From contig JAGBAX010000008.1 in NCBI GenBank assembly GCA_017938765.1, forward strand, positions 1-64,000: a DNA stretch of 64,000 bases, read 5' to 3'. Shown piece by piece: positions 1-64,000 of this stretch. The position numbers were made by a program, and so were the translations under genes. Numbering within the stretch: position 1 is the stretch's first letter; each line of letters starts with the position of its first letter. The notes below the pieces were generated by a model that saw only the letters and a list, made by a program, of their open reading frames with translations, ran no database searches and was not told the origin of the DNA. The stretch is from Alistipes sp. GTDB lineage: Bacteria; Bacteroidota; Bacteroidia; Bacteroidales; Rikenellaceae.

Positions 1-2
1 AG

Positions 3-77
3 CATTTTAAAGACTTCGTCAAATGGTTCCTTTTTCTGCAAAGTAATCAGGGTAAAGCAAGCAAAAAAATAGGGTGA
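3..77 (+). CDS. Possible C-terminal end of an upstream gene (partial)
   Basis: Frame 3 is open from the window edge to a TGA at 75-77 and reads as a plausible basic C-terminus (HFKDFVKWFLFLQ...). Frame 1 is also open to a TAG at 70-72, so the assignment is weak. The stop falls inside the hairpin at 71-99, which would end this transcript. No function can be given from 24 residues. Confidence 0.25.
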   Translation, partial: HFKDFVKWFLFLQSNQGKASKKIG

Positions 78-99
78 GAAATACTGCGTTTCTCACCCT
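71..99. terminator. Bidirectional terminator hairpin
   Basis: Perfect 11-bp stem (71-81 with 89-99, AGGGTGAGAAA) and a 7-base loop. It is flanked by seven A on the left and by TTTATTTA on the right, so it can work in both directions. It lies downstream of the minus-strand polysaccharide operon and of whatever plus-strand gene enters from the left. Confidence 0.75.
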
Positions 100-140
100 T
101 TATTTACTCCCTAAAAAGCGCCGCTTTTGGCATCATTACC

Positions 141-314
141 CTATAAATTAGGTCGAGACGATTTTTGAGTATATTTTGAGCAGATTGCTCGGCTTTTTGT
201 GGGCGCAATAGCCTATTGTAACCGAGAAAAGGCGAGTAATATGCCAAAATAGGCCAAAAAGCGACCGAAACAGAATTTACACAAAAACAGAATTACTTTT
301 GCCCTAATTTATAG
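141..314 (+). repeat. Dispersed element with terminal inverted repeats, copy 1
   Basis: This 174-bp intergenic element is bounded by the inverted pair CTATAAATTAG (141-151) and CTAATTTATAG (304-314). A second copy lies at 32598-32773 in the opposite orientation. The two copies share an identical 31-base core (201-231 here), which holds the small palindrome CAATAG-C-CTATTG, and an identical 17-base block at 254-270 containing GCGACCGAAA. No coding potential is seen. It looks like a MITE or REP-type element. It sits just downstream of the polysaccharide operon. Confidence 0.75.
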
Positions 315-328
315 AACATACCTTATTA

Positions 329-1429
329 TTATAGTTTAGCCTTCTTAATAGCGCGCGGGTTTGTGAGATAGCCCTTGATTGAGTACCAGATATTGCCCCA
401 GTAGCTATCTGGTACTACTTTATCGTAGCACCACTTGCGAGCATATCGGTTACGAGCCTTGAGCATAAAGGCGCGTAAAAAGTTCATCTTGTCGTGCTTC
501 TCCTCATTCTCAAAAGTAAGGATATCCTCCAGCACACGCTCCGAGAGCTCAATATATCTATCTGCGAACTCAAGTGGTAGCTTAATGCCCAGTATCTGCT
601 CCGCAATGGTGGTAAGAATAGATGCGTAGCGAGCAAGACCACTTTTCTCAAGGTGTCCTATAACAGTTGCGCTGTCAATGCTATCCCTGTAGTAGTTTAG
701 AAAGACTCCCCAGTCGCAGATATCGCGCAGCTTGATACCCTCACGAGCGTAGTGCCAGCTGGAGTGGCGAGCAAGGAATATAGCTGCAAACTCAGCCGAC
801 GGGATAAGCGCACCCTTAACCGTAGGGTGGTCAGTGCTTTTGGCAACTAACTGCTCAAGTGCCTGCTCAACATACTCGCCCGTGCGGTTTACAAAAGGAT
901 TGACAAAGTACTGGTGGTTCTCAATATTGACCCCATCAACCGTAAACTCTGAGTGGACAAAGTAGTCGTACTTAACCTCCATGCCAAGAGTTGTCATAAG
1001 TTCATTGCCGCGCTCAAAGTCGCCCATAAGGTAGAGATCTATATCGCCCGACTGGCGATGATTAGGTACTGGGTAGAGAGTTGCCAGTGAGAGACCTTTC
1101 AGAATTAGAGTCTTTATACCCTCCTTTGCAAATGTATCTACAACCTTTTGCGCTGTAGCAAGCTGTTTTGCAGAGAGTTTCTCAATATAGCTAACATTAT
1201 ATGCCCACTGAACCTTAATCTCAAGGTCAGGTTGTTGCTCCTCATCAAGGGCGCGGATACCGTCGTATGTAAAGGCAAGTACCCCCTGTTCAAGAGCAGC
1301 ATTGTAGACGTCTTGCCACTTGCTATCGCTCATCTTCTCAAAGAGTGTGCGGGAGTACTCGCTGTCAGTAAGGGCAAGTCGCAGTAGGGCAAAGAGTCGT
1401 TGTCTGGTTAGAGATGTAATATGTGCCAT
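329..1429 (-). CDS. Nucleotidyltransferase-fold family protein (NTP_transf_5-like)
   Basis: This 366-residue protein carries the signature of the uncharacterised nucleotidyltransferase family PF14907: a central block LILKGLSLA followed by SGDIDLYL, where the two Asp would be the metal ligands of a polymerase-beta-like fold. The rest is mostly helical. The family is common in polysaccharide gene clusters of Bacteroidetes, but substrates are not established. I start it at the ATG at 1429, two bases after the stop of the acetyltransferase gene. A longer reading frame would overlap that gene by 43 bases and adds nothing conserved. It is the last gene of the operon that begins at 5637. The exact role in glycan assembly is unknown. 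Confidence 0.8.
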   Translation of the reverse strand: MAHITSLTRQRLFALLRLALTDSEYSRTLFEKMSDSKWQDVYNAALEQGVLAFTYDGIRALDEEQQPDLEIKVQWAYNVSYIEKLSAKQLATAQKVVDTFAKEGIKTLILKGLSLATLYPVPNHRQSGDIDLYLMGDFERGNELMTTLGMEVKYDYFVHSEFTVDGVNIENHQYFVNPFVNRTGEYVEQALEQLVAKSTDHPTVKGALIPSAEFAAIFLARHSSWHYAREGIKLRDICDWGVFLNYYRDSIDSATVIGHLEKSGLARYASILTTIAEQILGIKLPLEFADRYIELSERVLEDILTFENEEKHDKMNFLRAFMLKARNRYARKWCYDKVVPDSYWGNIWYSIKGYLTNPRAIKKAKL

Positions 1430-1431
1430 TG

Positions 1432-1899
1432 TTAAGCCCTCATTTTGATGAATTTTGCAGGATTGCCTGCCCATATTTCATAGTCTCCCACAGATTTTGT
1501 AACTACGCTACCCGCACCAATAATTGCACTACGGCCGATAGTCACATTACCCGTAATAATTGTTCCACTGCCGATAAAAGCGTGCTCGCCGATGGTTATA
1601 TACCCCTCTATAAAGTGGATATCCTCGCGGTCGGGGTTGCTTGTGTCAAGACGGTGAGTGAGCAACCTCACACCGGCGGCAATATGAGCATCGTTGTGGA
1701 TAGTAATATTGCCAGGATGTATAGAGTCAAACTGTACATCGCGAGCAATAAAGTACTTTCTGCCAGTGAGCCTTACCCCTGCCGCACGAACAAAGACCTT
1801 ACGCCACGTACGAGGCATAGGTATGCGCGCAAGAGCGAGAAATATCACCGCGCGGATATGCGATAAGTCAAGATTTATTCCTTGTTGCTTGAGTGACAT
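1432..1899 (-). CDS. Hexapeptide-repeat O-acetyltransferase
   Basis: A 155-residue left-handed beta-helix acyltransferase of the WcaF / maltose acetyltransferase type. Hexapeptide repeats run from about residue 65 to 145 (ITIGEHAFIGSGTIITG, VTIGRSAIIGAGSVVT). The stretch LLTHRLDT holds the likely catalytic His, and the family ending xIxAGNPAKFIK is present. It most likely transfers an acetyl group from acetyl-CoA to a sugar hydroxyl of the surface polysaccharide. Its start overlaps the end of the upstream glycosyltransferase gene by 25 bases, so the two are probably translationally coupled. Confidence 0.88.
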   Translation of the reverse strand: MSLKQQGINLDLSHIRAVIFLALARIPMPRTWRKVFVRAAGVRLTGRKYFIARDVQFDSIHPGNITIHNDAHIAAGVRLLTHRLDTSNPDREDIHFIEGYITIGEHAFIGSGTIITGNVTIGRSAIIGAGSVVTKSVGDYEIWAGNPAKFIKMRA

Positions 1900-3101
1900 A
1901 GTAGAGTGTTATATAGGTTTATAATCTTTGGATAGAGTGCATCGTCCGAGAACATCGCTGCGGCTGTCTCTTTACACAATTGGCTCATAGCTGCGTACTG
2001 CTCTACACTAAGGCTCTCCATAGTTTTGAGTGCTGATATTAGCTCATCAACAGACTTTGGAGTAAAGAGATAGCCCGTCTTGTTAGGCTCAACAATCTCT
2101 GGAATACCACCTATGCGCGCGCCGATAGTGGGAATGCCTGCGCTCTGCGCCTCTATAATTGTCATTGGGTTGTTCTCATACCACTCTGACGGAACTACAA
2201 TAGCCTTGCAGTTTTTAATAGTCTGGCGGAGAGAGTCGCCACTCTGATAGCCACAGAACTCAATATTATCCGTTGTAACCATCATCTTTAGCCTCTTTTC
2301 CATATCTCCCTCACCGACAATCTTTAGCTTGAGGTGTGGCAGAGCAGTAAAGGCGTGAATAAGGGTCTCAAGTCCCTTCTCGTGACTCAAGCGACCAAAG
2401 TAGAGGTAGTACTCGCCCATAGATGTGCTTACCGCACTATCTGGCAGAGGAGCAATGGCATTATGCGCTACTATACACTGCTTATTTTTAAGTGTAGGCA
2501 TAGCTTTAAGATGTTGCTCATAGCTAAAGCGACTGACAAAGACAAAGCCATCAATAGCATCTATAGGGCGGATAAACCACTTGCGGAAGAAAGCCTCAAA
2601 GGTCATTAGCGCGCTATGAGCAAGTTTACCCTTTGAACAGCGGTTTGTAAGGCAGTGAATATAATTGCCACCAAGACATTTGTCGCACACTGTACCATCT
2701 ATTCTGCGAAAGGTGTATGCAGGGCAGACCATTCGGTAGTCGTGAGCAGTGTGTACAACGGGAATATTGTGTTTCTTGAGTACGCTGAGTATTGATGATG
2801 ATAGTCCTCCCCAAAATAGGTGTATATGTGCTATATCTGGTTTCTCTCTCTTGATAAGCCTCTCAAGAGACCTTTTCGCCTTGCCATTATAGACATAGCG
2901 CATTGCTCCAAGTAGAGGGTTTACGCTGTTATTTTGCTCAACGAAATATTCATTGCGACCATAGTCACAGTTGCGAGGGTCTGCAGTACTGAAGAACACA
3001 ACACTATGACCTGCCTTTACAAGCATATCTGCCATATTGAAATATACAGCCTCAGAGCCACCCTTGATATAGTGGAAATTATTGATTAGCAGAACTTTCA
3101 T
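1875..3101 (-). CDS. Glycosyltransferase family 4 (GT-B fold)
   Basis: This is a cytoplasmic retaining glycosyltransferase of about 408 residues. The N-terminal Rossmann domain begins MKVLLINNFHYIKGGSE, with the Gly-Gly acceptor-side motif typical of GT4. A Cys-rich segment in the middle (CPAYTF, CDKCLGG) is common in Bacteroidetes capsule GTs. The C-terminal donor domain has YFGRLSHEKGLETLI, VVPSEWYENNPMTIIEA and GGIPEIV, where the Glu of the E-x7-E motif sits. I chose ATG 3101; an alternative ATG at 3113 adds four residues. Both overlap the end of the upstream polymerase gene by 23-35 bases. The sugar transferred cannot be told from the sequence. Confidence 0.9.
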   Translation of the reverse strand: MKVLLINNFHYIKGGSEAVYFNMADMLVKAGHSVVFFSTADPRNCDYGRNEYFVEQNNSVNPLLGAMRYVYNGKAKRSLERLIKREKPDIAHIHLFWGGLSSSILSVLKKHNIPVVHTAHDYRMVCPAYTFRRIDGTVCDKCLGGNYIHCLTNRCSKGKLAHSALMTFEAFFRKWFIRPIDAIDGFVFVSRFSYEQHLKAMPTLKNKQCIVAHNAIAPLPDSAVSTSMGEYYLYFGRLSHEKGLETLIHAFTALPHLKLKIVGEGDMEKRLKMMVTTDNIEFCGYQSGDSLRQTIKNCKAIVVPSEWYENNPMTIIEAQSAGIPTIGARIGGIPEIVEPNKTGYLFTPKSVDELISALKTMESLSVEQYAAMSQLCKETAAAMFSDDALYPKIINLYNTLLCHSSNKE

Positions 3102-4338
3102 TGGTTGTTTCATCGTTTGAGTTATTATTTCCTCTTGCAAAGTCAAGACCGAAACTGTTAATAGCCGTAGGACGTGATTTAGGCTTGTACTTATACAGGG
3201 CCAGAGCAAGAACGCCCATTGCTATGATACTTCGCTCATTGGCAAGAGCATTTGAGGTAGCTTGTATAAGTATATAGGCTACTATAATTAGAGCGACTTT
3301 GTAGCGTTTGATGTCAAGCGTGGCGTTGTATAGGTTGTTCATCTTCTTGAAGATGTAGTAGATGAAGTATACAAAAAGTGCAATTCCTACATATCCAAAC
3401 TGCGCAAAAATAGGGTAGTAGGCGTCAGAAGCAAAGTGATATTGATTGCCTTGATCCAGTCCCCATATAGAGTCAAGATTGTACTTTGTATATATTGGCG
3501 AGTACCACGTCATTGATGCAGGATTGGCATAAGTAGCAAATCCACTACCAAATGGGAAATAATCAGCCAACACATCCCACATTCGTACATAGAGCATAGG
3601 ACGGACATTGTACTCGTAATCCTCGATAAAGTAGTATATAAACTCATCTTTTACGACAAAAAATACTACTACCATAGCTACAATGCCCACAAGAAGATAT
3701 TTGAGATTTATCTTTAGTGGCTTATTAACAAAAAATAGAATAAAGATTGTACAAGCGAAAATTGCCCCATACTTTGATGTCGGAGATAGTATTCCGGCAC
3801 TCATAATTAGTATGGTAGCAACTTTTGAAGATAGAGACTCCCTGTCGCAACTGAGGTAGTACAGAGCGCCAATAAGTATTGCTACGGCAGAAAGTGCTTC
3901 GCCCGTAAGCATAACTCCGTGAGTGGCAATCTTTCTATCTTCAGGGTGGTAAATATATATAGCTACAATAAGGAATAGACTCAACCAACAGATACCCTGC
4001 ATTATTGTAAAGTGTTCACGGTCAAGGCGTGGCTTTATAGCCATAAGTCCAAAGAAGACAAGATATGGCTTGGATTGCATTACAAAGTCGTTGACAATGG
4101 CTATTGGTACGTTGGACTCTATAACAAACGAGTATATGAGATAGAAGAGTGAAATGGCCAACCAGATGATAAGCGGCTTGCTTGGCGGTATTTGACGCAC
4201 ATACATATTAAAGCAAGCATAGGCTGCAATAAGCATAGCAGCAACTTCATCTATATACGTGAATACACGCAGCTCGTAGAACATTACTCCGAACAGCATA
4301 TATATCAACGTTATTATACAGAAGAAGATGCTTCCCAT
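3079..4338 (-). CDS. O-antigen/capsule polymerase-like membrane protein (Wzy-type)
   Basis: A 419-residue polytopic inner-membrane protein with about 10-12 hydrophobic segments and a long polar periplasmic loop roughly at residues 220-300 (YEYNVRPMLYVRMWDVLADYFPFGSGF). The layout resembles the O-antigen ligase/polymerase family, including the RxxMWxxxxxxFPxGxGF-type motif. Its place directly after the flippase gene (three bases apart) and before a GT4 gene supports the role of joining repeat units in the periplasm. A WaaL-like ligase cannot be excluded from sequence alone. Confidence 0.75.
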   Translation of the reverse strand: MGSIFFCIITLIYMLFGVMFYELRVFTYIDEVAAMLIAAYACFNMYVRQIPPSKPLIIWLAISLFYLIYSFVIESNVPIAIVNDFVMQSKPYLVFFGLMAIKPRLDREHFTIMQGICWLSLFLIVAIYIYHPEDRKIATHGVMLTGEALSAVAILIGALYYLSCDRESLSSKVATILIMSAGILSPTSKYGAIFACTIFILFFVNKPLKINLKYLLVGIVAMVVVFFVVKDEFIYYFIEDYEYNVRPMLYVRMWDVLADYFPFGSGFATYANPASMTWYSPIYTKYNLDSIWGLDQGNQYHFASDAYYPIFAQFGYVGIALFVYFIYYIFKKMNNLYNATLDIKRYKVALIIVAYILIQATSNALANERSIIAMGVLALALYKYKPKSRPTAINSFGLDFARGNNNSNDETTNESSANQ

Positions 4339-4341
4339 TGT

Positions 4342-5637
4342 TTAGCTTATTTGAATCTTGCGTTTGTATAATATGTGCAGTAGTAGGCAGTAGAGAATCT
4401 GAACTACCATAATACTACTATATGCCCAAAATGCACCGTGATTATTGCCATACTTTATAAGTAGTGGTAGTGCGACAATGAGTGAACCGTAGTTTCTAAA
4501 GATATAGCCAGCAAGAGTTATCCAATTATATCCTCTTGAGATAAACTCCTGAACGTATATATCGCATACACTCTCAAAAATGCTCAACACTGCCGTAACA
4601 ACAATTATTGGAGCAAGACCGACAAATGAATCTCCGTAAATCTGCTCAATAATTGGAGAGCAGAGCGCAATAGCTACTGCTGGTAATATTGTTGAGACGA
4701 GGTTTATCTTAATCATTGTTGAGAATGTCTGCTTGTGACGGTCGTGGTCGTTAAGCGAACTTGAGAGATGAGAGAGTATTACATTGCGTAGCACTCCCGG
4801 AATAAAGATGATGATTAGATGGCACTGATTTGTAGCCGTATAAAGTCCTAATTCATCGTAGCCAGCAAGCGTTGTAATCATAATAACCCTTATCCAACTG
4901 GCACTGGCATAAACGCACTCCTGTATTGCTATTGGCAGTGAGAATTTGAAGAGTTTGCTGATTGTAGCGCTGCTGTCATCTGACTCTGCTGTGCTATTTC
5001 CACGAATTTTGTTTAGATATCTTGAAATAGCTATCTGGTTGAGAATGCACTGTAGCATTGTTGTGGCAAAGAGTGTACCTACCGCTCCAATAAGCTTGAA
5101 GTAGTAGGTCAGCCCTATGCCAAGAATTAGTGTTGCAACACCAGTGATAGCATTAATAACAGCTATGGTTCTGAACTGTTTTAACCCTGAAAGAAGTCCA
5201 AGCTGTGTTGTATTTATTGCATTGAATATTACAATGAGTGCTGTATAACGAAGAATTGATACAAGATGAGGCTCATCAGTTATTAAACCAGCGCAGGTGA
5301 AGAGCAACACCGCCATAATAGCACTTGTAATGAGTGTTATGGATATAGAGTTGCGGATGATATTAATGATGGCGCGGTAGTCATCTCTTTTGCATAGCGC
5401 AATATATCTGTTGGCGGTACTACCCAGACCAAATGTTGAGAAAACGGCGATATAGAACAGGGTACTCTTTACCATGCCATATTCTCCGAATGCATCTACG
5501 CCAAGTAGTCGGGCAATGATAATGCCGACAACCATCGCTGCGCACTTGCTTACAGCACTGCCGATAACAGCCCATGTGGAGTCTTTAGCAATCTGACTAT
5601 CCTTAATTTTGGAGATAAGAGTGGAAATTATCTTCAT
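4342..5637 (-). CDS. Polysaccharide flippase (Wzx / MATE-like)
   Basis: A 431-residue membrane protein with about 12 predicted helices. Its N-terminus is typical of the polysaccharide biosynthesis protein family: a short cytoplasmic segment, then DSTWAVIGSAVSKCAAMVVGIIIARLLG. It should flip lipid-linked oligosaccharide units across the inner membrane for the downstream polymerase. It is the first gene of the minus-strand polysaccharide operon and has its own promoter 40-70 bases upstream, overlaid on the terminator of the preceding gene. Confidence 0.88.
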   Translation of the reverse strand: MKIISTLISKIKDSQIAKDSTWAVIGSAVSKCAAMVVGIIIARLLGVDAFGEYGMVKSTLFYIAVFSTFGLGSTANRYIALCKRDDYRAIINIIRNSISITLITSAIMAVLLFTCAGLITDEPHLVSILRYTALIVIFNAINTTQLGLLSGLKQFRTIAVINAITGVATLILGIGLTYYFKLIGAVGTLFATTMLQCILNQIAISRYLNKIRGNSTAESDDSSATISKLFKFSLPIAIQECVYASASWIRVIMITTLAGYDELGLYTATNQCHLIIIFIPGVLRNVILSHLSSSLNDHDRHKQTFSTMIKINLVSTILPAVAIALCSPIIEQIYGDSFVGLAPIIVVTAVLSIFESVCDIYVQEFISRGYNWITLAGYIFRNYGSLIVALPLLIKYGNNHGAFWAYSSIMVVQILYCLLLHILYKRKIQIS

Positions 5638-5675
5638 TAGTAGGTTTTGGTTGTTTGTTATCTATTATAAACCTT

Positions 5676-5707
5676 CAAAGGTAATAAAAAAAGCACAATC
5701 TACCAAA
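5676..5707 (-). promoter_or_regulatory. Bacteroidetes-type promoter of the polysaccharide operon
   Basis: On the minus strand, TTTG (5704-5707) is followed after 20 bases by TACCTTTG (5676-5683), matching the -33/-7 consensus. The -33 box lies in the loop of the terminator hairpin at 5690-5722. Confidence 0.75.
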
Positions 5708-5722
5708 TCGAGATTGTGCTTT
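5690..5722 (-). terminator. Terminator of the aminotransferase gene
   Basis: A 12-bp perfect stem (5690-5701 with 5711-5722, AAAGCACAATCT) with a 9-base loop. In the minus direction it is followed by TTTTTATTACC. It is 20 bases after the aminotransferase stop codon. Confidence 0.85.
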
Positions 5723-5742
5723 ATTGGTTGGGCTTGTTAAAT

Positions 5743-6927
5743 TTATTTAACAAAGCGAGCTTTTACATTCTCTGTTGCGCGGCGAAGCAACTCTGCTGGG
5801 CAGCAAAGAGTTATTCGTACATATCGCTTACCCTCTGTGCCGAAGATGCCACCTGGGGTGAGGAACACATCGCATTTGTCCATTACCTCATCAGAGAAGT
5901 CGTAGCAGTCGCCCTCGTAATCCTCTGGAATCTCTGCCCAGATAAAGAGTCCAGCCTGGTTAGGCTGATAGTGACATCCGAGCGCATCAAGAAGTGCCAT
6001 ACCCTCCTTCTCACGCTCGCGGTAGATAGCGTTAAGCTCTGTAAACCACTCCTCGCCAAGCGAGAGAGCTGTCTCAGCAGCCGCCTGAATAGGGTAGAAC
6101 ATACCAGAGTCCATATTGCTCTTGAATGTAAGGATAGAGTCAATCCACTCCTTCTTACCCATAATAACACCTACACGCCAGCCCGCCATAGAGTGACCCT
6201 TGCTAAGCGAGTTCATCTCCATAGCCACATCCTTCGCACCAGGAACAGAGAGAATACTCATCGGCTTGTCTGCGTTACGGATAAAGCTGTATGGGTTGTC
6301 GTGGATAATCAGTATGTTATGCTTTGCTCCAAAGGCAATAATCTTTTCGAACAACTCGCGGGTTGGAGTCTTACCTGTTGGCATACCTGGGAAGTTGGCA
6401 AACATAATCTTTACACCCTCAACGCCCGCAGCCTCAATAGCCTCAAAGTCAGGCATAAAGTCGTTTGCTTTGTTGAGCGAATAAGGGAGCATCACGCCAC
6501 CTGTCATACTTACCGCAGCCTTGTATGCCGCATAGCCAGGGTTTGGTACAAGAACCTTGTCGCCAGGGTTGATAAATGTCTGGCAGATGTGCATAATACC
6601 CTCCTTTGAGCCGATAAGAGGCAGAACATCAGTGTTGTAATCAACCTCTACGCCATACCACTTCTGATACCAGTCGGCAAACGCCTTGCGAAGAATAGGC
6701 TCGCCCTTGAAAGACATATACTTGTGAACATCTGGGCGCTGTGCCTCTTTGTAGAGACGCTCAATTACTGCTGGTGCAGGTGGAAGGTCTGGACTTCCCA
6801 TTGCGAGCTTGATAATCTGACGACCTGTTGCCGCCTCAATCTCTGCAATCTCACGCAGACGACGCGAGAAGTAATATTCGCCCGTACCGTCCATACGGTG
6901 GGCACGCTGGATATTAACCTTATTCAT
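5743..6927 (-). CDS. PLP-dependent aminotransferase class I/II (diaminopimelate aminotransferase-like)
   Basis: A 394-residue fold-type I aminotransferase. The PLP lysine is K243 in NSLSKGHSMAGWR, the phosphate-binding Arg follows in the same motif, and HDNPYSFI carries the Asn/Tyr that hold the cofactor. The C-terminal FLTPGGIFG and YVRITLC supply the substrate-carboxylate Arg. The family includes LL-diaminopimelate, aspartate and alanine aminotransferases; in Bacteroidetes this length and motif set is often placed near DapL-like enzymes, but the amino acid substrate cannot be fixed here. The gene stands alone, with a promoter-like CAAAGATA (6949-6956) upstream and a strong terminator downstream. 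Confidence 0.85.
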   Translation of the reverse strand: MNKVNIQRAHRMDGTGEYYFSRRLREIAEIEAATGRQIIKLAMGSPDLPPAPAVIERLYKEAQRPDVHKYMSFKGEPILRKAFADWYQKWYGVEVDYNTDVLPLIGSKEGIMHICQTFINPGDKVLVPNPGYAAYKAAVSMTGGVMLPYSLNKANDFMPDFEAIEAAGVEGVKIMFANFPGMPTGKTPTRELFEKIIAFGAKHNILIIHDNPYSFIRNADKPMSILSVPGAKDVAMEMNSLSKGHSMAGWRVGVIMGKKEWIDSILTFKSNMDSGMFYPIQAAAETALSLGEEWFTELNAIYREREKEGMALLDALGCHYQPNQAGLFIWAEIPEDYEGDCYDFSDEVMDKCDVFLTPGGIFGTEGKRYVRITLCCPAELLRRATENVKARFVK

Positions 6928-7055
6928 AGTCTTAACAGTTTAGATGTGCAAAGATAACGAAAAAATGGATAATTACTAATCTAAACAACGTTTTGCGCTG
7001 ATTTTTCCATCTACTTTTTATGATTTATACTGTTTTGCCATCTTTTTTGAACTTG

Positions 7056-7088
7056 TTGTGTGGCATTCAAAATATTTATTTACCTTTG
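7056..7088 (+). promoter_or_regulatory. Promoter of the AspT/YidE-type transporter
   Basis: TTG (7056-7058), 22 bases, then TACCTTTG (7081-7088). Transcription should start near 7095, which rules out the GTG at 7060 as start codon and supports the ATG at 7111. Confidence 0.7.
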
Positions 7089-7110
7089 CCACGAAAATAT
7101 AGCTGAAATT

Positions 7111-8766
7111 ATGGAATTTATTGAAAGTATGCTCTTTGGTGGGGGCATTGCGCACTCGATATTTGTTTTTGCTGTGGCGATTGCTATCGGTACGGCGTTA
7201 AGTAAGGTTAAAGTTGGAGGTATCTCGCTCGGCTCAACTTGGATTCTCTTTGCTGGTATTGCGTTGAGCTATTTTGGTATGCGTGTGGACGGCGATATGC
7301 TCAACTTTGCCCGTGACTTCGGTCTGACGCTCTTTGTATTCTCAATCGGCTTACAGATTGGCCCAGGATTTTTCTCATCGTTGCGCGCAGGTGGACTGAA
7401 GCAGATGTGGCTCGCTGTGCTTGTGATGGCGCTGGGTGTGATTGTGACACTTGTAATTGGTCAGATAACAGGTACACCGCTACAGACGATGGTGGGTGTT
7501 ATGGATGGCGCAGCGGTAAATACCCCTGCGATGGGTGCTACACAGCAGGCATATTTGGATATAATGGGCACTGAGGATAGCACTATCCCTATGAGTTTTG
7601 CTATTGCATATCCATTTGGTGTCGTGGCGGTTATTATCGCCTTTCTGATTCTTAAGCCGCTGTTGAAAATTAACTTAGATGTTGAGAATGAGGCACTTCG
7701 TGCGCTGAGTAATGAGAATAAGTTTGCCGCAAAGTTCTCTCTTGAGGTGCTCAATACGCAGATAGATGGAAAGAAAGTTAGCGAGATTCGCAATATTATT
7801 GCCCGTCAGTTTGTTATCTCGCGTATATCTCACGACGGCAACAAAGCCTTTATTGCAGACTCAGAGAGTGTTGTTCACTGTGGCGATAAGCTCTTTATTG
7901 TCAGTGCAATGGAGGACAAGGAGGCGATACTCGCTTTTCTTGGTCGCGAGGTTGATATGTTAGAGCAGGAGTGGGGAGAGTTTGAGGGTAAACTTGTATC
8001 TCGTCGTATTGTTGTAACGCGCGCTGAGATAAATGGTAAGAAGTTCTCTGACCTGCGCTTGAGGACAAAATATGGAATAAATATTTCACGAGTAAACCGT
8101 GCAGGTGTGGACCTTATTCCTTATCAAGGTATGGAACTTCAGCTTGGTGATAAGGTTATGGTTGTAGGCTCCGAGAGCGCGATTGAGAAGGTCTCGGAAC
8201 TACTGGGAAATTCACTCAAAAAACTGCATCAGCCACACATATTTACTATATTCCTCGGCATTGCACTCGGTGTGTTTGTAGGCTCTATTCCACTTGTTGA
8301 ATCTCCGCAAATTAAACTCGGACTTGCTGCCGGTCCAATGCTTATGGCAATTCTTATTGGTCGCTTTGGAACTCACTGGCACTTAATTACTTATACAACA
8401 ATTAGTGCAAATCTTATGCTCAGAGAGGTAGGACTTGCTATGTTCCTTGCATCTGTGGGACTTGCCTCTGGCGAAGGATTTATAGAAGCCCTTGTTTCTG
8501 GTGGATATATTTGGATGCTTTATGCGCTCATTATCGCTATTGTGCCGCTTCTTCTTGTCGGTATTTTTGCCCGTAAGGTATACAAGATGGACTACTATAC
8601 TCTTATGGGAACTCTTGCGGGTAGTATGACAAATCCTATTGCTCTGACATACGCAAATAACGTTGCAGGCTCTGATATGCCAGCGATTAGTTATGCAACT
8701 GTTTATCCACTTGTGATGTTCCTGCGTGTGGTAATCGCCCAGAGTATGATACTATTTCTATTGTAA
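7111..8766 (+). CDS. AspT/YidE-family putative transporter with two RCK_C (TrkA_C) domains
   Basis: A 551-residue inner-membrane protein with the duplicated layout of the aspartate-alanine exchanger family. Five or six helices run to about residue 180, two soluble TrkA_C regulatory domains follow at about 205-285 and 290-370, and a second membrane half covers residues 375-551. The repeated family motif is visible as DGAAVNTPAMGA and AGSMTNPIALTYA. Substrates of most members are unknown, so I do not assign aspartate/alanine exchange. The start is set by the promoter at 7081-7088. The gene is divergent from the aminotransferase and ends at a shared convergent terminator. Confidence 0.88.
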   Translation: MEFIESMLFGGGIAHSIFVFAVAIAIGTALSKVKVGGISLGSTWILFAGIALSYFGMRVDGDMLNFARDFGLTLFVFSIGLQIGPGFFSSLRAGGLKQMWLAVLVMALGVIVTLVIGQITGTPLQTMVGVMDGAAVNTPAMGATQQAYLDIMGTEDSTIPMSFAIAYPFGVVAVIIAFLILKPLLKINLDVENEALRALSNENKFAAKFSLEVLNTQIDGKKVSEIRNIIARQFVISRISHDGNKAFIADSESVVHCGDKLFIVSAMEDKEAILAFLGREVDMLEQEWGEFEGKLVSRRIVVTRAEINGKKFSDLRLRTKYGINISRVNRAGVDLIPYQGMELQLGDKVMVVGSESAIEKVSELLGNSLKKLHQPHIFTIFLGIALGVFVGSIPLVESPQIKLGLAAGPMLMAILIGRFGTHWHLITYTTISANLMLREVGLAMFLASVGLASGEGFIEALVSGGYIWMLYALIIAIVPLLLVGIFARKVYKMDYYTLMGTLAGSMTNPIALTYANNVAGSDMPAISYATVYPLVMFLRVVIAQSMILFLL

Positions 8767-8774
8767 AGTATAAA

Positions 8775-8814
8775 GCAAAAATAAAGCAGTGGGCAACCAC
8801 TGCTTTATTTTTGC
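8775..8814. terminator. Strong bidirectional terminator
   Basis: Perfect 18-bp stem (8775-8792 with 8797-8814) and a 4-base loop GCAA, A/T-rich at both feet. It separates the convergent transporter gene and the pot operon. Confidence 0.9.
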
Positions 8815-8821
8815 TATTTTA

Positions 8822-10138
8822 CTATCTCTTGCGACGTCTACGACGGTAGGCAGAGCTATGGCGGTATTTGAGTACCTTACGGCGAATACCGAGAATAAAC
8901 ATCATAAGAAGGGTAAAGCCTATAACGATTAGCACCCAAGGCTTTACGACCTCGCCCTTGACTCTTGCCCACATCTCAAGCATCTGCTCAGTACGAGCGC
9001 CAGAGTCGTGCATCATTGCGCAGCGCTCAATAACCTTGCGGTCTGGATATTGCACCGCGTCAATCTTTACATTCTCTGCACCTTCGCCAAAGAAGTAGCT
9101 TGCATCTACACCATTTTCAAGGCTGTCGTCAATCTTTGCCTCAAGTACCTCTGGAGTTGCCACAGCGCTGACATAGCCGATGGCATCCATATTCTTCAGA
9201 GCTACGTCTGCGCGGCACATAAAGTTGATAAAGTAGCGCGCAGCCTTAATGTTCTTAGCATACTTCGGTATCACCCAACCATCAAACCAGACATTGCTAC
9301 CCTCATCAGGAACGTAGTAGTCAAGCGTTACGCCTACATCTGCAGCCTCCTCAATAGCCCAAACAGCATCACCGCTCCAGGTAAGGTTGATATACGCCTT
9401 CTCTTTGGTCATCATCTCCTTGCCAAAGTCCGCCTCCCAACCTGCTACATTGCGTTTAGCCCTCTTAAGAAACTCCTCTACAAGGGCTATAGACTCGTCC
9501 GATGCGTCATACATAACCTCATCCATTGTAACCTCGCCTCGGTCAATAGCATCACGCTTAAGATAGACTAAAATAGGGCCATATACATCACGGAATGCGT
9601 CTTTAATGAAGATTTTTTGCTTAAACTGCTCATCTTGTAATATAGACCACGAACTTGCTTGCTCAGCTGTTACATACTTTGTGTTGTACAGCAATCCTGT
9701 TGTTCCCCACATATATCCTACAGCGTAGTCATTTGCATTTTTACCTGAGCCGTCAATCATATTGAAGCGGTCAATAATATATGGAGATATATTGCTGTCA
9801 ATATAGTTCGGAGTCTGGCCAAAGTCCTTATCTATAGGAAGCAGCAAGTCGTTGCGTAGCATTCGCTCAATGATATACTCTGATGGACAGACAACATCAA
9901 AATCCTCCTTGCCTCTCTCAATCTTGGCGAGCATAATCTCGTTGATGTCAAAGAGTTGGTAGATAATCTCAACCTCCTCGCCCGTTTGCTCCTTATACCA
10001 CTCCTGGAACTCGGTCAACATATCCTCGTCAATATAGTCTGCCCAGTTGTAGATTTTGAGCGTATGCTCTCTGTCGGCAGCAGTAGCAGAACTGAGGACT
10101 AAAAATAGTGCAGAGATAAAAATAAATAACTTTCTCAT
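8822..10138 (-). CDS. potD: Spermidine/putrescine ABC transporter substrate-binding protein, membrane-anchored
   Basis: A 438-residue periplasmic binding protein of the PotD/PotF class. Residues 1-20 are a signal peptide (cleavage after ATAA). The fold starts with LKIYNWADYIDEDML and includes VCPSEYIIERM and WSGDAVWAI, typical of polyamine binders. Unlike E. coli PotD it carries an extra C-terminal membrane helix (about 400-420, VLIVIGFTLLMMFILGI) followed by a polybasic tail (RRKVLKYRHSS, then RRRRRKR), so it is probably anchored in the inner membrane beside the permeases rather than free or lipidated. It overlaps potC by one base and is the last gene of the operon. Confidence 0.9.
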   Translation of the reverse strand: MRKLFIFISALFLVLSSATAADREHTLKIYNWADYIDEDMLTEFQEWYKEQTGEEVEIIYQLFDINEIMLAKIERGKEDFDVVCPSEYIIERMLRNDLLLPIDKDFGQTPNYIDSNISPYIIDRFNMIDGSGKNANDYAVGYMWGTTGLLYNTKYVTAEQASSWSILQDEQFKQKIFIKDAFRDVYGPILVYLKRDAIDRGEVTMDEVMYDASDESIALVEEFLKRAKRNVAGWEADFGKEMMTKEKAYINLTWSGDAVWAIEEAADVGVTLDYYVPDEGSNVWFDGWVIPKYAKNIKAARYFINFMCRADVALKNMDAIGYVSAVATPEVLEAKIDDSLENGVDASYFFGEGAENVKIDAVQYPDRKVIERCAMMHDSGARTEQMLEMWARVKGEVVKPWVLIVIGFTLLMMFILGIRRKVLKYRHSSAYRRRRRKR

Positions 10139-10938
10139 TAGATATTCTCCTGTTTACGAGCAGCACGACGTGCGCGAACATTGATAATGATAAGAAGTAG
10201 CAGTACAGTTACAAATATAATGGTAGATAGTGGTCGCAACTCTGGAGTAAGTCCACCCTTGCGCGCATCGGCGTAGATAAAGGTTGAGAGTGTCTCAAGT
10301 CCCTGATTACCAATGGTAAATATTGTAACAGCAAAGTCATCAATAGATAGCGTAAAGGCGAGTATAAAGCCAGAAATCATACCGGGACGAATCTCTGGAA
10401 TAATTACCTTGCGCAGTGCTTGAAATGGTGTTGCTCCAAGGTCAAGAGCAGCCTCATAGATATTGGGGTTCATCTGCTGTAGGCGTGGCATAACACTCAG
10501 TACAACATATGGAGTACAGAATGCAATATGTGCAAGCACAACCGTTGTATAGCCCTGTGTTATACTCAGACTGACAAATAGAAGGAAGAGCGAAATACCT
10601 GTAATAATATCTGGATTGAGCATCGGGATATTATTCAGAAAAGTAATTGCTTGGCGCCTCTTTCCGCGCATATTGTGTATACCAATAGCAGCAATACTAC
10701 CAAGAATAGTTGATACTGCGGCAGCAATAAGTGCTATGGTAAATGTGTTCTCAATAGCATCTAACAGATTGTGTCGCACGCCACCCGAAAAGAGTGATGT
10801 GTAGAGATTTGTAGAAAAACCTGTCCAGTTGCCAAGCACCTTTGCCTCAGTAAATGAGAAGATGGCAATGATGATGATTGGCGCGTAGAGCAGAGCTAGC
10901 AGTAGCCATAGGTATGATTGAGCAAAAAACTTCTTCAT
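10138..10938 (-). CDS. potC: Spermidine/putrescine ABC transporter permease PotC
   Basis: A 266-residue inner-membrane permease with six hydrophobic segments. The coupling (EAA) motif is EAALDLGATPFQALRKVIIPEI, where the conserved Gly contacts the ATPase. The pattern DDFAVTIFTIGNQGLETLS is characteristic of PotC/PotI. It pairs with PotB and PotA. Stop and start codons overlap by a single base on both sides, which implies translational coupling. Confidence 0.92.
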   Translation of the reverse strand: MKKFFAQSYLWLLLALLYAPIIIIAIFSFTEAKVLGNWTGFSTNLYTSLFSGGVRHNLLDAIENTFTIALIAAAVSTILGSIAAIGIHNMRGKRRQAITFLNNIPMLNPDIITGISLFLLFVSLSITQGYTTVVLAHIAFCTPYVVLSVMPRLQQMNPNIYEAALDLGATPFQALRKVIIPEIRPGMISGFILAFTLSIDDFAVTIFTIGNQGLETLSTFIYADARKGGLTPELRPLSTIIFVTVLLLLIIINVRARRAARKQENI

Positions 10939-11726
10939 TAGATAATTCCTCCCTCATTTTGACCCTGCTCGTCGCCGTCTGAAAAGAGCGAGGTGACACC
11001 GATAATCACCAGCATAATGAGCGACAGAGCTGCGCCATAGTTCCACATTCCGTTATTGATATTCTCCTGGATGGTTGTTCCAAAGAGTTTTATGTTGTTC
11101 ATTGTTAGAAGCTCAGCAATAGCAAAAGTAGATATTGTAGGCATAAATACCATCATAATACCACTAGTAATACCAGGCATAGAGAGTGGAACAGTAACCT
11201 TCCAGAATACGGTACTTGGTTTTGCTCCCAAATCCTCAGCAGCCTCAATAAGCGAGTGGTCCATCTTCTGAAGGGTGTTGTAGATAGGGTAAATCATAAA
11301 TGGTAGGAAGTTATAGACCATTCCAAAGATAAGTGCGCCCTCACCAAGTGGAATATGTACAAAGTCAAATAGTGCAACAGTTGCCAGTGTACGAACAAGG
11401 ATATTAATCCACATTGGTAGGATAAAGAGCATTACAGTGGTCTGTGAACGATTGAGATTTTTATTGCTCAATATATATGCTGCAGGGTATCCCAACAGTA
11501 TGCAGAGAAATGTTGTAACGAGTGCAATGCCTATTGAGTATATAAATGTGTTTACGGCCTCTGGTTGGAGAACAAACTTTTTGAAATTGTCAAAAGTGAA
11601 CTCTCCATCTCCGTTTGTGAAGGCAAAAACAACTATCAATACCAATGGCAAGGCTACAAAAATAGCCAAGAATATCGCATATGGCCACGCCCATGTTGAG
11701 CGACGAGAAAAGATGCTTGCTTTCAT
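10938..11726 (-). CDS. potB: Spermidine/putrescine ABC transporter permease PotB
   Basis: A 262-residue permease with about six membrane helices and the coupling motif EAAEDLGAKPSTVFWKVTVPL. It starts MKASIFSRRSTWAWPYAIFLAIF and ends with a short acidic-polar tail. It starts three bases after the potA stop. Together with PotC it forms the heterodimeric membrane pore for polyamine import. Confidence 0.92.
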   Translation of the reverse strand: MKASIFSRRSTWAWPYAIFLAIFVALPLVLIVVFAFTNGDGEFTFDNFKKFVLQPEAVNTFIYSIGIALVTTFLCILLGYPAAYILSNKNLNRSQTTVMLFILPMWINILVRTLATVALFDFVHIPLGEGALIFGMVYNFLPFMIYPIYNTLQKMDHSLIEAAEDLGAKPSTVFWKVTVPLSMPGITSGIMMVFMPTISTFAIAELLTMNNIKLFGTTIQENINNGMWNYGAALSLIMLVIIGVTSLFSDGDEQGQNEGGII

Positions 11727-11729
11727 CGG

Positions 11730-13115
11730 CTAAACCCTCTTTGTGATGTGTAAATCTGATGGAGCAATGGATACACCGACGATATCTCCCTTGTCCCAAA
11801 TATCGTTTGTATCTACATAAATCTTGTCACCATCGTCTGTGAGCACGGTGATGTGATAGTGATTACCCTTGTAGAGAATAAAGACAACCTCGCCCATAAC
11901 AATACCGTCCTCCTTGTTGTCAAGAAGCTCTACACGGTCAAAGTTGATTGCTGCATAGATGTTATCTCCCTCCTTAAGACCGCAGTCACAACACTCAAAT
12001 TCAGCACCCATAATCTCTACCTTATTTGGAGAAATCATCTTGCCCTCAAAGGTATTGCAAGTGCGCTCCTTGTGCATTACGTGAATGTCTGAAGGCTTTA
12101 TAAACATACCTACGGTACTCTCTACCTCAAAGGCGTTATAATCTTGAAGCATAAGTTCATAGCCCTTGTCAGTCTCTACAAACATCTCGTAGTGAACTCC
12201 CTTAAAAATACAAGACTTTACTACGCCAGTAAACTTAGCATTCTCAGCATTGGCAATAATGTATATATCCTCTGGTCTTATAACAACATCTACAGGAGCA
12301 TTGTCACCAAAGCCCTCATCAACGCACTCAAAAGTATGTCCAATGAACTCTACCTCGCGGTCATGAATCATAGTTCCATTGAGAATGTTACTCTCGCCAA
12401 TAAAATCTGCCACAAATGAGTTGACAGGCTCGTTGTAAATATCTATAGGAGTGCCAATCTGCTGAATCTTACCGTCGCTCATTACCACCACTGTGTCGGA
12501 GAGTGTAAGCGCCTCCTCTTGGTCGTGAGTGACATAGATAAATGTAATACCCAACTCCTGGTGCATCTGCTTAAGCTCCATTTGCATATCCTTACGCATC
12601 TTTAGGTCAAGGGCTGCAAGTGGCTCATCAAGAAGTAGTACCTTAGGACGATTTACAATCGCGCGAGCAATGGCAACGCGCTGCTGCTGGCCTCCAGAGA
12701 GTGAATTTACATCTCTATCCTCATAGTCGGTCATACTTACCATTTTCAGCGCCTTGCGAACACGAGTCTCTATTTCGGCTGTTGGTACTTTGTTGAGCTT
12801 TAGTCCAAAGGCGATATTGTCGTAGACATTAAGGTGTGGAAACAGAGCATAACGCTGGAATACGGTGTTCAGTGGACGACGGTGTGGGGGAACTTCTGAG
12901 ATGTCGTTACCCTCCATCATAATAACACCAGAGTCTGGTTTAAGAAAACCTGCAATCATACGCAGCAGGGTAGTCTTACCGCATCCGGATGGGCCCAGAA
13001 GTGTGATAAACTCTCCACGACGGATATCAAGGTTAATATCGTCAAGAACCACCTTGTCGCCAAAAGCCTTAGAAAGGTGCTCAATTTTGATGATTGTATC
13101 GTTTTTGGTAACCAT
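11730..13115 (-). CDS. potA: Spermidine/putrescine ABC transporter ATP-binding protein PotA
   Basis: A 461-residue ATPase. Walker A is GPSGCGKT (41-48); the Q-loop is FQRYALFPH, the signature [14 protein letters not shown], Walker [13 protein letters not shown] and the switch [13 protein letters not shown]. The C-terminal regulatory part is longer than the roughly 370-380 residues of the E. coli protein: after one TOBE-like domain there is a second beta-rich segment (about 365-461, with [17 protein letters not shown] resembling the earlier [13 protein letters not shown]), so the TOBE unit looks duplicated. The protein powers polyamine uptake. It starts one base after the upstream porin-like gene. 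Confidence 0.92.
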
Positions 13116-13116
13116 T

Positions 13117-14178
13117 TTATTTATGTTTGCGTATTGTGTCTGTTAGATTAAAATGATATGTCGCACCAATGCTTAGTGCAAGACTCTTTGAATATGTATT
13201 TGCTGCAATAACTGCGTGTAGGCGAAGGTCTTTGCTGCTGCGAAGAGGGTAGTAGTTTACGCCACCACCATAGAAGGCAAAACCTCTTGATGATAGCTCT
13301 GTAGGCATAAAGCTAAACTCATCCTCATAGCCGAAAATATCAAGACCTGAGCGGTGCTCATAGCCTCCTTTGATAAATAGCTCTACCTTGTCTTTTAATG
13401 TATAGCCAAACTTAGCAACGGCAGAAAACTCGTGGTTTGAACCATCGTAATTGAGGTGTTTGTACATTAAATCAATCTCAGCTCCAAAGTCCCCGAAGTA
13501 AAACCCATTACCAAGTGATGCCATCTTTACAAAGCATCCGCGATCGTACTCAATAAGGTTTGCTGACCAGATAGGGGCAAAGCAACCATACTCGCCGTAC
13601 CAAATTAGTGAGTAGCTGAAGAGTTTGCTCTTGAATGGCAACTCCCCAAAAGGCGATGTGCCAAACTGAAAGGCTACGGTCGATGCTTCATCCTTTGTTG
13701 TATACTCAACTTTTCCACCCCACTGGTAGATTGCGCAATTGTGCCAGAATGTAGAGCATAGTGTAGGGTGCTGATCAACATCCATAGGATCAAGCTCATA
13801 CCCACCTATGGCAAGCATATCTTTACCAACAGTAAATGTAAATCTGCCAACACTATAACTGAGTGTCAGCCAGTCAATGAAATCTACATCGTCAGAGCGA
13901 AATGCGTTTTGATACAATGACTTAGGGTCTGTACTAAGCCAATGGTTACTCATAGAGTAGGAGAAATTATCGCCTACAGAGCCTTCAAAAAGAGTGTAAA
14001 GGGAAGATGTGCCGAAATCCACACCAGAGTGGCCCCCACCGCCTGTTCGGATGTAAGGGTTTACTTCAAATCGAGGCGAGATTATCAGCGTTGGAACGTT
14101 GCCTGATGCCTCAGCCTCTTGCGAGTAGGTACAAAAGTAGCATAGTACAGCTACTGTCAGAGCAAGTATTTTTTTCAT
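13117..14178 (-). CDS. Outer-membrane beta-barrel (porin-like) protein heading the pot operon
   Basis: A 353-residue protein with a signal peptide ([20 protein letters not shown]). The remainder alternates polar and aromatic residues, as in amphipathic strands, and has a typical final strand ending [12 protein letters not shown]. It resembles the phosphate-selective/OprO type of porin only in general layout. It is separated from potA by one base and shares the operon promoter, with a -7 box TATATTTG (14211-14218, minus strand) 33 bases upstream. The context suggests it may admit polyamines or another cationic solute through the outer membrane; this is inference. Confidence 0.7.
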
Positions 14179-14310
14179 TTCCCATAAAAAATAATAGATG
14201 GTTTCGGGTGCAAATATAACAAAAAATCCGACATATAATAGTTTTCAGGTGCAAATATTGCTAATTTTTTCCTAAAATAGTGCATATAGCGTGCTATGTA
14301 CACATTAATA

Positions 14311-14341
14311 TTGTAACAAAAAACTTTTTTTTATATCTTTG
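14311..14341 (+). promoter_or_regulatory. Promoter of the DUF4199-GT2-DUF4293 operon
   Basis: TTG (14311-14313), 20 bases, then TATCTTTG (14334-14341), 19 bases before the ATG at 14361. Confidence 0.75.
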
Positions 14342-14360
14342 CAGTGTTAAGTTTATTACT

Positions 14361-14954
14361 ATGAAGCAGAATATTTATTTGAACAGATTGATGAGTTGCG
14401 GAGCTATTCTTGGTTTCGTGATGCTCGCATCGCACATCTTTGAGCAGTGTGCAGTTGTCTATGGTGGAACATTGACTTGGTATGCAGCTATGGGTGTAGA
14501 GTATCTTGTGGCAATGGTTGTGTACGTGTGGATGCTCTATCGTTTTACAAAGAGTTATTCACTTGAGGTTATGGAGCAGCAGGCTGATGTAAAGATGTTT
14601 AGCTTTGGCCGAGGTTTTGGCTTTGTATCGTCGGTCTCTATGCTTGCAGGTGTTATTGTCGGTTTAGGCCGCTATATTCTGCACAACATTATTATTGGCC
14701 ACACAGAGTATACACAGACGATGATTGCGTCTCTACAGTCTATTCTCAAGGCTAATCCAGAGACTGCATCTATGATGGGTACTTACAACCAGATGTTTGC
14801 ACAGATGGCTGCCCAGCCAGAGCCTACAATACTTCAGACACTCTTCTCAACTGTATGGGGTTATGCAATTTGGGGTATTCTTGTAGGCCTTGTTGTGGCT
14901 GCTATCGTTAAGGTTGAACCTAAGCTTTTTAGTAACTCTAATAACGAGGAGTAA
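14361..14954 (+). CDS. DUF4199 family membrane protein
   Basis: A 197-residue inner-membrane protein with four hydrophobic segments (about residues 12-32, 38-58, 78-100 and 165-190). A polar helical stretch lies between segments 3 and 4 (MIASLQSILKANPETASMM). The pattern fits DUF4199, a family of unknown function found almost only in Bacteroidetes. It is usually encoded just before a DPM1-like glycosyltransferase, as here. Its stop codon overlaps the start of that gene by one base. The start is set by the promoter at 14334-14341; the reading frame runs further upstream but would not be transcribed. Confidence 0.82.
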   Translation: MKQNIYLNRLMSCGAILGFVMLASHIFEQCAVVYGGTLTWYAAMGVEYLVAMVVYVWMLYRFTKSYSLEVMEQQADVKMFSFGRGFGFVSSVSMLAGVIVGLGRYILHNIIIGHTEYTQTMIASLQSILKANPETASMMGTYNQMFAQMAAQPEPTILQTLFSTVWGYAIWGILVGLVVAAIVKVEPKLFSNSNNEE

Positions 14955-15910
14955 TGGCTTTGGATATATCGGTTGTAGTTCCGTTATATAATGAAGAGGA
15001 GTCTCTGCCAGAACTTGTGCAGTGGATTGACCGTGTCTGTAAGTCTGAGGGCTTGTCGTATGAGATTATTATGGTTGATGACGGCTCTACAGATGGCTCT
15101 TGGCAGGTTGTTGAGTCTCTTAAGATGCAGTATGGAGCATCTATAAAGGCAATTCACTTTATGCGTAACTATGGCAAGAGTGCTGCTCTCTACTGTGGCT
15201 TTGAGGCTGCAGAGGGAGAGGTAGTCTACACTATGGATGCTGACCTTCAGGACTCGCCGGATGAGATTCCTGCTATGCGCAAGATGATTCTGGAGGAGGG
15301 TTACGACCTTGTCTCAGGTTGGAAGCGTAAGAGATACGACCCTATAGGTAAGCGACTGCCAAGTAAGTTCTTTAACTGGACTGCTCGCAAAGTTTCTGGC
15401 ATCAAGCTGCACGACTTTAACTGCGGGCTGAAGTGCTATCGCAAGAGCGTTGTAAAGTCTATAGAGGTCTATGGCGAGATGCACCGATATATTCCAATCC
15501 TTGCAAAACACGCTGGGTTTAAGCATATCGGCGAGAAGGAGGTGCACCACCAGGCGCGTAAATATGGAGTCTCTAAGTTTGGCATGGAGCGAATGGTGAA
15601 GGGATACCTTGACCTTATCTCTGTCACTTTTATGTCAAGATTTGGCCGCTCTCCGATGTACTTCTTTGGTGGACTGGGTACGCTGATGTTCCTTGTCGGA
15701 GGCTTTACAACCTGCTGGGTTATCGGTAGCAAGATTTATAAGCAGATTATGGACTTGCCTCTGCGCCCTGTAACAGAACAACCACTATTCTACCTCGCTA
15801 TACTTGCTATAATTCTGGGCGTGCAACTCTTCCTTGCTGGATTTTTGGGCGAGTTGATAAATAGAAATTCAAGCGATAGAAACAAATATTTAATAGACAA
15901 AAAATTATGA
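14954..15910 (+). CDS. Glycosyltransferase family 2 (DPM1/GtrB-like polyprenyl-phosphate glycosyltransferase)
   Basis: A 318-residue protein. The GT-A catalytic domain (about 1-230) has VVPLYNEEESLPEL, MVDDGSTDGSW and the metal-binding MDADLQDSPDEIP. Two C-terminal membrane helices (about 232-255 and 275-300) anchor it. This layout matches enzymes that move a sugar from a nucleotide donor to undecaprenyl phosphate (GtrB/ArnC/DPM1 class), which then feeds glycosylation of lipid or protein in the periplasm. It overlaps its neighbours by one base upstream and four bases downstream, so the three genes form one translation-coupled unit. Confidence 0.9.
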   Translation: MALDISVVVPLYNEEESLPELVQWIDRVCKSEGLSYEIIMVDDGSTDGSWQVVESLKMQYGASIKAIHFMRNYGKSAALYCGFEAAEGEVVYTMDADLQDSPDEIPAMRKMILEEGYDLVSGWKRKRYDPIGKRLPSKFFNWTARKVSGIKLHDFNCGLKCYRKSVVKSIEVYGEMHRYIPILAKHAGFKHIGEKEVHHQARKYGVSKFGMERMVKGYLDLISVTFMSRFGRSPMYFFGGLGTLMFLVGGFTTCWVIGSKIYKQIMDLPLRPVTEQPLFYLAILAIILGVQLFLAGFLGELINRNSSDRNKYLIDKKL

Positions 15911-16380
15911 TACAGAGAATACAGACACTATACCTTATGGTTGTTACACTGCTTATGGTTGTAACGCTTGTCTGCCCACTTGTTTATATTGGTGTGGATG
16001 GTCATCAGGTAACCCTTTCGGCTTTCACAATTTCAGATGCTGAGGGTGTGCTCTCATACGCTTCTGCTTGGCTCGGTGCAGTGCTTGCTGTGGCAACATT
16101 GCTACCTTTTGTGACAATCTTCCTCTATAAGAATCGTCCGTTGCAAATTCGCCTTTGTGGCGTTGAGTGTGTGCTGCTGCTTGGCTCAGTAGTGCTTGTT
16201 GGCGCATTTACTTACTCTGTTTGCAATAATATCTTTGCAGACTTTGATATTACTTGGTCAAACCTTGCTTTCCGTTTCCCAATCATTATGCCGCTTATTT
16301 CGCTTGTGCTTACACCACTTGCTATGCGCGCAATCTTACGAGATGAGCTTCTTGTTCGCTCACTTGATAGAATCCGATAG
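15907..16380 (+). CDS. DUF4293 family membrane protein
   Basis: A 157-residue protein starting MIQRIQTLYLMVVTLLM, the typical opening of DUF4293. It has four hydrophobic segments (about 7-25, 50-75, 82-105 and 120-140) and a short basic C-terminus. The function is unknown; the family is restricted to Bacteroidetes and relatives. The start ATG overlaps the GT2 stop (ATGA). A terminator follows about 20 bases after its stop. Confidence 0.85.
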   Translation: MIQRIQTLYLMVVTLLMVVTLVCPLVYIGVDGHQVTLSAFTISDAEGVLSYASAWLGAVLAVATLLPFVTIFLYKNRPLQIRLCGVECVLLLGSVVLVGAFTYSVCNNIFADFDITWSNLAFRFPIIMPLISLVLTPLAMRAILRDELLVRSLDRIR

Positions 16381-16398
16381 GGTAGATGTAAAAAAGAG

Positions 16399-16426
16399 AA
16401 AATGCAGACTGCGTGGTCTGCATTTT
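16399..16426 (+). terminator. Terminator of the DUF4199-GT2-DUF4293 operon
   Basis: An 11-bp stem (16399-16409 with 16416-16426, AAAATGCAGAC), a 6-base loop and a T-run on the plus strand. It may also catch read-through of ffs from the other side. Confidence 0.85.
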
Positions 16427-16443
16427 TTATACCCAATAAAAAA

Positions 16444-16540
16444 GGGTAAGCTACTTATATCGCACCGCTACAACCGCATACCCTTGCTCAATTCCTTGCC
16501 TGGGGGAGTTCTGCAGGAGCTGGTCGTATAAGACTTACCC
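16444..16540 (-). ncRNA. ffs: 4.5S signal recognition particle RNA
   Basis: Read on the minus strand, the 97-base segment closes on itself (GGGTAAG at the 5' end with CTTACCC at the 3' end). It contains the apical SRP helix 8: CCCCAGG, then CAA-GGAA-TTG with a GGAA tetraloop, then AGCAAGGG. The AGG/AGCA symmetric loop plus GGRA tetraloop is the Ffh-binding signature of bacterial small SRP RNA. A T-run (six T) follows the 3' end directly, and a consensus promoter sits immediately upstream (16546-16577). The protein partner, Ffh, is encoded at 39467-40798. Confidence 0.87.
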
Positions 16541-16545
16541 GACTG

Positions 16546-16577
16546 CAAAAGTAGAACTTTTTTTGTATCTTTGCAAA
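16546..16577 (-). promoter_or_regulatory. Promoter of ffs, overlapping the divergent mltG promoter
   Basis: On the minus strand, TTTG (16574-16577), 20 bases, TACTTTTG (16546-16553); transcription should begin near 16540, exactly at the SRP RNA 5' end. Confidence 0.8.
16566..16573 (+). promoter_or_regulatory. -7 box of the mltG promoter
   Basis: TATCTTTG lies 15 bases before the mltG ATG. No good -33 box is seen. It abuts the -33 box of the minus-strand ffs promoter (16574-16577), so the two promoters overlap back to back. Confidence 0.65.
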
Positions 16578-16587
16578 AAAATAGAGG

Positions 16588-17616
16588 ATGAAAAGAAAAA
16601 TTTTTAATAAAATATTTGGCTGGGGAGTGGCTCTGGGTGCGTTAGCGGCTGGTACACTGATAGTTGCGTACAACTCTTTCTATGGAAGTGCAATAGAGAA
16701 GGATTACTCAATATTTGTGGATAATGATGTTCAGTACGGCGATTTTACTGCTGAAGTGAAAAAAAATATCTCCTCATCACTCAAAAATACGGCTTTTGAC
16801 CTCTATGCTTCGCGCCTAAATCTTGATACTCGCCTCAAAGCAGGTCACTACACAATTAAGCAAGGGCAGAGCGTTATCTCTGTTGTCCGTATGTTCGTCT
16901 TGGGCGAGCAAGCGCCTGTAAACCTTGTTATTGGCGAGGCGCGTACACTGCCACAGCTTGCTGGTCGTCTCTCAAAGCAGATTATGGCGGACTCTACACT
17001 CCTTCTCTCGGCTCTGCGCAATAGTGAACTAAAGGCAAGATATGGTTACCAGAGGGACTCAATAATTGCGATGTTTGTGCCAAATACCTATCAGGTATAC
17101 TGGACAATCACGCCAGAGCAACTACTTGAGCGTATGAATCGTGAGTATAACGCCTTTTGGAATAAGGATAGAGAGGCAAAACTTGCAGCAACAAAACTTA
17201 CTAAATATCAGGCGATGACCCTTGCCTCAATAGTCTATGAGGAGACAAAAAATCGCGGAGAGATGCCAAAGATTGCGGGCGTATATATCAACCGTCTGCG
17301 TAAGAAGATGCCACTGCAGGCGTGTCCAACAGTAAAGTACGCTATGGGCGACTTTACGCTTACCCGTATTCTCCACAAGCATCTGCGCTATGACTCGCCA
17401 TTTAATACCTATCGCAATGCGGGTCTACCTCCTGCGCCGATATGTATTCCGAGCATTGCGGCTATAGATGCAGTGCTGAATTACGACAAGAATAACTATC
17501 TCTACTTCTGTGCAAAGCCAGAGTTTGATGGAACGCATAACTTTGCCCGCACACTGCGCGAACATAATGCAAATTCTCGAAAATACAATGAGGCGCTCAA
17601 GCGTCTTAAGAAGTAA
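16588..17616 (+). CDS. mltG: Endolytic murein transglycosylase MltG
   Basis: A 342-residue inner-membrane-anchored lytic transglycosylase (YceG family) that cleaves nascent peptidoglycan strands and sets glycan length. A membrane anchor lies at about 7-28 (IFGWGVALGALAAGTLIVAY), a LysM-like subdomain at about 60-110 with GHYTIKQGQSV, and the catalytic domain has ASIVYEETK, where Glu219 corresponds to the essential catalytic Glu, then GVYINRLRKKMPLQACPTVKYA and YDSPFNTYRNAGLPPAPI. Length and motifs are complete. Alone in its transcript, with its own promoter and a terminator four bases after the stop region. Confidence 0.95.
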   Translation: MKRKIFNKIFGWGVALGALAAGTLIVAYNSFYGSAIEKDYSIFVDNDVQYGDFTAEVKKNISSSLKNTAFDLYASRLNLDTRLKAGHYTIKQGQSVISVVRMFVLGEQAPVNLVIGEARTLPQLAGRLSKQIMADSTLLLSALRNSELKARYGYQRDSIIAMFVPNTYQVYWTITPEQLLERMNREYNAFWNKDREAKLAATKLTKYQAMTLASIVYEETKNRGEMPKIAGVYINRLRKKMPLQACPTVKYAMGDFTLTRILHKHLRYDSPFNTYRNAGLPPAPICIPSIAAIDAVLNYDKNNYLYFCAKPEFDGTHNFARTLREHNANSRKYNEALKRLKK

Positions 17617-17643
17617 AAAATGCCGACTTGGGTCGGCATTTTT
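17616..17643. terminator. Bidirectional terminator between mltG and the WG-like protein
   Basis: A perfect 12-bp stem (17616-17627 with 17632-17643, AAAAATGCCGAC) and the loop TTGG, with A/T runs on both sides of a convergent gene pair. Confidence 0.9.
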
Positions 17644-17644
17644 G

Positions 17645-19342
17645 TTAATAGTTTGGTTGATTGAGAAGTGCATCAATTTGCGACTCTATATTGCCTTTAG
17701 GAATATTGCCTCCCGCCTTTGCTGCGCGAGAACGGTAGTTCTGTAGCATGCTCTGGATGTCCTTTAATTGTGCACGAGCATCGCTACGACTGCGTTGATG
17801 GCCTGTAAGTTCAAGTTGTGACACTATCGTATTTTTGTTTGCCTTAAACCACGCCTGCTCCTTGGTAAAATTGTTTATCCAGTGTCCAGCCTTACTCTCC
17901 CACTGACGATAGTAGCTCTTGCAGTGTTGAATATCTGTTGTATTAGCAGCAGATGTACTGTTTGAGACTGATGCGGGGCGTGAGTATGTTGGGGTAGTGG
18001 AGTATGTTCTGCTGCCACTATGTTGGTTGATGGCATTATTAACATTTGTAGCCAAATTACCAACCGCCGCGGCAAGTTGTTGCCAAGCTTGCTGTCGCTG
18101 AATTCGTGCCGCCTCGGCTGCTGCACGACGCTGTGCGGCAAGTCGCTCCTCCTCTATACGACGCTCCTCGTTAGCCTTAATTCGTGCAAAGTATGCCTCT
18201 GGAATAGAGTAGTCAATCTCCTCGCTGCGAGATGGGTCAAGAATAGAATTTTCGTCAAGAAATATATTGAACCAAGTTTGGCTTGGAGTATATGCATATT
18301 TCATACAGAACCCATGTTCACTGTTATATTGGCTGATGCTACCATAGTACGGCGGAATGAGCATATTGCCCGCCATATCGTAAATGGTGGCGTTGTAATT
18401 ATCATCGTATGTATTTTTTGCAGTTGTGTGACAGACGAAGTATCTATATGTGTTAGTTCTGTCGTGTTCTATTTCAATGCCATAATGCTCTACAGGGATA
18501 AGTCGCTCGCCCTTAAGACTATAGATTCCATATTTTCCGGTCTGGGCATTGTGTACAAGAGCATAACCTTGATAGAACTTTGACCAAGTATACTCATTAT
18601 CCTTTGCAGGAGGTACCAACTCGTTACCATCCTTGTCGCACAACGCACCATTTACAACGCGGTAGGTGTGCGTTGCTGCGTCATAGAGAACTCCTATCTT
18701 ATATCGCTCCTCAAGCATCTTTATAATCTTATCTTTTGACTCTGGAATAGGGGTTTTGTAGGTGGAATTACCGTTGATGTCTACCCACAGTGCGCTCTTG
18801 ATTTTAGGAGCCTTCTTCTTTTTTTGATAGTAATAGTATCCAAGATAAAAACCGCTTTCTATAGAGTATTTTAGTGGGTATTCAGGCAGTGAATAGAATA
18901 TGCTTGTCTTCTGGGTCTGATTGTTTTTTCTCTTAAAAGACCATATATTCCCCTTTATAGGCATTGTAAGCCATTGACCATCAAAAGATAGCGCCCACAT
19001 TGTCTTTTCAAGTTGCGCCTCAATGTATGGATAGTAGTTTTTGTTTAATTCATCTGCTGAGCGGAAGTAAATTTTAGTAAATGAACAGTTTGGGAATAGT
19101 TCGTTACCTTTGCTATCTAAAAGGCTGTAAAGGTCATATTCACTATACTTTGGGTTCTTTGGTGTAATCGTCTCACGTAACAGATATACACCATACTCCT
19201 TGTCGTAAGAGAATGAGTGTTTAGGGTATCTCTGGCGGATATGGGCCGTAACATCTTTGTCTTCTGGTGTTGCAGGACGCTGCGCATAAATAGGGGTATA
19301 AAATGCACATAAGGCAATGATAAGGACAACAAACCGTCTCAT
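17645..19342 (-). CDS. Secreted WG-repeat-like protein with C-terminal coiled coil
   Basis: A 565-residue exported protein. The signal peptide is MRRFVVLIIALCAFYTPIYAQ. Residues of about 60-370 contain degenerate WG-type repeats, with units such as LCDKDGNELVPP, GKYGIYSLKGERLIPVEHYG and YDMAGNMLIPPYYGSI. An Arg/Glu/Ala-rich coiled coil (about 385-430, EERRIEEERLAAQRRAAAE) follows, then a Ser/Thr-rich linker and a helical C-terminal domain. WG repeats are predicted beta modules of unknown function. I start at ATG 19342, which gives a clean signal peptide and lies downstream of the promoter at 19372-19402. The specific role is unknown. Confidence 0.8.
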   Translation of the reverse strand: MRRFVVLIIALCAFYTPIYAQRPATPEDKDVTAHIRQRYPKHSFSYDKEYGVYLLRETITPKNPKYSEYDLYSLLDSKGNELFPNCSFTKIYFRSADELNKNYYPYIEAQLEKTMWALSFDGQWLTMPIKGNIWSFKRKNNQTQKTSIFYSLPEYPLKYSIESGFYLGYYYYQKKKKAPKIKSALWVDINGNSTYKTPIPESKDKIIKMLEERYKIGVLYDAATHTYRVVNGALCDKDGNELVPPAKDNEYTWSKFYQGYALVHNAQTGKYGIYSLKGERLIPVEHYGIEIEHDRTNTYRYFVCHTTAKNTYDDNYNATIYDMAGNMLIPPYYGSISQYNSEHGFCMKYAYTPSQTWFNIFLDENSILDPSRSEEIDYSIPEAYFARIKANEERRIEEERLAAQRRAAAEAARIQRQQAWQQLAAAVGNLATNVNNAINQHSGSRTYSTTPTYSRPASVSNSTSAANTTDIQHCKSYYRQWESKAGHWINNFTKEQAWFKANKNTIVSQLELTGHQRSRSDARAQLKDIQSMLQNYRSRAAKAGGNIPKGNIESQIDALLNQPNY

Positions 19343-19371
19343 AGTTGTAATGTTTAAGGGGTTAGTTTTCA

Positions 19372-19402
19372 CAAATATACAAAAAAAAGATTGCCAATAC
19401 AA
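19372..19402 (-). promoter_or_regulatory. Promoter of the WG-like gene, nested in a terminator
   Basis: On the minus strand, TTG (19400-19402), 20 bases, TATATTTG (19372-19379). The -33 box falls in the loop of the hairpin at 19384-19419. Confidence 0.7.
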
Positions 19403-19419
19403 TGTTTGGCAATCTTTTT
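19384..19419 (-). terminator. Terminator of the nuclease/TonB-receptor operon
   Basis: A 14-bp stem (19384-19397 with 19406-19419, AAAAAGATTGCCAA) and an 8-base loop; followed by a T-run in the minus direction. It is 20 bases after the last gene of the operon. Confidence 0.85.
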
Positions 19420-19438
19420 CATAAATATTTACTGCGGA

Positions 19439-20725
19439 CTACTCCATATCGTCGTCCTTCAGAGTCTGTGGAAGGGCAATAGAATCTTCTGGAGTGTTAG
19501 CATCAATCCAAGCCTCGCGTTCTGCAAGGTCCTCCTCTGTAAGGCTATTGTAGTACTCTGGCAGAAAATCCTGGAAGCGGCAAGTAGAGAGCTGGAAGGC
19601 TGCACTCTGGTCGCGTGAGGTCTCGCTGAAGTTGTAGCTATGAGAGTAGATTGCGTAGATAGCAAGCACACTACCTGTTGCACCATCCTCTGGAACTGGC
19701 TTGCCTGCAAAGCGAGAGTAACCGCTTGTACGAGCAGTGTAGAAGCCTGGTGTAGAGGCGTGGGTAGTAGAGAGTGCCTCTGGGTAGCAAAGAGCTGTGC
19801 TGCCATAGAGACAGATGTTGTTGATAGAGTAAGCCAACTTATACCAAGGCTTGCTAACAACATACTGCACTGAGCCATCTACAAGAATACCACTTGTGCA
19901 GAGCCAGCTTGGGTAGATATTCGTGTTGCTACCGCTTGTCAGCGCTGGGTAAGACTCCTCGCCATGTTGATTCTTAACACCACGATAGGTTACAGTAAGA
20001 TTGTTAAAGCGGATAAGACGACCGAGGAAATTCTTGTTATAGACTGATTTAGACTCTTCGTAGTTGTCTACTACATAGATGTCGTCTGTACTATTTTTAC
20101 CCTCTGTAAGGGTGCAATCCTCGCCCTTAAAGACATGCTGTGCAACCTTGTTCGTAGAAACAATGTTTGAGTTTGCGTAGTACTTGTAGATACCATACGC
20201 ATTCAGGCTCTCGGTAGGGATATCACCGATAGAGAGCATCATACGGAAGCTGCCCATATAGAGGCCTGCAAGACGAACATATACCCAGCAGCTCTCCTTG
20301 GTGTCAAGATTACAAGGGAAGTCGGCAAAGAGGCCGTTTGTGAGCTTAAGCTCAATAGCAGCAGTGCCATCAAAGATGTGCAGCGACTTGTAGACATTAC
20401 CCTGCTCGTCGTTGCTGATAACCTTACCCTTGATGTAGTAGTCGCCAACAATATAGCGGTTATTCTTAAGTTCGTACTCTGTACACTCATCCTCAGATAG
20501 AACAAAACGCTTGTACTTTGTCTCAGCCTGTGAGTTTGTAGAGCCTGAGTTGTTAAGCGGGAAGAACATATCCTTCAGCTCGGCAATAGTAAGGTGTTGC
20601 ATACCCTGTGCCTGCATAACCTCGTCAGTCATCTCCTGCTGTGGAGCTGGCATCTCAAACTGCTCATAGCAACCTGTAAGAGCGAGGCTGAAGAGTGCGA
20701 TAACAAATATTTTGATAAATTTCAT
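19439..20725 (-). CDS. DUF5689 surface lipoprotein next to a TonB-dependent receptor
   Basis: A 428-residue lipoprotein: MKFIKIFVIALFSLALTGC gives a lipobox with Cys19, followed by acidic/polar residues compatible with export to the cell surface. The N-terminal DUF5689 core (about 45-170) includes MQHLTIAELKDMFFP, YYIKGKVISNDEQGNVYKSLHIFDGTAAIELKL, an OB-fold-like beta pattern. A second related segment (about 220-320) has GRLIRFNNLTVTYRG. It lies 12 bases after the TonB receptor gene, the place where a SusD partner is usually found, and no SusD is encoded here. I infer a ligand-binding or lid role; the ligand is not known. Confidence 0.82.
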   Translation of the reverse strand: MKFIKIFVIALFSLALTGCYEQFEMPAPQQEMTDEVMQAQGMQHLTIAELKDMFFPLNNSGSTNSQAETKYKRFVLSEDECTEYELKNNRYIVGDYYIKGKVISNDEQGNVYKSLHIFDGTAAIELKLTNGLFADFPCNLDTKESCWVYVRLAGLYMGSFRMMLSIGDIPTESLNAYGIYKYYANSNIVSTNKVAQHVFKGEDCTLTEGKNSTDDIYVVDNYEESKSVYNKNFLGRLIRFNNLTVTYRGVKNQHGEESYPALTSGSNTNIYPSWLCTSGILVDGSVQYVVSKPWYKLAYSINNICLYGSTALCYPEALSTTHASTPGFYTARTSGYSRFAGKPVPEDGATGSVLAIYAIYSHSYNFSETSRDQSAAFQLSTCRFQDFLPEYYNSLTEEDLAEREAWIDANTPEDSIALPQTLKDDDME

Positions 20726-20737
20726 AGTCTGTAAAGT

Positions 20738-23602
20738 TTAGAAACGGAAGTAAAGATTGAGGAAGTAATTAGTTCCGAGCATATAGAAGTACTTTGAGTC
20801 AAAGCGTGAGTAGAAAGGCTCTGCAGGGTTTGAACCAGCTGTGTTACCATTCCAACCACGAGTACGACGCATACGCATCTGCTCGTAACCACCTGTCTTA
20901 ATGTCCTGATTATTAAGAATATTCTTTGCCTCAAGGCTGAAGCCGAGCATATACTTACGCTGGATATACCAGTTCTTACCAACACTTGCGCTGAGGGTAT
21001 ATGCGTGGCCGAGATACTCCTGACGGCGAACATTGTTAATGTTTGTAAGAGCCCAAACCTTTGCCTCATCAGATGCTGCCTCGTTTGCAAGCACCTCTAC
21101 ATAGGACTTAACGGCGTTGTTAGTGCGGTATGCAGGGTTCATTGAGAGGTATAGCTTATCGTAGAAGTTGAAGTTAATAGATGCAAACCAGTTGTTGCCA
21201 CTGCGGTAGTCAATACCGATGTTTGCAGCTACCTGTGGAGTGCTCTCAACATAGAAGTTCTTCCAGTTTACCTTATCAACAAGCTCAATCTCTGCGCTGT
21301 TATCAATAATCTGTACAAAGTTAGGGTTTGAAGTATAGCGGTAGTCACCATAGTTCAGCGCACCCTGAATTGCAATACCGTTCCAGATAGGAACATTGAT
21401 AGCAAGCTCAACGCCATAGTAGCGCTTGTCAATTCCAGACATTGCGAAGTTGGTAAATGAAGACTGTGTATCGTCATAGAATGAGATAACCTTTGCCAGA
21501 TCGTTCATCTTTGTAAAGTAACCAGATACGCGAGCCTTGATATATGGCAGGTTGAGATTGTATGTAAGCTCTGCACTGTAAATCTTCTCTGTACTCAAGC
21601 CTGGGTTAGACTGGTTACGAGTACGAGGCGATACGAATGCGGCAGCAAACTTTGGAGAGTCAGCAATAGCTGCGGCATTGAGTGAGAGGGTGTGAGCGCC
21701 AGAGAAACGGTAGCTAAATGCGGCCTTTGCCTTGTAAGTAAGGAAGTTAAGGTGCTTTGAGTCGCCAAATGAGTCGTTGCCATTAGGGAACAGACCCTTA
21801 CGCCATAGACCCTCACGCCACATAGAGCTATAGCCAATCTCGCCGCCGAGGTTCATTGTAAAGCCTCCGTATGTCATTGCATACTGCGCCCAAGCCTGTG
21901 CCTGACGGATATTTGCGTAGTAGTCGTAGCCATACTTATCGCCCTCCTTAACTACGCGAGCGTGACCGTTAGCAAGGTAGTAGTCTACATCGTTCTGGTA
22001 AGCGATAATGTCGCTACCCTTATCTCGCTCTGCAAACTTGTCAATATCAAGCCAATAGCTACCACCCAGAAGGTCCTTAACGGTGCTATAGTACTCTGTG
22101 CGGTTAATACGAGCCTTAACACCACCGATAATAGAGTGGTTTGTGTTGAACTGGTGAGAGATATTTGCAACAAAGTTGTAGTCAATCTGGTCTGTATGAC
22201 GCTCCTCAATCATATAGTTAGAGCGGAATCCCTGTGCATATCCTGCTGTTGTTGGGTCCTCACGACGGTTGGCGTTAATCATACGGTCAAAGTCAATACG
22301 ACCATTCCATACTGCCATAGCACCCATAGCAGCGTTGATATAGTTCTCTACCTGCTCGTCAGAGGTCTGCTGGAAGATACCTGGAATCTCTGGAGTAATC
22401 TGACTCAAGTAGTTTGAAGGCAGGTAGCGGTAGTAGTCTGGACGTGGGTCAGCGCCATCCTTCCAAGTTAGGGCAGAGTAACCGTTGAAACCAAAGCGAA
22501 GAGAGGTTGCAGCAGTAAAGCGAGTCTTGTCAGAGATGTCAAAGATGTAGTTCAGCATAACGATAGGCTCGTGAGTACGACGAACACGAGTGTTACGCAT
22601 CTTGCCATCCTGGAAACCAACGTTAGGGTTGTAGTAGTTGCTACCGAACAGGTCGTAAGCCTCCTGTGTAGATGCCTGCTGAGCGCCACGCTGCTGTGGA
22701 GTGCCGAGAAGGGTCAGAGCAAGGCGGTGCTTTGTGCCAAAGAGCTTCTCAACAGATGCAAAGTAACCATAAGAGTTGTAGTAGATACCATCTACATAAC
22801 CATTGCCACCCTGACGAGTTGAAACAGAGAAACCGTATGACCAACCGTTGTCAAGAGCACCAGAAGCATACGATACCATAGCACGCCAGCGATACATCTG
22901 GTTTGCATTTGATACGCTTACGCGGAAACCCTTACGCATCTGTGATGCACGAGCATTTACATTCGTTACGCCACCGATACCACCAACGCCAAAGTTTGTT
23001 GGGGTAAGACCTGCGCTGTTCTCCTGATTACGGGTAGCGTCATTTAGTCCACTCCACAGTGACCAAGGACCATAGCCAGTCATAGCATCGTTAAAGCGGA
23101 TACCATTAAGGTATACATCCTGGTACATAGAGTCGTAACCACGAACATTGAATCGCATCTCGCTAAAGCGATATGAGGCAATATTGTTGTAAAGGTCTTT
23201 TGATGAGCTTAACGACGATGGTAGTGCCTGAGTGTCTGATGCAGACGAGTCGTTGTCAAACTCAGCAAAGATAGAGTCATCCATAACCTCGCCTTGAAAT
23301 GAAGGAACGATGATTACAGTGTGTAGGTCGCGCATATTCTGACCTACGCGAACAACCATCTCCAGTGTCTCAAAGTCTGGAGCAGAGAATGTTAGGCGAT
23401 AGTCACCCTGAGCCATCTCTGGGAAAACAAACATACCATTGTCGTCAGTAGTAGTTGTCTGACCTGTAGCGTCAATGGTAACCTTGACAAGTCCCACAGC
23501 ACTTCGGCCGTTACGTGAGACCACTTGACCCTTGATGCCTCCCTGTGCATAGGCGGCAAAGCTAAAGAGGGTCAGTAATGTAAGGAGTAAAAGTTTTTTC
23601 AT
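20738..23602 (-). CDS. TonB-dependent outer-membrane receptor with N-terminal carboxypeptidase-like domain
   Basis: A 954-residue outer-membrane transporter. A signal peptide (1-19) is followed by a carboxypeptidase-regulatory-like beta sandwich (about 22-105, GIKGQVVSRNGRSAVGLVKV ... YRLTFSAPDFETL), a plug domain (about 115-240, with RFNVRGYDSMYQDVYLNGI and GGVTNVNARAS) and a 22-strand-type barrel ending with an aromatic Phe (NYFLNLYFRF). Such receptors import large or scarce nutrients using energy from TonB-ExbBD. It is flanked in the same operon by a secreted EEP nuclease and a DUF5689 lipoprotein, which points to nucleic-acid fragments as a candidate substrate. It does not look like a standard SusC because no SusD follows. 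Confidence 0.9.
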   Translation of the reverse strand: MKKLLLLTLLTLFSFAAYAQGGIKGQVVSRNGRSAVGLVKVTIDATGQTTTTDDNGMFVFPEMAQGDYRLTFSAPDFETLEMVVRVGQNMRDLHTVIIVPSFQGEVMDDSIFAEFDNDSSASDTQALPSSLSSSKDLYNNIASYRFSEMRFNVRGYDSMYQDVYLNGIRFNDAMTGYGPWSLWSGLNDATRNQENSAGLTPTNFGVGGIGGVTNVNARASQMRKGFRVSVSNANQMYRWRAMVSYASGALDNGWSYGFSVSTRQGGNGYVDGIYYNSYGYFASVEKLFGTKHRLALTLLGTPQQRGAQQASTQEAYDLFGSNYYNPNVGFQDGKMRNTRVRRTHEPIVMLNYIFDISDKTRFTAATSLRFGFNGYSALTWKDGADPRPDYYRYLPSNYLSQITPEIPGIFQQTSDEQVENYINAAMGAMAVWNGRIDFDRMINANRREDPTTAGYAQGFRSNYMIEERHTDQIDYNFVANISHQFNTNHSIIGGVKARINRTEYYSTVKDLLGGSYWLDIDKFAERDKGSDIIAYQNDVDYYLANGHARVVKEGDKYGYDYYANIRQAQAWAQYAMTYGGFTMNLGGEIGYSSMWREGLWRKGLFPNGNDSFGDSKHLNFLTYKAKAAFSYRFSGAHTLSLNAAAIADSPKFAAAFVSPRTRNQSNPGLSTEKIYSAELTYNLNLPYIKARVSGYFTKMNDLAKVISFYDDTQSSFTNFAMSGIDKRYYGVELAINVPIWNGIAIQGALNYGDYRYTSNPNFVQIIDNSAEIELVDKVNWKNFYVESTPQVAANIGIDYRSGNNWFASINFNFYDKLYLSMNPAYRTNNAVKSYVEVLANEAASDEAKVWALTNINNVRRQEYLGHAYTLSASVGKNWYIQRKYMLGFSLEAKNILNNQDIKTGGYEQMRMRRTRGWNGNTAGSNPAEPFYSRFDSKYFYMLGTNYFLNLYFRF

Positions 23603-23617
23603 ATATTACGGTTAAAA

Positions 23618-24652
23618 TTATTTACCTATATAAATATAAACTGGAAGGTGATCAGAGAAACCATTCTGGAAGTTGTTACCAACGAAGGTTCGGAGTGGAT
23701 AGTTCTTGTACTGACCCTCGCGCTGCATCATATATGGGCGTGAGAAGATGTTTCCATAGAACTTGCTGCCCTCAGCGCGCTGGAGCTTTAGCTCGCCAGT
23801 GGAGCCTGTAGCCAGATTCTCTGATACTATAATGTTGTCAAATAGATTCCAAGAGTCACGATAACCAAGAGTTCCATAACCAGCCTTTAGAAGTGCAATG
23901 TATGGGTTGTAAAGTTCGCCTGCAACCAACTTCTTGATATTCTCACGAGCGCCGAGAACCTCGGTAATACTCTTGTCTGTAGCGTCATCGTTAAGGTCAC
24001 CCATAATCACAACCTTAGTGTTTGGTCTTGCTGCGCGAACAGAATCTGCAATGCGGCGACACTGTGCTGCAGCTGCCTCACGCTTTGGGTCAGATGCCGC
24101 CTTGCCACCAAGGCGTGATGGCCAGTGTGAAACAAGGAAGAAGAATGGCTCGCCTTCAATTGTTCCCCACATAGTGACAAGGTCACGGGTGTAGAAGTTT
24201 TCGTAGCCAGGCATCTCAAACTTATGAGCCTTGCTACCCTCAAGTTTGAACACATCTGGACGATAGAGGAAGGCACAGTCAACACCACGACGGTCTGGAG
24301 AGTCGTAGTGGACAATGCGATAGTTACCGTGAGCCATCTTTGGCTGGGTAATCAGATCCTCAAGCACAAGGCGGTTCTCAATCTCTGAAACGCCGATTAC
24401 TGCTGGAAACTGGCGGTTGATTGATGCCATATCAAAGAAAACTTTGTCAAGATTGCTCTGCTTTCTCTGATACTTTGTGCTGTTCCATTTCTTATCACCC
24501 GTAGGCAGGAACTCCTCGTCCAACTTATCGGGGTCGTTGATTGTATCAAACAGATTCTCAAGGTTGTAGAAGACAACCATATGAGGCTTCTGTGCAAAAC
24601 AACTCAACAGAACTCCTGCAACAAGCAGTGTGGTCAAAAGTAGTTTTTTCAT
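23618..24652 (-). CDS. Secreted endonuclease/exonuclease/phosphatase family protein
   Basis: A 344-residue exported enzyme of the EEP (DNase I-like) superfamily. The signal sequence is MKKLLLTTLLVAGVLLSCFAQ; the Cys at 18 may make it a lipoprotein. All hallmark motifs are visible: NLENLFD (about 30-36, metal-site Asn/Glu), GVSEIEN (about 90), DSPDRRGVDCAFL, HWPSRLGG (catalytic His), GDLNDD (about 217) and the terminal FSDHLPVYI Asp-His pair. It should hydrolyse phosphodiesters outside the cytoplasm, probably DNA or RNA. It is 12-15 bases from both neighbours in the operon. Confidence 0.9.
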   Translation of the reverse strand: MKKLLLTTLLVAGVLLSCFAQKPHMVVFYNLENLFDTINDPDKLDEEFLPTGDKKWNSTKYQRKQSNLDKVFFDMASINRQFPAVIGVSEIENRLVLEDLITQPKMAHGNYRIVHYDSPDRRGVDCAFLYRPDVFKLEGSKAHKFEMPGYENFYTRDLVTMWGTIEGEPFFFLVSHWPSRLGGKAASDPKREAAAAQCRRIADSVRAARPNTKVVIMGDLNDDATDKSITEVLGARENIKKLVAGELYNPYIALLKAGYGTLGYRDSWNLFDNIIVSENLATGSTGELKLQRAEGSKFYGNIFSRPYMMQREGQYKNYPLRTFVGNNFQNGFSDHLPVYIYIGK

Positions 24653-24664
24653 AGTTGTATAATG

Positions 24665-25894
24665 TTAAAAATTCCAATCATTTATATTCTTCTGATTCTT
24701 AACACTCTCGGCAATGGCTGGGTTAAGGTTTTGGTAGAAGGTAAAGCCACTTCGCTCTTCAACCTCCTTAATTGATACCACAGCCTTCTGGTAAGAAACA
24801 GCATTTGATTCGTTGGTAAATAGAAAACCGATAGCCTTAATCTCGTTAGGGTCAGTAATCTCTGAAATACTCTTCTTTGTATTACCGCTACGGGTACGTA
24901 GAAGAAGCTTGTAGCAGTGTGTAGGGCGTGTGATTGTTCTACCGCGAGAGGTAAAGGTCCTTGCATTCTCAAAGAGTGTTCCCACCACAACGTAGAGAGT
25001 GTCTGAGCAGATGTTATTTCGGGTTTTATTCTCAACAGATGCCCATACGCCACCATTAAAGTCGTAGTTCTGCGGCATCATATTAGTTGCATAGAAGGTC
25101 TGCGCATTGGTCATCCAAGTACTATATCGCGATGCTGAAGGGAGCATATGTCCGCGACTGTCGCCAGTACCATAAGCTCCACTGACAATATTTTGCTGCT
25201 TATCTTGTGGGATAACAGGGTCGGTAAGTTCATACTCAATAATTTTGTAGCCTCCATTGTCGTACTCGGTAATAGCATCGTCAAATGCCCAAGCATCGGT
25301 TCTGCCGCCACCTGGGTATCCGCGACCGTCTGTATACACGCTATGCAGCGGATAGGCTACCCAACGAGAAACGAGCTTCTCTGTGTCGTAGCAGATAGAG
25401 TAGTTACGCACAAACTTGCCGTTTGATAGGGTTGTGTAGTATGTCTTATGCAATAAATTTGCTCCAGAGGTGTGTGCAGGCTGTTCGCCCCATGCTCTGT
25501 CGTATGTTGTATTCTCACTCTTACCAAGTTGTGAGAAAGAGAGTGTAGTATTATAGCCGTCGGAGAATTTTATAAAAACCGTAGCCGTACGCGATGCGGT
25601 TGTGTCGTTTTTATCAAAGTAGATTGTGGCGTTATTACCAACCTTACCTGTTGTTGCAATCTGCTCTGAAGAAGAGCTGAAAGATGTCCATTCATAGCCC
25701 TCTACAATAACTGCTTCCCAAGTGTAGCGAACATCGCCAGAGGTCTTGAGGCTAATGGTGGTCTCATCCCAACCCTTTGTGTTGTGGGATAGTGTTGCTT
25801 TGGACTGATATGGTGACCAAGGGTCCTCCTCACTACAAGCCCAAAATGTTGTAATTGTCAGTGCAATGAGCACTGTGTAAAAAAGTTTGTTCAT
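24665..25894 (-). CDS. Secreted DNA/RNA non-specific endonuclease with BACON domain
   Basis: A 409-residue lipoprotein: MNKLFYTVLIALTITTFWAC gives the lipid-modified Cys at 20. A BACON-type beta domain (about 30-130, with WTSFSSSSEQIATTGKVGNNATIYF) precedes a NUC1-family beta-beta-alpha-metal nuclease. The active-site motif is DSRGHMLPSASR (usually DRGH, catalytic His), and the metal-binding Asn falls in ATNMMPQNYDFNGGVW. These enzymes cut DNA and RNA without strict sequence preference. The tethered BACON domain probably spaces the nuclease from the membrane. Gene gaps of 12 bases downstream and about 75 upstream place it in the same operon. Confidence 0.9.
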   Translation of the reverse strand: MNKLFYTVLIALTITTFWACSEEDPWSPYQSKATLSHNTKGWDETTISLKTSGDVRYTWEAVIVEGYEWTSFSSSSEQIATTGKVGNNATIYFDKNDTTASRTATVFIKFSDGYNTTLSFSQLGKSENTTYDRAWGEQPAHTSGANLLHKTYYTTLSNGKFVRNYSICYDTEKLVSRWVAYPLHSVYTDGRGYPGGGRTDAWAFDDAITEYDNGGYKIIEYELTDPVIPQDKQQNIVSGAYGTGDSRGHMLPSASRYSTWMTNAQTFYATNMMPQNYDFNGGVWASVENKTRNNICSDTLYVVVGTLFENARTFTSRGRTITRPTHCYKLLLRTRSGNTKKSISEITDPNEIKAIGFLFTNESNAVSYQKAVVSIKEVEERSGFTFYQNLNPAIAESVKNQKNINDWNF

Positions 25895-25968
25895 CTGTAT
25901 TGAAAAATCCCCTCCCGACAGTCTCCCATCGGGAGAGGGTTGTAAAGCATTATATTACTTTCAAAGGA

Positions 25969-28900
25969 TTACTCAATTACAACAGAGATATCCTTGATAC
26001 GAACCTGACCTTCAGAAGCAGTAGCAACGAACTTATCTACGCTACCAGACCAAGTGATTGTGCCATTATCCTTGTTACCTACTGCGTTATCTGCACCCTC
26101 AACAGTCATATTAAGAGCGTAAGTGGCAGCATAGGTTACAGTGATATTTACATTCTTAACCTTCTGACCAGCAGGAGGAACTACTACAAATAGTGAGCTC
26201 TTGTAAACGCGGATATGGTCATCCTTTGCAGCTACTGGAGTAGTTGTAGATGTACCCTGATAGTAACCCATCTTCACGCCATCAACAGTTGTGTAGAAGC
26301 CCTTACCATAAGTTGCGTCAGTCTCCTCTGTCCAAGTAAGTGAAGCGTTAAGCGCTGCGCTAACAGTAGTACCAGTACCTGGTGTTGGCTCTGGATCTGG
26401 AGTAGGGTCTGGGGTTACTGCGCCACTTGCCTCGGCAACAGAGAAGTTCTTAACCTCCCAAGTACCAGCCTTTGAAGCTGTTGAAACATACTTGAAGGCA
26501 ACTTTAACTGTGCTACCTACATACTTTGCAAGGCTAATCTCGCCTGACTCAACAAATGTCCAAGAGTTGTTGTCGCTGTAAGTAGGGATAGTAACCTGCT
26601 CCCAAGCACCGTCGTTAGCAGATACCCAAAGGGTAAGCTCCTCTGATGGAGTTCCAGCGAACTTGTGTGCGTGAGTAAAAGTAACAACTGGAGAGGTCGC
26701 ACCAGCAAGTGAGATTGCAGGAGAAACTAACCAACTCTCTGCCACAACAGCTGCATTATTCATAAATGCCGAAGCCTTCATATAACCATCGCTGTTGTAT
26801 GTAGAGTGCTGCCAAACATAGCTCAATGTACCAAGTGTAACATTGTTAATTGTAAAGTCGCCTTGGCTTGTAGCAAAGCTCTCAGCATATGGAAGTGTCT
26901 TTGCATCGCCAGGTGTTGGTGTTGGCTCTGGCTCTGGAGTAGCTCCACCGTCAAAGCGTGCACCAGTAAGAGATGCGTAGTCAGATGCTTGAGCAAAGAT
27001 AAGCTGCATTGCACCCTTGCTGATAGATGAGATACCCTTGATAGTACCTGAGCCCTGTGCTACAGTCTCAGCACCATAAGTAGCGTACTTAGATGAGAAT
27101 ACTACGAACTTATTACCATTAGCATCCTCCATATTGATAGATGTGTGAGCGCCACCTGTAACCCAAGTCTTTGTAAGGTCTGTAGCTGCTACCTGAACAC
27201 CCTCAATAGCAACATACTGACCCTCATACTTGTTTGCAAGGAAGTCAGCAATAGTTACAACCTTTGGCTCAACAGTGTTGCCAGTAGATACTGTGGTAAT
27301 CTTCTCAAGAGCAAGACCGCTAATCTGTACTGCACCGTTATACTCAGCAAGAGTTGCACCAGTAAGGTCAATCTTTACCTTTGTACCGAAAGCAAGCTCG
27401 TGGTTTGCAGCGAGGTAGAACTGAAGTGCACCAGTCTCATCCTGAACATAGAGACCCTTCTTTGAAGTGAGGTTGTTAAGCTCCATATTTGAGATAACAA
27501 CGCCCTCAATAGTACCAGAGAGTGATGCACCGTTACCAGCAGCAAGAATCTGAGCGATAGTCTTTGTCTCGCCTGGAGTAGGCTCTGGCTCTGGCTCTGG
27601 AGTAGTGCCACCAGGGTTGTCTGTACCAAGAGGCTCATCAGAGAACTTAACACCACAAACGATTACGCGTGGAGCGATATCTGGTGCTGTGCCAGAGTGG
27701 GTAGTGAGCGCAAAGTCTGCATTTGTACTAAACTCAATAGTAGATGTCTCAGTAAGACCCTCAAGCTTTACAGAGTAGTGGTCTGTATCAGCAAATGTAA
27801 GTGCAGTGTATGGAGGATTACCAGTAGCACCAGCGTTAGCTGTAAGAGCTACAGACTGAACAGCACCACCGTCTACGCGGAAGTAAAGAGTAGCTGTTGT
27901 ACCCTTCCAAGCTGCTGCGTAGAAGTTGATATACTTTGTACCTGATACGCCAATAGCTGCTGAAGTGAACTTACCCTGCTGCTTGCTCTTACCAAGCTTG
28001 AAACCAGTAGCTGCCTGACCGTTAATAGTAGTAGCTGCAAGAGAGTATGCTGCATTTGTAGAGTCGTCAGCTGCGCAAACAAATGGAACATCAGATGCGT
28101 ATATGCCCTCTGCTGGCTCTGGAGTAGGCTCGTCGCCACCCTCGCCAGGAACAAGGCTTACAAAGATAGCATCCTTACCCTGTGGAGTATTGTTGTATGA
28201 TGTGCGAAGAGTACGAACAGTGATTGTATCGCCACTCTTTGCACCAGATTCTGCCCAGTACTTCTGCTCACCAGTAGGGCTGCATAGACCGTAGATAAGT
28301 ACTGTACCAGTGCTGTCAGTAAGGTCAAAGTTACCATAAGTAGTGTTAGTGACATTAGAGATTACACCAGTAAGCTCGTAGTATGTAGTGCCATCCTCAG
28401 CAGCTGCCAAGAACTCAGCAACAGTAGCCTTTACTGCCTCTGTAGGAACATTACCACCGCCAGTGTTACCACCGCCAATAGCGTTGTTGAAGTCTACAAC
28501 TGGACCGTTACCACCCTCAACAAGACGGAAGTCGTCAAAACGAAGAGCTGCCTGATACTGGTATGCAGTTGATGGCAGTGGAGTAGTTGTGTCAGCCTTG
28601 TAGTTAGAGAAGCGAACAAAGAGCTTGTCTGCATCTGCAGGAAGAGTAAATGGAGCGATAGCGTACTCCCAGTTACCATCAGCCATTGTAGAGTAGGTAA
28701 TAGCACCGAAGTTTGTGCCATCAACGCTGACCTCAACAGTAAGATTCTCGCCAGACTTAAGTGGAGATACTGGAGCTGGAGCGTAAGGAGAAGCACTCTC
28801 ATTTGCATACTGGTTGTGTGCAGTGAATGAGAAGGTGTAGTTCTTAACGCCGCTCTTAATGTTGATGTTGTGGATAATAAACTCAACACCATCCTTTGCC

Positions 28901-29529
28901 TGAAGATAAGCATAAGGAGCGTCAGTAGCGTAAGTAGCACCTACAGGAGCCCAAGACTTACCAGAGTTACGAACAGATGCGTTCTTACCAGTGTAGGTAA
29001 CACCGCTCTGATCAAAGCCCTCGCCACCCTGTGGGTTCCAACCAGTGTACTTGTCAACATATGGCCAGTAGCCGTCAACCTTTGATACAGACTCGCCACC
29101 ATCCTCGTAGTAAACGAATGCACCGCCTACTGCTGGAATGTCAGAGTCAGACTGGCTGATAGATACGCTTGCCTTCTTTGTGATAGGGTAGCCGCTAACA
29201 TAGCCAGTTGCTGTAAACGTAGCCTTAATGGTGCGCATTGCCTCAGCTGCGGGTACCTCAAAGGTAATAACAGCATCGCCATTGCCAGACATAGCACTTG
29301 CAACAACACCCTCGGTGTCAATCTCAAGTGTCCACTCTGCAGGGGTCTCAACAACAACCTGCTCGGTAGTGCCACCAGCAAGAGCAACATTAAGTGATGC
29401 AGGGGTAACCTTGATAGTAGGAATGCCCTGGTAGCCACCAGTGCCCTCCTCATTCTCGGTACACGAAGCTGCAAATCCTGCTACCAGCACCATTGCTGAA
29501 TAGAGGAGAGAACGAAAAATGTTTTTCAT
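25969..29529 (-). CDS. Giant multidomain DUF5689/BACON/choice-of-anchor-J lipoprotein
   Basis: A 1186-residue surface lipoprotein with lipobox Cys23 (VAGFAASC). In order: BACON domain (about 36-125); a beta-sandwich/anchor-J-like domain (about 135-350); a DUF5689/OB-like domain (about 365-480, EFLAAAEDGTTYYELTGVI); another beta domain (about 485-640); a tandem DUF5689 unit (about 655-880, GTIEGVVISNMELNNL ... GLYVQDETGALQFYL); a choice-of-anchor-J domain (about 890-1050, ESWLVSPAISLAG); and a C-terminal beta domain. Pro-Glu/Pro-Asp linkers separate the modules. OB-like folds often bind nucleic acid, but this is inference. The start at 29529 is set by the lipobox and by the promoter at 29617-29648. 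First gene of the operon. Confidence 0.82.
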   Translation of the reverse strand: MKNIFRSLLYSAMVLVAGFAASCTENEEGTGGYQGIPTIKVTPASLNVALAGGTTEQVVVETPAEWTLEIDTEGVVASAMSGNGDAVITFEVPAAEAMRTIKATFTATGYVSGYPITKKASVSISQSDSDIPAVGGAFVYYEDGGESVSKVDGYWPYVDKYTGWNPQGGEGFDQSGVTYTGKNASVRNSGKSWAPVGATYATDAPYAYLQAKDGVEFIIHNINIKSGVKNYTFSFTAHNQYANESASPYAPAPVSPLKSGENLTVEVSVDGTNFGAITYSTMADGNWEYAIAPFTLPADADKLFVRFSNYKADTTTPLPSTAYQYQAALRFDDFRLVEGGNGPVVDFNNAIGGGNTGGGNVPTEAVKATVAEFLAAAEDGTTYYELTGVISNVTNTTYGNFDLTDSTGTVLIYGLCSPTGEQKYWAESGAKSGDTITVRTLRTSYNNTPQGKDAIFVSLVPGEGGDEPTPEPAEGIYASDVPFVCAADDSTNAAYSLAATTINGQAATGFKLGKSKQQGKFTSAAIGVSGTKYINFYAAAWKGTTATLYFRVDGGAVQSVALTANAGATGNPPYTALTFADTDHYSVKLEGLTETSTIEFSTNADFALTTHSGTAPDIAPRVIVCGVKFSDEPLGTDNPGGTTPEPEPEPTPGETKTIAQILAAGNGASLSGTIEGVVISNMELNNLTSKKGLYVQDETGALQFYLAANHELAFGTKVKIDLTGATLAEYNGAVQISGLALEKITTVSTGNTVEPKVVTIADFLANKYEGQYVAIEGVQVAATDLTKTWVTGGAHTSINMEDANGNKFVVFSSKYATYGAETVAQGSGTIKGISSISKGAMQLIFAQASDYASLTGARFDGGATPEPEPTPTPGDAKTLPYAESFATSQGDFTINNVTLGTLSYVWQHSTYNSDGYMKASAFMNNAAVVAESWLVSPAISLAGATSPVVTFTHAHKFAGTPSEELTLWVSANDGAWEQVTIPTYSDNNSWTFVESGEISLAKYVGSTVKVAFKYVSTASKAGTWEVKNFSVAEASGAVTPDPTPDPEPTPGTGTTVSAALNASLTWTEETDATYGKGFYTTVDGVKMGYYQGTSTTTPVAAKDDHIRVYKSSLFVVVPPAGQKVKNVNITVTYAATYALNMTVEGADNAVGNKDNGTITWSGSVDKFVATASEGQVRIKDISVVIE

Positions 29530-29616
29530 ACTGCTTTTTGTGTTTAAATGGTTTATAAATATGTTAATTAGTAAATAATTCTCTCGCGTACGTGCGTATA
29601 CGCGCACATTAGCTGC

Positions 29617-29648
29617 CAAAGTTACAGACTTTTTCTCTAACTGCCAAA
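29617..29648 (-). promoter_or_regulatory. Promoter of the 10-kb receptor/nuclease operon
   Basis: On the minus strand, TTTG (29645-29648), 20 bases, TAACTTTG (29617-29624). The leader to the ATG at 29529 is about 80 bases and contains the alternating Pu/Py stretch CGTACGTGCGTATACGCGCAC (29586-29606 region). Confidence 0.75.
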
Positions 29649-29703
29649 TTTGTTACGATTTTTCAGCTATAGGATTTCATTTTATCTTTACTGCAACAAA
29701 AAA

Positions 29704-29727
29704 AGAGCAACCCGTGTAGGTTGCTCT
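29704..29727 (-). terminator. Terminator of the M16 protease gene
   Basis: A 9-bp stem AGAGCAACC/GGTTGCTCT (29704-29712 with 29719-29727), 6-base loop, then seven T in the minus direction. Confidence 0.85.
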
Positions 29728-29748
29728 CTGAATTAGTATGTCATATAA

Positions 29749-32580
29749 CTACTTTGCAGGACGCATAACAACGTATGTCATATTGCCATCAGCAAGAACC
29801 TTTGCTGCAAGGGCTGCAATCTTCTCGCCAGTCATACCCTTAACGATATTCTCGTAGTTAGCCACGCGGTTTACTGCCTCGCCATAAGTGTAGTACTGGT
29901 AGATGTAGTTCATCCAAGCGCCGTTCTGAACAAGGCGGTTGTTCCACTCCTTAACCATATACTCGCGCACCTTCTCAAGGTCCTCACTCTTTGGACCGTT
30001 AGCAGCTATCTCCTTAAGCTCAGCAACAACGATTTCTGACAGTTCATCTGCCATCTTCTCGTTAGTATCAAACTGAATAACAAGCTGGTAGTTAGGGTTA
30101 TACAGTGCCTGTACAGAGCCACCAACACCTACGCCATAAGTGCCACCCTTCTCCTCGCGGATAGATACTGTGTAGCGTGAACGCAGGATATCCTGCAGGA
30201 AGTTCATTGTTACAGAGTTCTCAAGGTTGTACTCAATATCACCAGTGTAGATACGACATACGCTAACCTTTGGCTGCTGCATAGGGTGCTTAAAGTCATT
30301 AACAACCTCACCCTTAGCGTAGCGAATACCGTCGTCAAGGCGCTTTGTCAGCTTCTTCTTTGTAGGAAGGCTACCGATATACTTCTCAACCATTGGCTGA
30401 AGAGTCTCAAGATTTACATTACCAACGATATAAACTGTATAATCTGCAGCGTTAGCGGTAAGTGAGCGGTAGATAGGCTCCAGACGCTCATACTTAATAG
30501 AGTTCAGCACCTCGGTAGAGATCTGCTGACGACGGTAGTGGTTGTTATAGAGGCTCTTGAGCTGCTCTGAAGAGGCCTTGAAGTCAGGGTTGGTCTTCAG
30601 ATTCTCTACATAACTGATATACTGGCTCATAGTAGCCTTGAAGTCATCCTCACTGAAGCGTGGCGCAGTAAAGCGGAGGTAGAGAAGCTGCATAATGGTC
30701 TCAAGGTCCTTTGGAGAGCCATTACCCGCGATTGTTGTAGTGTAATCGTCAGGAGATACAGATGTAGATGCGCTCTTACCAGAGAGCTGCTTGCGAAGCT
30801 CTGTAGATGAGAACTTACCAACACCCATCTGACCCATAGCCATTGGCATATACTTACCAGTGTAGTAATCCTCGTCTGTAAGGTTACTTACACCGCTCTG
30901 CGCAACCATACGGATGCTAACCTCGTCAGCCTTGAATGTAGTTGGCTTAACAACAACCTTAATGCCATTCTTCAGTGTCCACTCTGTAGTGCCGAGAGTC
31001 TCGTTTGTAGCTACCTTCTTAACCTTTGAGCCCTTGAGAGCCTCTGGGTTGGCAATAAGTGGCTCCTTAACAGTGTTATCCTTGTAAGGTGCAATCTCTG
31101 AAGCCTTTACAGCCTTGAGTACCTCAAGAACATCAGCCTCGGTAGGGTTTACTACGCCATCCTTCTTAGGAGCGTTTGCAATAACAACATTGTTGTGGTC
31201 TGTGATATACTGCTTGTAAACCTGATTTACAGCATCAAGAGGCATCTGTGCGATAATCGCGCTATCCATCTTCCACTCAAGCTCTGCAGGAGGGAAGGCT
31301 GTATTGCGACGGAATGCAGAGAGGTAGCGCTGAACATACTGACCGTTCATTCTGTCGTTACGGTTTGTGTATGCCTGCTCCTCGCGACGAAGTACCTGTG
31401 CCTTTGCGCGCTCAAACTCAGCCTCAGTAAAGCCGTGACGACGGATTCTCTCAAGCTCGGTAAGTGCAGCAGCAAAACCAGCCTTAAGACCGCCATCCTT
31501 TGTATTTACACCCAGTGTAAGGCCATCAAGGGTAGGGCAGATACCAACACCACCATTGCCGATGTATGCCTGAGTAAATGGTGCATCTGGCTTCATAGCA
31601 ATCTCGGCAAGACGAGCATTAGCCATTGTGCCAGCGATAGAGTTGATAAGTGAAATCTGCTCTGCAACAACAGTATTGCGCATCTCGCGTGGCATAGCTG
31701 GACGCTTGATAAACAGACTGATGTCACTCTCAACCATCTCTGGATCCTCAAAGATAGATACGATAGGCTCCTGATTGTCTGGAACAACAATTACCTCCTT
31801 CTGTGCTGCATCTGCTGCTGGAGCAGGGATGTCTGCCATAAGGGTCTTAATCTGCGCCTCAATCTTATCAACATCAATATCACCAACAACAACTACAGCC
31901 TGATAGTCAGGACGATACCACTTGTCGTAGAAGCTCTTGATATCATCATAGCTAAAGCTCTGAAGACCATCAAGGTGGCCGATAAGGTTACGATGCTCGT
32001 ACTTTGTACCCTTGAAAAGGGTCTTGAGCAGATTGATTGTAGAACGCCAAGAAGCGCCATCGCTAGTACGAAGCTCCTCCTGAATAACACCGCGCTCCTT
32101 GTCAATCTCGCTGTGGTCAAGGGTGATAAAGTGTGACCAGTCGTGCATAATGAGCATTGCTGTATCAACAACACCCTGACGAGATACTGGTACATCCTTA
32201 ATCAGATACTGTGTATAGTCCCATGAAGTACCCGCATTGAGGTTAGCACCAAACTTTACACCCACCTTCTCAAGATACTCAATAAGCATCTTGCCAGGCA
32301 GATTCTTTGTGCCGTTGAATGCCATATGCTCAAGGAAGTGAGCCAAACCCTGCTGGTTGTCATCCTCCTGGATAGCACCTACATCGTGGATGATGTAGAA
32401 GTCTGCAAGTCCCTTCTGTTTGTTGTTGTGACGGATGTAGTACTTCATACCGTTCTCCAACTGACCAGTTCTAACCTCTGGGTCCTGTGGGATAACAGGA
32501 ATCTGAGGCTGGGTGCTCAACTGAGCCACCGCTGCAAATGCAACAAGAGTTGCAAGTGCTGACAAGAAAAACTTTCTCAT
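29749..32580 (-). CDS. Exported M16 family zinc metalloprotease (pitrilysin-like)
   Basis: A 943-residue protease with a signal peptide (MRKFFLSALATLVAFAAVAQ). The inverted zinc motif is HFLEHMAF (HxxEH), and the distal zinc Glu lies in ERGVIQEELRT. The usual two catalytic/inactive half pairs follow (M16 and M16_C repeats over about 30-480 and 530-940), the second half having lost the HxxEH site. Members degrade peptides in the periplasm. The gene has a long 5' region: the dispersed element at 32598-32773 lies between the start codon and the best promoter (32844-32874). Confidence 0.92.
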   Translation of the reverse strand: MRKFFLSALATLVAFAAVAQLSTQPQIPVIPQDPEVRTGQLENGMKYYIRHNNKQKGLADFYIIHDVGAIQEDDNQQGLAHFLEHMAFNGTKNLPGKMLIEYLEKVGVKFGANLNAGTSWDYTQYLIKDVPVSRQGVVDTAMLIMHDWSHFITLDHSEIDKERGVIQEELRTSDGASWRSTINLLKTLFKGTKYEHRNLIGHLDGLQSFSYDDIKSFYDKWYRPDYQAVVVVGDIDVDKIEAQIKTLMADIPAPAADAAQKEVIVVPDNQEPIVSIFEDPEMVESDISLFIKRPAMPREMRNTVVAEQISLINSIAGTMANARLAEIAMKPDAPFTQAYIGNGGVGICPTLDGLTLGVNTKDGGLKAGFAAALTELERIRRHGFTEAEFERAKAQVLRREEQAYTNRNDRMNGQYVQRYLSAFRRNTAFPPAELEWKMDSAIIAQMPLDAVNQVYKQYITDHNNVVIANAPKKDGVVNPTEADVLEVLKAVKASEIAPYKDNTVKEPLIANPEALKGSKVKKVATNETLGTTEWTLKNGIKVVVKPTTFKADEVSIRMVAQSGVSNLTDEDYYTGKYMPMAMGQMGVGKFSSTELRKQLSGKSASTSVSPDDYTTTIAGNGSPKDLETIMQLLYLRFTAPRFSEDDFKATMSQYISYVENLKTNPDFKASSEQLKSLYNNHYRRQQISTEVLNSIKYERLEPIYRSLTANAADYTVYIVGNVNLETLQPMVEKYIGSLPTKKKLTKRLDDGIRYAKGEVVNDFKHPMQQPKVSVCRIYTGDIEYNLENSVTMNFLQDILRSRYTVSIREEKGGTYGVGVGGSVQALYNPNYQLVIQFDTNEKMADELSEIVVAELKEIAANGPKSEDLEKVREYMVKEWNNRLVQNGAWMNYIYQYYTYGEAVNRVANYENIVKGMTGEKIAALAAKVLADGNMTYVVMRPAK

Positions 32581-32597
32581 TGTCGTAAAGATATTTT

Positions 32598-32773
32598 CTA
32601 TAAATTAGTAAAAAGTTAATTATCGTTCTTGATTAGATTCTATTTCGGTCGCTTTTTGGTATATTTTGGTATATTTTTCATCTTTTCTCGGTTACAATAG
32701 GCTATTGCGCCCTCAAAAGAGTTGAAAAATATCCTCAAAATATCCTCAAAAATCGTCACGACCTAATTTATAG
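32598..32773 (-). repeat. Dispersed element with terminal inverted repeats, copy 2
   Basis: A 176-bp reverse-complement copy of the element at 141-314, again bounded by CTATAAATTAG (32598-32608) and CTAATTTATAG (32763-32773). The identical 31-base core is at 32682-32712 and the 17-base block at 32643-32659. It fills most of the 309-base gap between the protease gene and the HTH gene and would be transcribed as 5' leader of the protease mRNA. Confidence 0.75.
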
Positions 32774-32843
32774 AACCTATCTTAAACATTTTGTTTTTTG
32801 GTTACTGTTTGCTCATTCACCTATTGTAATCGCGATACGGGTG

Positions 32844-32874
32844 CAAATATACCCCCCCCCACGAATATTCCAAA
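32844..32874 (-). promoter_or_regulatory. Promoter with a nine-base G tract in its spacer
   Basis: On the minus strand, TTTG (32871-32874), 19 bases, TATATTTG (32844-32851). The spacer includes nine consecutive G (C on plus, 32852-32860) directly against the -7 box. Directed at the M16 protease gene about 260 bases away. Confidence 0.6.
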
Positions 32875-32889
32875 TTTTTAAGACAAAAT

Positions 32890-33093
32890 CTATCGCTCAA
32901 ACTCCAATATATCTCCTGGCTGGCACTTTAGCACCTTGCATATAGCCTCAAGAGTTGAAAATCGTATAGCACGACCCTTGCCCGTTTTGAGTATAGATAG
33001 ATTTGCCTGCGTAATTCCAATCTTCTCTGCCAGCTCGGTAAGCGATATATGCTTCTTTGCCATTAACGCAGCTAATTTAATATTTATTGCCAT
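32890..33093 (-). CDS. Small XRE-family HTH transcriptional regulator
   Basis: A 67-residue protein made almost entirely of a helix-turn-helix of the XRE/YozG class: LTELAEKIGITQANLSILKTGKGRAIRFSTLEAICKVLKCQPGDIL. Such single-domain proteins bind operator DNA as dimers. I start at ATG 33093 because the promoter at 33121-33152 would start transcription near 33114, after the alternative upstream TTG at 33123. Its target is not known; no membrane-protein partner (the usual companion of YozG-like regulators) is next to it. Confidence 0.88.
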   Translation of the reverse strand: MAINIKLAALMAKKHISLTELAEKIGITQANLSILKTGKGRAIRFSTLEAICKVLKCQPGDILEFER

Positions 33094-33120
33094 ATCTATG
33101 TGTATATTTACATTAGGAGA

Positions 33121-33152
33121 CAAAGATAATAATTTTTTGCAAAATATGCAAA
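33121..33152 (-). promoter_or_regulatory. Promoter of the HTH regulator
   Basis: On the minus strand, TTTG (33149-33152), 20 bases, TATCTTTG (33121-33128). Confidence 0.75.
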
Positions 33153-33182
33153 TTAGTGGGATTGAACACCATATTATATAAA

Positions 33183-33210
33183 AAGTGACGGCTCATACCA
33201 GTCGTCACTT
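33183..33210 (-). terminator. Terminator of the thioesterase-GT4 operon
   Basis: Stem AAGTGACG/CGTCACTT (33183-33190 with 33203-33210), extended by GCT/AGT pairs, just after the GT4 stop; T-run in the minus direction. Confidence 0.65.
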
Positions 33211-33218
33211 CGTATCGT

Positions 33219-34337
33219 CTATTGGCACTCATTAAGCACCTCAATAATCTTATCACACATCGTACTCCAGCTAAATCGTTTACGCTCCTTAACAATATTT
33301 TTTCTGAAACGCTCAAGGTTATCTCCTTGATATAGGCTCTCAATAGCCTCTTGAACTCCATCTACTGTCGGAGGGGTAACATATCCCACTCTGTCATCTG
33401 GAACAATCTCCGGCAGTCCACCTACATCTGTAACAATCATCGGTGTGAAGAAGTTGTAGGCTATCTGCGTAACACCACTCTGTGTGGCAGTTCTATATGG
33501 CAATACAAGTGCATCTGCCACAGAGAAGTAATACTTAACATCCGCATCGGCAATAAAGCAATCATGAAGAATAACTCTATCTCCAAGAGCGGTAAATAGT
33601 GGCTCATACTTCTCCTTGCTCTCGTAAAACTCACCCGCGACTATAAGTTTAACATTGTCAAGTTTAACACTCTTAAATGCCTCAAGAAGGATGTCAAGCC
33701 CTTTGTACTCGCGAATAAGACCAAAAAAAAGGAGATAATTGAACTCTGGGTTAAGCCCTAATTTTTTACAAGCCTCTGTGCGATCAACACGGTTGCCAAA
33801 GTTAGAGAACATAGGGTGTGGTGAAAAGAGTGCTGGGGCAGAAGAGTATGCCTTAAGTTCGCCTCCCACTTGCTCGGACATATATACAAAACCATCTACT
33901 GCGCCGAGGTAGTAGTGGTTGAACGGCTTATCTGTGATGTGATGCTCGTGTGGCTCAACATTGTCTATCTGACAAATAACCTTTGTAACACCATTGCGGC
34001 GCGCTATACGGCAAATAGTGCCAAAGCAAGGAGCCATAAACGGTGTCCAGTATTTCATCAAAATCATATCTGGAGCCTCTTTGCGCAGTCTGTTACCAAG
34101 TACAATCCAGTTTATAGGATTACATGTGTTCATTACCCGCTCTATGTGCAAATCGGCAGGTGCTGGGGTATCAACAGTCTGGCTCTTGCCAGGAAAGAGC
34201 AACGATGGATACTGTAGTGAAAAGGTGTAAATTTTTACCTCATCGCCTCGGCGCAAATATTCACGCGCCATTGTCTCCATTATTGATGCAAGACCTCCGC
34301 GATATGGGTGCGCGGGTCCCAGAATGACAATCTTCAT
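33219..34337 (-). CDS. Glycosyltransferase family 4 (GT-B fold)
   Basis: A 372-residue cytoplasmic glycosyltransferase. The N-terminal domain opens MKIVILGPAHPYRGGLASIMETMA (the GG loop on the acceptor side). The C-terminal domain has LLFFGLIREYKGLDILLEAF, LVLPYRTATQSGVTQIAY and VTDVGGLPEIV, the donor-site motifs. It lies three bases after an acyl-ACP thioesterase gene in the same transcript, so it may act on a lipid acceptor (for example lipid A core or a glycolipid), but this is only contextual. Confidence 0.88.
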   Translation of the reverse strand: MKIVILGPAHPYRGGLASIMETMAREYLRRGDEVKIYTFSLQYPSLLFPGKSQTVDTPAPADLHIERVMNTCNPINWIVLGNRLRKEAPDMILMKYWTPFMAPCFGTICRIARRNGVTKVICQIDNVEPHEHHITDKPFNHYYLGAVDGFVYMSEQVGGELKAYSSAPALFSPHPMFSNFGNRVDRTEACKKLGLNPEFNYLLFFGLIREYKGLDILLEAFKSVKLDNVKLIVAGEFYESKEKYEPLFTALGDRVILHDCFIADADVKYYFSVADALVLPYRTATQSGVTQIAYNFFTPMIVTDVGGLPEIVPDDRVGYVTPPTVDGVQEAIESLYQGDNLERFRKNIVKERKRFSWSTMCDKIIEVLNECQ

Positions 34338-34340
34338 AAT

Positions 34341-35069
34341 CTACTTCCAAGTAAAGGCGGCGCGGCAAGCCACTGTGCCGTCCTCTTTGGTAACCTCAAA
34401 CAGTGTTGCCGACTCGGTAGTCTGCATACCAACTTTAATGGTTTGACCGTAGAGACACTCGGCAATAAAATGAATATCTATACGCATCGGACAATTGGCT
34501 GTAAGATGCTCAATGTCAATCATATCAAGCATTAGACCAATATATCGCATAGTGTTCATATGGCGGTTAAAGTCAATGTCACTATATGCTACACGATGCT
34601 CCTTCACAACCTCTGCCTCAATAGCCTTCAGTCGCATAGGTGCCTCACACGGAGACTCGGCATCGCAGATGTACGGTGTATAGAGCGGCTCAATAGTCTC
34701 AAGAGCAACTGGTACACGCTTTACATAGTCAAGCATACACCACTGCGAAAGTGCGCGAATGAACACATTACCATCCAAATCTGACAACTGGAAATTACGT
34801 GTAGATACTAATCGCGTGTTCTTATTTACCCATGTAGTAAGGTCAAACTCTGCAAACTGCTCAGGACGGGAGTCAATCTCAATAACGAATTTGGATAGTA
34901 CCCATGTGAGATTATGCGGCGAGAGAGCATCAACTCCAAAACCCTTACCTTGTGCGTCAATACCCGCAGTATTAAGAATATAGTTTCCTAATGAGGCGAT
35001 AGATGCACGCAGTGTAAAATCTACATTTTGCGTAGAGACCTGATAACGATATGTTGTTTGATTTTTCAT
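34341..35069 (-). CDS. Acyl-ACP thioesterase (FatA/TesA-like, PF01643)
   Basis: A 242-residue double-hotdog enzyme that releases free fatty acids from acyl-acyl carrier protein. The N-terminal hotdog has LGNYILNTAGIDAQGKGFG and the C-terminal one has YSDIDFNRHMNTMRYI, with the Asn/His/Asp set used for catalysis in this family. Length agrees with the bacterial members. It is the first gene of a two-gene operon with a GT4. Its promoter overlaps a perfect 15-bp inverted repeat (35079-35115), which may be an operator as well as a terminator. Confidence 0.9.
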   Translation of the reverse strand: MKNQTTYRYQVSTQNVDFTLRASIASLGNYILNTAGIDAQGKGFGVDALSPHNLTWVLSKFVIEIDSRPEQFAEFDLTTWVNKNTRLVSTRNFQLSDLDGNVFIRALSQWCMLDYVKRVPVALETIEPLYTPYICDAESPCEAPMRLKAIEAEVVKEHRVAYSDIDFNRHMNTMRYIGLMLDMIDIEHLTANCPMRIDIHFIAECLYGQTIKVGMQTTESATLFEVTKEDGTVACRAAFTWK

Positions 35070-35074
35070 AATGA

Positions 35075-35104
35075 CAAAGGTAGTAAATTTTTGCGAAACA
35101 CAAA
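35075..35104 (-). promoter_or_regulatory. Promoter of the acyl-ACP thioesterase gene
   Basis: On the minus strand, TTTG (35101-35104), 18 bases, TACCTTTG (35075-35082), six bases before the ATG region. Both boxes touch the arms of the inverted repeat 35079-35115. Confidence 0.65.
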
Positions 35105-35115
35105 AATTTACTACC
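35079..35115. terminator. Perfect 15-bp inverted repeat overlapping a promoter
   Basis: GGTAGTAAATTTTTG (35079-35093) and its exact complement (35101-35115) flank the 7-base loop CGAAACA. It follows the MFS gene, so it can end the ffh-era operon; it also covers the thioesterase promoter. The stem is AT-rich with only a short T-run, so an operator role is as likely. Confidence 0.5.
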
Positions 35116-35142
35116 TCTGTTAAACGGAGACTAACTTATATA

Positions 35143-36546
35143 TTATTTTATATTTGGAAGTTCCAGACCGTATCCGTTACGACGGTCGTCAGCCTTAAGA
35201 TAAAGAGCGAAGAGCAGGGCAAGAATACCAAGACCTACAAATACGAGCATAGGGTAGGTGTAGTTATACACTGCAGCCTCGCCTGCCTGAATCTTCTCGG
35301 CCACGCCTGGGTTAGAGGCCTCAAGAACGTAGCCGATAAGCATTGGAGTGAAGCTCAAACCGAAGTTCTGTACCCAGAAGATAAGGGAGTATGCACTACC
35401 AAGGAATCGCTTGTCCATAATCTTTGGTACTGATGGCCAAAGTGCGGCAGGTACGAGCGAGAACGATACGCCGAGCAAGATAATAGCAGAAAATGCAATA
35501 ATCTTGTTAGGGAACGCAGGTAGAACAAGCGCGAAGATAGAGTGGCAAATAATCATCAGCAGGGCGCCGAGAATGAGCATTGTTGCACCCTTTCCCTTCT
35601 TGTCAAGATACCATCCCAAGAATGGAGTAACGCATGCAGCACCGATAGGGAACCAGCGGAAGATATCTGCTGCTGTAGTAGCATCAAGATTGAGTGTGCT
35701 CTGGAGCATATTTGCTGCGAACTTCTGGAATGGGAAAATAGCTGAGTAGTAGAGTACGCAGAGCATTGCTACAATCCAGAAGAGCTTGCTGCTGAATATC
35801 TTACCAATATCAGAGAACTTAAACTCATCCTCTGGGTCTACATTCTCTGTAGCACCAGTTTGCGCGTCAAGCTTCTTGTCCATTACACAGAATACAGAGT
35901 AGAAGAGAAGACCAATGCAGAGCAGAGCAAGGCAGAATGCCACTGGGCGAACTACACTTGGGTCTGCACCACCGATACCTGCAAGACGAGGTGAGATTGT
36001 AAAGATAAGGAATACACTCACGCGTGTTAGAGCCATCTCAAGACCCATTGCAAGAGCCATCTCCTTACCCTCAAACCACTTTGCCATAGCCTTTGAAGCA
36101 GTAATTCCTGCCATCTCGCAACCGCAACCGAAAATCATAAAACCTGCTGAAGCGAGCTTTGCAGATGCAGGGAAGTCAGTCCACCAGCTATTGAGCCAGC
36201 TCTCAAGACCTGTGCCGATGAATGCCTCAGATACGGCATAGAACTTAATCGCCGCACCGACAATCATAGTAATTGCTGATGCAAGACCAGTAAAGCGAAT
36301 GCCCATCTTGTCAAGGATAATACCTGCAAGGATTAGGAATCCCCATACGTTAAGAAGATACTCAGAGCCTGCATAGGTTCCGAAAATATCCGATGTCCAG
36401 CCGCGCTGAACTTGAATCAGCTCCTTGATAGGAGAGATTACATCAACGAACATATGCGCAAAGAGCATCATCATAGCGATAAGTACCATCGCCGTCCAAC
36501 GTGCCCATGCATGATCGTTGAGATTCTTACGAATTGTTTGAGTCAT
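35143..36546 (-). CDS. Major facilitator superfamily transporter
   Basis: A 467-residue inner-membrane protein with 12 hydrophobic segments and a central cytoplasmic loop near residues 215-240 (DKKLDAQTGATENVDPEDEF). The motif LDKMGIRFTG after helix 2 corresponds to MFS motif A (GxLxDRxGRR type). It looks like the anion/nitrate-type or general metabolite carriers seen in Bacteroidetes; the substrate is not deducible. It is the last gene of the ffh-era-TPR operon (12 bases after the TPR gene). Confidence 0.82.
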   Translation of the reverse strand: MTQTIRKNLNDHAWARWTAMVLIAMMMLFAHMFVDVISPIKELIQVQRGWTSDIFGTYAGSEYLLNVWGFLILAGIILDKMGIRFTGLASAITMIVGAAIKFYAVSEAFIGTGLESWLNSWWTDFPASAKLASAGFMIFGCGCEMAGITASKAMAKWFEGKEMALAMGLEMALTRVSVFLIFTISPRLAGIGGADPSVVRPVAFCLALLCIGLLFYSVFCVMDKKLDAQTGATENVDPEDEFKFSDIGKIFSSKLFWIVAMLCVLYYSAIFPFQKFAANMLQSTLNLDATTAADIFRWFPIGAACVTPFLGWYLDKKGKGATMLILGALLMIICHSIFALVLPAFPNKIIAFSAIILLGVSFSLVPAALWPSVPKIMDKRFLGSAYSLIFWVQNFGLSFTPMLIGYVLEASNPGVAEKIQAGEAAVYNYTYPMLVFVGLGILALLFALYLKADDRRNGYGLELPNIK

Positions 36547-36558
36547 AATAATTTACAT

Positions 36559-38565
36559 TTATTGATTTGAGTAATTTTTCAATACTTTATAAGCATCTGT
36601 AATGCCAAGTTCGCCCGCCTTGGATATATCAAGACAGCCTTTTCGCGTATCCTTCATGTATATCTGTAGCAGACCACGATTATAGTATGCCTCGGCAAAG
36701 TGAGGGTTGAGTTCAATAGCCTTTGTGTAGTCATCTGCTGCCTCTGGAAGCATTCCCGATAGAGCATAGAGGTTTGCGCGATTATAGTATGCGTATGCAA
36801 ACCCTGGGTGAAGCTTTATCGCCTTGTTAAGGTCAGAAATAGCCTCGCTATAGTCGTATGTGCGGGTGTGCGAATTGTGCAGTCGCCTTGCAGGGTCACT
36901 CTCAATAGACATACGGTGGTAACCATTGTCAATTGATGATATAAAGTCAATCATCTCAGCCTGTGTCGCTGCGCGGTTAAGGTAGAGGAATGGATTTGAC
37001 GGATTGAGAGCTATAGCTTGAGTGTATGTGTTTACAGCATTAGTATACTGTTTTATCAGCGTCTCGCTAATAGCTGTCTCAAAGAGTACTTTCCAGGTGT
37101 GGTCGCCAACAGTTACTTTGACTCTCTCACGATAGTTGTGATTCATAGCCACAAGAGAGTCTGGGGCGATATTTGTCTCCTGACGAGAAATCTGTAACAG
37201 CGGGTTATCAAGGGCTGCAATAAAGTCCTCGGCTCTCTGACTATGGAAGCGACGAGTGGACTGCTCAACATCTATAGAGTCACGATTTCGCATTGTAAAG
37301 CGATAGAGTGGCAATAGAGTCATATTGTCGCTATTGTCGTTACTACGGCTCTTTATGCGCTCAAATGAAGAGCCAGCAATCTTGCTCTCAAACGACAGCA
37401 ACTGATTGAATTTCTGCGTTGTGTCAGCATAAATAGAGTATGTGCTATCGCTGAGTCGAGAACGATACTCAGCAATTTTGCGTTCAGCAGTCTGACGGTC
37501 GCGCTTAGCACCAGCATTGTCACGCAATAGGTGTCGCAGATGGCTTCTACCGAGGTAGGCATTTGCAAAGTCGGGGTAGAGCTCAATAGCACGAGAGTAG
37601 TCTTCTACAGCCTGCTTTATCTGTCCAAGTTGTGTCTTGAGAATAGCTCTGTTATAGTATACAAGTACATTGTTTGGTGAGTACTGCGCTACCTTGTCAT
37701 AATCCTCAAGGGCGCGGTTGTAATCGCCAATATTACTGCGAATAATTGCGCGGTTAAAGTAGGTAATAGAACTAGTAGAGTCTAACTGAATAACCTTGTC
37801 AAGGTCGGCAAGCGAGAGTTGCGGACGATTTGTATAGTTGTATACCAACGCGCGATTAAAGAAAGATACTGGTAGGGTAGAGTCACACTCAATGGCCTTG
37901 TTAAAGTCAGCCTCAGCCTCTTCAAAACGCTGCTGCTCAAGGTATAACGCGCCACGACGATTGTATGATACTGGATTTTCGCGATTGGTCTTTACAGCCG
38001 TATGGAAATCCTCGTAGGCTCGCACTGTGTCCTTAAGGTATAGGTAGCACATACCGCGATTAAGGTATGCATCCGAAACCTTTTTCTCATACTTTATGAA
38101 GTTGTCAAAGTCGGATATTGCATCCTTAAATTGCTGATTGAGAAGCCTTGTAACACCTCGACTGAAGTAGGGATTTGGAAGGTCTGGTCGCAAATCTATG
38201 GCCTCACGGAAATCTTTAAGTGCATCATCGTAGTTGCCTAAACGAGAGCGTGTTATGGCTCTGTAAGTGAAGGCTGTTGTGAAGACTGGATTCTTATCTA
38301 TGGCGATAGTAAAGTCAGCCTCTGCACCGATAAGATCATCAAGGTTGTACTTTGCAATACCGCGCAGAAAGTAACCCTCATATGCATCATCATCAAAGCG
38401 GAGGAGTACATTGAGTGTACGAATAGCCTCGGTAAACTCATTCTCCATCATCTGCTGACGACCAACCCAAAAGAAGTACTCGCGGTTATACTGCGCACTG
38501 ACATTTGACGAGCCAAACAGTGTGGCTGCCACAAGTAGAAGTATGTAGAGCTTAAGCCTCTGCAT
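36559..38565 (-). CDS. Exported tetratricopeptide-repeat protein
   Basis: A 668-residue protein: signal peptide (MQRLKLYILLLVAATLFGSSNVSAQ), then about 10 TPR units over residues 30-370 with the A-x3-Y/F-x10-A spacing (for example YFLRGIAKYNLDDLIGAEADFTIAI). A linker of about 130 residues (RSNDNSDNMTLLPLYRFTMRNRD) and four more TPRs at the C-terminus follow (FAYAYYNRANLYALSGMLPEAADDYTKAIELNP). TPR arrays hold protein complexes together in the periplasm or at the outer membrane. It begins one base after era; the start at 38565 is preferred over a longer frame that overlaps era. Confidence 0.88.
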   Translation of the reverse strand: MQRLKLYILLLVAATLFGSSNVSAQYNREYFFWVGRQQMMENEFTEAIRTLNVLLRFDDDAYEGYFLRGIAKYNLDDLIGAEADFTIAIDKNPVFTTAFTYRAITRSRLGNYDDALKDFREAIDLRPDLPNPYFSRGVTRLLNQQFKDAISDFDNFIKYEKKVSDAYLNRGMCYLYLKDTVRAYEDFHTAVKTNRENPVSYNRRGALYLEQQRFEEAEADFNKAIECDSTLPVSFFNRALVYNYTNRPQLSLADLDKVIQLDSTSSITYFNRAIIRSNIGDYNRALEDYDKVAQYSPNNVLVYYNRAILKTQLGQIKQAVEDYSRAIELYPDFANAYLGRSHLRHLLRDNAGAKRDRQTAERKIAEYRSRLSDSTYSIYADTTQKFNQLLSFESKIAGSSFERIKSRSNDNSDNMTLLPLYRFTMRNRDSIDVEQSTRRFHSQRAEDFIAALDNPLLQISRQETNIAPDSLVAMNHNYRERVKVTVGDHTWKVLFETAISETLIKQYTNAVNTYTQAIALNPSNPFLYLNRAATQAEMIDFISSIDNGYHRMSIESDPARRLHNSHTRTYDYSEAISDLNKAIKLHPGFAYAYYNRANLYALSGMLPEAADDYTKAIELNPHFAEAYYNRGLLQIYMKDTRKGCLDISKAGELGITDAYKVLKNYSNQ

Positions 38566-38566
38566 C

Positions 38567-39451
38567 TTACTCAAGTTCGTAACCAAATCTACGCAACTGA
38601 CGGTCTGAGTTTCGCCAGTCGTCATTAACCTTTACAAATAGCTGCAGGAAGACCTTCTTATCAAGGAAACGCTCAAGGTCTTGGCGGGCAGCCTGACCCA
38701 CCTTCTTAAGTTTCTCGCCCTTGTGTCCAATAACAATGCCCTTTTGAGAGTCGCGAGCAACATATATTGTCGCGCTGATGCGGTCAATAGCAGCCTCCTC
38801 CTTGTATGAGTCAATCTCTATCTCGCAACAGTATGGAATCTCCTTATCGTATGTGAGTAGTATCTTCTCGCGGATAATCTCTGAAGCGAAAAATCGTAAG
38901 GTCTTGTCCGTAAGAGTGTCCTTTGGATAGAAAGGCTCTCCCTCTGGTAGCAGTGAGAGAATGCGGTCAAAAATTCCACCGATATTGAATCCCTCACGAG
39001 CTGATGCGGGGATTACTGTTGCCTGCGGAAGTCTCTGTTGCCAGTAGGTAACAAGTTCCTCAAGCTTCTCTTGAGTTGTAAGGTCGATTTTATTGATAAT
39101 CAGCAGTACAGGAATGCCGCTTAGGGCAATCTTCTCAAGAATCTCGCTGTTGCGCTCGCTTGGCTGCTCTACAGTATCAGTAACGTAGAGGATAACGTCC
39201 GCATCAGATACTGCACCCCTCACAAACTTCATCATTGACTCCTGAAGCTTGTAGTTAGGCTTCAGAATACCCGGAGTGTCGGAGTAGACAATCTGAAAAT
39301 CCTCGCCATTGACAATACCCATAATTCTGTGGCGGGTAGTCTGTGCCTTTGATGTTATGATAGACAGACGCTCGCCTACAAGGGCATTCATCAGTGTTGA
39401 CTTGCCGACATTAGGGTTACCTATAATATTTACGAATCCACTTCTGTGCAT
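38567..39451 (-). CDS. era: GTPase Era
   Basis: A 294-residue GTPase needed for 16S rRNA 3'-end maturation and 30S assembly. G1 is GNPNVGKST (about 11-19), G3 DTPG in YSDTPGI, G4 NKID and G5 SAREG. The C-terminal KH domain (about 200-290) contains [19 protein letters not shown]. It is complete. Gene order ffh-era is seen within one operon, 15 bases apart. Confidence 0.96.
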
Positions 39452-39466
39452 AAATTCAATGTTTAA

Positions 39467-40798
39467 TTATCGGCGAAAACCGCGTGGCATTCCCTTTGGC
39501 ATACCCATCTTACCACCAGCTGCCATCTTCATCATCTTGCGCATATCCTCAAACTGTTTGAGAAGGCGGTTTACATCTGCCATAGTTGTACCAGAACCCT
39601 TTGCAATACGCTCACGACGGCGTGCGTTGATAATCTCTGGGTGCTCGCGCTCCTCTGGGGTCATAGAGCCGATAATAGCCTCGGTCTGCTTAAATACATC
39701 GTCACCGAACTCTACACCCTTAAGAAGTTTGCCCATTCCTGGAATCATTGATGCAAGGTCCTTAAGATTGCCCATCTTCTTAATCTGAGCAATCTGAGCA
39801 AGGAAGTCGTTGAAGTTAAACTGGTTCTTAACCAACTTCTTCTTCAGCTTACGAGCCTCCTCCTCGTCATACTGCTCCTGCGCGCGCTCAACGAGGGATA
39901 CAACATCTCCCATGCCGAGGATTCGGTCTGCCATACGCTCTGGGTGGAAGACCTGTAGAGTATCCATCTTTTCGCCGCTTGAGATAAACTTCAGTGGCTT
40001 GTTTACAACCGAGCGGATAGAGATTGCAGCACCACCACGAGTATCACCATCAAGCTTTGTCAGTACTACACCATCAAAGTCAAGTCGGTCGTTAAACTCG
40101 CGAGCAGTATTTACTGCATCCTGACCAGTCATTGAATCTACAACAAAGAGGGTCTCCGATGGGTTTACAGCAGCCTTGATAGCCGTAATCTCAACCATCA
40201 TTGCCTCATCTACAGCCAAGCGACCTGCTGTATCAACAATAACTGTATTAATGCCCTTCTGACGAGCATACTGTATCGCATTCTGCGCAATCTCCACAGG
40301 GTTTTTATTACCCTCTTCAGTGTAGACCTCTACGCCAATTTGCTGGCCGAGTATCTTAAGCTGGTCAATAGCTGCAGGACGATATACGTCACCCGCAACA
40401 AGAAGTACTTGACGACCCTTCTTGCTCTTAATGAATGAAGCAAGCTTGCCAGAGAATGTAGTCTTACCTGAACCCTGAAGACCTGCGATAAGGACTACAG
40501 CAGGATTTCCCTCAAGTTTGATATCTGTAGCGGTTCCACCCATCAGTGCTGCAAGCTCATCTCGGACAATCTTTGTCAGCATCTGACCCGGCTTTACAGC
40601 GGTAAGCACATTCATACCCAGTGCCTTATTCTTTACCTCGTCTGTAAAAGTCTTGGCAACCTTGTAGTTCACATCGGCATCAATAAGCGCACGACGAATC
40701 TCTTTGAGGGTCTCGGCTACGTTGATTTCAGTAATGCGACCCTCACCCTTGAGGATTTTGAACGAGCGTTCAAGTTTCTCGGTTAAATTTTCAAACAT
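39467..40798 (-). CDS. ffh: Signal recognition particle protein Ffh
   Basis: A 443-residue SRP54 GTPase. N domain (1-90); G domain with GLQGSGKTTFSGKLA (P-loop, about 107-115), DTAGRL, TKLDGDTRGGAA; and the Met-rich M domain (about 325-435, with IPGMGKLL, GSGTTMADVNRLLKQFEDMRKMMK and a Gly/Met tail), which binds the GGAA tetraloop of the 4.5S RNA. Its RNA partner is in the same window at 16444-16540. It is the first gene of the ffh-era-TPR-MFS operon. Confidence 0.97.
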   Translation of the reverse strand: MFENLTEKLERSFKILKGEGRITEINVAETLKEIRRALIDADVNYKVAKTFTDEVKNKALGMNVLTAVKPGQMLTKIVRDELAALMGGTATDIKLEGNPAVVLIAGLQGSGKTTFSGKLASFIKSKKGRQVLLVAGDVYRPAAIDQLKILGQQIGVEVYTEEGNKNPVEIAQNAIQYARQKGINTVIVDTAGRLAVDEAMMVEITAIKAAVNPSETLFVVDSMTGQDAVNTAREFNDRLDFDGVVLTKLDGDTRGGAAISIRSVVNKPLKFISSGEKMDTLQVFHPERMADRILGMGDVVSLVERAQEQYDEEEARKLKKKLVKNQFNFNDFLAQIAQIKKMGNLKDLASMIPGMGKLLKGVEFGDDVFKQTEAIIGSMTPEEREHPEIINARRRERIAKGSGTTMADVNRLLKQFEDMRKMMKMAAGGKMGMPKGMPRGFRR

Positions 40799-40878
40799 AT
40801 TTTAGTCTTTTTTGTTATTAGTCACAATAAGTCAATATACCGGCGCGAAGATACGAAAAATTTTTGTACATTTGCTCT

Positions 40879-41739
40879 ATGAAACTTATTATCTTACTTT
40901 TTGCGTCACTTTTTCTCTCTTGCTCAACTCAAAGAGTTGCTGTAACTCCTGCTCGTACGATTACAAAAGGGGTGGAGGTTGTAACTATGGACTATACCGT
41001 TACAGATAGTAAGGGAAACACTCTTCCTACGAAGATTTTTTTGTTTGATGTTCGCCTTTCAGAGAGGGTTAGAATTGTTGCTACTACAGTGGGGGATTCT
41101 GATAGTTCAATTTGTTCAACCGAGGAGCAAATGACACTAAAAGCTCCACTTTCAGAACAACTTGAGGCAATGCAGGCTAAACGACAGAATATAAAGGTGT
41201 TGGGTGGCGTTAATGCAGACTTCTTCCATATCCGTACAAGCCAGATGCCATGTGGTGTAGTATACAGAAATGGAGTGTGTATAAAAGGCGGGTATGATAA
41301 CCAGACAACAGTCTTTGCACTGCTTACTGATGGTACGGCCCGCTGTATGAGTAGTAGTGAATATGAGGCGCTTGATAAGACTCTTATAGCAGAGGCTGTC
41401 TCAGGTCGTCAGATGTTGCTCAATGATGGGGTAGCGCAGAGCTCCTCCACACGCCTTGAACCTCGTACAGCTGTGGGTGTTACACGTGATGGTAAACGAG
41501 TGTTTATTCTTGTCGCTGATGGTCGCCGCAAGGAGTATTCCAATGGTCTGTCGTATGCAGATATGGCTGTAATTTTCAAGCGCTTGGGTGCTTATGATGC
41601 GATTAACCTTGACGGAGGTGGTAGCAGTAGTTTTAGTGTTGAAGTGGCTACTGGAGATTTTGCACCGATAAACCGTCCTTCAGACCGTTCAGGCGAGCGA
41701 CCAGTACCAAATGGTATTGCTATTGTTGAGATGAAGTAG
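40879..41739 (+). CDS. Phosphodiester glycosidase (NAGPA/DUF2233) lipoprotein
   Basis: A 286-residue exported protein; MKLIILLFASLFLSC gives a lipobox with Cys15. The NAGPA domain (about 80-285) has GGVNADFFHI, RTAVGVTRDGKRVFILVADGR and the conserved NLDGGGSSSF followed by RPVPNGIAIV. Family members cleave sugar phosphodiesters such as GlcNAc-1-phosphodiester. I start at ATG 40879 for the lipobox. A TACATTTG box ends at 40874, which would leave almost no 5' leader; this may be chance or a leaderless mRNA. Confidence 0.85.
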   Translation: MKLIILLFASLFLSCSTQRVAVTPARTITKGVEVVTMDYTVTDSKGNTLPTKIFLFDVRLSERVRIVATTVGDSDSSICSTEEQMTLKAPLSEQLEAMQAKRQNIKVLGGVNADFFHIRTSQMPCGVVYRNGVCIKGGYDNQTTVFALLTDGTARCMSSSEYEALDKTLIAEAVSGRQMLLNDGVAQSSSTRLEPRTAVGVTRDGKRVFILVADGRRKEYSNGLSYADMAVIFKRLGAYDAINLDGGGSSSFSVEVATGDFAPINRPSDRSGERPVPNGIAIVEMK

Positions 41740-41741
41740 TG

Positions 41742-42326
41742 CTACAATAATCCCTTTTCGTATAGAGTAACGACATACTCAAGTAGCTTATCATCCTTTT
41801 CAGGATCGTAGTCCGTCTTTAGGTTGTTACCAAATATTTTGGCAAGAGCCTGCCACATACCAGCCTCAAAGCCACCGCGAAACTCCTTGATAATCTCAAA
41901 GGCGGTGTTATCTACTTGACGGTCAATAAGTTTAAGAAGTACCTTGCCGTCGTATATTGTCATCTTCTTTATCACAGGAGTATACTCGCGTACCAGTCGC
42001 TTCTCAATACCTTTGATGTAGAGCTTCTGCTGTTTCTTATTTGGTAGAGCAAGAAGCTCTTGCTCCATACTTGCCATAAGTGTTTTAGCCTCTTCAGCAA
42101 TAGGGTAGACTCGCTTTACCGCCCTTACCATACGGGCATAGCGGCGCATATCAGGTTTGCGGGCATACTTGCGCACAGGCGTGAGGTGAAATACGGGAAC
42201 GGAGTCCCCATTCTCAACTACCCACTCACTGTGCCAATATGCTCGCTCACGAAAGCGCCTCTGACCACTTGCAATAAATGATATAGCAAGCAGCGTGCAT
42301 AGCAGTATGTAGCGAAAATTTTTCAT
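41742..42326 (-). CDS. DUF4294 family exported protein
   Basis: A 194-residue protein with signal peptide MKNFRYILLCTLLAISFIASGQ. The DUF4294 core (about 45-190) has RYARMVRAVKRVYPIAEEAKTLM, KLYIKGIEKRLVREYTPVIKKMT and KLIDRQVDNTAFEIIKEFRGG. The function is unknown and the family is limited to Bacteroidetes. The start at 42326 is preferred because the promoter-like TATCTTTG on the minus strand (42338-42345) lies just upstream. Its stop is two bases from the stop of the convergent NAGPA gene. Confidence 0.83.
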   Translation of the reverse strand: MKNFRYILLCTLLAISFIASGQRRFRERAYWHSEWVVENGDSVPVFHLTPVRKYARKPDMRRYARMVRAVKRVYPIAEEAKTLMASMEQELLALPNKKQQKLYIKGIEKRLVREYTPVIKKMTIYDGKVLLKLIDRQVDNTAFEIIKEFRGGFEAGMWQALAKIFGNNLKTDYDPEKDDKLLEYVVTLYEKGLL

Positions 42327-42396
42327 ACTTTTGCTTGCAAAGATAACGAAATCGCAAACAATGTAGTATCTTTGTGGAGAAAAATTGGCAAATATT

Positions 42397-42765
42397 ATGA
42401 ATATCGGACTTACATACACATCAACTGCTATTGTTGATAAAACCAATACTGCACTTACTCTTGGCTCTGGCGATATGGAGGTTTTAGCAACTCCTGCAAT
42501 GGTTGCCCTTATGGAAAATGCTGCTATGAATGCTGTAGCTTCGCATCTTGAAGATGGTCAATCAACCGTCGGCTCACAGATAACTACAAGCCACCTTGCT
42601 CCTTCATTTCTTGGTGCGACAGTCACTGCCACAGCAACCCTTACAGCTGTAGAGGGTCGTAAGCTGACCTTCTCGGTAGAGGCGCACGATGGCGAAACAC
42701 TCATCGGCAGCGGCACTCACACTCGCTATATAGTCTCTCGCGAGCGCTTTTTAAGTAAGCGATAA
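42397..42765 (+). CDS. Hotdog thioesterase (FlK-like)
   Basis: A 122-residue single-hotdog protein like the fluoroacetyl-CoA thioesterase family. It has LATPAMVALMENAAMNAV, whose Glu follows the family pattern, GSQITTSHLAPSFLG with the catalytic His, and RKLTFSVEAHDGETLIGSGTHTRYIV. It probably hydrolyses a short acyl-CoA; the real substrate is unknown. A TATCTTTG box (42367-42374) lies 22 bases before the ATG. Confidence 0.87.
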   Translation: MNIGLTYTSTAIVDKTNTALTLGSGDMEVLATPAMVALMENAAMNAVASHLEDGQSTVGSQITTSHLAPSFLGATVTATATLTAVEGRKLTFSVEAHDGETLIGSGTHTRYIVSRERFLSKR

Positions 42766-42781
42766 CAGTTATTTATGGGGT

Positions 42782-43344
42782 AATTGAGCTTGCTCAAAAG
42801 TGCAAAACTTCCATTTTAACAATAGCCTGCGGCTATGCCCAATATTACAGCTAAGGGACTCGAATGTCACGCAGTTGATGTGTCAACTGCGTGACATCAC
42901 CGAGGGAGTGCTGCAGTCGCAGGATGCGGTGCGGAAAAACACGACCGAGGTAACCCTTCCATCTCCCGACAGCACAACTTTTTAATAGATTGGCATACCA
43001 TCGCAGATGGTGTTAAAATGGAAGTATGCAATTGAGCTTGCTCAAGAATGCAAGACTTCCATTTTAACAATAGCCTGAGGCTATGCCCAATATTATAACC
43101 AAGGGACTCGAATGTCACGCAGTTGATTGTCAACTGCGTGTCATCACCGAGGGAGTGCTGTAGTCGCAGGATGCGGTGCAGAAAAAAACACGACCGAGGT
43201 AACCCTTCCATCTCCCGACAGCACAACTTTTTAATAGATTGGCATACCATCATAGATGGTGTTAAAATGGAAGTATGCAATTGAGCTTGCTCAAAAGTGC
43301 AAAACATCCATTTTAACAATAGCCTATGGCTATGCCAATCTATA
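42782..43344 (+). repeat. Tandem structured repeat, 2.3 copies of a 248-249-base unit
   Basis: Units begin with AATTGAGCTTGCTCAA at 42782, 43030 and 43279 (the last is cut off at about 43344). Each full unit holds a hairpin of perfect or near-perfect complement around CACGCAGTTGA (42864-42897 has a flawless 15-bp stem) and a cloverleaf-like domain. In the last copy, an outer 13-bp stem (43234-43246 with 43331-43343) encloses three hairpins: CCATC/GATGG, a long GTTAAAATGG/CCATTTTAAC arm ending in TTGAGC-TT-GCTCAA, and AGCC/GGCT. Loop bases differ between copies while stems are kept. This fills the gap between 42765 and the tRNA-Gln terminator. The open frames here are by-products of the repeat. 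Confidence 0.85.
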
Positions 43345-43354
43345 CAAAAAACAA

Positions 43355-43380
43355 CAAAGGCACCCGAAAAGGTGCCTTTG
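43355..43380 (-). terminator. Terminator of tRNA-Gln
   Basis: A 10-bp stem CAAAGGCACC/GGTGCCTTTG (43355-43364 with 43371-43380), loop CGAAAA, followed by TTGTTTTTTG in the minus direction, directly after the tRNA 3' end. Confidence 0.85.
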
Positions 43381-43384
43381 TGTG

Positions 43385-43455
43385 TTGAGCTGCCGGGACT
43401 CGAACCCAGAACGACAGAACCAAAATCTGCTGTGTTACCATTACACCACAGCTCA
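43385..43455 (-). tRNA. tRNA-Gln (UUG)
   Basis: A 71-base cloverleaf on the minus strand. Acceptor TGAGCTG/CAGCTCA plus discriminator A; anticodon loop TTTTGGT with anticodon TTG; T-arm GGGTTCGAGTCCC. CCA is not encoded. A consensus promoter lies just upstream. Confidence 0.95.
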
Positions 43456-43476
43456 GACATTTGCTCGTAAGCGGTG

Positions 43477-43507
43477 CAAAGGTAAGTAAACTTTTTGACC
43501 TTGCAAA
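43477..43507 (-). promoter_or_regulatory. Promoter of tRNA-Gln
   Basis: On the minus strand, TTTG (43504-43507), 19 bases, TACCTTTG (43477-43484), about 20 bases upstream of the tRNA. Confidence 0.75.
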
Positions 43508-43557
43508 ATTTTATGCAACGAAATATTTTACTATCTTTGTATAAAATTCTTAATCCT

Positions 43558-46500
43558 ATGAAAAAGAGTCTTCTTCTATTGGCGTTGTTGAGTGTTTTTA
43601 CAGCTCACGCAACGGGTGTTGTTTATCCCTATCAGAATCCTGAGGTCGTGGGGGTTAATAGGGAGCCTATGCGTTCAAGTTTTATTGTCTATCCTTCTGT
43701 AGATAAGGCTGTGGCAGGCAGTTGTTACCGCACCTCTCCAAATTATCAATCTATTGAGGGAGAGTGGAATTTTGTGTGGTATAAGCATCTTTCAGACGCC
43801 TATCCTGCTGATTTCTATGCGTTGAATTACGATGACTCAAAGTGGGATGCAATGCCAGTGCCAGGACTATGGGAGATGAATGGCTATGGAGACCCTGTAT
43901 ATAGTAATAAAGGATATGCGTGGGATAATGTATTTGTTGATTGTCCACCAACTATTCCGAAGTTTAATAATCATCGCGGATTGTATCGCCGATATATAGA
44001 TGTGCCAGCAACTTGGCGTGGTAAGCAGATTTTTGTCCATATTGGCTCTGCAACGTCAAATCTAAAGATGTGGGTAAATGGCAAGATGGTTGGCTATAGC
44101 GAGGATAGTAAGCTTGAGGCTGTGTTTGACATTACAAAGTATATTAAAGCTGGTCAGCCAAACCTCTTTGCTATGGAGATTCATCGCTGGTGTGATGGCT
44201 CGTACCTTGAGGATCAAGATTTCTGGAGATTATCTGGTATAGCGCGCGATTGTTATATCTATGCTCGCGAGAAGGCTCATATTAAGGATGTGAAGTATAG
44301 TGCGACACTTGCAAATGACTATCAAGATGGAGTACTGGATATAAATGTTGATGTTACTACGGGTGTAAAATGGGTAGAGGTTGTTTTGTGTGATGCAAAT
44401 GACAATCCATACTATAAAACTCGCCTTACACCCAAGGCTGGCAAGGCAAGTGCTATTGTAGAGATTAAGAATGTTAATACTTGGAGCGCGGAGAGACCAT
44501 ATCTCTATAAACTTACAGTAGCAACCCCTACAGAGGCTGCAGCATTTAATGTCGGCTTTAGGAGTGTTGAGATTAGGAACAATCAGCTTCTTGTAAATGG
44601 TAAGGCTATTCTTGTTAAGGGTGCAAATCGCCACGAGATGAATCCAGAGCGCGGATATGCTCTTACATATGAGGATATGCTTCGTGATATTAAGATTATG
44701 AAGGAGCATAACCTTAACGCCGTGCGTACTTGCCACTATCCTGACTCTCCGCTGTGGTATGACTTGTGCGATAAGTATGGTATTTATGTTGTTGATGAGG
44801 CTAATATTGAGTCTCACGGTATGGGATATGGAGATAAGAGCCTTGCGCATAGAGAGGATTACAAAGCAGCACATCTTGCACGTAATCAGCGTGTTGTGCT
44901 ACGTGACTATAACCACCCATCTGTAATTATCTGGAGTCTGGGTAATGAGGCAGGCAATGGAGCAAACTTCCATGCTTGCTATGATTGGATAAAGAGTTAT
45001 GACAAGACTCGCCCAGTACAGTATGAGCAGGCGAGCCATATGTCTTACAAGGATATTCCGAAGAACTACAACTCTGATATTGAGTGTCCTATGTACGCAT
45101 CTTATGAGGAGTGCGAACAGTATCTTAATGGTAACCCAACACGCCCACTTATTCAGTGCGAGTACTCTCATGCAATGGGTAACTCTGTGGGTAGTCTTAA
45201 AGAGTATTGGGATTTGATTCGCAAGTATCCGACATATCAGGGTGGCTTTATCTGGGACTTCGTTGATCAGGCTCTGGCTTGGAAAGACCCGAAGACGGGC
45301 GTTACTTTCTATCGCTATGGTGGTTGCTATAACGACTACGACCCAAGCGATGAGACATTCTGTAACAACGGCTTTATCTCGGCCTCTCGCAAACCTCACC
45401 CATCTGCTCGCGAGGTTTGGCATCAGTATCAGAATATCTGGACATACGATAAGGATGTTAAGAGTGGTGCTATTGAGGTCTATAACGAGAACATGTTCCG
45501 CTCAACAAAAAACTATCGTCTGGAGTGGGTGGTAACAGCTGACGGAGTGAAAAAACTCTCTGGAACAGTAGACGATGTTAATATACCTGCTCAGATGCGT
45601 ATGAATATCAAACTCGGCTATGAGCAGGCCGATATTGATAAACTAACGGGCGAGGTTATTCTGACAGTTCGCTATACACTTAAGAGCGATGAACAACTCC
45701 TTAAAGCTGGTCACTGCGTAGCATACAACCAGTTTGTTGTTAGACCATTGGATTATGCAGCCTATATCAAGCAGCAGTTAAATAGTGAAATGCCAAAGGT
45801 TGCTCCTGCGCTTGATTTGGAGACCAGAACAGTGACAGGTGTTGATTTCAAGGTCGCATTTGATGGCCGAGGTCGTCTATGTAGTTATGTATACAATGGC
45901 AAGCAGATGATTTCTAAGCCTATCTTCCCGCAGTTCTACCGCGCGATGACGGAGAATGACTACGGAGTGCGTAAGCGCACCTCTAACGCTATATATTACC
46001 ACTCTTGGAAGGCTTTTAGAAATGCTGAAACATATATGGATTTGTTCTTAATGCAGGAAGTAGATAATAAGGTAGTGGTTACGGCTGACTATAGCTATGC
46101 TGAGATTGGTATGCAGGTAAAGATGAGATACGAGATTGATGGTAGCGGAAATATCTCTGCCACAATGAGTATGAAACCAGGCAGACCTAAGTTTGATATT
46201 AAGGGTATGCTTCGCTTTGGCGTTGACTTTGCTATGCCAGAGAGTTTTAATACCATAGAGTTCTACGGTGCAGGTGCTACCGAGAGTTATGCAGACCGCA
46301 AGAGTGGTACGCCTGTGGGTATTTATAAGCAGAGTGTTGCAGACCAGTTCTGTATGACCTACTCGCGCCCGCAAGAGTCTGGTGCACACTGCGACTTGAG
46401 GTACTGGACTATTACTGACGATGCAGGAACTGGACTCAAGGTTATCTCAGTTCAACCATTCTCTGCTACAGCAATACCTTATCCTATGAGTCAGATTGAT

Positions 46501-46686
46501 ATCCATTCGCACGACTATCGCAAGTATCCACAACTGCTTGAAAAGGATGGTAATACATATGTGAACATTGATAAGGCGCAGTCGGGAATTATCTGCGAGG
46601 ATAGTTGGGGAGCTATTGCCCTTGAGCACTACAGAATACCATATAAGAAGCAGGATTTCAAATTCTATCTAATGCCAGTTAAGTAA
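43558..46686 (+). CDS. lacZ: Exported beta-galactosidase, glycoside hydrolase family 2
   Basis: A 1042-residue LacZ-type enzyme with a signal peptide (MKKSLLLLALLSVFTAHATG), so it acts in the periplasm or outside. Domain order: sugar-binding jelly roll (about 60-240), immunoglobulin-like GH2 domain, TIM barrel (about 345-640) with the acid/base Glu464 in SLGNEAGNG and the nucleophile Glu535 in CEYSHAMGNS, and the C-terminal small-chain beta-sandwich domain (about 770-1040). Length equals that of E. coli LacZ (about 1024) plus the signal. The ATG at 43558 is chosen for the signal peptide and for the TATCTTTG box at 43532-43539. Its stop overlaps the lrgA start (TAATG). Confidence 0.93.
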   Translation: MKKSLLLLALLSVFTAHATGVVYPYQNPEVVGVNREPMRSSFIVYPSVDKAVAGSCYRTSPNYQSIEGEWNFVWYKHLSDAYPADFYALNYDDSKWDAMPVPGLWEMNGYGDPVYSNKGYAWDNVFVDCPPTIPKFNNHRGLYRRYIDVPATWRGKQIFVHIGSATSNLKMWVNGKMVGYSEDSKLEAVFDITKYIKAGQPNLFAMEIHRWCDGSYLEDQDFWRLSGIARDCYIYAREKAHIKDVKYSATLANDYQDGVLDINVDVTTGVKWVEVVLCDANDNPYYKTRLTPKAGKASAIVEIKNVNTWSAERPYLYKLTVATPTEAAAFNVGFRSVEIRNNQLLVNGKAILVKGANRHEMNPERGYALTYEDMLRDIKIMKEHNLNAVRTCHYPDSPLWYDLCDKYGIYVVDEANIESHGMGYGDKSLAHREDYKAAHLARNQRVVLRDYNHPSVIIWSLGNEAGNGANFHACYDWIKSYDKTRPVQYEQASHMSYKDIPKNYNSDIECPMYASYEECEQYLNGNPTRPLIQCEYSHAMGNSVGSLKEYWDLIRKYPTYQGGFIWDFVDQALAWKDPKTGVTFYRYGGCYNDYDPSDETFCNNGFISASRKPHPSAREVWHQYQNIWTYDKDVKSGAIEVYNENMFRSTKNYRLEWVVTADGVKKLSGTVDDVNIPAQMRMNIKLGYEQADIDKLTGEVILTVRYTLKSDEQLLKAGHCVAYNQFVVRPLDYAAYIKQQLNSEMPKVAPALDLETRTVTGVDFKVAFDGRGRLCSYVYNGKQMISKPIFPQFYRAMTENDYGVRKRTSNAIYYHSWKAFRNAETYMDLFLMQEVDNKVVVTADYSYAEIGMQVKMRYEIDGSGNISATMSMKPGRPKFDIKGMLRFGVDFAMPESFNTIEFYGAGATESYADRKSGTPVGIYKQSVADQFCMTYSRPQESGAHCDLRYWTITDDAGTGLKVISVQPFSATAIPYPMSQIDIHSHDYRKYPQLLEKDGNTYVNIDKAQSGIICEDSWGAIALEHYRIPYKKQDFKFYLMPVK

Positions 46687-47027
46687 TGAAGGGACTGTTT
46701 GTTATTCTCGCTTGCTGGTTGGTCGGTAATTTCCTATCAATGCTTATTGATGGTTATCTATCGGGTAATATTATCGGCATGCTACTACTATTCACACTAC
46801 TCTGCTGTGGGGTGGTGAAGAAGGAGAGTGTAGAGGAAGTAGCAAAGTTTCTTCTTGGCACGATGGCGCTATTCTTTGTGCCATTCGGTGTGGGACTGAT
46901 AGACTCTTACAGTGTTATTTTGGATAATATCACAGCTATTGTTGTAGCTACTGTAGTTAGTACCTTTGGCGTTATTGTAGCTGTAGGGTGGGTGTTTCAA
47001 CTCTTAAATCGTAGGGGCAATGGTTGA
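46686..47027 (+). CDS. lrgA: CidA/LrgA family membrane protein
   Basis: A 113-residue protein with four hydrophobic segments, matching the CidA/LrgA family (holin-like small subunit; LL.FTLLCCGVVKKESVEEVAKFLLGTMALFFVPFGVGL is the family core, with FVPxGVG). Together with LrgB it forms a membrane complex variously linked to murein hydrolase control, and to glycolate/pyruvate export in other organisms. It shares one base with the lacZ stop and overlaps lrgB by eight bases. Confidence 0.88.
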   Translation: MKGLFVILACWLVGNFLSMLIDGYLSGNIIGMLLLFTLLCCGVVKKESVEEVAKFLLGTMALFFVPFGVGLIDSYSVILDNITAIVVATVVSTFGVIVAVGWVFQLLNRRGNG

Positions 47028-47715
47028 TGCAATTATTCGTTCTGATTTGTTCCTATTGGCACTTACTATAGGACTATTCTTGATAAGTGGCTACCTTTTC
47101 CGAAAGACTAAACTGATGCTACTGCATCCAGTGTTGCTTACTGCGGTTGCGGTAATACTATTCTTAAAGATTGCAGACATTGATTATAGTCACTACAAAG
47201 AGTCTGTAGCTCTGCTTGACTTTGCTCTTGGATTGTCTGTTGTGGCGTTAGGATATCTAATGTACGAGCAGGTAGAGAGGCTTAAAAGTGCTACACTGCC
47301 CGTTATTGGTGCTACGATAGTAGGTTGTGTTGTAGGTATTGGTTTGGTGGTAGGTATTGCGCTGTTATTTGGTATGGAACGCGATATAATAACCTCTATA
47401 GCGCCAAAGTCGGTAACAGTGCCAATTGCAATAGCTGTTAGCGAGCCTTTAGGCGGAAGCGTAGCTGTGACATCTGTTGTAGTATTCTGTACAGGTGTGC
47501 TGGGTAGCATTTGTGGCGCAAAACTACTTGAACTTTGCCGTGTTACAGACCCTATGGCGCGAGGATTTGCTCTTGGCGCAGCATCGCATGGTATAGGAAC
47601 AGCACGCGCCATCGAACTTGGGGCTGTCGAGGGCGCGATGTCTGGTCTTGCAATGGCACTTACGGGCTTTGGAACTGCTGTTGTGCTGCCACTTGTTGAG
47701 AAATATCTTTACTAA
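47020..47715 (+). CDS. lrgB: LrgB family membrane protein
   Basis: A 231-residue inner-membrane protein with six to seven helices. The family signature is visible: SIAPKSVTVPIAIAVSEPLGG and AASHGIGTARAIELGAVEGAMSGLAMALTG. LrgB and its plant homologue PLGG1 suggest a transporter for small carboxylates, working with LrgA. It is the last gene of the lacZ-lrgA-lrgB unit; its stop codon overlaps the stop of the convergent manA gene. Confidence 0.9.
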   Translation: MVDAIIRSDLFLLALTIGLFLISGYLFRKTKLMLLHPVLLTAVAVILFLKIADIDYSHYKESVALLDFALGLSVVALGYLMYEQVERLKSATLPVIGATIVGCVVGIGLVVGIALLFGMERDIITSIAPKSVTVPIAIAVSEPLGGSVAVTSVVVFCTGVLGSICGAKLLELCRVTDPMARGFALGAASHGIGTARAIELGAVEGAMSGLAMALTGFGTAVVLPLVEKYLY

Positions 47716-48692
47716 TCTATGTAGTACTCAAGTAGGGTAGCTGTGCCTGAAATAGCAATCTCATTAGCATCAGCAGGAATTAGAACAACTTCACCTTTGC
47801 GGATTGTTTCACCGCCTTCGTCGGTAGATATCTCGGCACATCCATCAGTGCAGTAGTATAGCACAAAGGAGTCTAATGAGCTGAGGTTGCGCTCTACACC
47901 TCCCTCTACAGAGAGAATGTTGCAGGTAAAATAGTCGCACTTTACTATCTCCACCGCCTCATTTTTGCGAGCCTTGTACTCGCGTTTGCATGCTGCAACA
48001 TTTGATGTAAAGTCTATAGCATCAACAGCATAGGCAGTATGTAGCTCGCGAGAGTTACCCTTTTCATCAACTCTATTCCAGTCAAAGATGCGATATGTGA
48101 GATCTACAGGCTGCTGAATCTCAATCAGTGTAACACCGCCAGAGATAGAGTGTACAGTACCCGAAGGGATAAGAAAGGCATCTCCAGCCTTGACTGTCAC
48201 TGGCTCAATAATATCAGCTACAGTGCCCTGTGCGACAGCATCAATATACTGTTCACGTGTTATCTTCGGATCTTTAAAGCCTATATAGAGAGTTGCACCA
48301 GGCTCGGCGCTAACTACATACCACATCTCTGTCTTGCCACAGCTATCGTGTCGCTCGGCAGCAAGTTCGTCATCAGGGTGTACCTGCACAGAGGTCTTGT
48401 CCTTGCAGTGCAAAGTCTTGAGTAGTAGGGGGAAAGAGAGTCCGAAGCGCTCAAAGACACTTTCGCCGACAATCTCTCCCATATAGACCTCTATAGCCTC
48501 CTGAAGATTATTGCCCTTGAAGAATCCGTTTGATATAACCGAAATATTGCCATCAATGCCCGACACATCCCAGCTCTCGCCGTAGACCTTATTCTTGTCC
48601 ACGCGAATACGCTGCCCCCTCTTCATCTCAAGAAGTGCATCGCCGCCCCAAATGTGCTGTTTGAGTATTGGTTTGAACTTTATCGGATACAT
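47712..48692 (-). CDS. manA: Mannose-6-phosphate isomerase, class I
   Basis: A 326-residue cupin enzyme that interconverts fructose-6-phosphate and mannose-6-phosphate, feeding GDP-mannose and other activated sugars. Zinc ligands are in VQVHPDDELA and the later GTVHSISGG; other family landmarks are HIWGG near the start, GESWDVSG and EIQQPVDLTYRIFDW. I start at ATG 48692, which lies one base after the stop of the upstream PLP-enzyme gene. The stop codon overlaps that of lrgB on the other strand. Confidence 0.92.
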   Translation of the reverse strand: MYPIKFKPILKQHIWGGDALLEMKRGQRIRVDKNKVYGESWDVSGIDGNISVISNGFFKGNNLQEAIEVYMGEIVGESVFERFGLSFPLLLKTLHCKDKTSVQVHPDDELAAERHDSCGKTEMWYVVSAEPGATLYIGFKDPKITREQYIDAVAQGTVADIIEPVTVKAGDAFLIPSGTVHSISGGVTLIEIQQPVDLTYRIFDWNRVDEKGNSRELHTAYAVDAIDFTSNVAACKREYKARKNEAVEIVKCDYFTCNILSVEGGVERNLSSLDSFVLYYCTDGCAEISTDEGGETIRKGEVVLIPADANEIAISGTATLLEYYID

Positions 48693-48693
48693 A

Positions 48694-49986
48694 CTATTTA
48701 AACAGAGCTTCAACCTTTGCTACTACATCCTCCTGGTTAGGGTCAAGATCAAATACTAAACTTGGCTTGAGGTACCACAACTCTTTGCCCTCTGTGGCGC
48801 GCTTCTCGCCACCACCAGTAATGTTGAGCATAATTGTTGCGCTCTTGTCAATGTTACCCTTCTCAACCTCGGCAATAAGTGTCGCAAGAGCAATAGCTGG
48901 AGCAGGGTGGATGTCTATACCTTCTGTCTGCAGGAATAGTTCTGCTGCCTTAGCTGCCTGCAAATTGTCTGCCATAAGAATATCTCCATTTGTCGCTTTA
49001 AGGGCATCATAGAGTCCACCTGCAAGGGAATATGGTGGCTTACGGTTTGAAAGCACCTTGGCATCAATCGTCTCAGCATCACGGCGAGCCTGATTGTCAT
49101 CATAAGGCAGAAGTGCGCGTGAGTCAGCCTTCCAAGCATCATACATAGGAAGGAAAGGAGCATTCTGCGAAACCATTAGGCGCATAAGATTCTCCCCATA
49201 GCGACCATCCTCAATAAGACGCATATTTGCCTCCCAAGCAGCAATGGCGCCCGTTCCGCTACCTACAGCCTGGAAATAGTAGTCTGGAATACGACCAATA
49301 GTAGTTACTGCAGAGAGAACTGTTGTTGCCATACCGTCACGACGAGCAATATTTTTTGCTCCACCCTCAGCATAGAACATTGGAGAAGTTAGTGCAAGGT
49401 TGCTTAAGTGAATAGCATCAAAATAATCCCCACCCTTACGACAGCTGATAAGCTTTACACAGTCATTCAGTGGCTCGGTGAACCACATTGCATTAAGGTT
49501 ATCCTCTGGAACTGAGAGAAGCAGTGGAATATTGTTGTCCGAGCAGACCTTTGCAAAAGCGCGAGCTGTGTTACCAGCTGAGGCCACAACAAGAATCTTG
49601 TCACAGTCTGCATCAGTACGAGCGCAAACGCTATATGCCTCGGTCTCCTTAAATGAGCAGGTCATCATCTTTGCGCCACGCTCTGGGAAGTAACCGTTGA
49701 ATGTAATATATAGATTCTCAAGTCCCAAAGCCTTTGCCAGTCCCTCACTGCGATATGTTACAGGAGCAGCATCACACTTAAGCATACGCTTCATAGGAAG
49801 CCAATCACGGAACTTATAGAGTCCCTGCTGATCATCATATACTGTAAGCTGCTTTTTTGCATACGCTGCACGAACAAGTGATGGTTTGTCATATCCTGCA
49901 TAGTCAAGAGTCCAACCTGCATCAGCAAACTGCTCTCCAGTTGCTACGCAGATTAGTTCATATTGGGTCGGTGTAAATTGTGCCAT
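48694..49986 (-). CDS. Cysteate synthase / threonine synthase family PLP enzyme
   Basis: A 430-residue fold-type II PLP enzyme. The lysine expected to hold PLP is K113 in CSFKETEA; the phosphate-binding Gly-rich loops are ASAGNTARAF and AVGSGTGAI. The N-terminal region (YELICVATGEQF ... RDWLPM) and FNGYFPERGAKMMTC resemble cysteate synthase (phosphoserine plus sulfite to cysteate) more than housekeeping threonine synthase, which usually has a SFKDR-type motif. Cysteate is the head-group precursor of sulfonolipids in some Bacteroidetes. Assignment from motif memory only; threonine synthase stays the alternative. Transcribed with manA from its own promoter inside the 3' end of maf. Confidence 0.75.
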   Translation of the reverse strand: MAQFTPTQYELICVATGEQFADAGWTLDYAGYDKPSLVRAAYAKKQLTVYDDQQGLYKFRDWLPMKRMLKCDAAPVTYRSEGLAKALGLENLYITFNGYFPERGAKMMTCSFKETEAYSVCARTDADCDKILVVASAGNTARAFAKVCSDNNIPLLLSVPEDNLNAMWFTEPLNDCVKLISCRKGGDYFDAIHLSNLALTSPMFYAEGGAKNIARRDGMATTVLSAVTTIGRIPDYYFQAVGSGTGAIAAWEANMRLIEDGRYGENLMRLMVSQNAPFLPMYDAWKADSRALLPYDDNQARRDAETIDAKVLSNRKPPYSLAGGLYDALKATNGDILMADNLQAAKAAELFLQTEGIDIHPAPAIALATLIAEVEKGNIDKSATIMLNITGGGEKRATEGKELWYLKPSLVFDLDPNQEDVVAKVEALFK

Positions 49987-50014
49987 ATAAATTTGTGTTA
50001 TGTTTACTATCTTA

Positions 50015-50046
50015 CAAAGATATAGATTTATTTGGAATTACGCAAA
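50015..50046 (-). promoter_or_regulatory. Promoter of the cysteate/threonine synthase-manA operon
   Basis: On the minus strand, TTTG (50043-50046), 20 bases, TATCTTTG (50015-50022). The -33 box lies within the final codons of maf. Confidence 0.75.
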
Positions 50047-50642
50047 TATGTCTCAATAAAGAGGTCTAATTCAACATAAAGACGCTGTACTGGGAGTCCC
50101 ATAACATTGAAGAATGACCCTTCAATGCCCTCAATGGCCACATAACCAATCCACTCTTGAATGCCATAAGCTCCAGCTTTGTCAAAAGGCTTGTAGGTGT
50201 CAATATAGTAGTCCATTTCTTCAGAGGTTAGAGCGCGGAAATAGACGCTAGTCTCTACAGAGAAACTGTGTGTATGAGTAGCTGTGCGGATTGTAACTCC
50301 TGTAATTACCGTATGTTTGCGGCCAGAGAGTAGGGTAAGCATCTCTACAGCTTCAGCTCTGTCTGCAGGCTTACCAAGAATCTTATTCTCTGCTATTACA
50401 ACCGTATCTGCCGTAAGAAGTATATCCTTTTCTGACAATGGATTAGGGTAGGCATTACTCTTAAGAGTAGAGATATGCTGAGCAACCTCACAGCAGGGCA
50501 TAGTAGCAGGAAAAGTCTCGTCGCACTCGAATTTTTCGGCAAGGGTAAATTGAATACCACAATCAGCAAGAAGTTGACGGCGACGAGGCGAAGCTGAAGC
50601 AAGGATTAAATTATAGTTCTCTAACTTTTTGTGTAATAACAT
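50028..50642 (-). CDS. maf: Maf-like nucleoside triphosphate pyrophosphatase
   Basis: A 204-residue Maf/HAM1-like fold protein. It has LASASPRRRQLLADCGI (phosphate-binding start), FECDETFP, LTADTVVIAENKILGKP with the catalytic Asp, LLSGRKHTVITGV and YDKAGAYGIQEWIGYVAIEGIEGSFFNVMGLP. Such enzymes hydrolyse non-canonical dNTP/NTP (dTTP/UTP or m7GTP types) and are linked to septum control. It ends a five-gene operon with the FAH-like gene 18 bases upstream. Confidence 0.93.
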   Translation of the reverse strand: MLLHKKLENYNLILASASPRRRQLLADCGIQFTLAEKFECDETFPATMPCCEVAQHISTLKSNAYPNPLSEKDILLTADTVVIAENKILGKPADRAEAVEMLTLLSGRKHTVITGVTIRTATHTHSFSVETSVYFRALTSEEMDYYIDTYKPFDKAGAYGIQEWIGYVAIEGIEGSFFNVMGLPVQRLYVELDLFIETYLRNSK

Positions 50643-50660
50643 ATTATTAAAGACTCTCTG

Positions 50661-51218
50661 TTACTTTATTTGAAAATCAAGCACTGATGAATTATTAAGT
50701 GTTACAATAACGCTATCAGTTGCTTTAACCTCATTGGCAATATTTGAAGCGATAAAGACCAAATCGCCTGTCTTGAGAGTTAATTTATTTGAGACAACAG
50801 AGATATTTCTGTCAATAACCTCAAGTAGATTGGCGTGTGTTGTTACATCTTCTTTTTCGCCAATATGTAGTGATAGTGAACTTTCGCCAGTTAGCTGTTC
50901 TGGCGTAAACCACTCTGTGCCAATGGCTGTTGAATGGTCAAAGCAGTATGCCTCGTCTGTCGGAAGAGTTGCACCAACAGCCTGCTTCATTATATCGCGA
51001 GCTATAAAGGTTACGCCGGCAGTTACCGAATCATAGCAGCGTGATGCAAATTTCTGCGCAACACACTTAGCAAGACGCGTAATACGGACAACGTATCCAT
51101 AGTCGCAGACAATGTCGTTTGAGAATGTCGGCAGGTAAAAGGTGTCGTTATTGCGAAGCATCGCGCTATCTGGACGGATAGAGATATGTGAATTGTTATC
51201 TATTACAACTATCTTCAT
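50661..51218 (-). CDS. FAH-fold protein with a degenerate metal site
   Basis: A 185-residue protein starting MKIVVIDNNSHISIRPDSAML. It keeps the outline of the fumarylacetoacetate hydrolase C-terminal domain: a YVVRI strand, VTAGVTFIARDIMKQ, and FDHSTAIGTEWF, which parallels FAH FDxxxPLGPW. The usual E-x-E metal-binding pair is not seen at the expected place (CDYGYVVRI instead), so catalytic activity is doubtful. It is encoded one base after lpxB. The function is unknown; it could be an active variant with other ligands or a structural relic. Confidence 0.7.
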   Translation of the reverse strand: MKIVVIDNNSHISIRPDSAMLRNNDTFYLPTFSNDIVCDYGYVVRITRLAKCVAQKFASRCYDSVTAGVTFIARDIMKQAVGATLPTDEAYCFDHSTAIGTEWFTPEQLTGESSLSLHIGEKEDVTTHANLLEVIDRNISVVSNKLTLKTGDLVFIASNIANEVKATDSVIVTLNNSSVLDFQIK

Positions 51219-51219
51219 A

Positions 51220-52347
51220 CTAACTGTTTTTAAGTGTTTTAACGATCTCGGCGGCAAATCTTTGTGAAGCCCCAGAGCCACCAATTAGCTCGCTTAGCTC
51301 AGTAAAGTCCTGCACCATCTTTTCTCTTTTACTACCACCTATGAGTATTGAGCGAAGTTCTACTGTTGCATCATCAATATCCAACTTCGCACAGACCAAC
51401 TCGCGGACAGCCTCTCTACCAAGATTGATATTTACAAGCGAAATAAACGGTATCTTGAGCACATAGGGCCGCAAAACCTCGTACAATTTTGGCACGTGGT
51501 AGACAACCATCTCAGGAATACCCATAAGAGCCGTTTCAAGGGTAGCAGTTCCAGATGTAACTATAGCAGCCTCTGCGTGTGCAAGTGTCTGCTGTGTTTG
51601 GTTGCACACATACTTTACTGCTCCCTGCAAATAGTTGTCGTATATGCTTTTGTCAATCCAAGGCACTGCAGTGACAACAAACTGATACTCAGGAAATTGC
51701 TTTGCAAGTGCCACCATATCAGGCAAATTGGACTTGATTTCAGAGACTCTGCTACCTGCAAGCAGAGCCACGATAGGGCGGCTATCAAGGTCGTTCTGTG
51801 CAATAAAGAGCTCACGAGAAGGTAACTTACTGCGCATCTGCTCTATATCATCAACAAGAGGATTTCCACAGAATGTGGTCTGAATGCCCTTGCCCTTAAA
51901 ATACTCTGTCTCAAATGGAAAGATGGTGTAAACCTTGTCCACATATTTGCGAATGCTCTTTACACGCCACTCCTTCCACGCCCAAACCTTTGGAGCAATG
52001 TAGTAGTAGACCTTAATACCCTTCTTGTGTGCCCACTTTGCTATGCGCATATTGAAAGAGGGGTAGTCTATGAGTATTATCACATCAGGATTAAACTCTT
52101 CAATAGACTTTTTGCACTCATCTATCTGCGAGAAGATGGTCTTCAGATTCTTAAGCACCTGCACAAAGCCAAAGAAGGACATATCCTTGTAGTGCTTTAC
52201 AAGACCCTCTTTGCCACCCACATCTACCATCCTATCGCCCCCGCAAAAACGGAACTCGGCATTGTTATCCTCACTCACAATGCCCTGCATCAGCTTACTG
52301 CCGTGCAAATCCCCCGACGGCTCACCAGCTATGATAAAATATTTCAT
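51220..52347 (-). CDS. lpxB: Lipid-A-disaccharide synthase LpxB
   Basis: A 375-residue peripheral membrane glycosyltransferase (GT19) that joins UDP-2,3-diacylglucosamine and lipid X in lipid A synthesis. It starts MKYFIIAGEPSGDLHGSKLM, the family opening, and has FCGGDRMVDVGG, IDYPSFNMRIAKWA, YYIAPKVWAWKEWR, FPFE and GTATLETALMGIPEMVVYH. The start at 52347 is fixed by this opening and lies one base after trmD; a longer frame would run across trmD. Confidence 0.95.
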   Translation of the reverse strand: MKYFIIAGEPSGDLHGSKLMQGIVSEDNNAEFRFCGGDRMVDVGGKEGLVKHYKDMSFFGFVQVLKNLKTIFSQIDECKKSIEEFNPDVIILIDYPSFNMRIAKWAHKKGIKVYYYIAPKVWAWKEWRVKSIRKYVDKVYTIFPFETEYFKGKGIQTTFCGNPLVDDIEQMRSKLPSRELFIAQNDLDSRPIVALLAGSRVSEIKSNLPDMVALAKQFPEYQFVVTAVPWIDKSIYDNYLQGAVKYVCNQTQQTLAHAEAAIVTSGTATLETALMGIPEMVVYHVPKLYEVLRPYVLKIPFISLVNINLGREAVRELVCAKLDIDDATVELRSILIGGSKREKMVQDFTELSELIGGSGASQRFAAEIVKTLKNS

Positions 52348-52348
52348 A

Positions 52349-53023
52349 TTACTCAAGTAAATCTGGGCGTAGAGCCTTTGTGCGTGCAAGTGCTTGCTCC
52401 TCCTGCCACTTGGCAATCTCGGCGAAGTTGCCCGATGTAAGTACCTCAGGAACTTTCCAGCCGTTAAACTCTGCAGGACGGGTATATACTGGAGGGGCGA
52501 GTAAATCATCTTGGAAGCAGTCTGTAAGAGCCGAAGACTCGTCGCCAATAGCACCTGGAAGTAGACGTACAACAGAGTCGGTAATAATCGCTGCGGCGAG
52601 TTCTCCGCCTGTAAGCACATAGTCGCCGACAGATATCTCACGAGTAATAAGATGCTCGCGAATGCGGTAGTCAATACCCTTATAGTGTCCGCAGAGGATG
52701 ATAATATTCTCCATCATTGACAAACGGTTTGCCTCGTGCTGGTTATACTGCACCCCATCTGGCGAGGTGAAGATAATCTCGTCGTAGTCTCTCTCACTCT
52801 TCAGCTTCTCAATACAGCGGAAGACCGGCTCAATCTTCATAACCATGCCCGCCTCGCCACCAAAAGGGTAGTCGTCCACAGTGCGACGCTTGTCGTCTGT
52901 GTAGTCGCGCAGATTGTGAACCACAATCTCTGCATAGCCTCCCTCTTGAGCGCGTTTGAGAATTGACTCGTTAAGGGGCGAAGTAAGCAACTCAGGAACA
53001 ACCGTAATAATATCTATGCGCAT
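52349..53023 (-). CDS. trmD: tRNA (guanine-N1-)-methyltransferase TrmD
   Basis: A 224-residue SPOUT methyltransferase making m1G37 in tRNAs. It starts [21 protein letters not shown], has [13 protein letters not shown], the trefoil-knot motif [17 protein letters not shown] and the SAM-binding [17 protein letters not shown]. Complete. It lies between the MBL gene (2-base gap) and lpxB (1-base gap). Confidence 0.96.
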
Positions 53024-53025
53024 AG

Positions 53026-53691
53026 TTAGAAGTTTATTTCGCCATTAATAGCCTCTACAACAAACGGATTATAGAGCGACTCGTGACCGATGCTGCTCTT
53101 CTCGGCGTGACCAGGGTAGATAGTAACTTCGTCACCAAGATTTATAAGTTTGTTGAGTATTGAGTGCATCAACTCGTGGTAGTCGCCACCTGGAAGGTCG
53201 CTTCGGCCAATACTCTCGCGGAAGAGAGTATCGCCAGTAAACATCTGCTTGCTTGGTTGATGGTAGAGACACACTCCACCAGGGGTGTGACCAGGCGTAC
53301 GGATAATCTTAAGCTCTGTATTGCCAAACTGAATGCTTGGAATATGCTCCATATCTACATCAATCTCAGGAGCAGGCATAACAGTTCCCGAACAGAAATA
53401 TGCGAAGTTCTCAGACATCATACCACGCAAAAAGTCATCCTTTGAGGACATTGCGAACTTTACACCATACCTCTCCTTAAGAAACTGGACACCCAGTATA
53501 TGGTCAAAATGTCCGTGAGTATTTACTGCCATAACAGGCTTAAGTCCTTGCTCATCAATAAAAGCAGCCAGACGCTCATTCTCTTCAGCATTTGAGTTGC
53601 CTGCATCTATAATTATAGCCTCTAAAGTATCGTCCCAAACGACAAAAGTATTCTCCTCTAAAGGGTTAAAGACAAATTTTACGATATTCAT
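53026..53691 (-). CDS. MBL-fold metallo-hydrolase (glyoxalase II-like)
   Basis: A 221-residue metallo-beta-lactamase-fold protein. Metal ligands are in [11 protein letters not shown] (HxHxDH), GHTPGG and TGDTLF, with the last His in [13 protein letters not shown]. This resembles YcbL/glyoxalase II-like thioester hydrolases, which remove acyl groups from glutathione or similar thiols; the physiological substrate here is not certain. It opens the operon MBL-trmD-lpxB-FAH-maf. Confidence 0.9.
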
Positions 53692-53758
53692 ACTACAAAT
53701 ATTTTATCCCACAAAGATAACAAATAAACTCTAAAGATAAAAAAAGCGAGCCTTTTAT

Positions 53759-53790
53759 TTTGTCAAAGGAGTAAAAATGCCCTATATTTG
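53759..53790 (+). promoter_or_regulatory. Promoter of the flavodiiron gene
   Basis: TTTG (53759-53762), 20 bases, TATATTTG (53783-53790), 23 bases before the ATG at 53814. Confidence 0.75.
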
Positions 53791-53813
53791 CACAGAATTA
53801 GTAAAATAAAATT

Positions 53814-54962
53814 ATGAAAGCAATTACATATATAGGTGTTGATGACACAGATCTTGATCTTTTTGAGGGGTTGTATACAATTCCAAATGGAGTCTCATAT
53901 AACTCTTATCTTATTGTAGACGAAAAGGTTGCGATTATTGATTCAGTGGATATTCGCAAATGCGATGAGTGGTTAGCGAATTTAGAGACTGCACTTAGTG
54001 GTAAAACTCCAGACTATATTGTCGTTCATCATATGGAGCCTGACCACGCTGGCTCGTTGGCGGCTGCTGTTGAGCGATATCCTAATGTTAAGCTTGTTTG
54101 CACTGCTCGTGCACAGCAAATGCTCACGCAGTTTTTTGATGGGGAGTTATTTGCTCAGAAGTGTATTGTTGTCGGCGAGGGGGATACTATCTCACTGGGA
54201 GAGCATACTCTAACCTTCTATATGGCACCTATGGTGCATTGGCCAGAGGTTATGGTTAGCTATGAGTCAATGAGCAAGGTGCTCTTTTCGGCTGATGCGT
54301 TTGGTAAGTTCGGCGCTTTAAGCCACAATGAAGAGTGGGCGTGCGAGGCTCGTAGGTATTACTTTAATATTTGCGGTAAGTATGGCGTGCCAGTGCAGAC
54401 TCTATTAAAGAAGATAGCAAAACTTGATGTATCGGCAATCTATCCACTTCACGGACCACTTCTTACAGATAATCTGGAGTATTATATCGGTCTATATGAC
54501 TGCTGGAGCAAATATGAGGTAGAGACTGATGGTGTTTTTATTGCCTATGCTTCAATTTATGGCGGTACTGCAGCTGTGGCAGAGCGTTTTGCACAGATGC
54601 TACGTGATAGGGGTATTCCAAAGGTCTCTATTGCTGATTTGTGCCGCGATGATAAGGCGGAGGCTGTAGAGGATGCCTTCCGTATGGGAACATTGGTGCT
54701 TGCGGCTGCATCATACGATGGAGATGTATTCCCACCAATGCACGAATTTTTACACCACTTGCAACTCAAGGGTTTTCGCTCTCGTCGTGTAGCGATTATT
54801 GAAAATGGCTCGTGGGCTCCGTGTGCGGCAAGGGCAATGATGGCACTACTTGAGCCGATGAAAGAGATTGAAGTCTTAAGCCCAACGGTTACTATCCGCT
54901 CGCGTATGAAGCAAAGTGACATCCCAGCCCTTGAACGACTTGCAGATGCAGTTGTTGGTTAA
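53814..54962 (+). CDS. A-type flavodiiron protein (FprA)
   Basis: A 382-residue cytoplasmic enzyme that reduces O2 to water (or NO to N2O) in anaerobes. The beta-lactamase-like domain carries the diiron ligands: HHMEPDHAGS (HxExDH), APMVHWPE (His), FSADAFG (Asp) and PLHGPLLTDN (His). The C-terminal flavodoxin domain (about 245-382) begins AYASIYGGTAAVAERF, the FMN phosphate loop. Length matches the family without extra rubredoxin domain. Single-gene transcript with its own promoter and terminator; expected to protect against oxygen or NO. Confidence 0.94.
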   Translation: MKAITYIGVDDTDLDLFEGLYTIPNGVSYNSYLIVDEKVAIIDSVDIRKCDEWLANLETALSGKTPDYIVVHHMEPDHAGSLAAAVERYPNVKLVCTARAQQMLTQFFDGELFAQKCIVVGEGDTISLGEHTLTFYMAPMVHWPEVMVSYESMSKVLFSADAFGKFGALSHNEEWACEARRYYFNICGKYGVPVQTLLKKIAKLDVSAIYPLHGPLLTDNLEYYIGLYDCWSKYEVETDGVFIAYASIYGGTAAVAERFAQMLRDRGIPKVSIADLCRDDKAEAVEDAFRMGTLVLAAASYDGDVFPPMHEFLHHLQLKGFRSRRVAIIENGSWAPCAARAMMALLEPMKEIEVLSPTVTIRSRMKQSDIPALERLADAVVG

Positions 54963-54963
54963 A

Positions 54964-54995
54964 AGAAAAAGTCTATCGCGAGATAGACTTTTTCT
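54964..54995. terminator. Bidirectional terminator
   Basis: A perfect 14-bp stem (54964-54977 with 54982-54995, AGAAAAAGTCTATC) and the loop GCGA between the convergent flavodiiron and SIMPL genes. Confidence 0.9.
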
Positions 54996-54996
54996 G

Positions 54997-55680
54997 TTAT
55001 TCGTTGAGTCGGAACTTAGCAGTTACCGAGTAGTTTATTGTTATCTTTTTGAACTCTACTGGCGTTGGCTCCTCTGCCATTTCAGCAGAGATTTTTGCTA
55101 CAGAGCGCATCAGCATAATACCGTCGTTATAATATGACGGAGTAATGCCACGATTGCTATCATAGATATATATACAACTGCCTATAGTCTGTCCTACGGC
55201 TGTGGCAAGCTCTGTTGCAATAGCCTTGGCATTCTTCATCGCATCCTGGCGACACTTGCTCTTAAACTGCTCCATATCAGTATGTGATACGCGAGAAATA
55301 TCAATATCCGATATGCCAATCTCGGAGAGCTTGTCGTATACACTTACAACCTGCTCAGTAGTAGAGAGTAGAAGCTGATATTTTGCTATAGAGAGCGATG
55401 TGCCACGCTTGAAGTAACTGCTGGACATATCTGCCATAGTCAGCTGCTTCTCTGTGTCAATGCCAAGTGTCTTTAGTACAGCAATCATCTGCTTGCGCTG
55501 TAACTCTATAGCTTGCTTGCCCTTTGTATCGCCCTCATCAAGTGTAATTGAGAGATAGAACTGATTGGGTACAATCTCCATTTCAGAGGTTCCATTTACT
55601 TGAATGTAATTCTCCTCTTCCTGCGCAAATACAGGAAGCGCAAAGGTCAAAGCCACCAAAGCAATAAGTAGTCGTTTCAT
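54997..55680 (-). CDS. SIMPL domain (DUF541) exported protein
   Basis: A 227-residue protein with signal peptide MKRLLIALVALTFALPVFAQ. The SIMPL/DUF541 core covers about residues 25-225: IQVNGTSEMEIVPNQFYLSI, KGKQAIELQRKQMIAVLKTLGI and DIDISRVSHTDMEQFKSKCRQDAMKNAKAIATELA. Family members form oligomeric rings at the envelope and have been tied to stress responses, but the mechanism is unclear. A -7 box TATCTTTG (55717-55724, minus) precedes it. Confidence 0.88.
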   Translation of the reverse strand: MKRLLIALVALTFALPVFAQEEENYIQVNGTSEMEIVPNQFYLSITLDEGDTKGKQAIELQRKQMIAVLKTLGIDTEKQLTMADMSSSYFKRGTSLSIAKYQLLLSTTEQVVSVYDKLSEIGISDIDISRVSHTDMEQFKSKCRQDAMKNAKAIATELATAVGQTIGSCIYIYDSNRGITPSYYNDGIMLMRSVAKISAEMAEEPTPVEFKKITINYSVTAKFRLNE

Positions 55681-55742
55681 AATCTGCAATGTTTAGTCTG
55701 TTTACTATAACAACGACAAAGATAGTGCAAATATTGTCACAC

Positions 55743-57152
55743 CTAAATCTTCTCTAACTTCACAACATTCTCAACATGGTGCGTATGAGGGAACATATCT
55801 ACTGGTTGCACAGACACTATACGATACATACCACTCATAAGCGCAAGGTCTCGTGCCTGAGTTGCAGGGTTGCAGCTTACATAGACAATTCGCTTTGGTG
55901 CAGCATTGAGAATAACATCAATAACGGGCTCGTCCACTCCTGCACGTGGTGGGTCAAGGATAATCACATCTGGGCGACCATTACGGGCGATAAAGTCATT
56001 GTCAAGCACCTTCTTCATATCGCCTGCGTAGAAAACAGTGTTGTCAATGCCATTGATTGCAGAGTTTACCTTTGCATCCTCAATGGCCTCTGGTACATAC
56101 TCAATACCAACGACTTTTTTGCACTGACGGGCGCAGAAGTTGGCAATTGTACCTGTGCCAGTGTATAGGTCGTACAGTGTATCTCCCTCTTCAAGTGCAG
56201 CGGCTTCACGTGTTACTTTGTATAACTCATAGGCCTGCTCGGAGTTGGTCTGGTAGAATGATTTTGGACCCACCTTGAACTTTAACCCCTCCATGCTCTC
56301 AAAGATATGGTCTTTACCTGCATAGCAGATAGGAGTTTGGTCTGTGAGCGAGTCGTTCCACTTCTCGTTTACAAAGTATATGAGAGATGTAATCTCTGGG
56401 AAACGCTCCTTAACAGCATCAAGTAGGGCAGTGATGCGTGGCTGGTCGTTTGAGTTGAAAATAACAGAGAGCATAATCTCGCCCGTAGAGGCTGTGCGGA
56501 TGATAATGCCTCGCATAAGCCCCTGATGCTCGCGAGCATTGTGGAAAGAGTAGCCATTATCAATGCAGTACTGCTTGATGAAGTCACGGATAGCATTGCT
56601 CGGCTCTGCCTGAAGATGGCACTTGTGAATATCCAACACCTTGTCAAACATATTTGGCACATGGAAGCCCAATGCTGGCGCAGCTGCAATCTCGCCTCCC
56701 GCAGCAATCTCCTCATAAGTGAGCCAACGACGGTCTGCAAAGGTAAACTCAAGCTTGTTGCGATAGTAGAGCTGCTTTGCCGAGCCTAAACAAGGTTTTA
56801 CCTCTGGGATATCAAGCTTTCCGATGCGCACAAGCTGGTCACGCACTTGAGAAGTCTTAAACTTGAGCTGCTCCTCGTATGGCAAATTCTGCCACTTACA
56901 ACCACCACAGACGCCAAAGTGCTCGCATGTAGGCTCACAGCGCACCTCTGAACGCTTTACGAAGTTTACTACCGTACCCTCCATAAATCGGCGCTTCTTT
57001 GCCTTAATCTGCACATCTACAATATCCCCCGGAACGGTCATCGGTACAAAAACTACCATACCGTCATAGTGACCCATCGCCTTGCCTTCAGCCGCAAGGG
57101 TTGTTATCTCAAGCCCCTTAATAAAAGGTAACTGACCTCTCTTTCTTGCCAT
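55743..57152 (-). CDS. rlmD: RNA m5U methyltransferase of the RlmD/TrmA family
   Basis: A 469-residue SAM-dependent 23S rRNA (uracil-C5)-methyltransferase-type enzyme. N-terminal TRAM domain (about 5-68, FIKGLEITTLAAEGKAMGHYDG); iron-sulfur Cys set CEPTCEHFGVCGGCKW (about 73-90); Rossmann domain with LYDLYTGTGTIANFCA (SAM), VGIEYVPEAIEDA, DPPRAGVDEP and YVSCNPATQARDL, whose Cys is the nucleophile. Specificity between U1939/U747 of 23S rRNA is uncertain; Bacteroidetes often have more than one paralogue. A -7 box TACCTTTG (57172-57179, minus) lies 20 bases upstream. Confidence 0.9.
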   Translation of the reverse strand: MARKRGQLPFIKGLEITTLAAEGKAMGHYDGMVVFVPMTVPGDIVDVQIKAKKRRFMEGTVVNFVKRSEVRCEPTCEHFGVCGGCKWQNLPYEEQLKFKTSQVRDQLVRIGKLDIPEVKPCLGSAKQLYYRNKLEFTFADRRWLTYEEIAAGGEIAAAPALGFHVPNMFDKVLDIHKCHLQAEPSNAIRDFIKQYCIDNGYSFHNAREHQGLMRGIIIRTASTGEIMLSVIFNSNDQPRITALLDAVKERFPEITSLIYFVNEKWNDSLTDQTPICYAGKDHIFESMEGLKFKVGPKSFYQTNSEQAYELYKVTREAAALEEGDTLYDLYTGTGTIANFCARQCKKVVGIEYVPEAIEDAKVNSAINGIDNTVFYAGDMKKVLDNDFIARNGRPDVIILDPPRAGVDEPVIDVILNAAPKRIVYVSCNPATQARDLALMSGMYRIVSVQPVDMFPHTHHVENVVKLEKI

Positions 57153-57322
57153 ACAATATATTATTTACCCGCAAAGGTAATAAATTTTTTCGCTATTAGC
57201 TATTAGCCATTTGCTTTTAGCGGATTTATAGTTCTAATTCTGAATGTCATGCTTGTGCTACAGAAGTCATACGTCCAAAAACAAATAATATATACAGTTG
57301 GCGACAAGTATGTTATTTTGAA

Positions 57323-57880
57323 TTACAATACACCATGCGAACTATAAAAACGACCTAGAATAAATAACATAATATGAGAAGCAACTAATACAACTATTAT
57401 ATAATAACTGAACCAATAATAATTGTAACAAAGTATTATATACGGTAATATGTTAAGTGTAAGCAAAAGAATGTTAATTACCCAACAATATATATTCATT
57501 AGTTTTCTTCTTGTTTTTTCTTCAGGGTAATTTATTCTGTTCACTGAAGCAGTAAGAATACAACTTAGAGTAATAAACATTAAGCATATGGGGGTGTAAA
57601 TATACAATATATTGTATTGAAAAATATAGAGAACTAATGAAATCAGCTGAAGCAGTATTGTAGTAATTACTATTTTTAAAAATAATGGATAAAACAATTT
57701 TAAACTATCATATCTCTTAGCAAAATATCCACTTCCTTTAATAATTAAGACAGAACTAATAATAATAAATGCCTTAAAAACCAGTATAGCAATAACAAAC
57801 AATATTATAGCAAAATTTGCTATTAAGTTGTCCGCATATTTTAAGTCTTTTGAGTTGAAAGGATAATCAAGCCGTCCCAT
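57323..57880 (-). CDS. AT-rich orphan membrane protein
   Basis: A 185-residue protein I do not recognise. It has about five strongly hydrophobic segments (residues 20-50, 65-90, 90-112, 130-150 and 155-178) rich in Ile, Leu, Tyr and Phe, with short basic loops (YPEEKTRRKLM). Base composition is visibly more AT-rich than the neighbouring genes, and it stands alone between rlmD and tRNA-Lys with long AT-rich flanks (57153-57322 and 57881-58122, in which I see no gene with a good start). This suggests a recently acquired or fast-evolving gene. No function can be proposed. Confidence 0.6.
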   Translation of the reverse strand: MGRLDYPFNSKDLKYADNLIANFAIILFVIAILVFKAFIIISSVLIIKGSGYFAKRYDSLKLFYPLFLKIVITTILLQLISLVLYIFQYNILYIYTPICLMFITLSCILTASVNRINYPEEKTRRKLMNIYCWVINILLLTLNILPYIILCYNYYWFSYYIIVVLVASHIMLFILGRFYSSHGVL

Positions 57881-57946
57881 TATGACAATGTAATTTGTAT
57901 CAATGTGTTGTTAAGCATGTTCTTTAACTAGTACTTGCTTTAATTA

Positions 57947-58099
57947 TTATTTAGTATATACTATTTCTTCTATAAAGGTCAAAAATTTTTCTTTTATTGC
58001 AAAGTTAGTATTTTTTTCGCTACTTACCATCTCTTTGTGCTGATTATTTGGTAATATCCAGCCATATCCGTAAAAGTGAGTGGAAAGAATTTTGTTGAC
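57947..58099 (-). pseudogene. Possible gene remnant next to tRNA-Lys
   Basis: A minus-strand frame reads NKILSTHFYGYGWILPNNQH, then KEMVSSEKNTNFAIKEKFL and ends EEIVYTK. It has protein-like composition but no suitable start codon before the tRNA terminator. It may be the tail of a lost gene or chance. Low confidence. Confidence 0.2.
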
Positions 58100-58127
58100 T
58101 GCAAAGTTGTTGTAGCATATATAAAAA

Positions 58128-58153
58128 AGACGACTGCATCTCTGCAATCGTCT
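58128..58153 (-). terminator. Terminator of tRNA-Lys
   Basis: An 11-bp stem with one mismatch (58128-58138 with 58143-58153, AGACGACTGCA), loop TCTC, and six T downstream in the minus direction. The stem begins right at the encoded CCA. Confidence 0.75.
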
Positions 58154-58228
58154 GGTGAACTCGCTGGGGCTCGAACCCAGGACCCCAACATTAAAAGTGT
58201 TGTGCTCTACCTGCTGAGCTACGAATTC
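58153..58228 (-). tRNA. tRNA-Lys (UUU)
   Basis: A 73-base cloverleaf plus encoded CCA (58153-58155). Acceptor GAATTCG/CGAGTTC, D-arm AGCTCAGCAGGTAGAGC, anticodon stem-loop CAACA-CTTTTAA-TGTTG with anticodon TTT, T-arm CTGGGTTCGAGCCCCAG. Promoter at 58256-58286. Confidence 0.96.
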
Positions 58229-58255
58229 ATCGCACCAAATCGCTTTTTGGTGGTG

Positions 58256-58286
58256 CAAAGGTATAACAAATTTCTTAATTGCCAAA
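58256..58286 (-). promoter_or_regulatory. Promoter of tRNA-Lys
   Basis: On the minus strand, TTTG (58283-58286), 19 bases, TACCTTTG (58256-58263). Confidence 0.75.
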
Positions 58287-58332
58287 ATAAATTGCGAAAT
58301 TTTACCAAAAAGTGTATTGTGAAGTAAATCAA

Positions 58333-58364
58333 AAAAAGGCGAACAGGTATCTGCTCGCCTTTTT
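58333..58364 (-). terminator. Terminator of the GH13 gene
   Basis: A 14-bp stem with one mismatch (58333-58346 with 58351-58364, AAAAAGGCGAACAG), loop GTAT; T-run in the minus direction, 17 bases after the stop codon. Confidence 0.85.
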
Positions 58365-58380
58365 GTTAGTTTATACAACC

Positions 58381-60969
58381 TTACTCCTTTACAAGGACGA
58401 TGTAGTCGCCTGCTCCGAGAGTAGTGCTGAATGTTGCAGCGTTAAGCTCTACATTAGCATTAGAGATGAGGTTCTTCCAAGTACCCTTAACAGGAACATT
58501 ACAAGTTGCATTGCTTGGGGTATTTGTGAAGTTTGCCATAACGATAACACTACCAGCGTTTGTGCTATAAACAAGGGTCTTGGCTGCCATATTTGCATCG
58601 CCAACCTTCCAAGTATCAATAGCAGGCTTACCCTCAAAGCCGTACATTGCAGGGTGTGTAGTACGGAAAGTAATACACTTGCTCACTGCGTCGTAGATAG
58701 CCTTGCGCTCAGCAATCTGCATATACTCCCAGTGTGAAGGCTTTGGCTCAACCTTCTGGCTATCATCTCTGCCGATAGTAACATCGTAACCCATCTCGCC
58801 AAACTGCCACATCATCTTTGGATATGGAGAGAGGAAGTGGAGTGCGTAAGCAGCCTGAATGTGCTTTGAGATACGCTTCCAGTCGCTCTTAACGTAAGTC
58901 TGACCGTATGCAACAGCCTTATAAGCCACGCGCTCCTCGTCGTGGTCCTCAATATTACCAACTCTACCAAATGCTACAGCACCGCTGAAGTCGCTCTTAC
59001 CGGTCCAACCCATAACGGTCTCTGAGTATGGCTCAACAGCCTTACGCCACAGAAGGATACCCTTGTATGCTGCAAGCTCCTCCTCCTCTTGGTAGTCTGA
59101 AAGGTGCTCAAGAATAATATATGCGTCGTTCTCAACCTCACGGATAGCGTCTGCATAATCCTTGATAATCGCAATACGAGATGCGTCATACTGGTTCCAA
59201 GTACCGACATTGCTACCAGAGTTCTTCTGAGTAAGACCCTTTGAGAGGTCAAAACGGTAACCGTCAATATTGTACTCTGCAAGCCAGTACTGGAGCATAG
59301 TCTTGAAGTACTCGCGAGTCTTTGCGTACTCGTGGTTGAAGTCGTGGAATACATTGAATGGGTGGCGAGCAACCTTATTGAAGAATGGGTTGCTATTTGA
59401 TGCCTGACCATCGCTGTCGCACCACATCTTCATCCAAGGGTGAAGACCTGTAGCGTGGTTGATAACGATATCAACGATAACTGCAATACCGCGCTTGTGG
59501 CACTCGTCAATAAAGGTCTTATAGTCCTCTACAGTACCGTAAGCCTTATCTGCAGCGAAGTAGAAGCATGGGTTGTATCCCCAACTGTTATTTCCATCAA
59601 ACTCCTGAATTGGCATAAGCTCAATGGCGTTGATACCAAGAGTCTTAAGGTGGTCAAGCTTTGCAAGAGCAGCCTTAACAGTACCCTCTGGAGTGAAGTC
59701 ACGGAAAAGGAGCTCATAGATAGCAAGGCTATTCTGCTTTGGACGATGGAAGTCTGTAACCTGCCAGTTGTAAGTTGCAGGTGTAGTAGCGAATACAGAT
59801 ACTACATCATTTGTCTTATCAGCAGGGTAAGGACGAAGATTTGGATATACTGAAGCTGTGATATACTTATCGTTCCAAGGGTCAAGAATCTTCTTTCCGT
59901 ATGGGTCAGCGCACTTGATGGTCTTGTCTACAAGGAACTGGTATGCAACCTCTGTATTTGGAGCAAGATTCTCTATAGTTGTCCAGAAGTAGTTGCCATC
60001 CTTCTTCATCATATGCTTGTTTGATGGAGCAAAGTCGTTAAAGTCGCCAAGGAGCACGACCTGCTCCTTTCCTGGAGCATAGAGAACAACGGTTGCTAAA
60101 CTACCGTTTACAGTCACGCCATCCTTAACTCCCGCTGGGCGAGCCTCACTTGGAGTAGCGCCAAGAACAGTAGTAAATACTCTCTCCTCAACGGTCTTTG
60201 TGCCATTTGAAGCCTCAGCCTTGAATACTACATCCTCAGTAGTAGTTGCAGTGTATACCCACTTAAGGTCCTGACCCTCAGATGTTGCAACAACCTGCTC
60301 ATTCTTGTAAAGAGTAACTGTGGTTGCATCTTTAGCAGCAACAGATACAGTATAGTCGTTGTTAAGGTCAAGTATAGAGCGGTTTGCTGGAGAGATAATC
60401 TTCACCGCAAGACCTGGATCAGTTAGTTCAACAAAGATATCACTACCATTGTCCTTCATCTCCTTTGTGCCATCAGCAGAACGGAATACGAAGGCAAGGT
60501 GGGTAATCTTCTCAGATGCAGGGACACCATAGAATGCACGAGGACCTCCCTTAATAACGAGCTTATGAACATTGTTCTTAACCTTTGAAAGGCGGCAAGA
60601 TGGGTCGTTTACTGCCCAGTCAAACTTGACATACTTCCAATCGGCTGTTGTAGTACTCGCAGGTGTGAGCACACCAGTGTGAGCATAAATCTGACCAGTG
60701 AAGCCATCAAGAGCAGTACCCTCAGTGTTGATGTAGACAATCACGTCAGTTGTCATATCAGCAGTGACAAAAGTAGGGTCTGTAGAGATAAACGGATAAT
60801 CCTCCTCGCCCGGAGTAGGGGTTGGGTCTGGATTTGGATCTGGTTTTGGATCAGGCTGCTCCTGACCACCCTGTGGAGGTCGGTTGCTTGCTGGATCGTC
60901 ATTACCCACGCAAGAGGCGAGGACAAATACCGAAATCAGCATTGCGATTAGTAGATTTAGTTTTTTCAT
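58381..60969 (-). CDS. Surface GH13 alpha-amylase-family lipoprotein
   Basis: An 862-residue lipoprotein: MKKLNLLIAMLISVFVLASC, lipidated Cys20, then a Pro/Asp linker (PDPKPDPNPDPTP). N-terminal beta domains (about 55-270) include a Big/E-set region and a CBM48-like module (about 285-395, VVLYAPGKEQVVLLGDFNDF). The GH13 barrel (about 420-780) has IELMPIQEF, VIVDIVINH, DGYRFDLSKGL with nucleophile Asp574, and IILEHLSDY with acid/base Glu621; VGNIEDHDEERVAY carries the third carboxylate region. It should cut alpha-1,4- (or 1,6-) glucans at the cell surface. A sensor pair and a sugar transporter lie next to it. Confidence 0.9.
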   Translation of the reverse strand: MKKLNLLIAMLISVFVLASCVGNDDPASNRPPQGGQEQPDPKPDPNPDPTPTPGEEDYPFISTDPTFVTADMTTDVIVYINTEGTALDGFTGQIYAHTGVLTPASTTTADWKYVKFDWAVNDPSCRLSKVKNNVHKLVIKGGPRAFYGVPASEKITHLAFVFRSADGTKEMKDNGSDIFVELTDPGLAVKIISPANRSILDLNNDYTVSVAAKDATTVTLYKNEQVVATSEGQDLKWVYTATTTEDVVFKAEASNGTKTVEERVFTTVLGATPSEARPAGVKDGVTVNGSLATVVLYAPGKEQVVLLGDFNDFAPSNKHMMKKDGNYFWTTIENLAPNTEVAYQFLVDKTIKCADPYGKKILDPWNDKYITASVYPNLRPYPADKTNDVVSVFATTPATYNWQVTDFHRPKQNSLAIYELLFRDFTPEGTVKAALAKLDHLKTLGINAIELMPIQEFDGNNSWGYNPCFYFAADKAYGTVEDYKTFIDECHKRGIAVIVDIVINHATGLHPWMKMWCDSDGQASNSNPFFNKVARHPFNVFHDFNHEYAKTREYFKTMLQYWLAEYNIDGYRFDLSKGLTQKNSGSNVGTWNQYDASRIAIIKDYADAIREVENDAYIILEHLSDYQEEEELAAYKGILLWRKAVEPYSETVMGWTGKSDFSGAVAFGRVGNIEDHDEERVAYKAVAYGQTYVKSDWKRISKHIQAAYALHFLSPYPKMMWQFGEMGYDVTIGRDDSQKVEPKPSHWEYMQIAERKAIYDAVSKCITFRTTHPAMYGFEGKPAIDTWKVGDANMAAKTLVYSTNAGSVIVMANFTNTPSNATCNVPVKGTWKNLISNANVELNAATFSTTLGAGDYIVLVKE

Positions 60970-61113
60970 AGATTTATTAAAAAATAGTTAAAAATATACA
61001 TTTACACCCTGCAAATTTTATTAAAAAAGTTGTTACCAAAAAATCTTATGCTCCGAGTGGCCCAATATTATCTGTGAAATGTATAAAAATAGGTATGAGT
61101 GGATAGAAAAAAA

Positions 61114-61128
61114 GCGGCTAATAGCCGC
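61114..61128 (-). terminator. Terminator of the LytTR two-component operon
   Basis: A short GC-rich stem GCGGCT/AGCCGC (61114-61119 with 61123-61128) with loop AAT and about seven T in the minus direction, 15 bases after the regulator stop. Confidence 0.8.
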
Positions 61129-61143
61129 CTTAATATTTAGAAT

Positions 61144-61923
61144 TTACAGACCCTGTTGTTCGCCACTCTCTAACCAAGTGAGAAAATCTGCTGTTTTACT
61201 GCGGCTTACAAATGAATCAATATCGCTTGCTGGCTTAAGTGTCAACTTAATGCGATTGCCAAGGCGTTTTGCGACATTTCCAACAGCCTTGTCCGAAACT
61301 ATACAACTACGAGATATACGGAAGAAGTTGGCAGGATTTAGCTCCTTGCTTATTGTATCAAGTGAGTTATCCATCAGATATTTATCGCCCGCGAGAGTCA
61401 TCAGATATGTACATCCATCCTCTGAGTAGAAATAGGCGATGTTTGCCGTCTCAACCATCACAATCTTATCGTTATAACGCAATAAATAACGTTGCTTGTA
61501 ACGTCGAGCTTCGGATGAGATAGCAGCACGAAGTGCCTCAATATCAATATTTTCTGCGCTCTTTATTTGGCGGTTTTGACAGCGCTCAAGGGCACGAGCT
61601 AAATCAGCTACACTTACTGGCTTTAACAGGTAATCAATAGAGTTAACCTCAAACGCCTTAATGGCATAGTTGTTATATGCAGTAACGATTATTACAGGAC
61701 AGTTTATCTTTGTACGCTCAAATATATCAAAACACTTACCATCAGATAGCTCAACATCCATAAAGATGACATCTGGATAACTTTGGCAGTTTTCTAACCA
61801 ACTCACACTCTTATCAACGCTGTCAAGGACACCGACTATGCGAATATCATCAAAATTTGTGGTTAAAGATCTCACGAGCGCTTGCTGGGCAACTAGCTCA
61901 TCTTCAATAATTAAAACGTTCAT
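61144..61923 (-). CDS. LytTR-family response regulator
   Basis: A 259-residue regulator. Receiver domain (1-120) with acidic pocket EDE near residue 8, phospho-acceptor Asp56 in FMDVELSDG, TAYNNYAIKAFE and the switch Lys in DYLLKPV. LytTR DNA-binding domain (about 148-245) with RYLLRYNDKIVMVETANIAYFYSEDGCTYL and FFRISRSCIVS. It should receive phosphate from the kinase encoded six bases upstream and bind promoter repeats, plausibly those of the adjacent alpha-glucan genes. Confidence 0.93.
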   Translation of the reverse strand: MNVLIIEDELVAQQALVRSLTTNFDDIRIVGVLDSVDKSVSWLENCQSYPDVIFMDVELSDGKCFDIFERTKINCPVIIVTAYNNYAIKAFEVNSIDYLLKPVSVADLARALERCQNRQIKSAENIDIEALRAAISSEARRYKQRYLLRYNDKIVMVETANIAYFYSEDGCTYLMTLAGDKYLMDNSLDTISKELNPANFFRISRSCIVSDKAVGNVAKRLGNRIKLTLKPASDIDSFVSRSKTADFLTWLESGEQQGL

Positions 61924-61929
61924 AGGTCT

Positions 61930-63297
61930 TTATATTAATGGTAGTTTTACTTCAAATGTCGTATCTGTGCTATTGACAACAATATCTTGTCCAGTAGCTC
62001 CAATGTACTGCTTGGAGATGTTTTTAAGCCCCACTTTAGTACTATCGGTACTTGATGTTTTAGGCTGTAAATTATTTCTGACAACAATAAACTCCCCCTC
62101 GGTTGATATTGTAATGTGGAGTGGCTGTTCTGCTCTTACAATATTATGTTTAAATGCGTTCTCTATAAGCACTTGAAGGCTGCACTGAACAACATATTTA
62201 CTCTTCATGCTACTCTCAATACTCTTTTCAACAGTGAAGCTATTTGGAAATCTAACTTCCAATAGGTCGGTATACTTATCAATAAAGCTCAACTCTTCGT
62301 GTAGCAACACAAGATGTTCATTCTCATTCTGCAACATGTAACGATAGAGTGCTGCGAGTTTTCGAACATATTCTGACGCCTCGGCTGTCTTCTGCTCCTC
62401 AATTAGTCCATTTAAGATATTAAGTGAGTTAAAGAGGAAGTGAGGGTCAACCTGTTGCTTGAGAATATTATACTGAAATTGTGCCAAACGACGCTTCTCT
62501 TGCTCCTTCTCTATGCGAGTCCTTGTCTGGTAGACGTAGGAGAGTAGTACCATAACGACATAGATAATCAGATTGGCAATAATTATAACAGAAAATATCT
62601 GCACAAAGGCTATATTCTCAAACGGTGTATCGGTGCCAAAGGGAAGATTATAGCCGACAATTAGGGTAGTGACAAGTGCAATAGTAACCGTCTCTACAAT
62701 TAGTCCTGTCACATATCCTAATGGAGCAGTCAGCCACTCAAGACGATTGTGGATTATCAAGTAGATAATGTTGCAACAAATCAGGGTGATAATGGCCAGA
62801 GAGTTGCCAAGGAGCAATTTTATTGATGTATTTACGGCCGCCTCTGAAAGAATATTACCAAAGACCTTGGTATAGACTATTCGTATGAGAAGTAAAATAC
62901 CGAGCATGAGTATCATCGGCATCATTTGAGGCATCCACAGAGTGCTGTAAGAGCGTCCCCCCCCCAATGTATTAAAGAGCAGTAGTAGCCCGAAACCAAT
63001 TATTTCAGTGGTGACAAATGAAGTGACAGCGTGAAGAGCTTGCAATGGGATGAAATTCGCTAACAATTCTGCACCGTATGTACCAATGATAAATCCAAGG
63101 ATATTACCAGCGATAACGCTTGCTGCTATTACACCAAGGCCTTGTCCTCTTCTGATGGCAATAACACCAATCATTGAGACCGTTGCAACGGTAAGTATAA
63201 GCTCATCCGATACATTGAGCCATCCACACAAAAGAACTATCACTGCGTGAATAACTGCAAATATGTGTATTATACCTGAACAACGAGGACTATTCAT
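61930..63297 (-). CDS. LytS-type sensor histidine kinase with a G9 tract in the gene
   Basis: A 455-residue inner-membrane sensor. About eight hydrophobic helices cover residues 10-265 (MASE1-like rather than a classical periplasmic sensor). A short coiled region (TRIEKEQEKRRLAQFQ) leads to the His_kinase domain PF06580 with phospho-acceptor His286 in QQVDPHFLFNSLN, and a HATPase_c domain (about 365-455, VQCSLQVLIENAFKH and VGLKNISKQYIGATG). Nine consecutive G at 62957-62965 (minus sense) encode Leu-Gly-Gly-Gly at about residues 111-115. A slip there would truncate the protein inside the membrane domain. Confidence 0.9.
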   Translation of the reverse strand: MNSPRCSGIIHIFAVIHAVIVLLCGWLNVSDELILTVATVSMIGVIAIRRGQGLGVIAASVIAGNILGFIIGTYGAELLANFIPLQALHAVTSFVTTEIIGFGLLLLFNTLGGGRSYSTLWMPQMMPMILMLGILLLIRIVYTKVFGNILSEAAVNTSIKLLLGNSLAIITLICCNIIYLIIHNRLEWLTAPLGYVTGLIVETVTIALVTTLIVGYNLPFGTDTPFENIAFVQIFSVIIIANLIIYVVMVLLSYVYQTRTRIEKEQEKRRLAQFQYNILKQQVDPHFLFNSLNILNGLIEEQKTAEASEYVRKLAALYRYMLQNENEHLVLLHEELSFIDKYTDLLEVRFPNSFTVEKSIESSMKSKYVVQCSLQVLIENAFKHNIVRAEQPLHITISTEGEFIVVRNNLQPKTSSTDSTKVGLKNISKQYIGATGQDIVVNSTDTTFEVKLPLI

Positions 63298-63542
63298 AGT
63301 ATTTAATTCAAAAACAGTTCAAATTTAATACAAAATTATCAATTCTACAAACAATTTGTAAATTTTTCATTAATGTTCAGTTATGAAATGTTCGATTTTA
63401 TCATTCCATTCACACCGATTTTTTGTCATTTCATAGATTATTTTATACCACTCGCTCTCCAATATTTTCTCAGTTTAAAATTAATTTCAAAATTTGTCTA
63501 TTGACAATATGCAATTTAAATTTTTTAAAATATTTTAATATT
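63298..63542. other. AT-rich divergent regulatory region
   Basis: The 245-base gap between the divergent kinase gene and the MFS transporter gene holds no ORF of note. It is very AT-rich and includes the small palindrome ACAAA-CAA-TTTGT near 63348. I see no clean -33/-7 pair in it, so the promoters may be activator-dependent, plausibly through the LytTR regulator. Confidence 0.4.
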
Positions 63543-64000
63543 ATGCAATTAACAAAACCTAATCTCTCATTTTGGCAGATATGGAATCTGAGTTTTGGTT
63601 TCTTTGGAGTGCAAATCGCTTACGCACTTCAGAGTGCAAACATCAGTCGTATTTTTGCCACACTTGGAGCAGATCCACACTCGCTAAGTTACTTCTGGAT
63701 TCTTCCTCCGCTAATGGGAATGATTGTGCAGCCATTGGTAGGTACATGGAGCGACAAGACTTGGTGCAAGTGGGGTAGACGTAAGCCATACCTCTATTTG
63801 GGAGCGATTGTTGCAGTGCTGGTTATGGTACTACTTCCAAACTCTGGTAGTCTCAATCTTACTGTAAAGGCGGCAATGGCATTTGGCCTTGTGATGCTGA
63901 TGTTGCTTGACACATCAATCAATATGGCAATGCAGCCATTCAAGATGATGGTCGGCGATATGGTAAACGAGGAGCAGAAGGCAACAGCTTACTCTGTACA
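63543..64000 (+). CDS. Sugar MFS transporter, N-terminal part (SLC45/maltose-transporter-like), cut by the window
   Basis: The first 152 residues of an MFS protein starting MQLTKPNLSFWQIWNLSFGFFG. At least four membrane helices are visible. The loop after helix 2 carries GTWSDKTWCKWGRRKPYLYLGA, the MFS motif A in the form typical of GPH/SLC45-like maltose and sucrose carriers, and FWILPPLMGMIVQPLVG precedes it. Orientation and distance (245 bases from a LytTR two-component system, with a GH13 lipoprotein beyond) support uptake of maltose or malto-oligosaccharides. The 3' part is outside the window. Confidence 0.85.
   Translation, partial: MQLTKPNLSFWQIWNLSFGFFGVQIAYALQSANISRIFATLGADPHSLSYFWILPPLMGMIVQPLVGTWSDKTWCKWGRRKPYLYLGAIVAVLVMVLLPNSGSLNLTVKAAMAFGLVMLMLLDTSINMAMQPFKMMVGDMVNEEQKATAYSV

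Follow-up and report, generated by a model that had tools for sequence, protein, structure and literature searches.

Gene content and layout of the operon

Five genes lie on the minus strand of the window, which is the whole 64,000-nucleotide stretch of DNA analyzed here (Table 1) and derives from a genome that is 87% complete. An open reading frame check found all five genes where an earlier note on this DNA, made from the letters alone, had placed them. The length given there for the gene 1 product agrees with the frame counted from its ATG, and the intergenic gaps of 74, 12, 15 and 12 bases correspond to the range of about 12-75 bases previously stated. The promoter claimed ahead of gene 1 is present as a perfect match to TTTG-N20-TAnnTTTG, which we take to be the Bacteroidetes promoter form, and the claimed terminator is present at the operon end.

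Table 1. Genes and transcription signals of the operon, in positions of the window
Feature	Position	Strand	Basis
Promoter TTTG-N20-TAnnTTTG, ahead of gene 1	29617..29648	-	pattern scan
Gene 1, DUF5689 and choice-of-anchor-J lipoprotein, 1186 aa	25969..29529	-	Pfam
Terminator-like hairpin, gap between genes 1 and 2	25909..25938	-	hairpin scan
Gene 2, NUC1 (DNA/RNA non-specific endonuclease) lipoprotein, 409 aa	24665..25894	-	Pfam
Gene 3, EEP enzyme (Exo_endo_phos_3), 344 aa	23618..24652	-	Pfam
Gene 4, CarboxypepD_reg/plug outer-membrane receptor, 954 aa	20738..23602	-	Pfam, reciprocal best hit
Gene 5, second DUF5689 lipoprotein, 428 aa, SusD position	19439..20725	-	Pfam
Operon-end terminator, 15 pairs, T tail	19383..19420	-	hairpin scan

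With 13 sites, the promoter pattern is about sevenfold commoner in the window than in shuffles, for which 1.73 matches are expected, and the match ahead of gene 1 is the sole one between 19.4 and 29.6 kb. An exact match was also detected at the place expected for a gene 1 promoter in the loci L025, L027, L028, L030 and L071 and at another distance in L042 and L130; L027 and L028 each contain one further match nearer to NUC1. Within 6.5 kb upstream of NUC1, an exact match was absent in 14 of the 21 other loci. Terminator-like sites as a whole class are not enriched in the window (9 sites, 8.7 by chance). The hairpin between genes 1 and 2 is missing from the earlier note. It consists of 13 pairs (8 of them G-C) followed by ATTTTTC and stands 14 bases before the NUC1 start codon. 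Judged by eye alone, 10 of 16 same-genus relatives (L024, L025, L026, L028 and L030-L035) have a strong hairpin of different sequence in this position, and it is indistinct in the remaining six (L027, L029 and L036-L039). The five genes are probably read as one transcript, and, given the hairpin between genes 1 and 2, more product may come from gene 1 than from the genes after it.

Pfam searches upheld, above the respective cut-offs, the assignment of the two DUF5689 lipoproteins (115 bits for gene 1, 80 bits for gene 5), the NUC1 protein (Endonuclease_NS, 118 bits) and the EEP enzyme (Exo_endo_phos_3, 386 bits). Gene 1 additionally encodes choice_anch_J matches of 54-57 bits against a cut-off of 30. 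The BACON domains previously assigned to genes 1 and 2 did not hold up: the NUC1 protein stayed below the Pfam cut-off (E 0.17) and gene 1 gave no match. For the TonB receptor, the CarboxypepD_reg domain lies above the Pfam cut-off and the plug is marginal in the window copy (E 0.096); at E <= 0.1 a plug was detected in seven of ten aligned receptors (the window and six of nine relatives; best 5.8e-07).

The gene 1 lipoprotein is probably surface exposed because acidic residues, which in this position indicate surface exposure of a lipoprotein, come after its lipobox cysteine. The NUC1 protein contains the lipobox WACSEED, and its residues R247, G248 and H249 together with N271 and N280 are invariant in eight aligned sequences; we take them to be the RGH motif and the metal-binding asparagines of the NUC1 active site. 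Its nearest solved structures are a chain listed as Nuclease, presumably the Anabaena nuclease, EXOG, EndoG and an extracellular endonuclease. In the EEP enzyme, E90/E92, H176, D219/N221 and the SDH residues 333-335, presumably the catalytic motifs, are invariant in nine sequences from the window to Riemerella. This enzyme is probably periplasmic or secreted because it has a signal peptide without a conserved lipobox. Nocturnin was its only solved-structure match at E <= 0.01 (E 5.6e-4), and EEP folds include phosphatases as well. PF01336, an OB-fold nucleic-acid-binding family, was weakly matched by 7 of 26 DUF5689 stretches (best E 0.011). A profile search against the PDB for an OB fold in DUF5689 returned nothing convincing, with a best E of 0.13 at the signal-peptide end.

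None of seven proteins (five from the operon and two flanking) matched any SusD family in Pfam, in agreement with the absence of SusD noted earlier. SusC/SusD loci combine a receptor with an adjacent surface lipoprotein and secreted hydrolases. The operon follows the same plan, with a CarboxypepD_reg receptor common to both, and differs in lacking a SusD family protein and a glycoside hydrolase, its hydrolases being Endonuclease_NS and Exo_endo_phos_3 proteins. A plain polysaccharide utilization locus was rejected on account of these two absences. A mobile or viral origin was also rejected, the viral-contig pattern scan having yielded no receptor relative and eight weak EEP relatives.

Conservation of the receptor neighborhood

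The receptor was searched in 41 relatives, 238 genomes of the phylum and 296 genomes of the window's order. Matches were obtained in 37 of the phylum genomes (E <= 1e-90) and in 150 of the order genomes (E <= 1e-150); both surveys scored three candidates per genome, so that absences mean little and were not used. Stretches of up to 20 kb around the receptors were fetched and scanned with profiles, the 40 order-level neighborhoods being hand-picked for spread among the 150 positive genomes. An EEP gene was counted as adjacent at a gap of <400 bases on either side, a DUF5689 gene at a gap of <600 bases downstream on the same strand, and NUC1 as part of the operon at a gap of <2500 bases on the same strand. 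The resulting set comprises 98 receptors of >600 residues, among which the stretch is short downstream for L142 and upstream for L041 and L134. L105, whose frame is split in two, and the cut L045 have <600 residues and were left out, as was L062, which has no receptor call.

A DUF5689 gene lies directly downstream on the same strand in 96 of these 98 homologous receptors, the place that SusD has beside SusC and that the earlier note had proposed for it. An EEP gene is adjacent to 67 receptors (24 on the same strand, 43 divergent), and NUC1 is found in the operon of 24 and missing from that of 74. The separate samples gave DUF5689 for 34, EEP for 22 and NUC1 for 1 of the 35 phylum receptors, and for 40, 24 and 5 of the 40 order receptors. 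A census without preset families was carried out in 85 loci (the window, Riemerella, eight genus or order loci and 75 from the phylum and order samples) and returned DUF5689 (82), EEP (54) and NUC1 (17) as the commonest neighbor families, followed by a fourth family with 14. These top neighbors strongly support the previous claim that receptor and lipoproteins handle nucleic acid, and we regard the conserved DNA-handling operon as real. The comparison of neighborhoods that had been suggested as a check thus came out differently for the two nucleases: EEP is a widespread partner, if not a constantly adjacent one, whereas the operons that include NUC1 belong, except for L162, to a single receptor branch (23 rows, SH-aLRT 100). 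NUC1, EEP, receptor and DUF5689 occur together in all 16 same-genus relatives (L024-L039), whose loci were chosen for the receptor. A gene 1 homolog lies upstream in 14 of them; in the two exceptions the contig starts there (L038) or the ORF caller took another frame (L030).

Twenty paralogous receptors, separated by their place in the first and smaller tree, were available for comparison (L046, L048-L061, L063 and L069, plus L085, L087 and L100 met inside fetched stretches), and the set includes some genomes without a clade-A receptor. Adjacent DUF5689, EEP or NUC1 genes were found for 0 of the 20 in each case; the next downstream gene is out of view in L055, L057 and L061, and the stretch of L087 ends nearby upstream. 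Anywhere in these stretches, DUF5689 occurs in five, EEP in three and NUC1 in one, and three of the five DUF5689 cases and all three EEP cases are stretches that also hold a clade-A receptor. The paralogs L048 and L051 have DUF5689-like genes 1-4 kb away in non-adjacent positions, which counts against a role of the operon in DNA uptake. The smaller tree gave a support of 84 for the receptor clade of 58. In the larger tree, a paralog group of 14 with long branches falls inside this clade, which makes the monophyly of the receptor clade unsure and is probably due to long-branch attraction. A DUF5689-NUC1 pair on contig C21 was considered as a second system and rejected, the genes nusB and yajC lying between its members.

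The Riemerella transformation locus and ComEC

PMC8459023 was the only publication naming DUF5689 in a literature search that lay outside most subscription journals and all bioRxiv preprints. Its available passages describe how transposon mutants of Riemerella anatipestifer were screened for natural transformation, and markerless deletion of either RA0C_RS04915 (a CarboxypepD_reg outer-membrane protein) or RA0C_RS04920 (a DUF5689 protein) abolished transformation to below detection. The DNA-import role of the receptor is a speculative model in these passages, which name no nuclease as part of it. One sentence describes the homologs as widespread in Bacteroidetes and another restricts RS04915 homologs to Flavobacteriaceae (PMC8459023, available passages). 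The receptor matches reported above are present in the window's order, and all 40 examined there have DUF5689 downstream.

The comEC region of R. anatipestifer CCUG25054 was located with the comEC primer from PMC8383284. Searched against that genome, the window receptor had its best match four genes away from comEC (30% identity over 2-954, E 3.2e-93), and in the reverse direction the Riemerella receptor retrieved the window receptor as the best hit in the window's genome (3.4e-94, next hit 2e-25). This relative is absent from the earlier note. The Riemerella genes follow each other as comEC, a 145-aa ORF, a carboxylase-like ORF (by eye), EEP, receptor and DUF5689 lipoprotein, an order that together with the domains fits RA0C_RS04895 to RS04920 as far as they are described in the available part of PMC8459023. 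The gene order and domains of strain CCUG25054 make the best-hit receptor the likely RA0C_RS04915, and the EEP enzyme would correspond to RS04910. The latter is named as an upstream gene with unchanged transcription, and none of the five mentions of "nuclease" in the passages of PMC8459023 examined ties it to transformation.

A core of receptor, DUF5689 lipoprotein and EEP enzyme is common to the window and Riemerella. The receptors are full-length reciprocal best hits, the EEP enzymes match at 35% (3.9e-73), and the Riemerella lipoprotein, like the gene 1 product, combines DUF5689 with choice-of-anchor J; an EEP gene neighbors the receptor in both loci. The Riemerella lipoprotein fits the family NF052645 with 590.8 bits against a cut-off of 475, whereas the gene 1 product reaches 66.8 bits and the gene 5 product 24.2 bits. 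The similarity between the DUF5689 proteins of the two loci is low (E about 1e-5 to 1e-6), and NUC1 is absent from the Riemerella locus; both points, like the low score of gene 1, count against DNA uptake as the role of the operon. Further differences concern EEP, which is co-directional inside the window operon and divergent in Riemerella, the addition of NUC1 and of the giant DUF5689 lipoprotein in the window, and comEC, which is near the receptor in Riemerella and elsewhere (contig C2) in the window's genome. The genetic evidence on function comes from Riemerella. A comEC gene within the fetched receptor stretch was detected in 1 of 98 cases, Riemerella alone, also with a wider ComEC profile, and this too counts against uptake. 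Riemerella tonBA and tonBB mutants transform less well, which speaks for uptake; against it, the authors of the Riemerella work, in the part available, put the tonBB effect down to iron shortage.

The window's genome encodes ComEC, an HhH protein and a DUF1343/NamZ protein. ComEC was present in 40 of 41 relatives and in 118 of 118 phylum genomes, HhH in 41 and DUF1343 in 31 of the 41 relatives. These proteins are found also where the receptor is missing; they are therefore non-discriminating and were rejected as proof of competence. In a search of 25 same-genus genomes, seven gave no clade-A receptor; four of these seven have a completeness of at least 90% and all seven encode ComEC, so that receptor and ComEC are not strictly co-inherited, a further point against uptake. 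An EEP gene beside comEC was seen in 1 of 40 comEC stretches (L179), and a general EEP-comEC linkage was rejected on this count. Porphyromonas gingivalis is a Bacteroidetes bacterium, and 0 of the 393 genomes drawn matched its 16S primer. Its competence needs ComEA (HhH) and ComEC, and most of its competence components are unknown (PMC11532111).

EndA of Streptococcus pneumoniae is a member of the DNA/RNA non-specific nuclease family, and the NUC1 profile matched 18 sequences, none of them a chain named EndA. According to the available parts of PMC8579336 and PMC12455585, EndA acts as a nuclease together with ComEC when DNA is taken up; the NUC1 protein of the window differs in being a lipoprotein of an outer-membrane system. 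ComEC of several competent bacteria has a metallo-beta-lactamase domain by which one strand is degraded. The accessible text of PMC8579336 states that this domain is lacking from almost half of ComEC proteins, that strand degradation is open in those cases and that EndA is the pneumococcal solution. Helicobacter pylori is described, in the available part of PMC12455585, as having neither the ComEC nuclease domain nor EndA. A metallo-beta-lactamase family was matched at E <= 0.1 by 0 of 37 ComEC proteins, all of which match the Competence family. One of them comes from the window's genome, one from Riemerella and the others from 35 further genomes, all of the window's class; they represent 36 of the 40 fetched comEC stretches plus Riemerella (L180, L182, L185 and L210 were dropped for cut or interrupted frames). 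Because none of the 37 matches this domain, the EEP enzyme next to the receptor is a candidate strand nuclease for ComEC. It is a natural one because its catalytic residues are intact, it is probably periplasmic and it is encoded beside the putative uptake receptor. This proposal is new with respect to a literature search that lay outside most subscription journals and bioRxiv preprints.

Possible functions of the operon

Since the Riemerella ortholog of the receptor and its partner are needed for transformation, the operon is best read as a TonB-dependent outer-membrane DNA-uptake module that has its core in common with the Riemerella transformation locus, and we hold this with slightly better than even confidence. 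DNA would be the substrate here, and transformation rather than nutrition would be its main use. In such a module, the surface lipoproteins encoded by genes 1 and 5 would capture extracellular DNA via DUF5689, possibly in an OB-like manner, and the surface NUC1 nuclease would trim it to importable pieces. The receptor would carry these across the outer membrane with TonB energy and the periplasmic EEP enzyme would remove or shorten one strand, after which the HhH protein and ComEC, in which no nuclease domain was matched, would pass single-stranded DNA inward. Each protein's location and the order of the steps are as they may be predicted from the genes.

The same proteins could also serve nutrition, with NUC1 and EEP digesting DNA or RNA and the DUF5689-receptor pair importing oligonucleotides that would supply phosphate, nitrogen, purines or carbon. 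This is possible at clearly below even chance. Two operon nucleases with intact catalytic residues and a lipoprotein in the SusD position agree with it, as do the relatives that keep ComEC without the operon, which can therefore vary apart from ComEC. Against it stand the 74 receptors without NUC1 in the operon and the census, in which all further families stay at 14 or fewer of the 85 loci, a nucleotidase or nucleoside transporter being possible among unannotated families. The one relative with genetics, Riemerella, acts in transformation according to the passages available, and removal of phosphate is described there as lowering its transformation, contrary to what phosphate scavenging predicts. 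With the Riemerella pair needed for transformation, the odds that DNA is brought in for ComEC and recombination are no lower than those of its uptake as food.

It is improbable that the operon is instead a surface nuclease system that clears or recycles extracellular DNA of biofilms, competitors or the host, in which the receptor would import something else, such as a metal or peptide, or anchor a nuclease complex. NUC1 lipoproteins are plausible as surface DNases, and a part of gene 1 weakly matches the family of a Riemerella T9SS surface DNase (E 1.4e-4, 21 bits, cut-off 260). M949_1556, which gave its name to the NCBIfam family fitted by the Riemerella lipoprotein, has a role in antigenicity and pathogenicity according to work cited in the available part of PMC12566107. 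The receptor-DUF5689 core, often with EEP, nevertheless persists without a linked NUC1, and deletion of the receptor abolishes Riemerella transformation in the passages cited above, both of which argue against a nuclease operon. A broader reading of the uptake module, in which the Bacteroidota import DNA by a dedicated TonB receptor with DUF5689 lids instead of a type IV pilus, the EEP enzyme encoded next to the receptor makes the single strand for a ComEC without nuclease, and a surface NUC1 was added in the window's lineage, is put forward as a tentative and rather unlikely generalization.

The analysis bears on the means by which DNA crosses the outer membrane of competent Bacteroidetes and on how the non-transforming strand is degraded where ComEC has no nuclease domain. 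If the broader reading is true, one DNA-import pathway, for genes, food or both, would be spread over the phylum. Were common Bacteroidetes to take up free DNA, this would touch gene exchange as well as DNA turnover.

Receptor and nuclease genes in other arrangements

A paralogous receptor (Table) was found in many genomes of the same genus, and none of DUF5689, EEP or NUC1 was present directly beside it in the six stretches that carry it (L046, L048-L051 and L061). Two of these, L048 and L051, each contain two DUF5689-like open reading frames at a distance of 1-4 kb from the receptor gene. Two other stretches, L145 and L168, display a second gene order that links NUC1 to a receptor of the operon's type, and their NUC1 genes were left out of the count of adjacent NUC1 genes.

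The window's own genome encodes a third DUF5689 lipoprotein and a second NUC1 nuclease on contig C21. The two genes lie 1.7 kb apart and are separated by yajC and nusB, and this NUC1 aligns closely with that of the window (53-60% identity). An EEP gene adjoining comEC was observed in G029, another genome of the order, which also carries a receptor locus with a separate EEP (L040).

Homopolymer runs in the spacers of promoter matches and near the 5' end of a lipoprotein gene

Mono-G runs of at least seven bases were detected in four of the seven scanned relatives (L025, L026, L027 and L030); there are five such runs and each is exactly nine bases long. The window itself contains two nine-G runs, one of which lies inside the spacer of a promoter match, and the identical run in L025 is flanked by TTTG and TAAATTTG. 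Promoters with such runs are possibly phase-variable. A nine-C run in L026 is located close to the 5' end of the homologue of gene 1, the first DUF5689 lipoprotein gene of the operon, and slippage at this site could turn production of the protein on and off.

Table. Locations of receptor-related genes and homopolymer runs
Feature	Location	Strand or remark
Paralogous receptor, about 805-830 residues	L046:2778-5216	homologues in L048-L051, L061
Receptor-DUF5689-DUF5689-NUC1	L145:8619-15190	all co-directional
Receptor-DUF5689-DUF5689-NUC1	L168:4370-11015	all co-directional
Third DUF5689 lipoprotein and second NUC1	L047:9455-13032	contig C21
EEP gene next to comEC	L179:8270-9388	convergent with comEC; genome G029
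Promoter match with G tract	window 32844-32874	(-), upstream of M16 peptidase gene
Nine-G tract in its spacer	window 32852-32860
Second nine-G run	window 62957-62965
Nine-G run	L025:15749-15757
Nine-C run	L026:15681-15689	G on the coding strand
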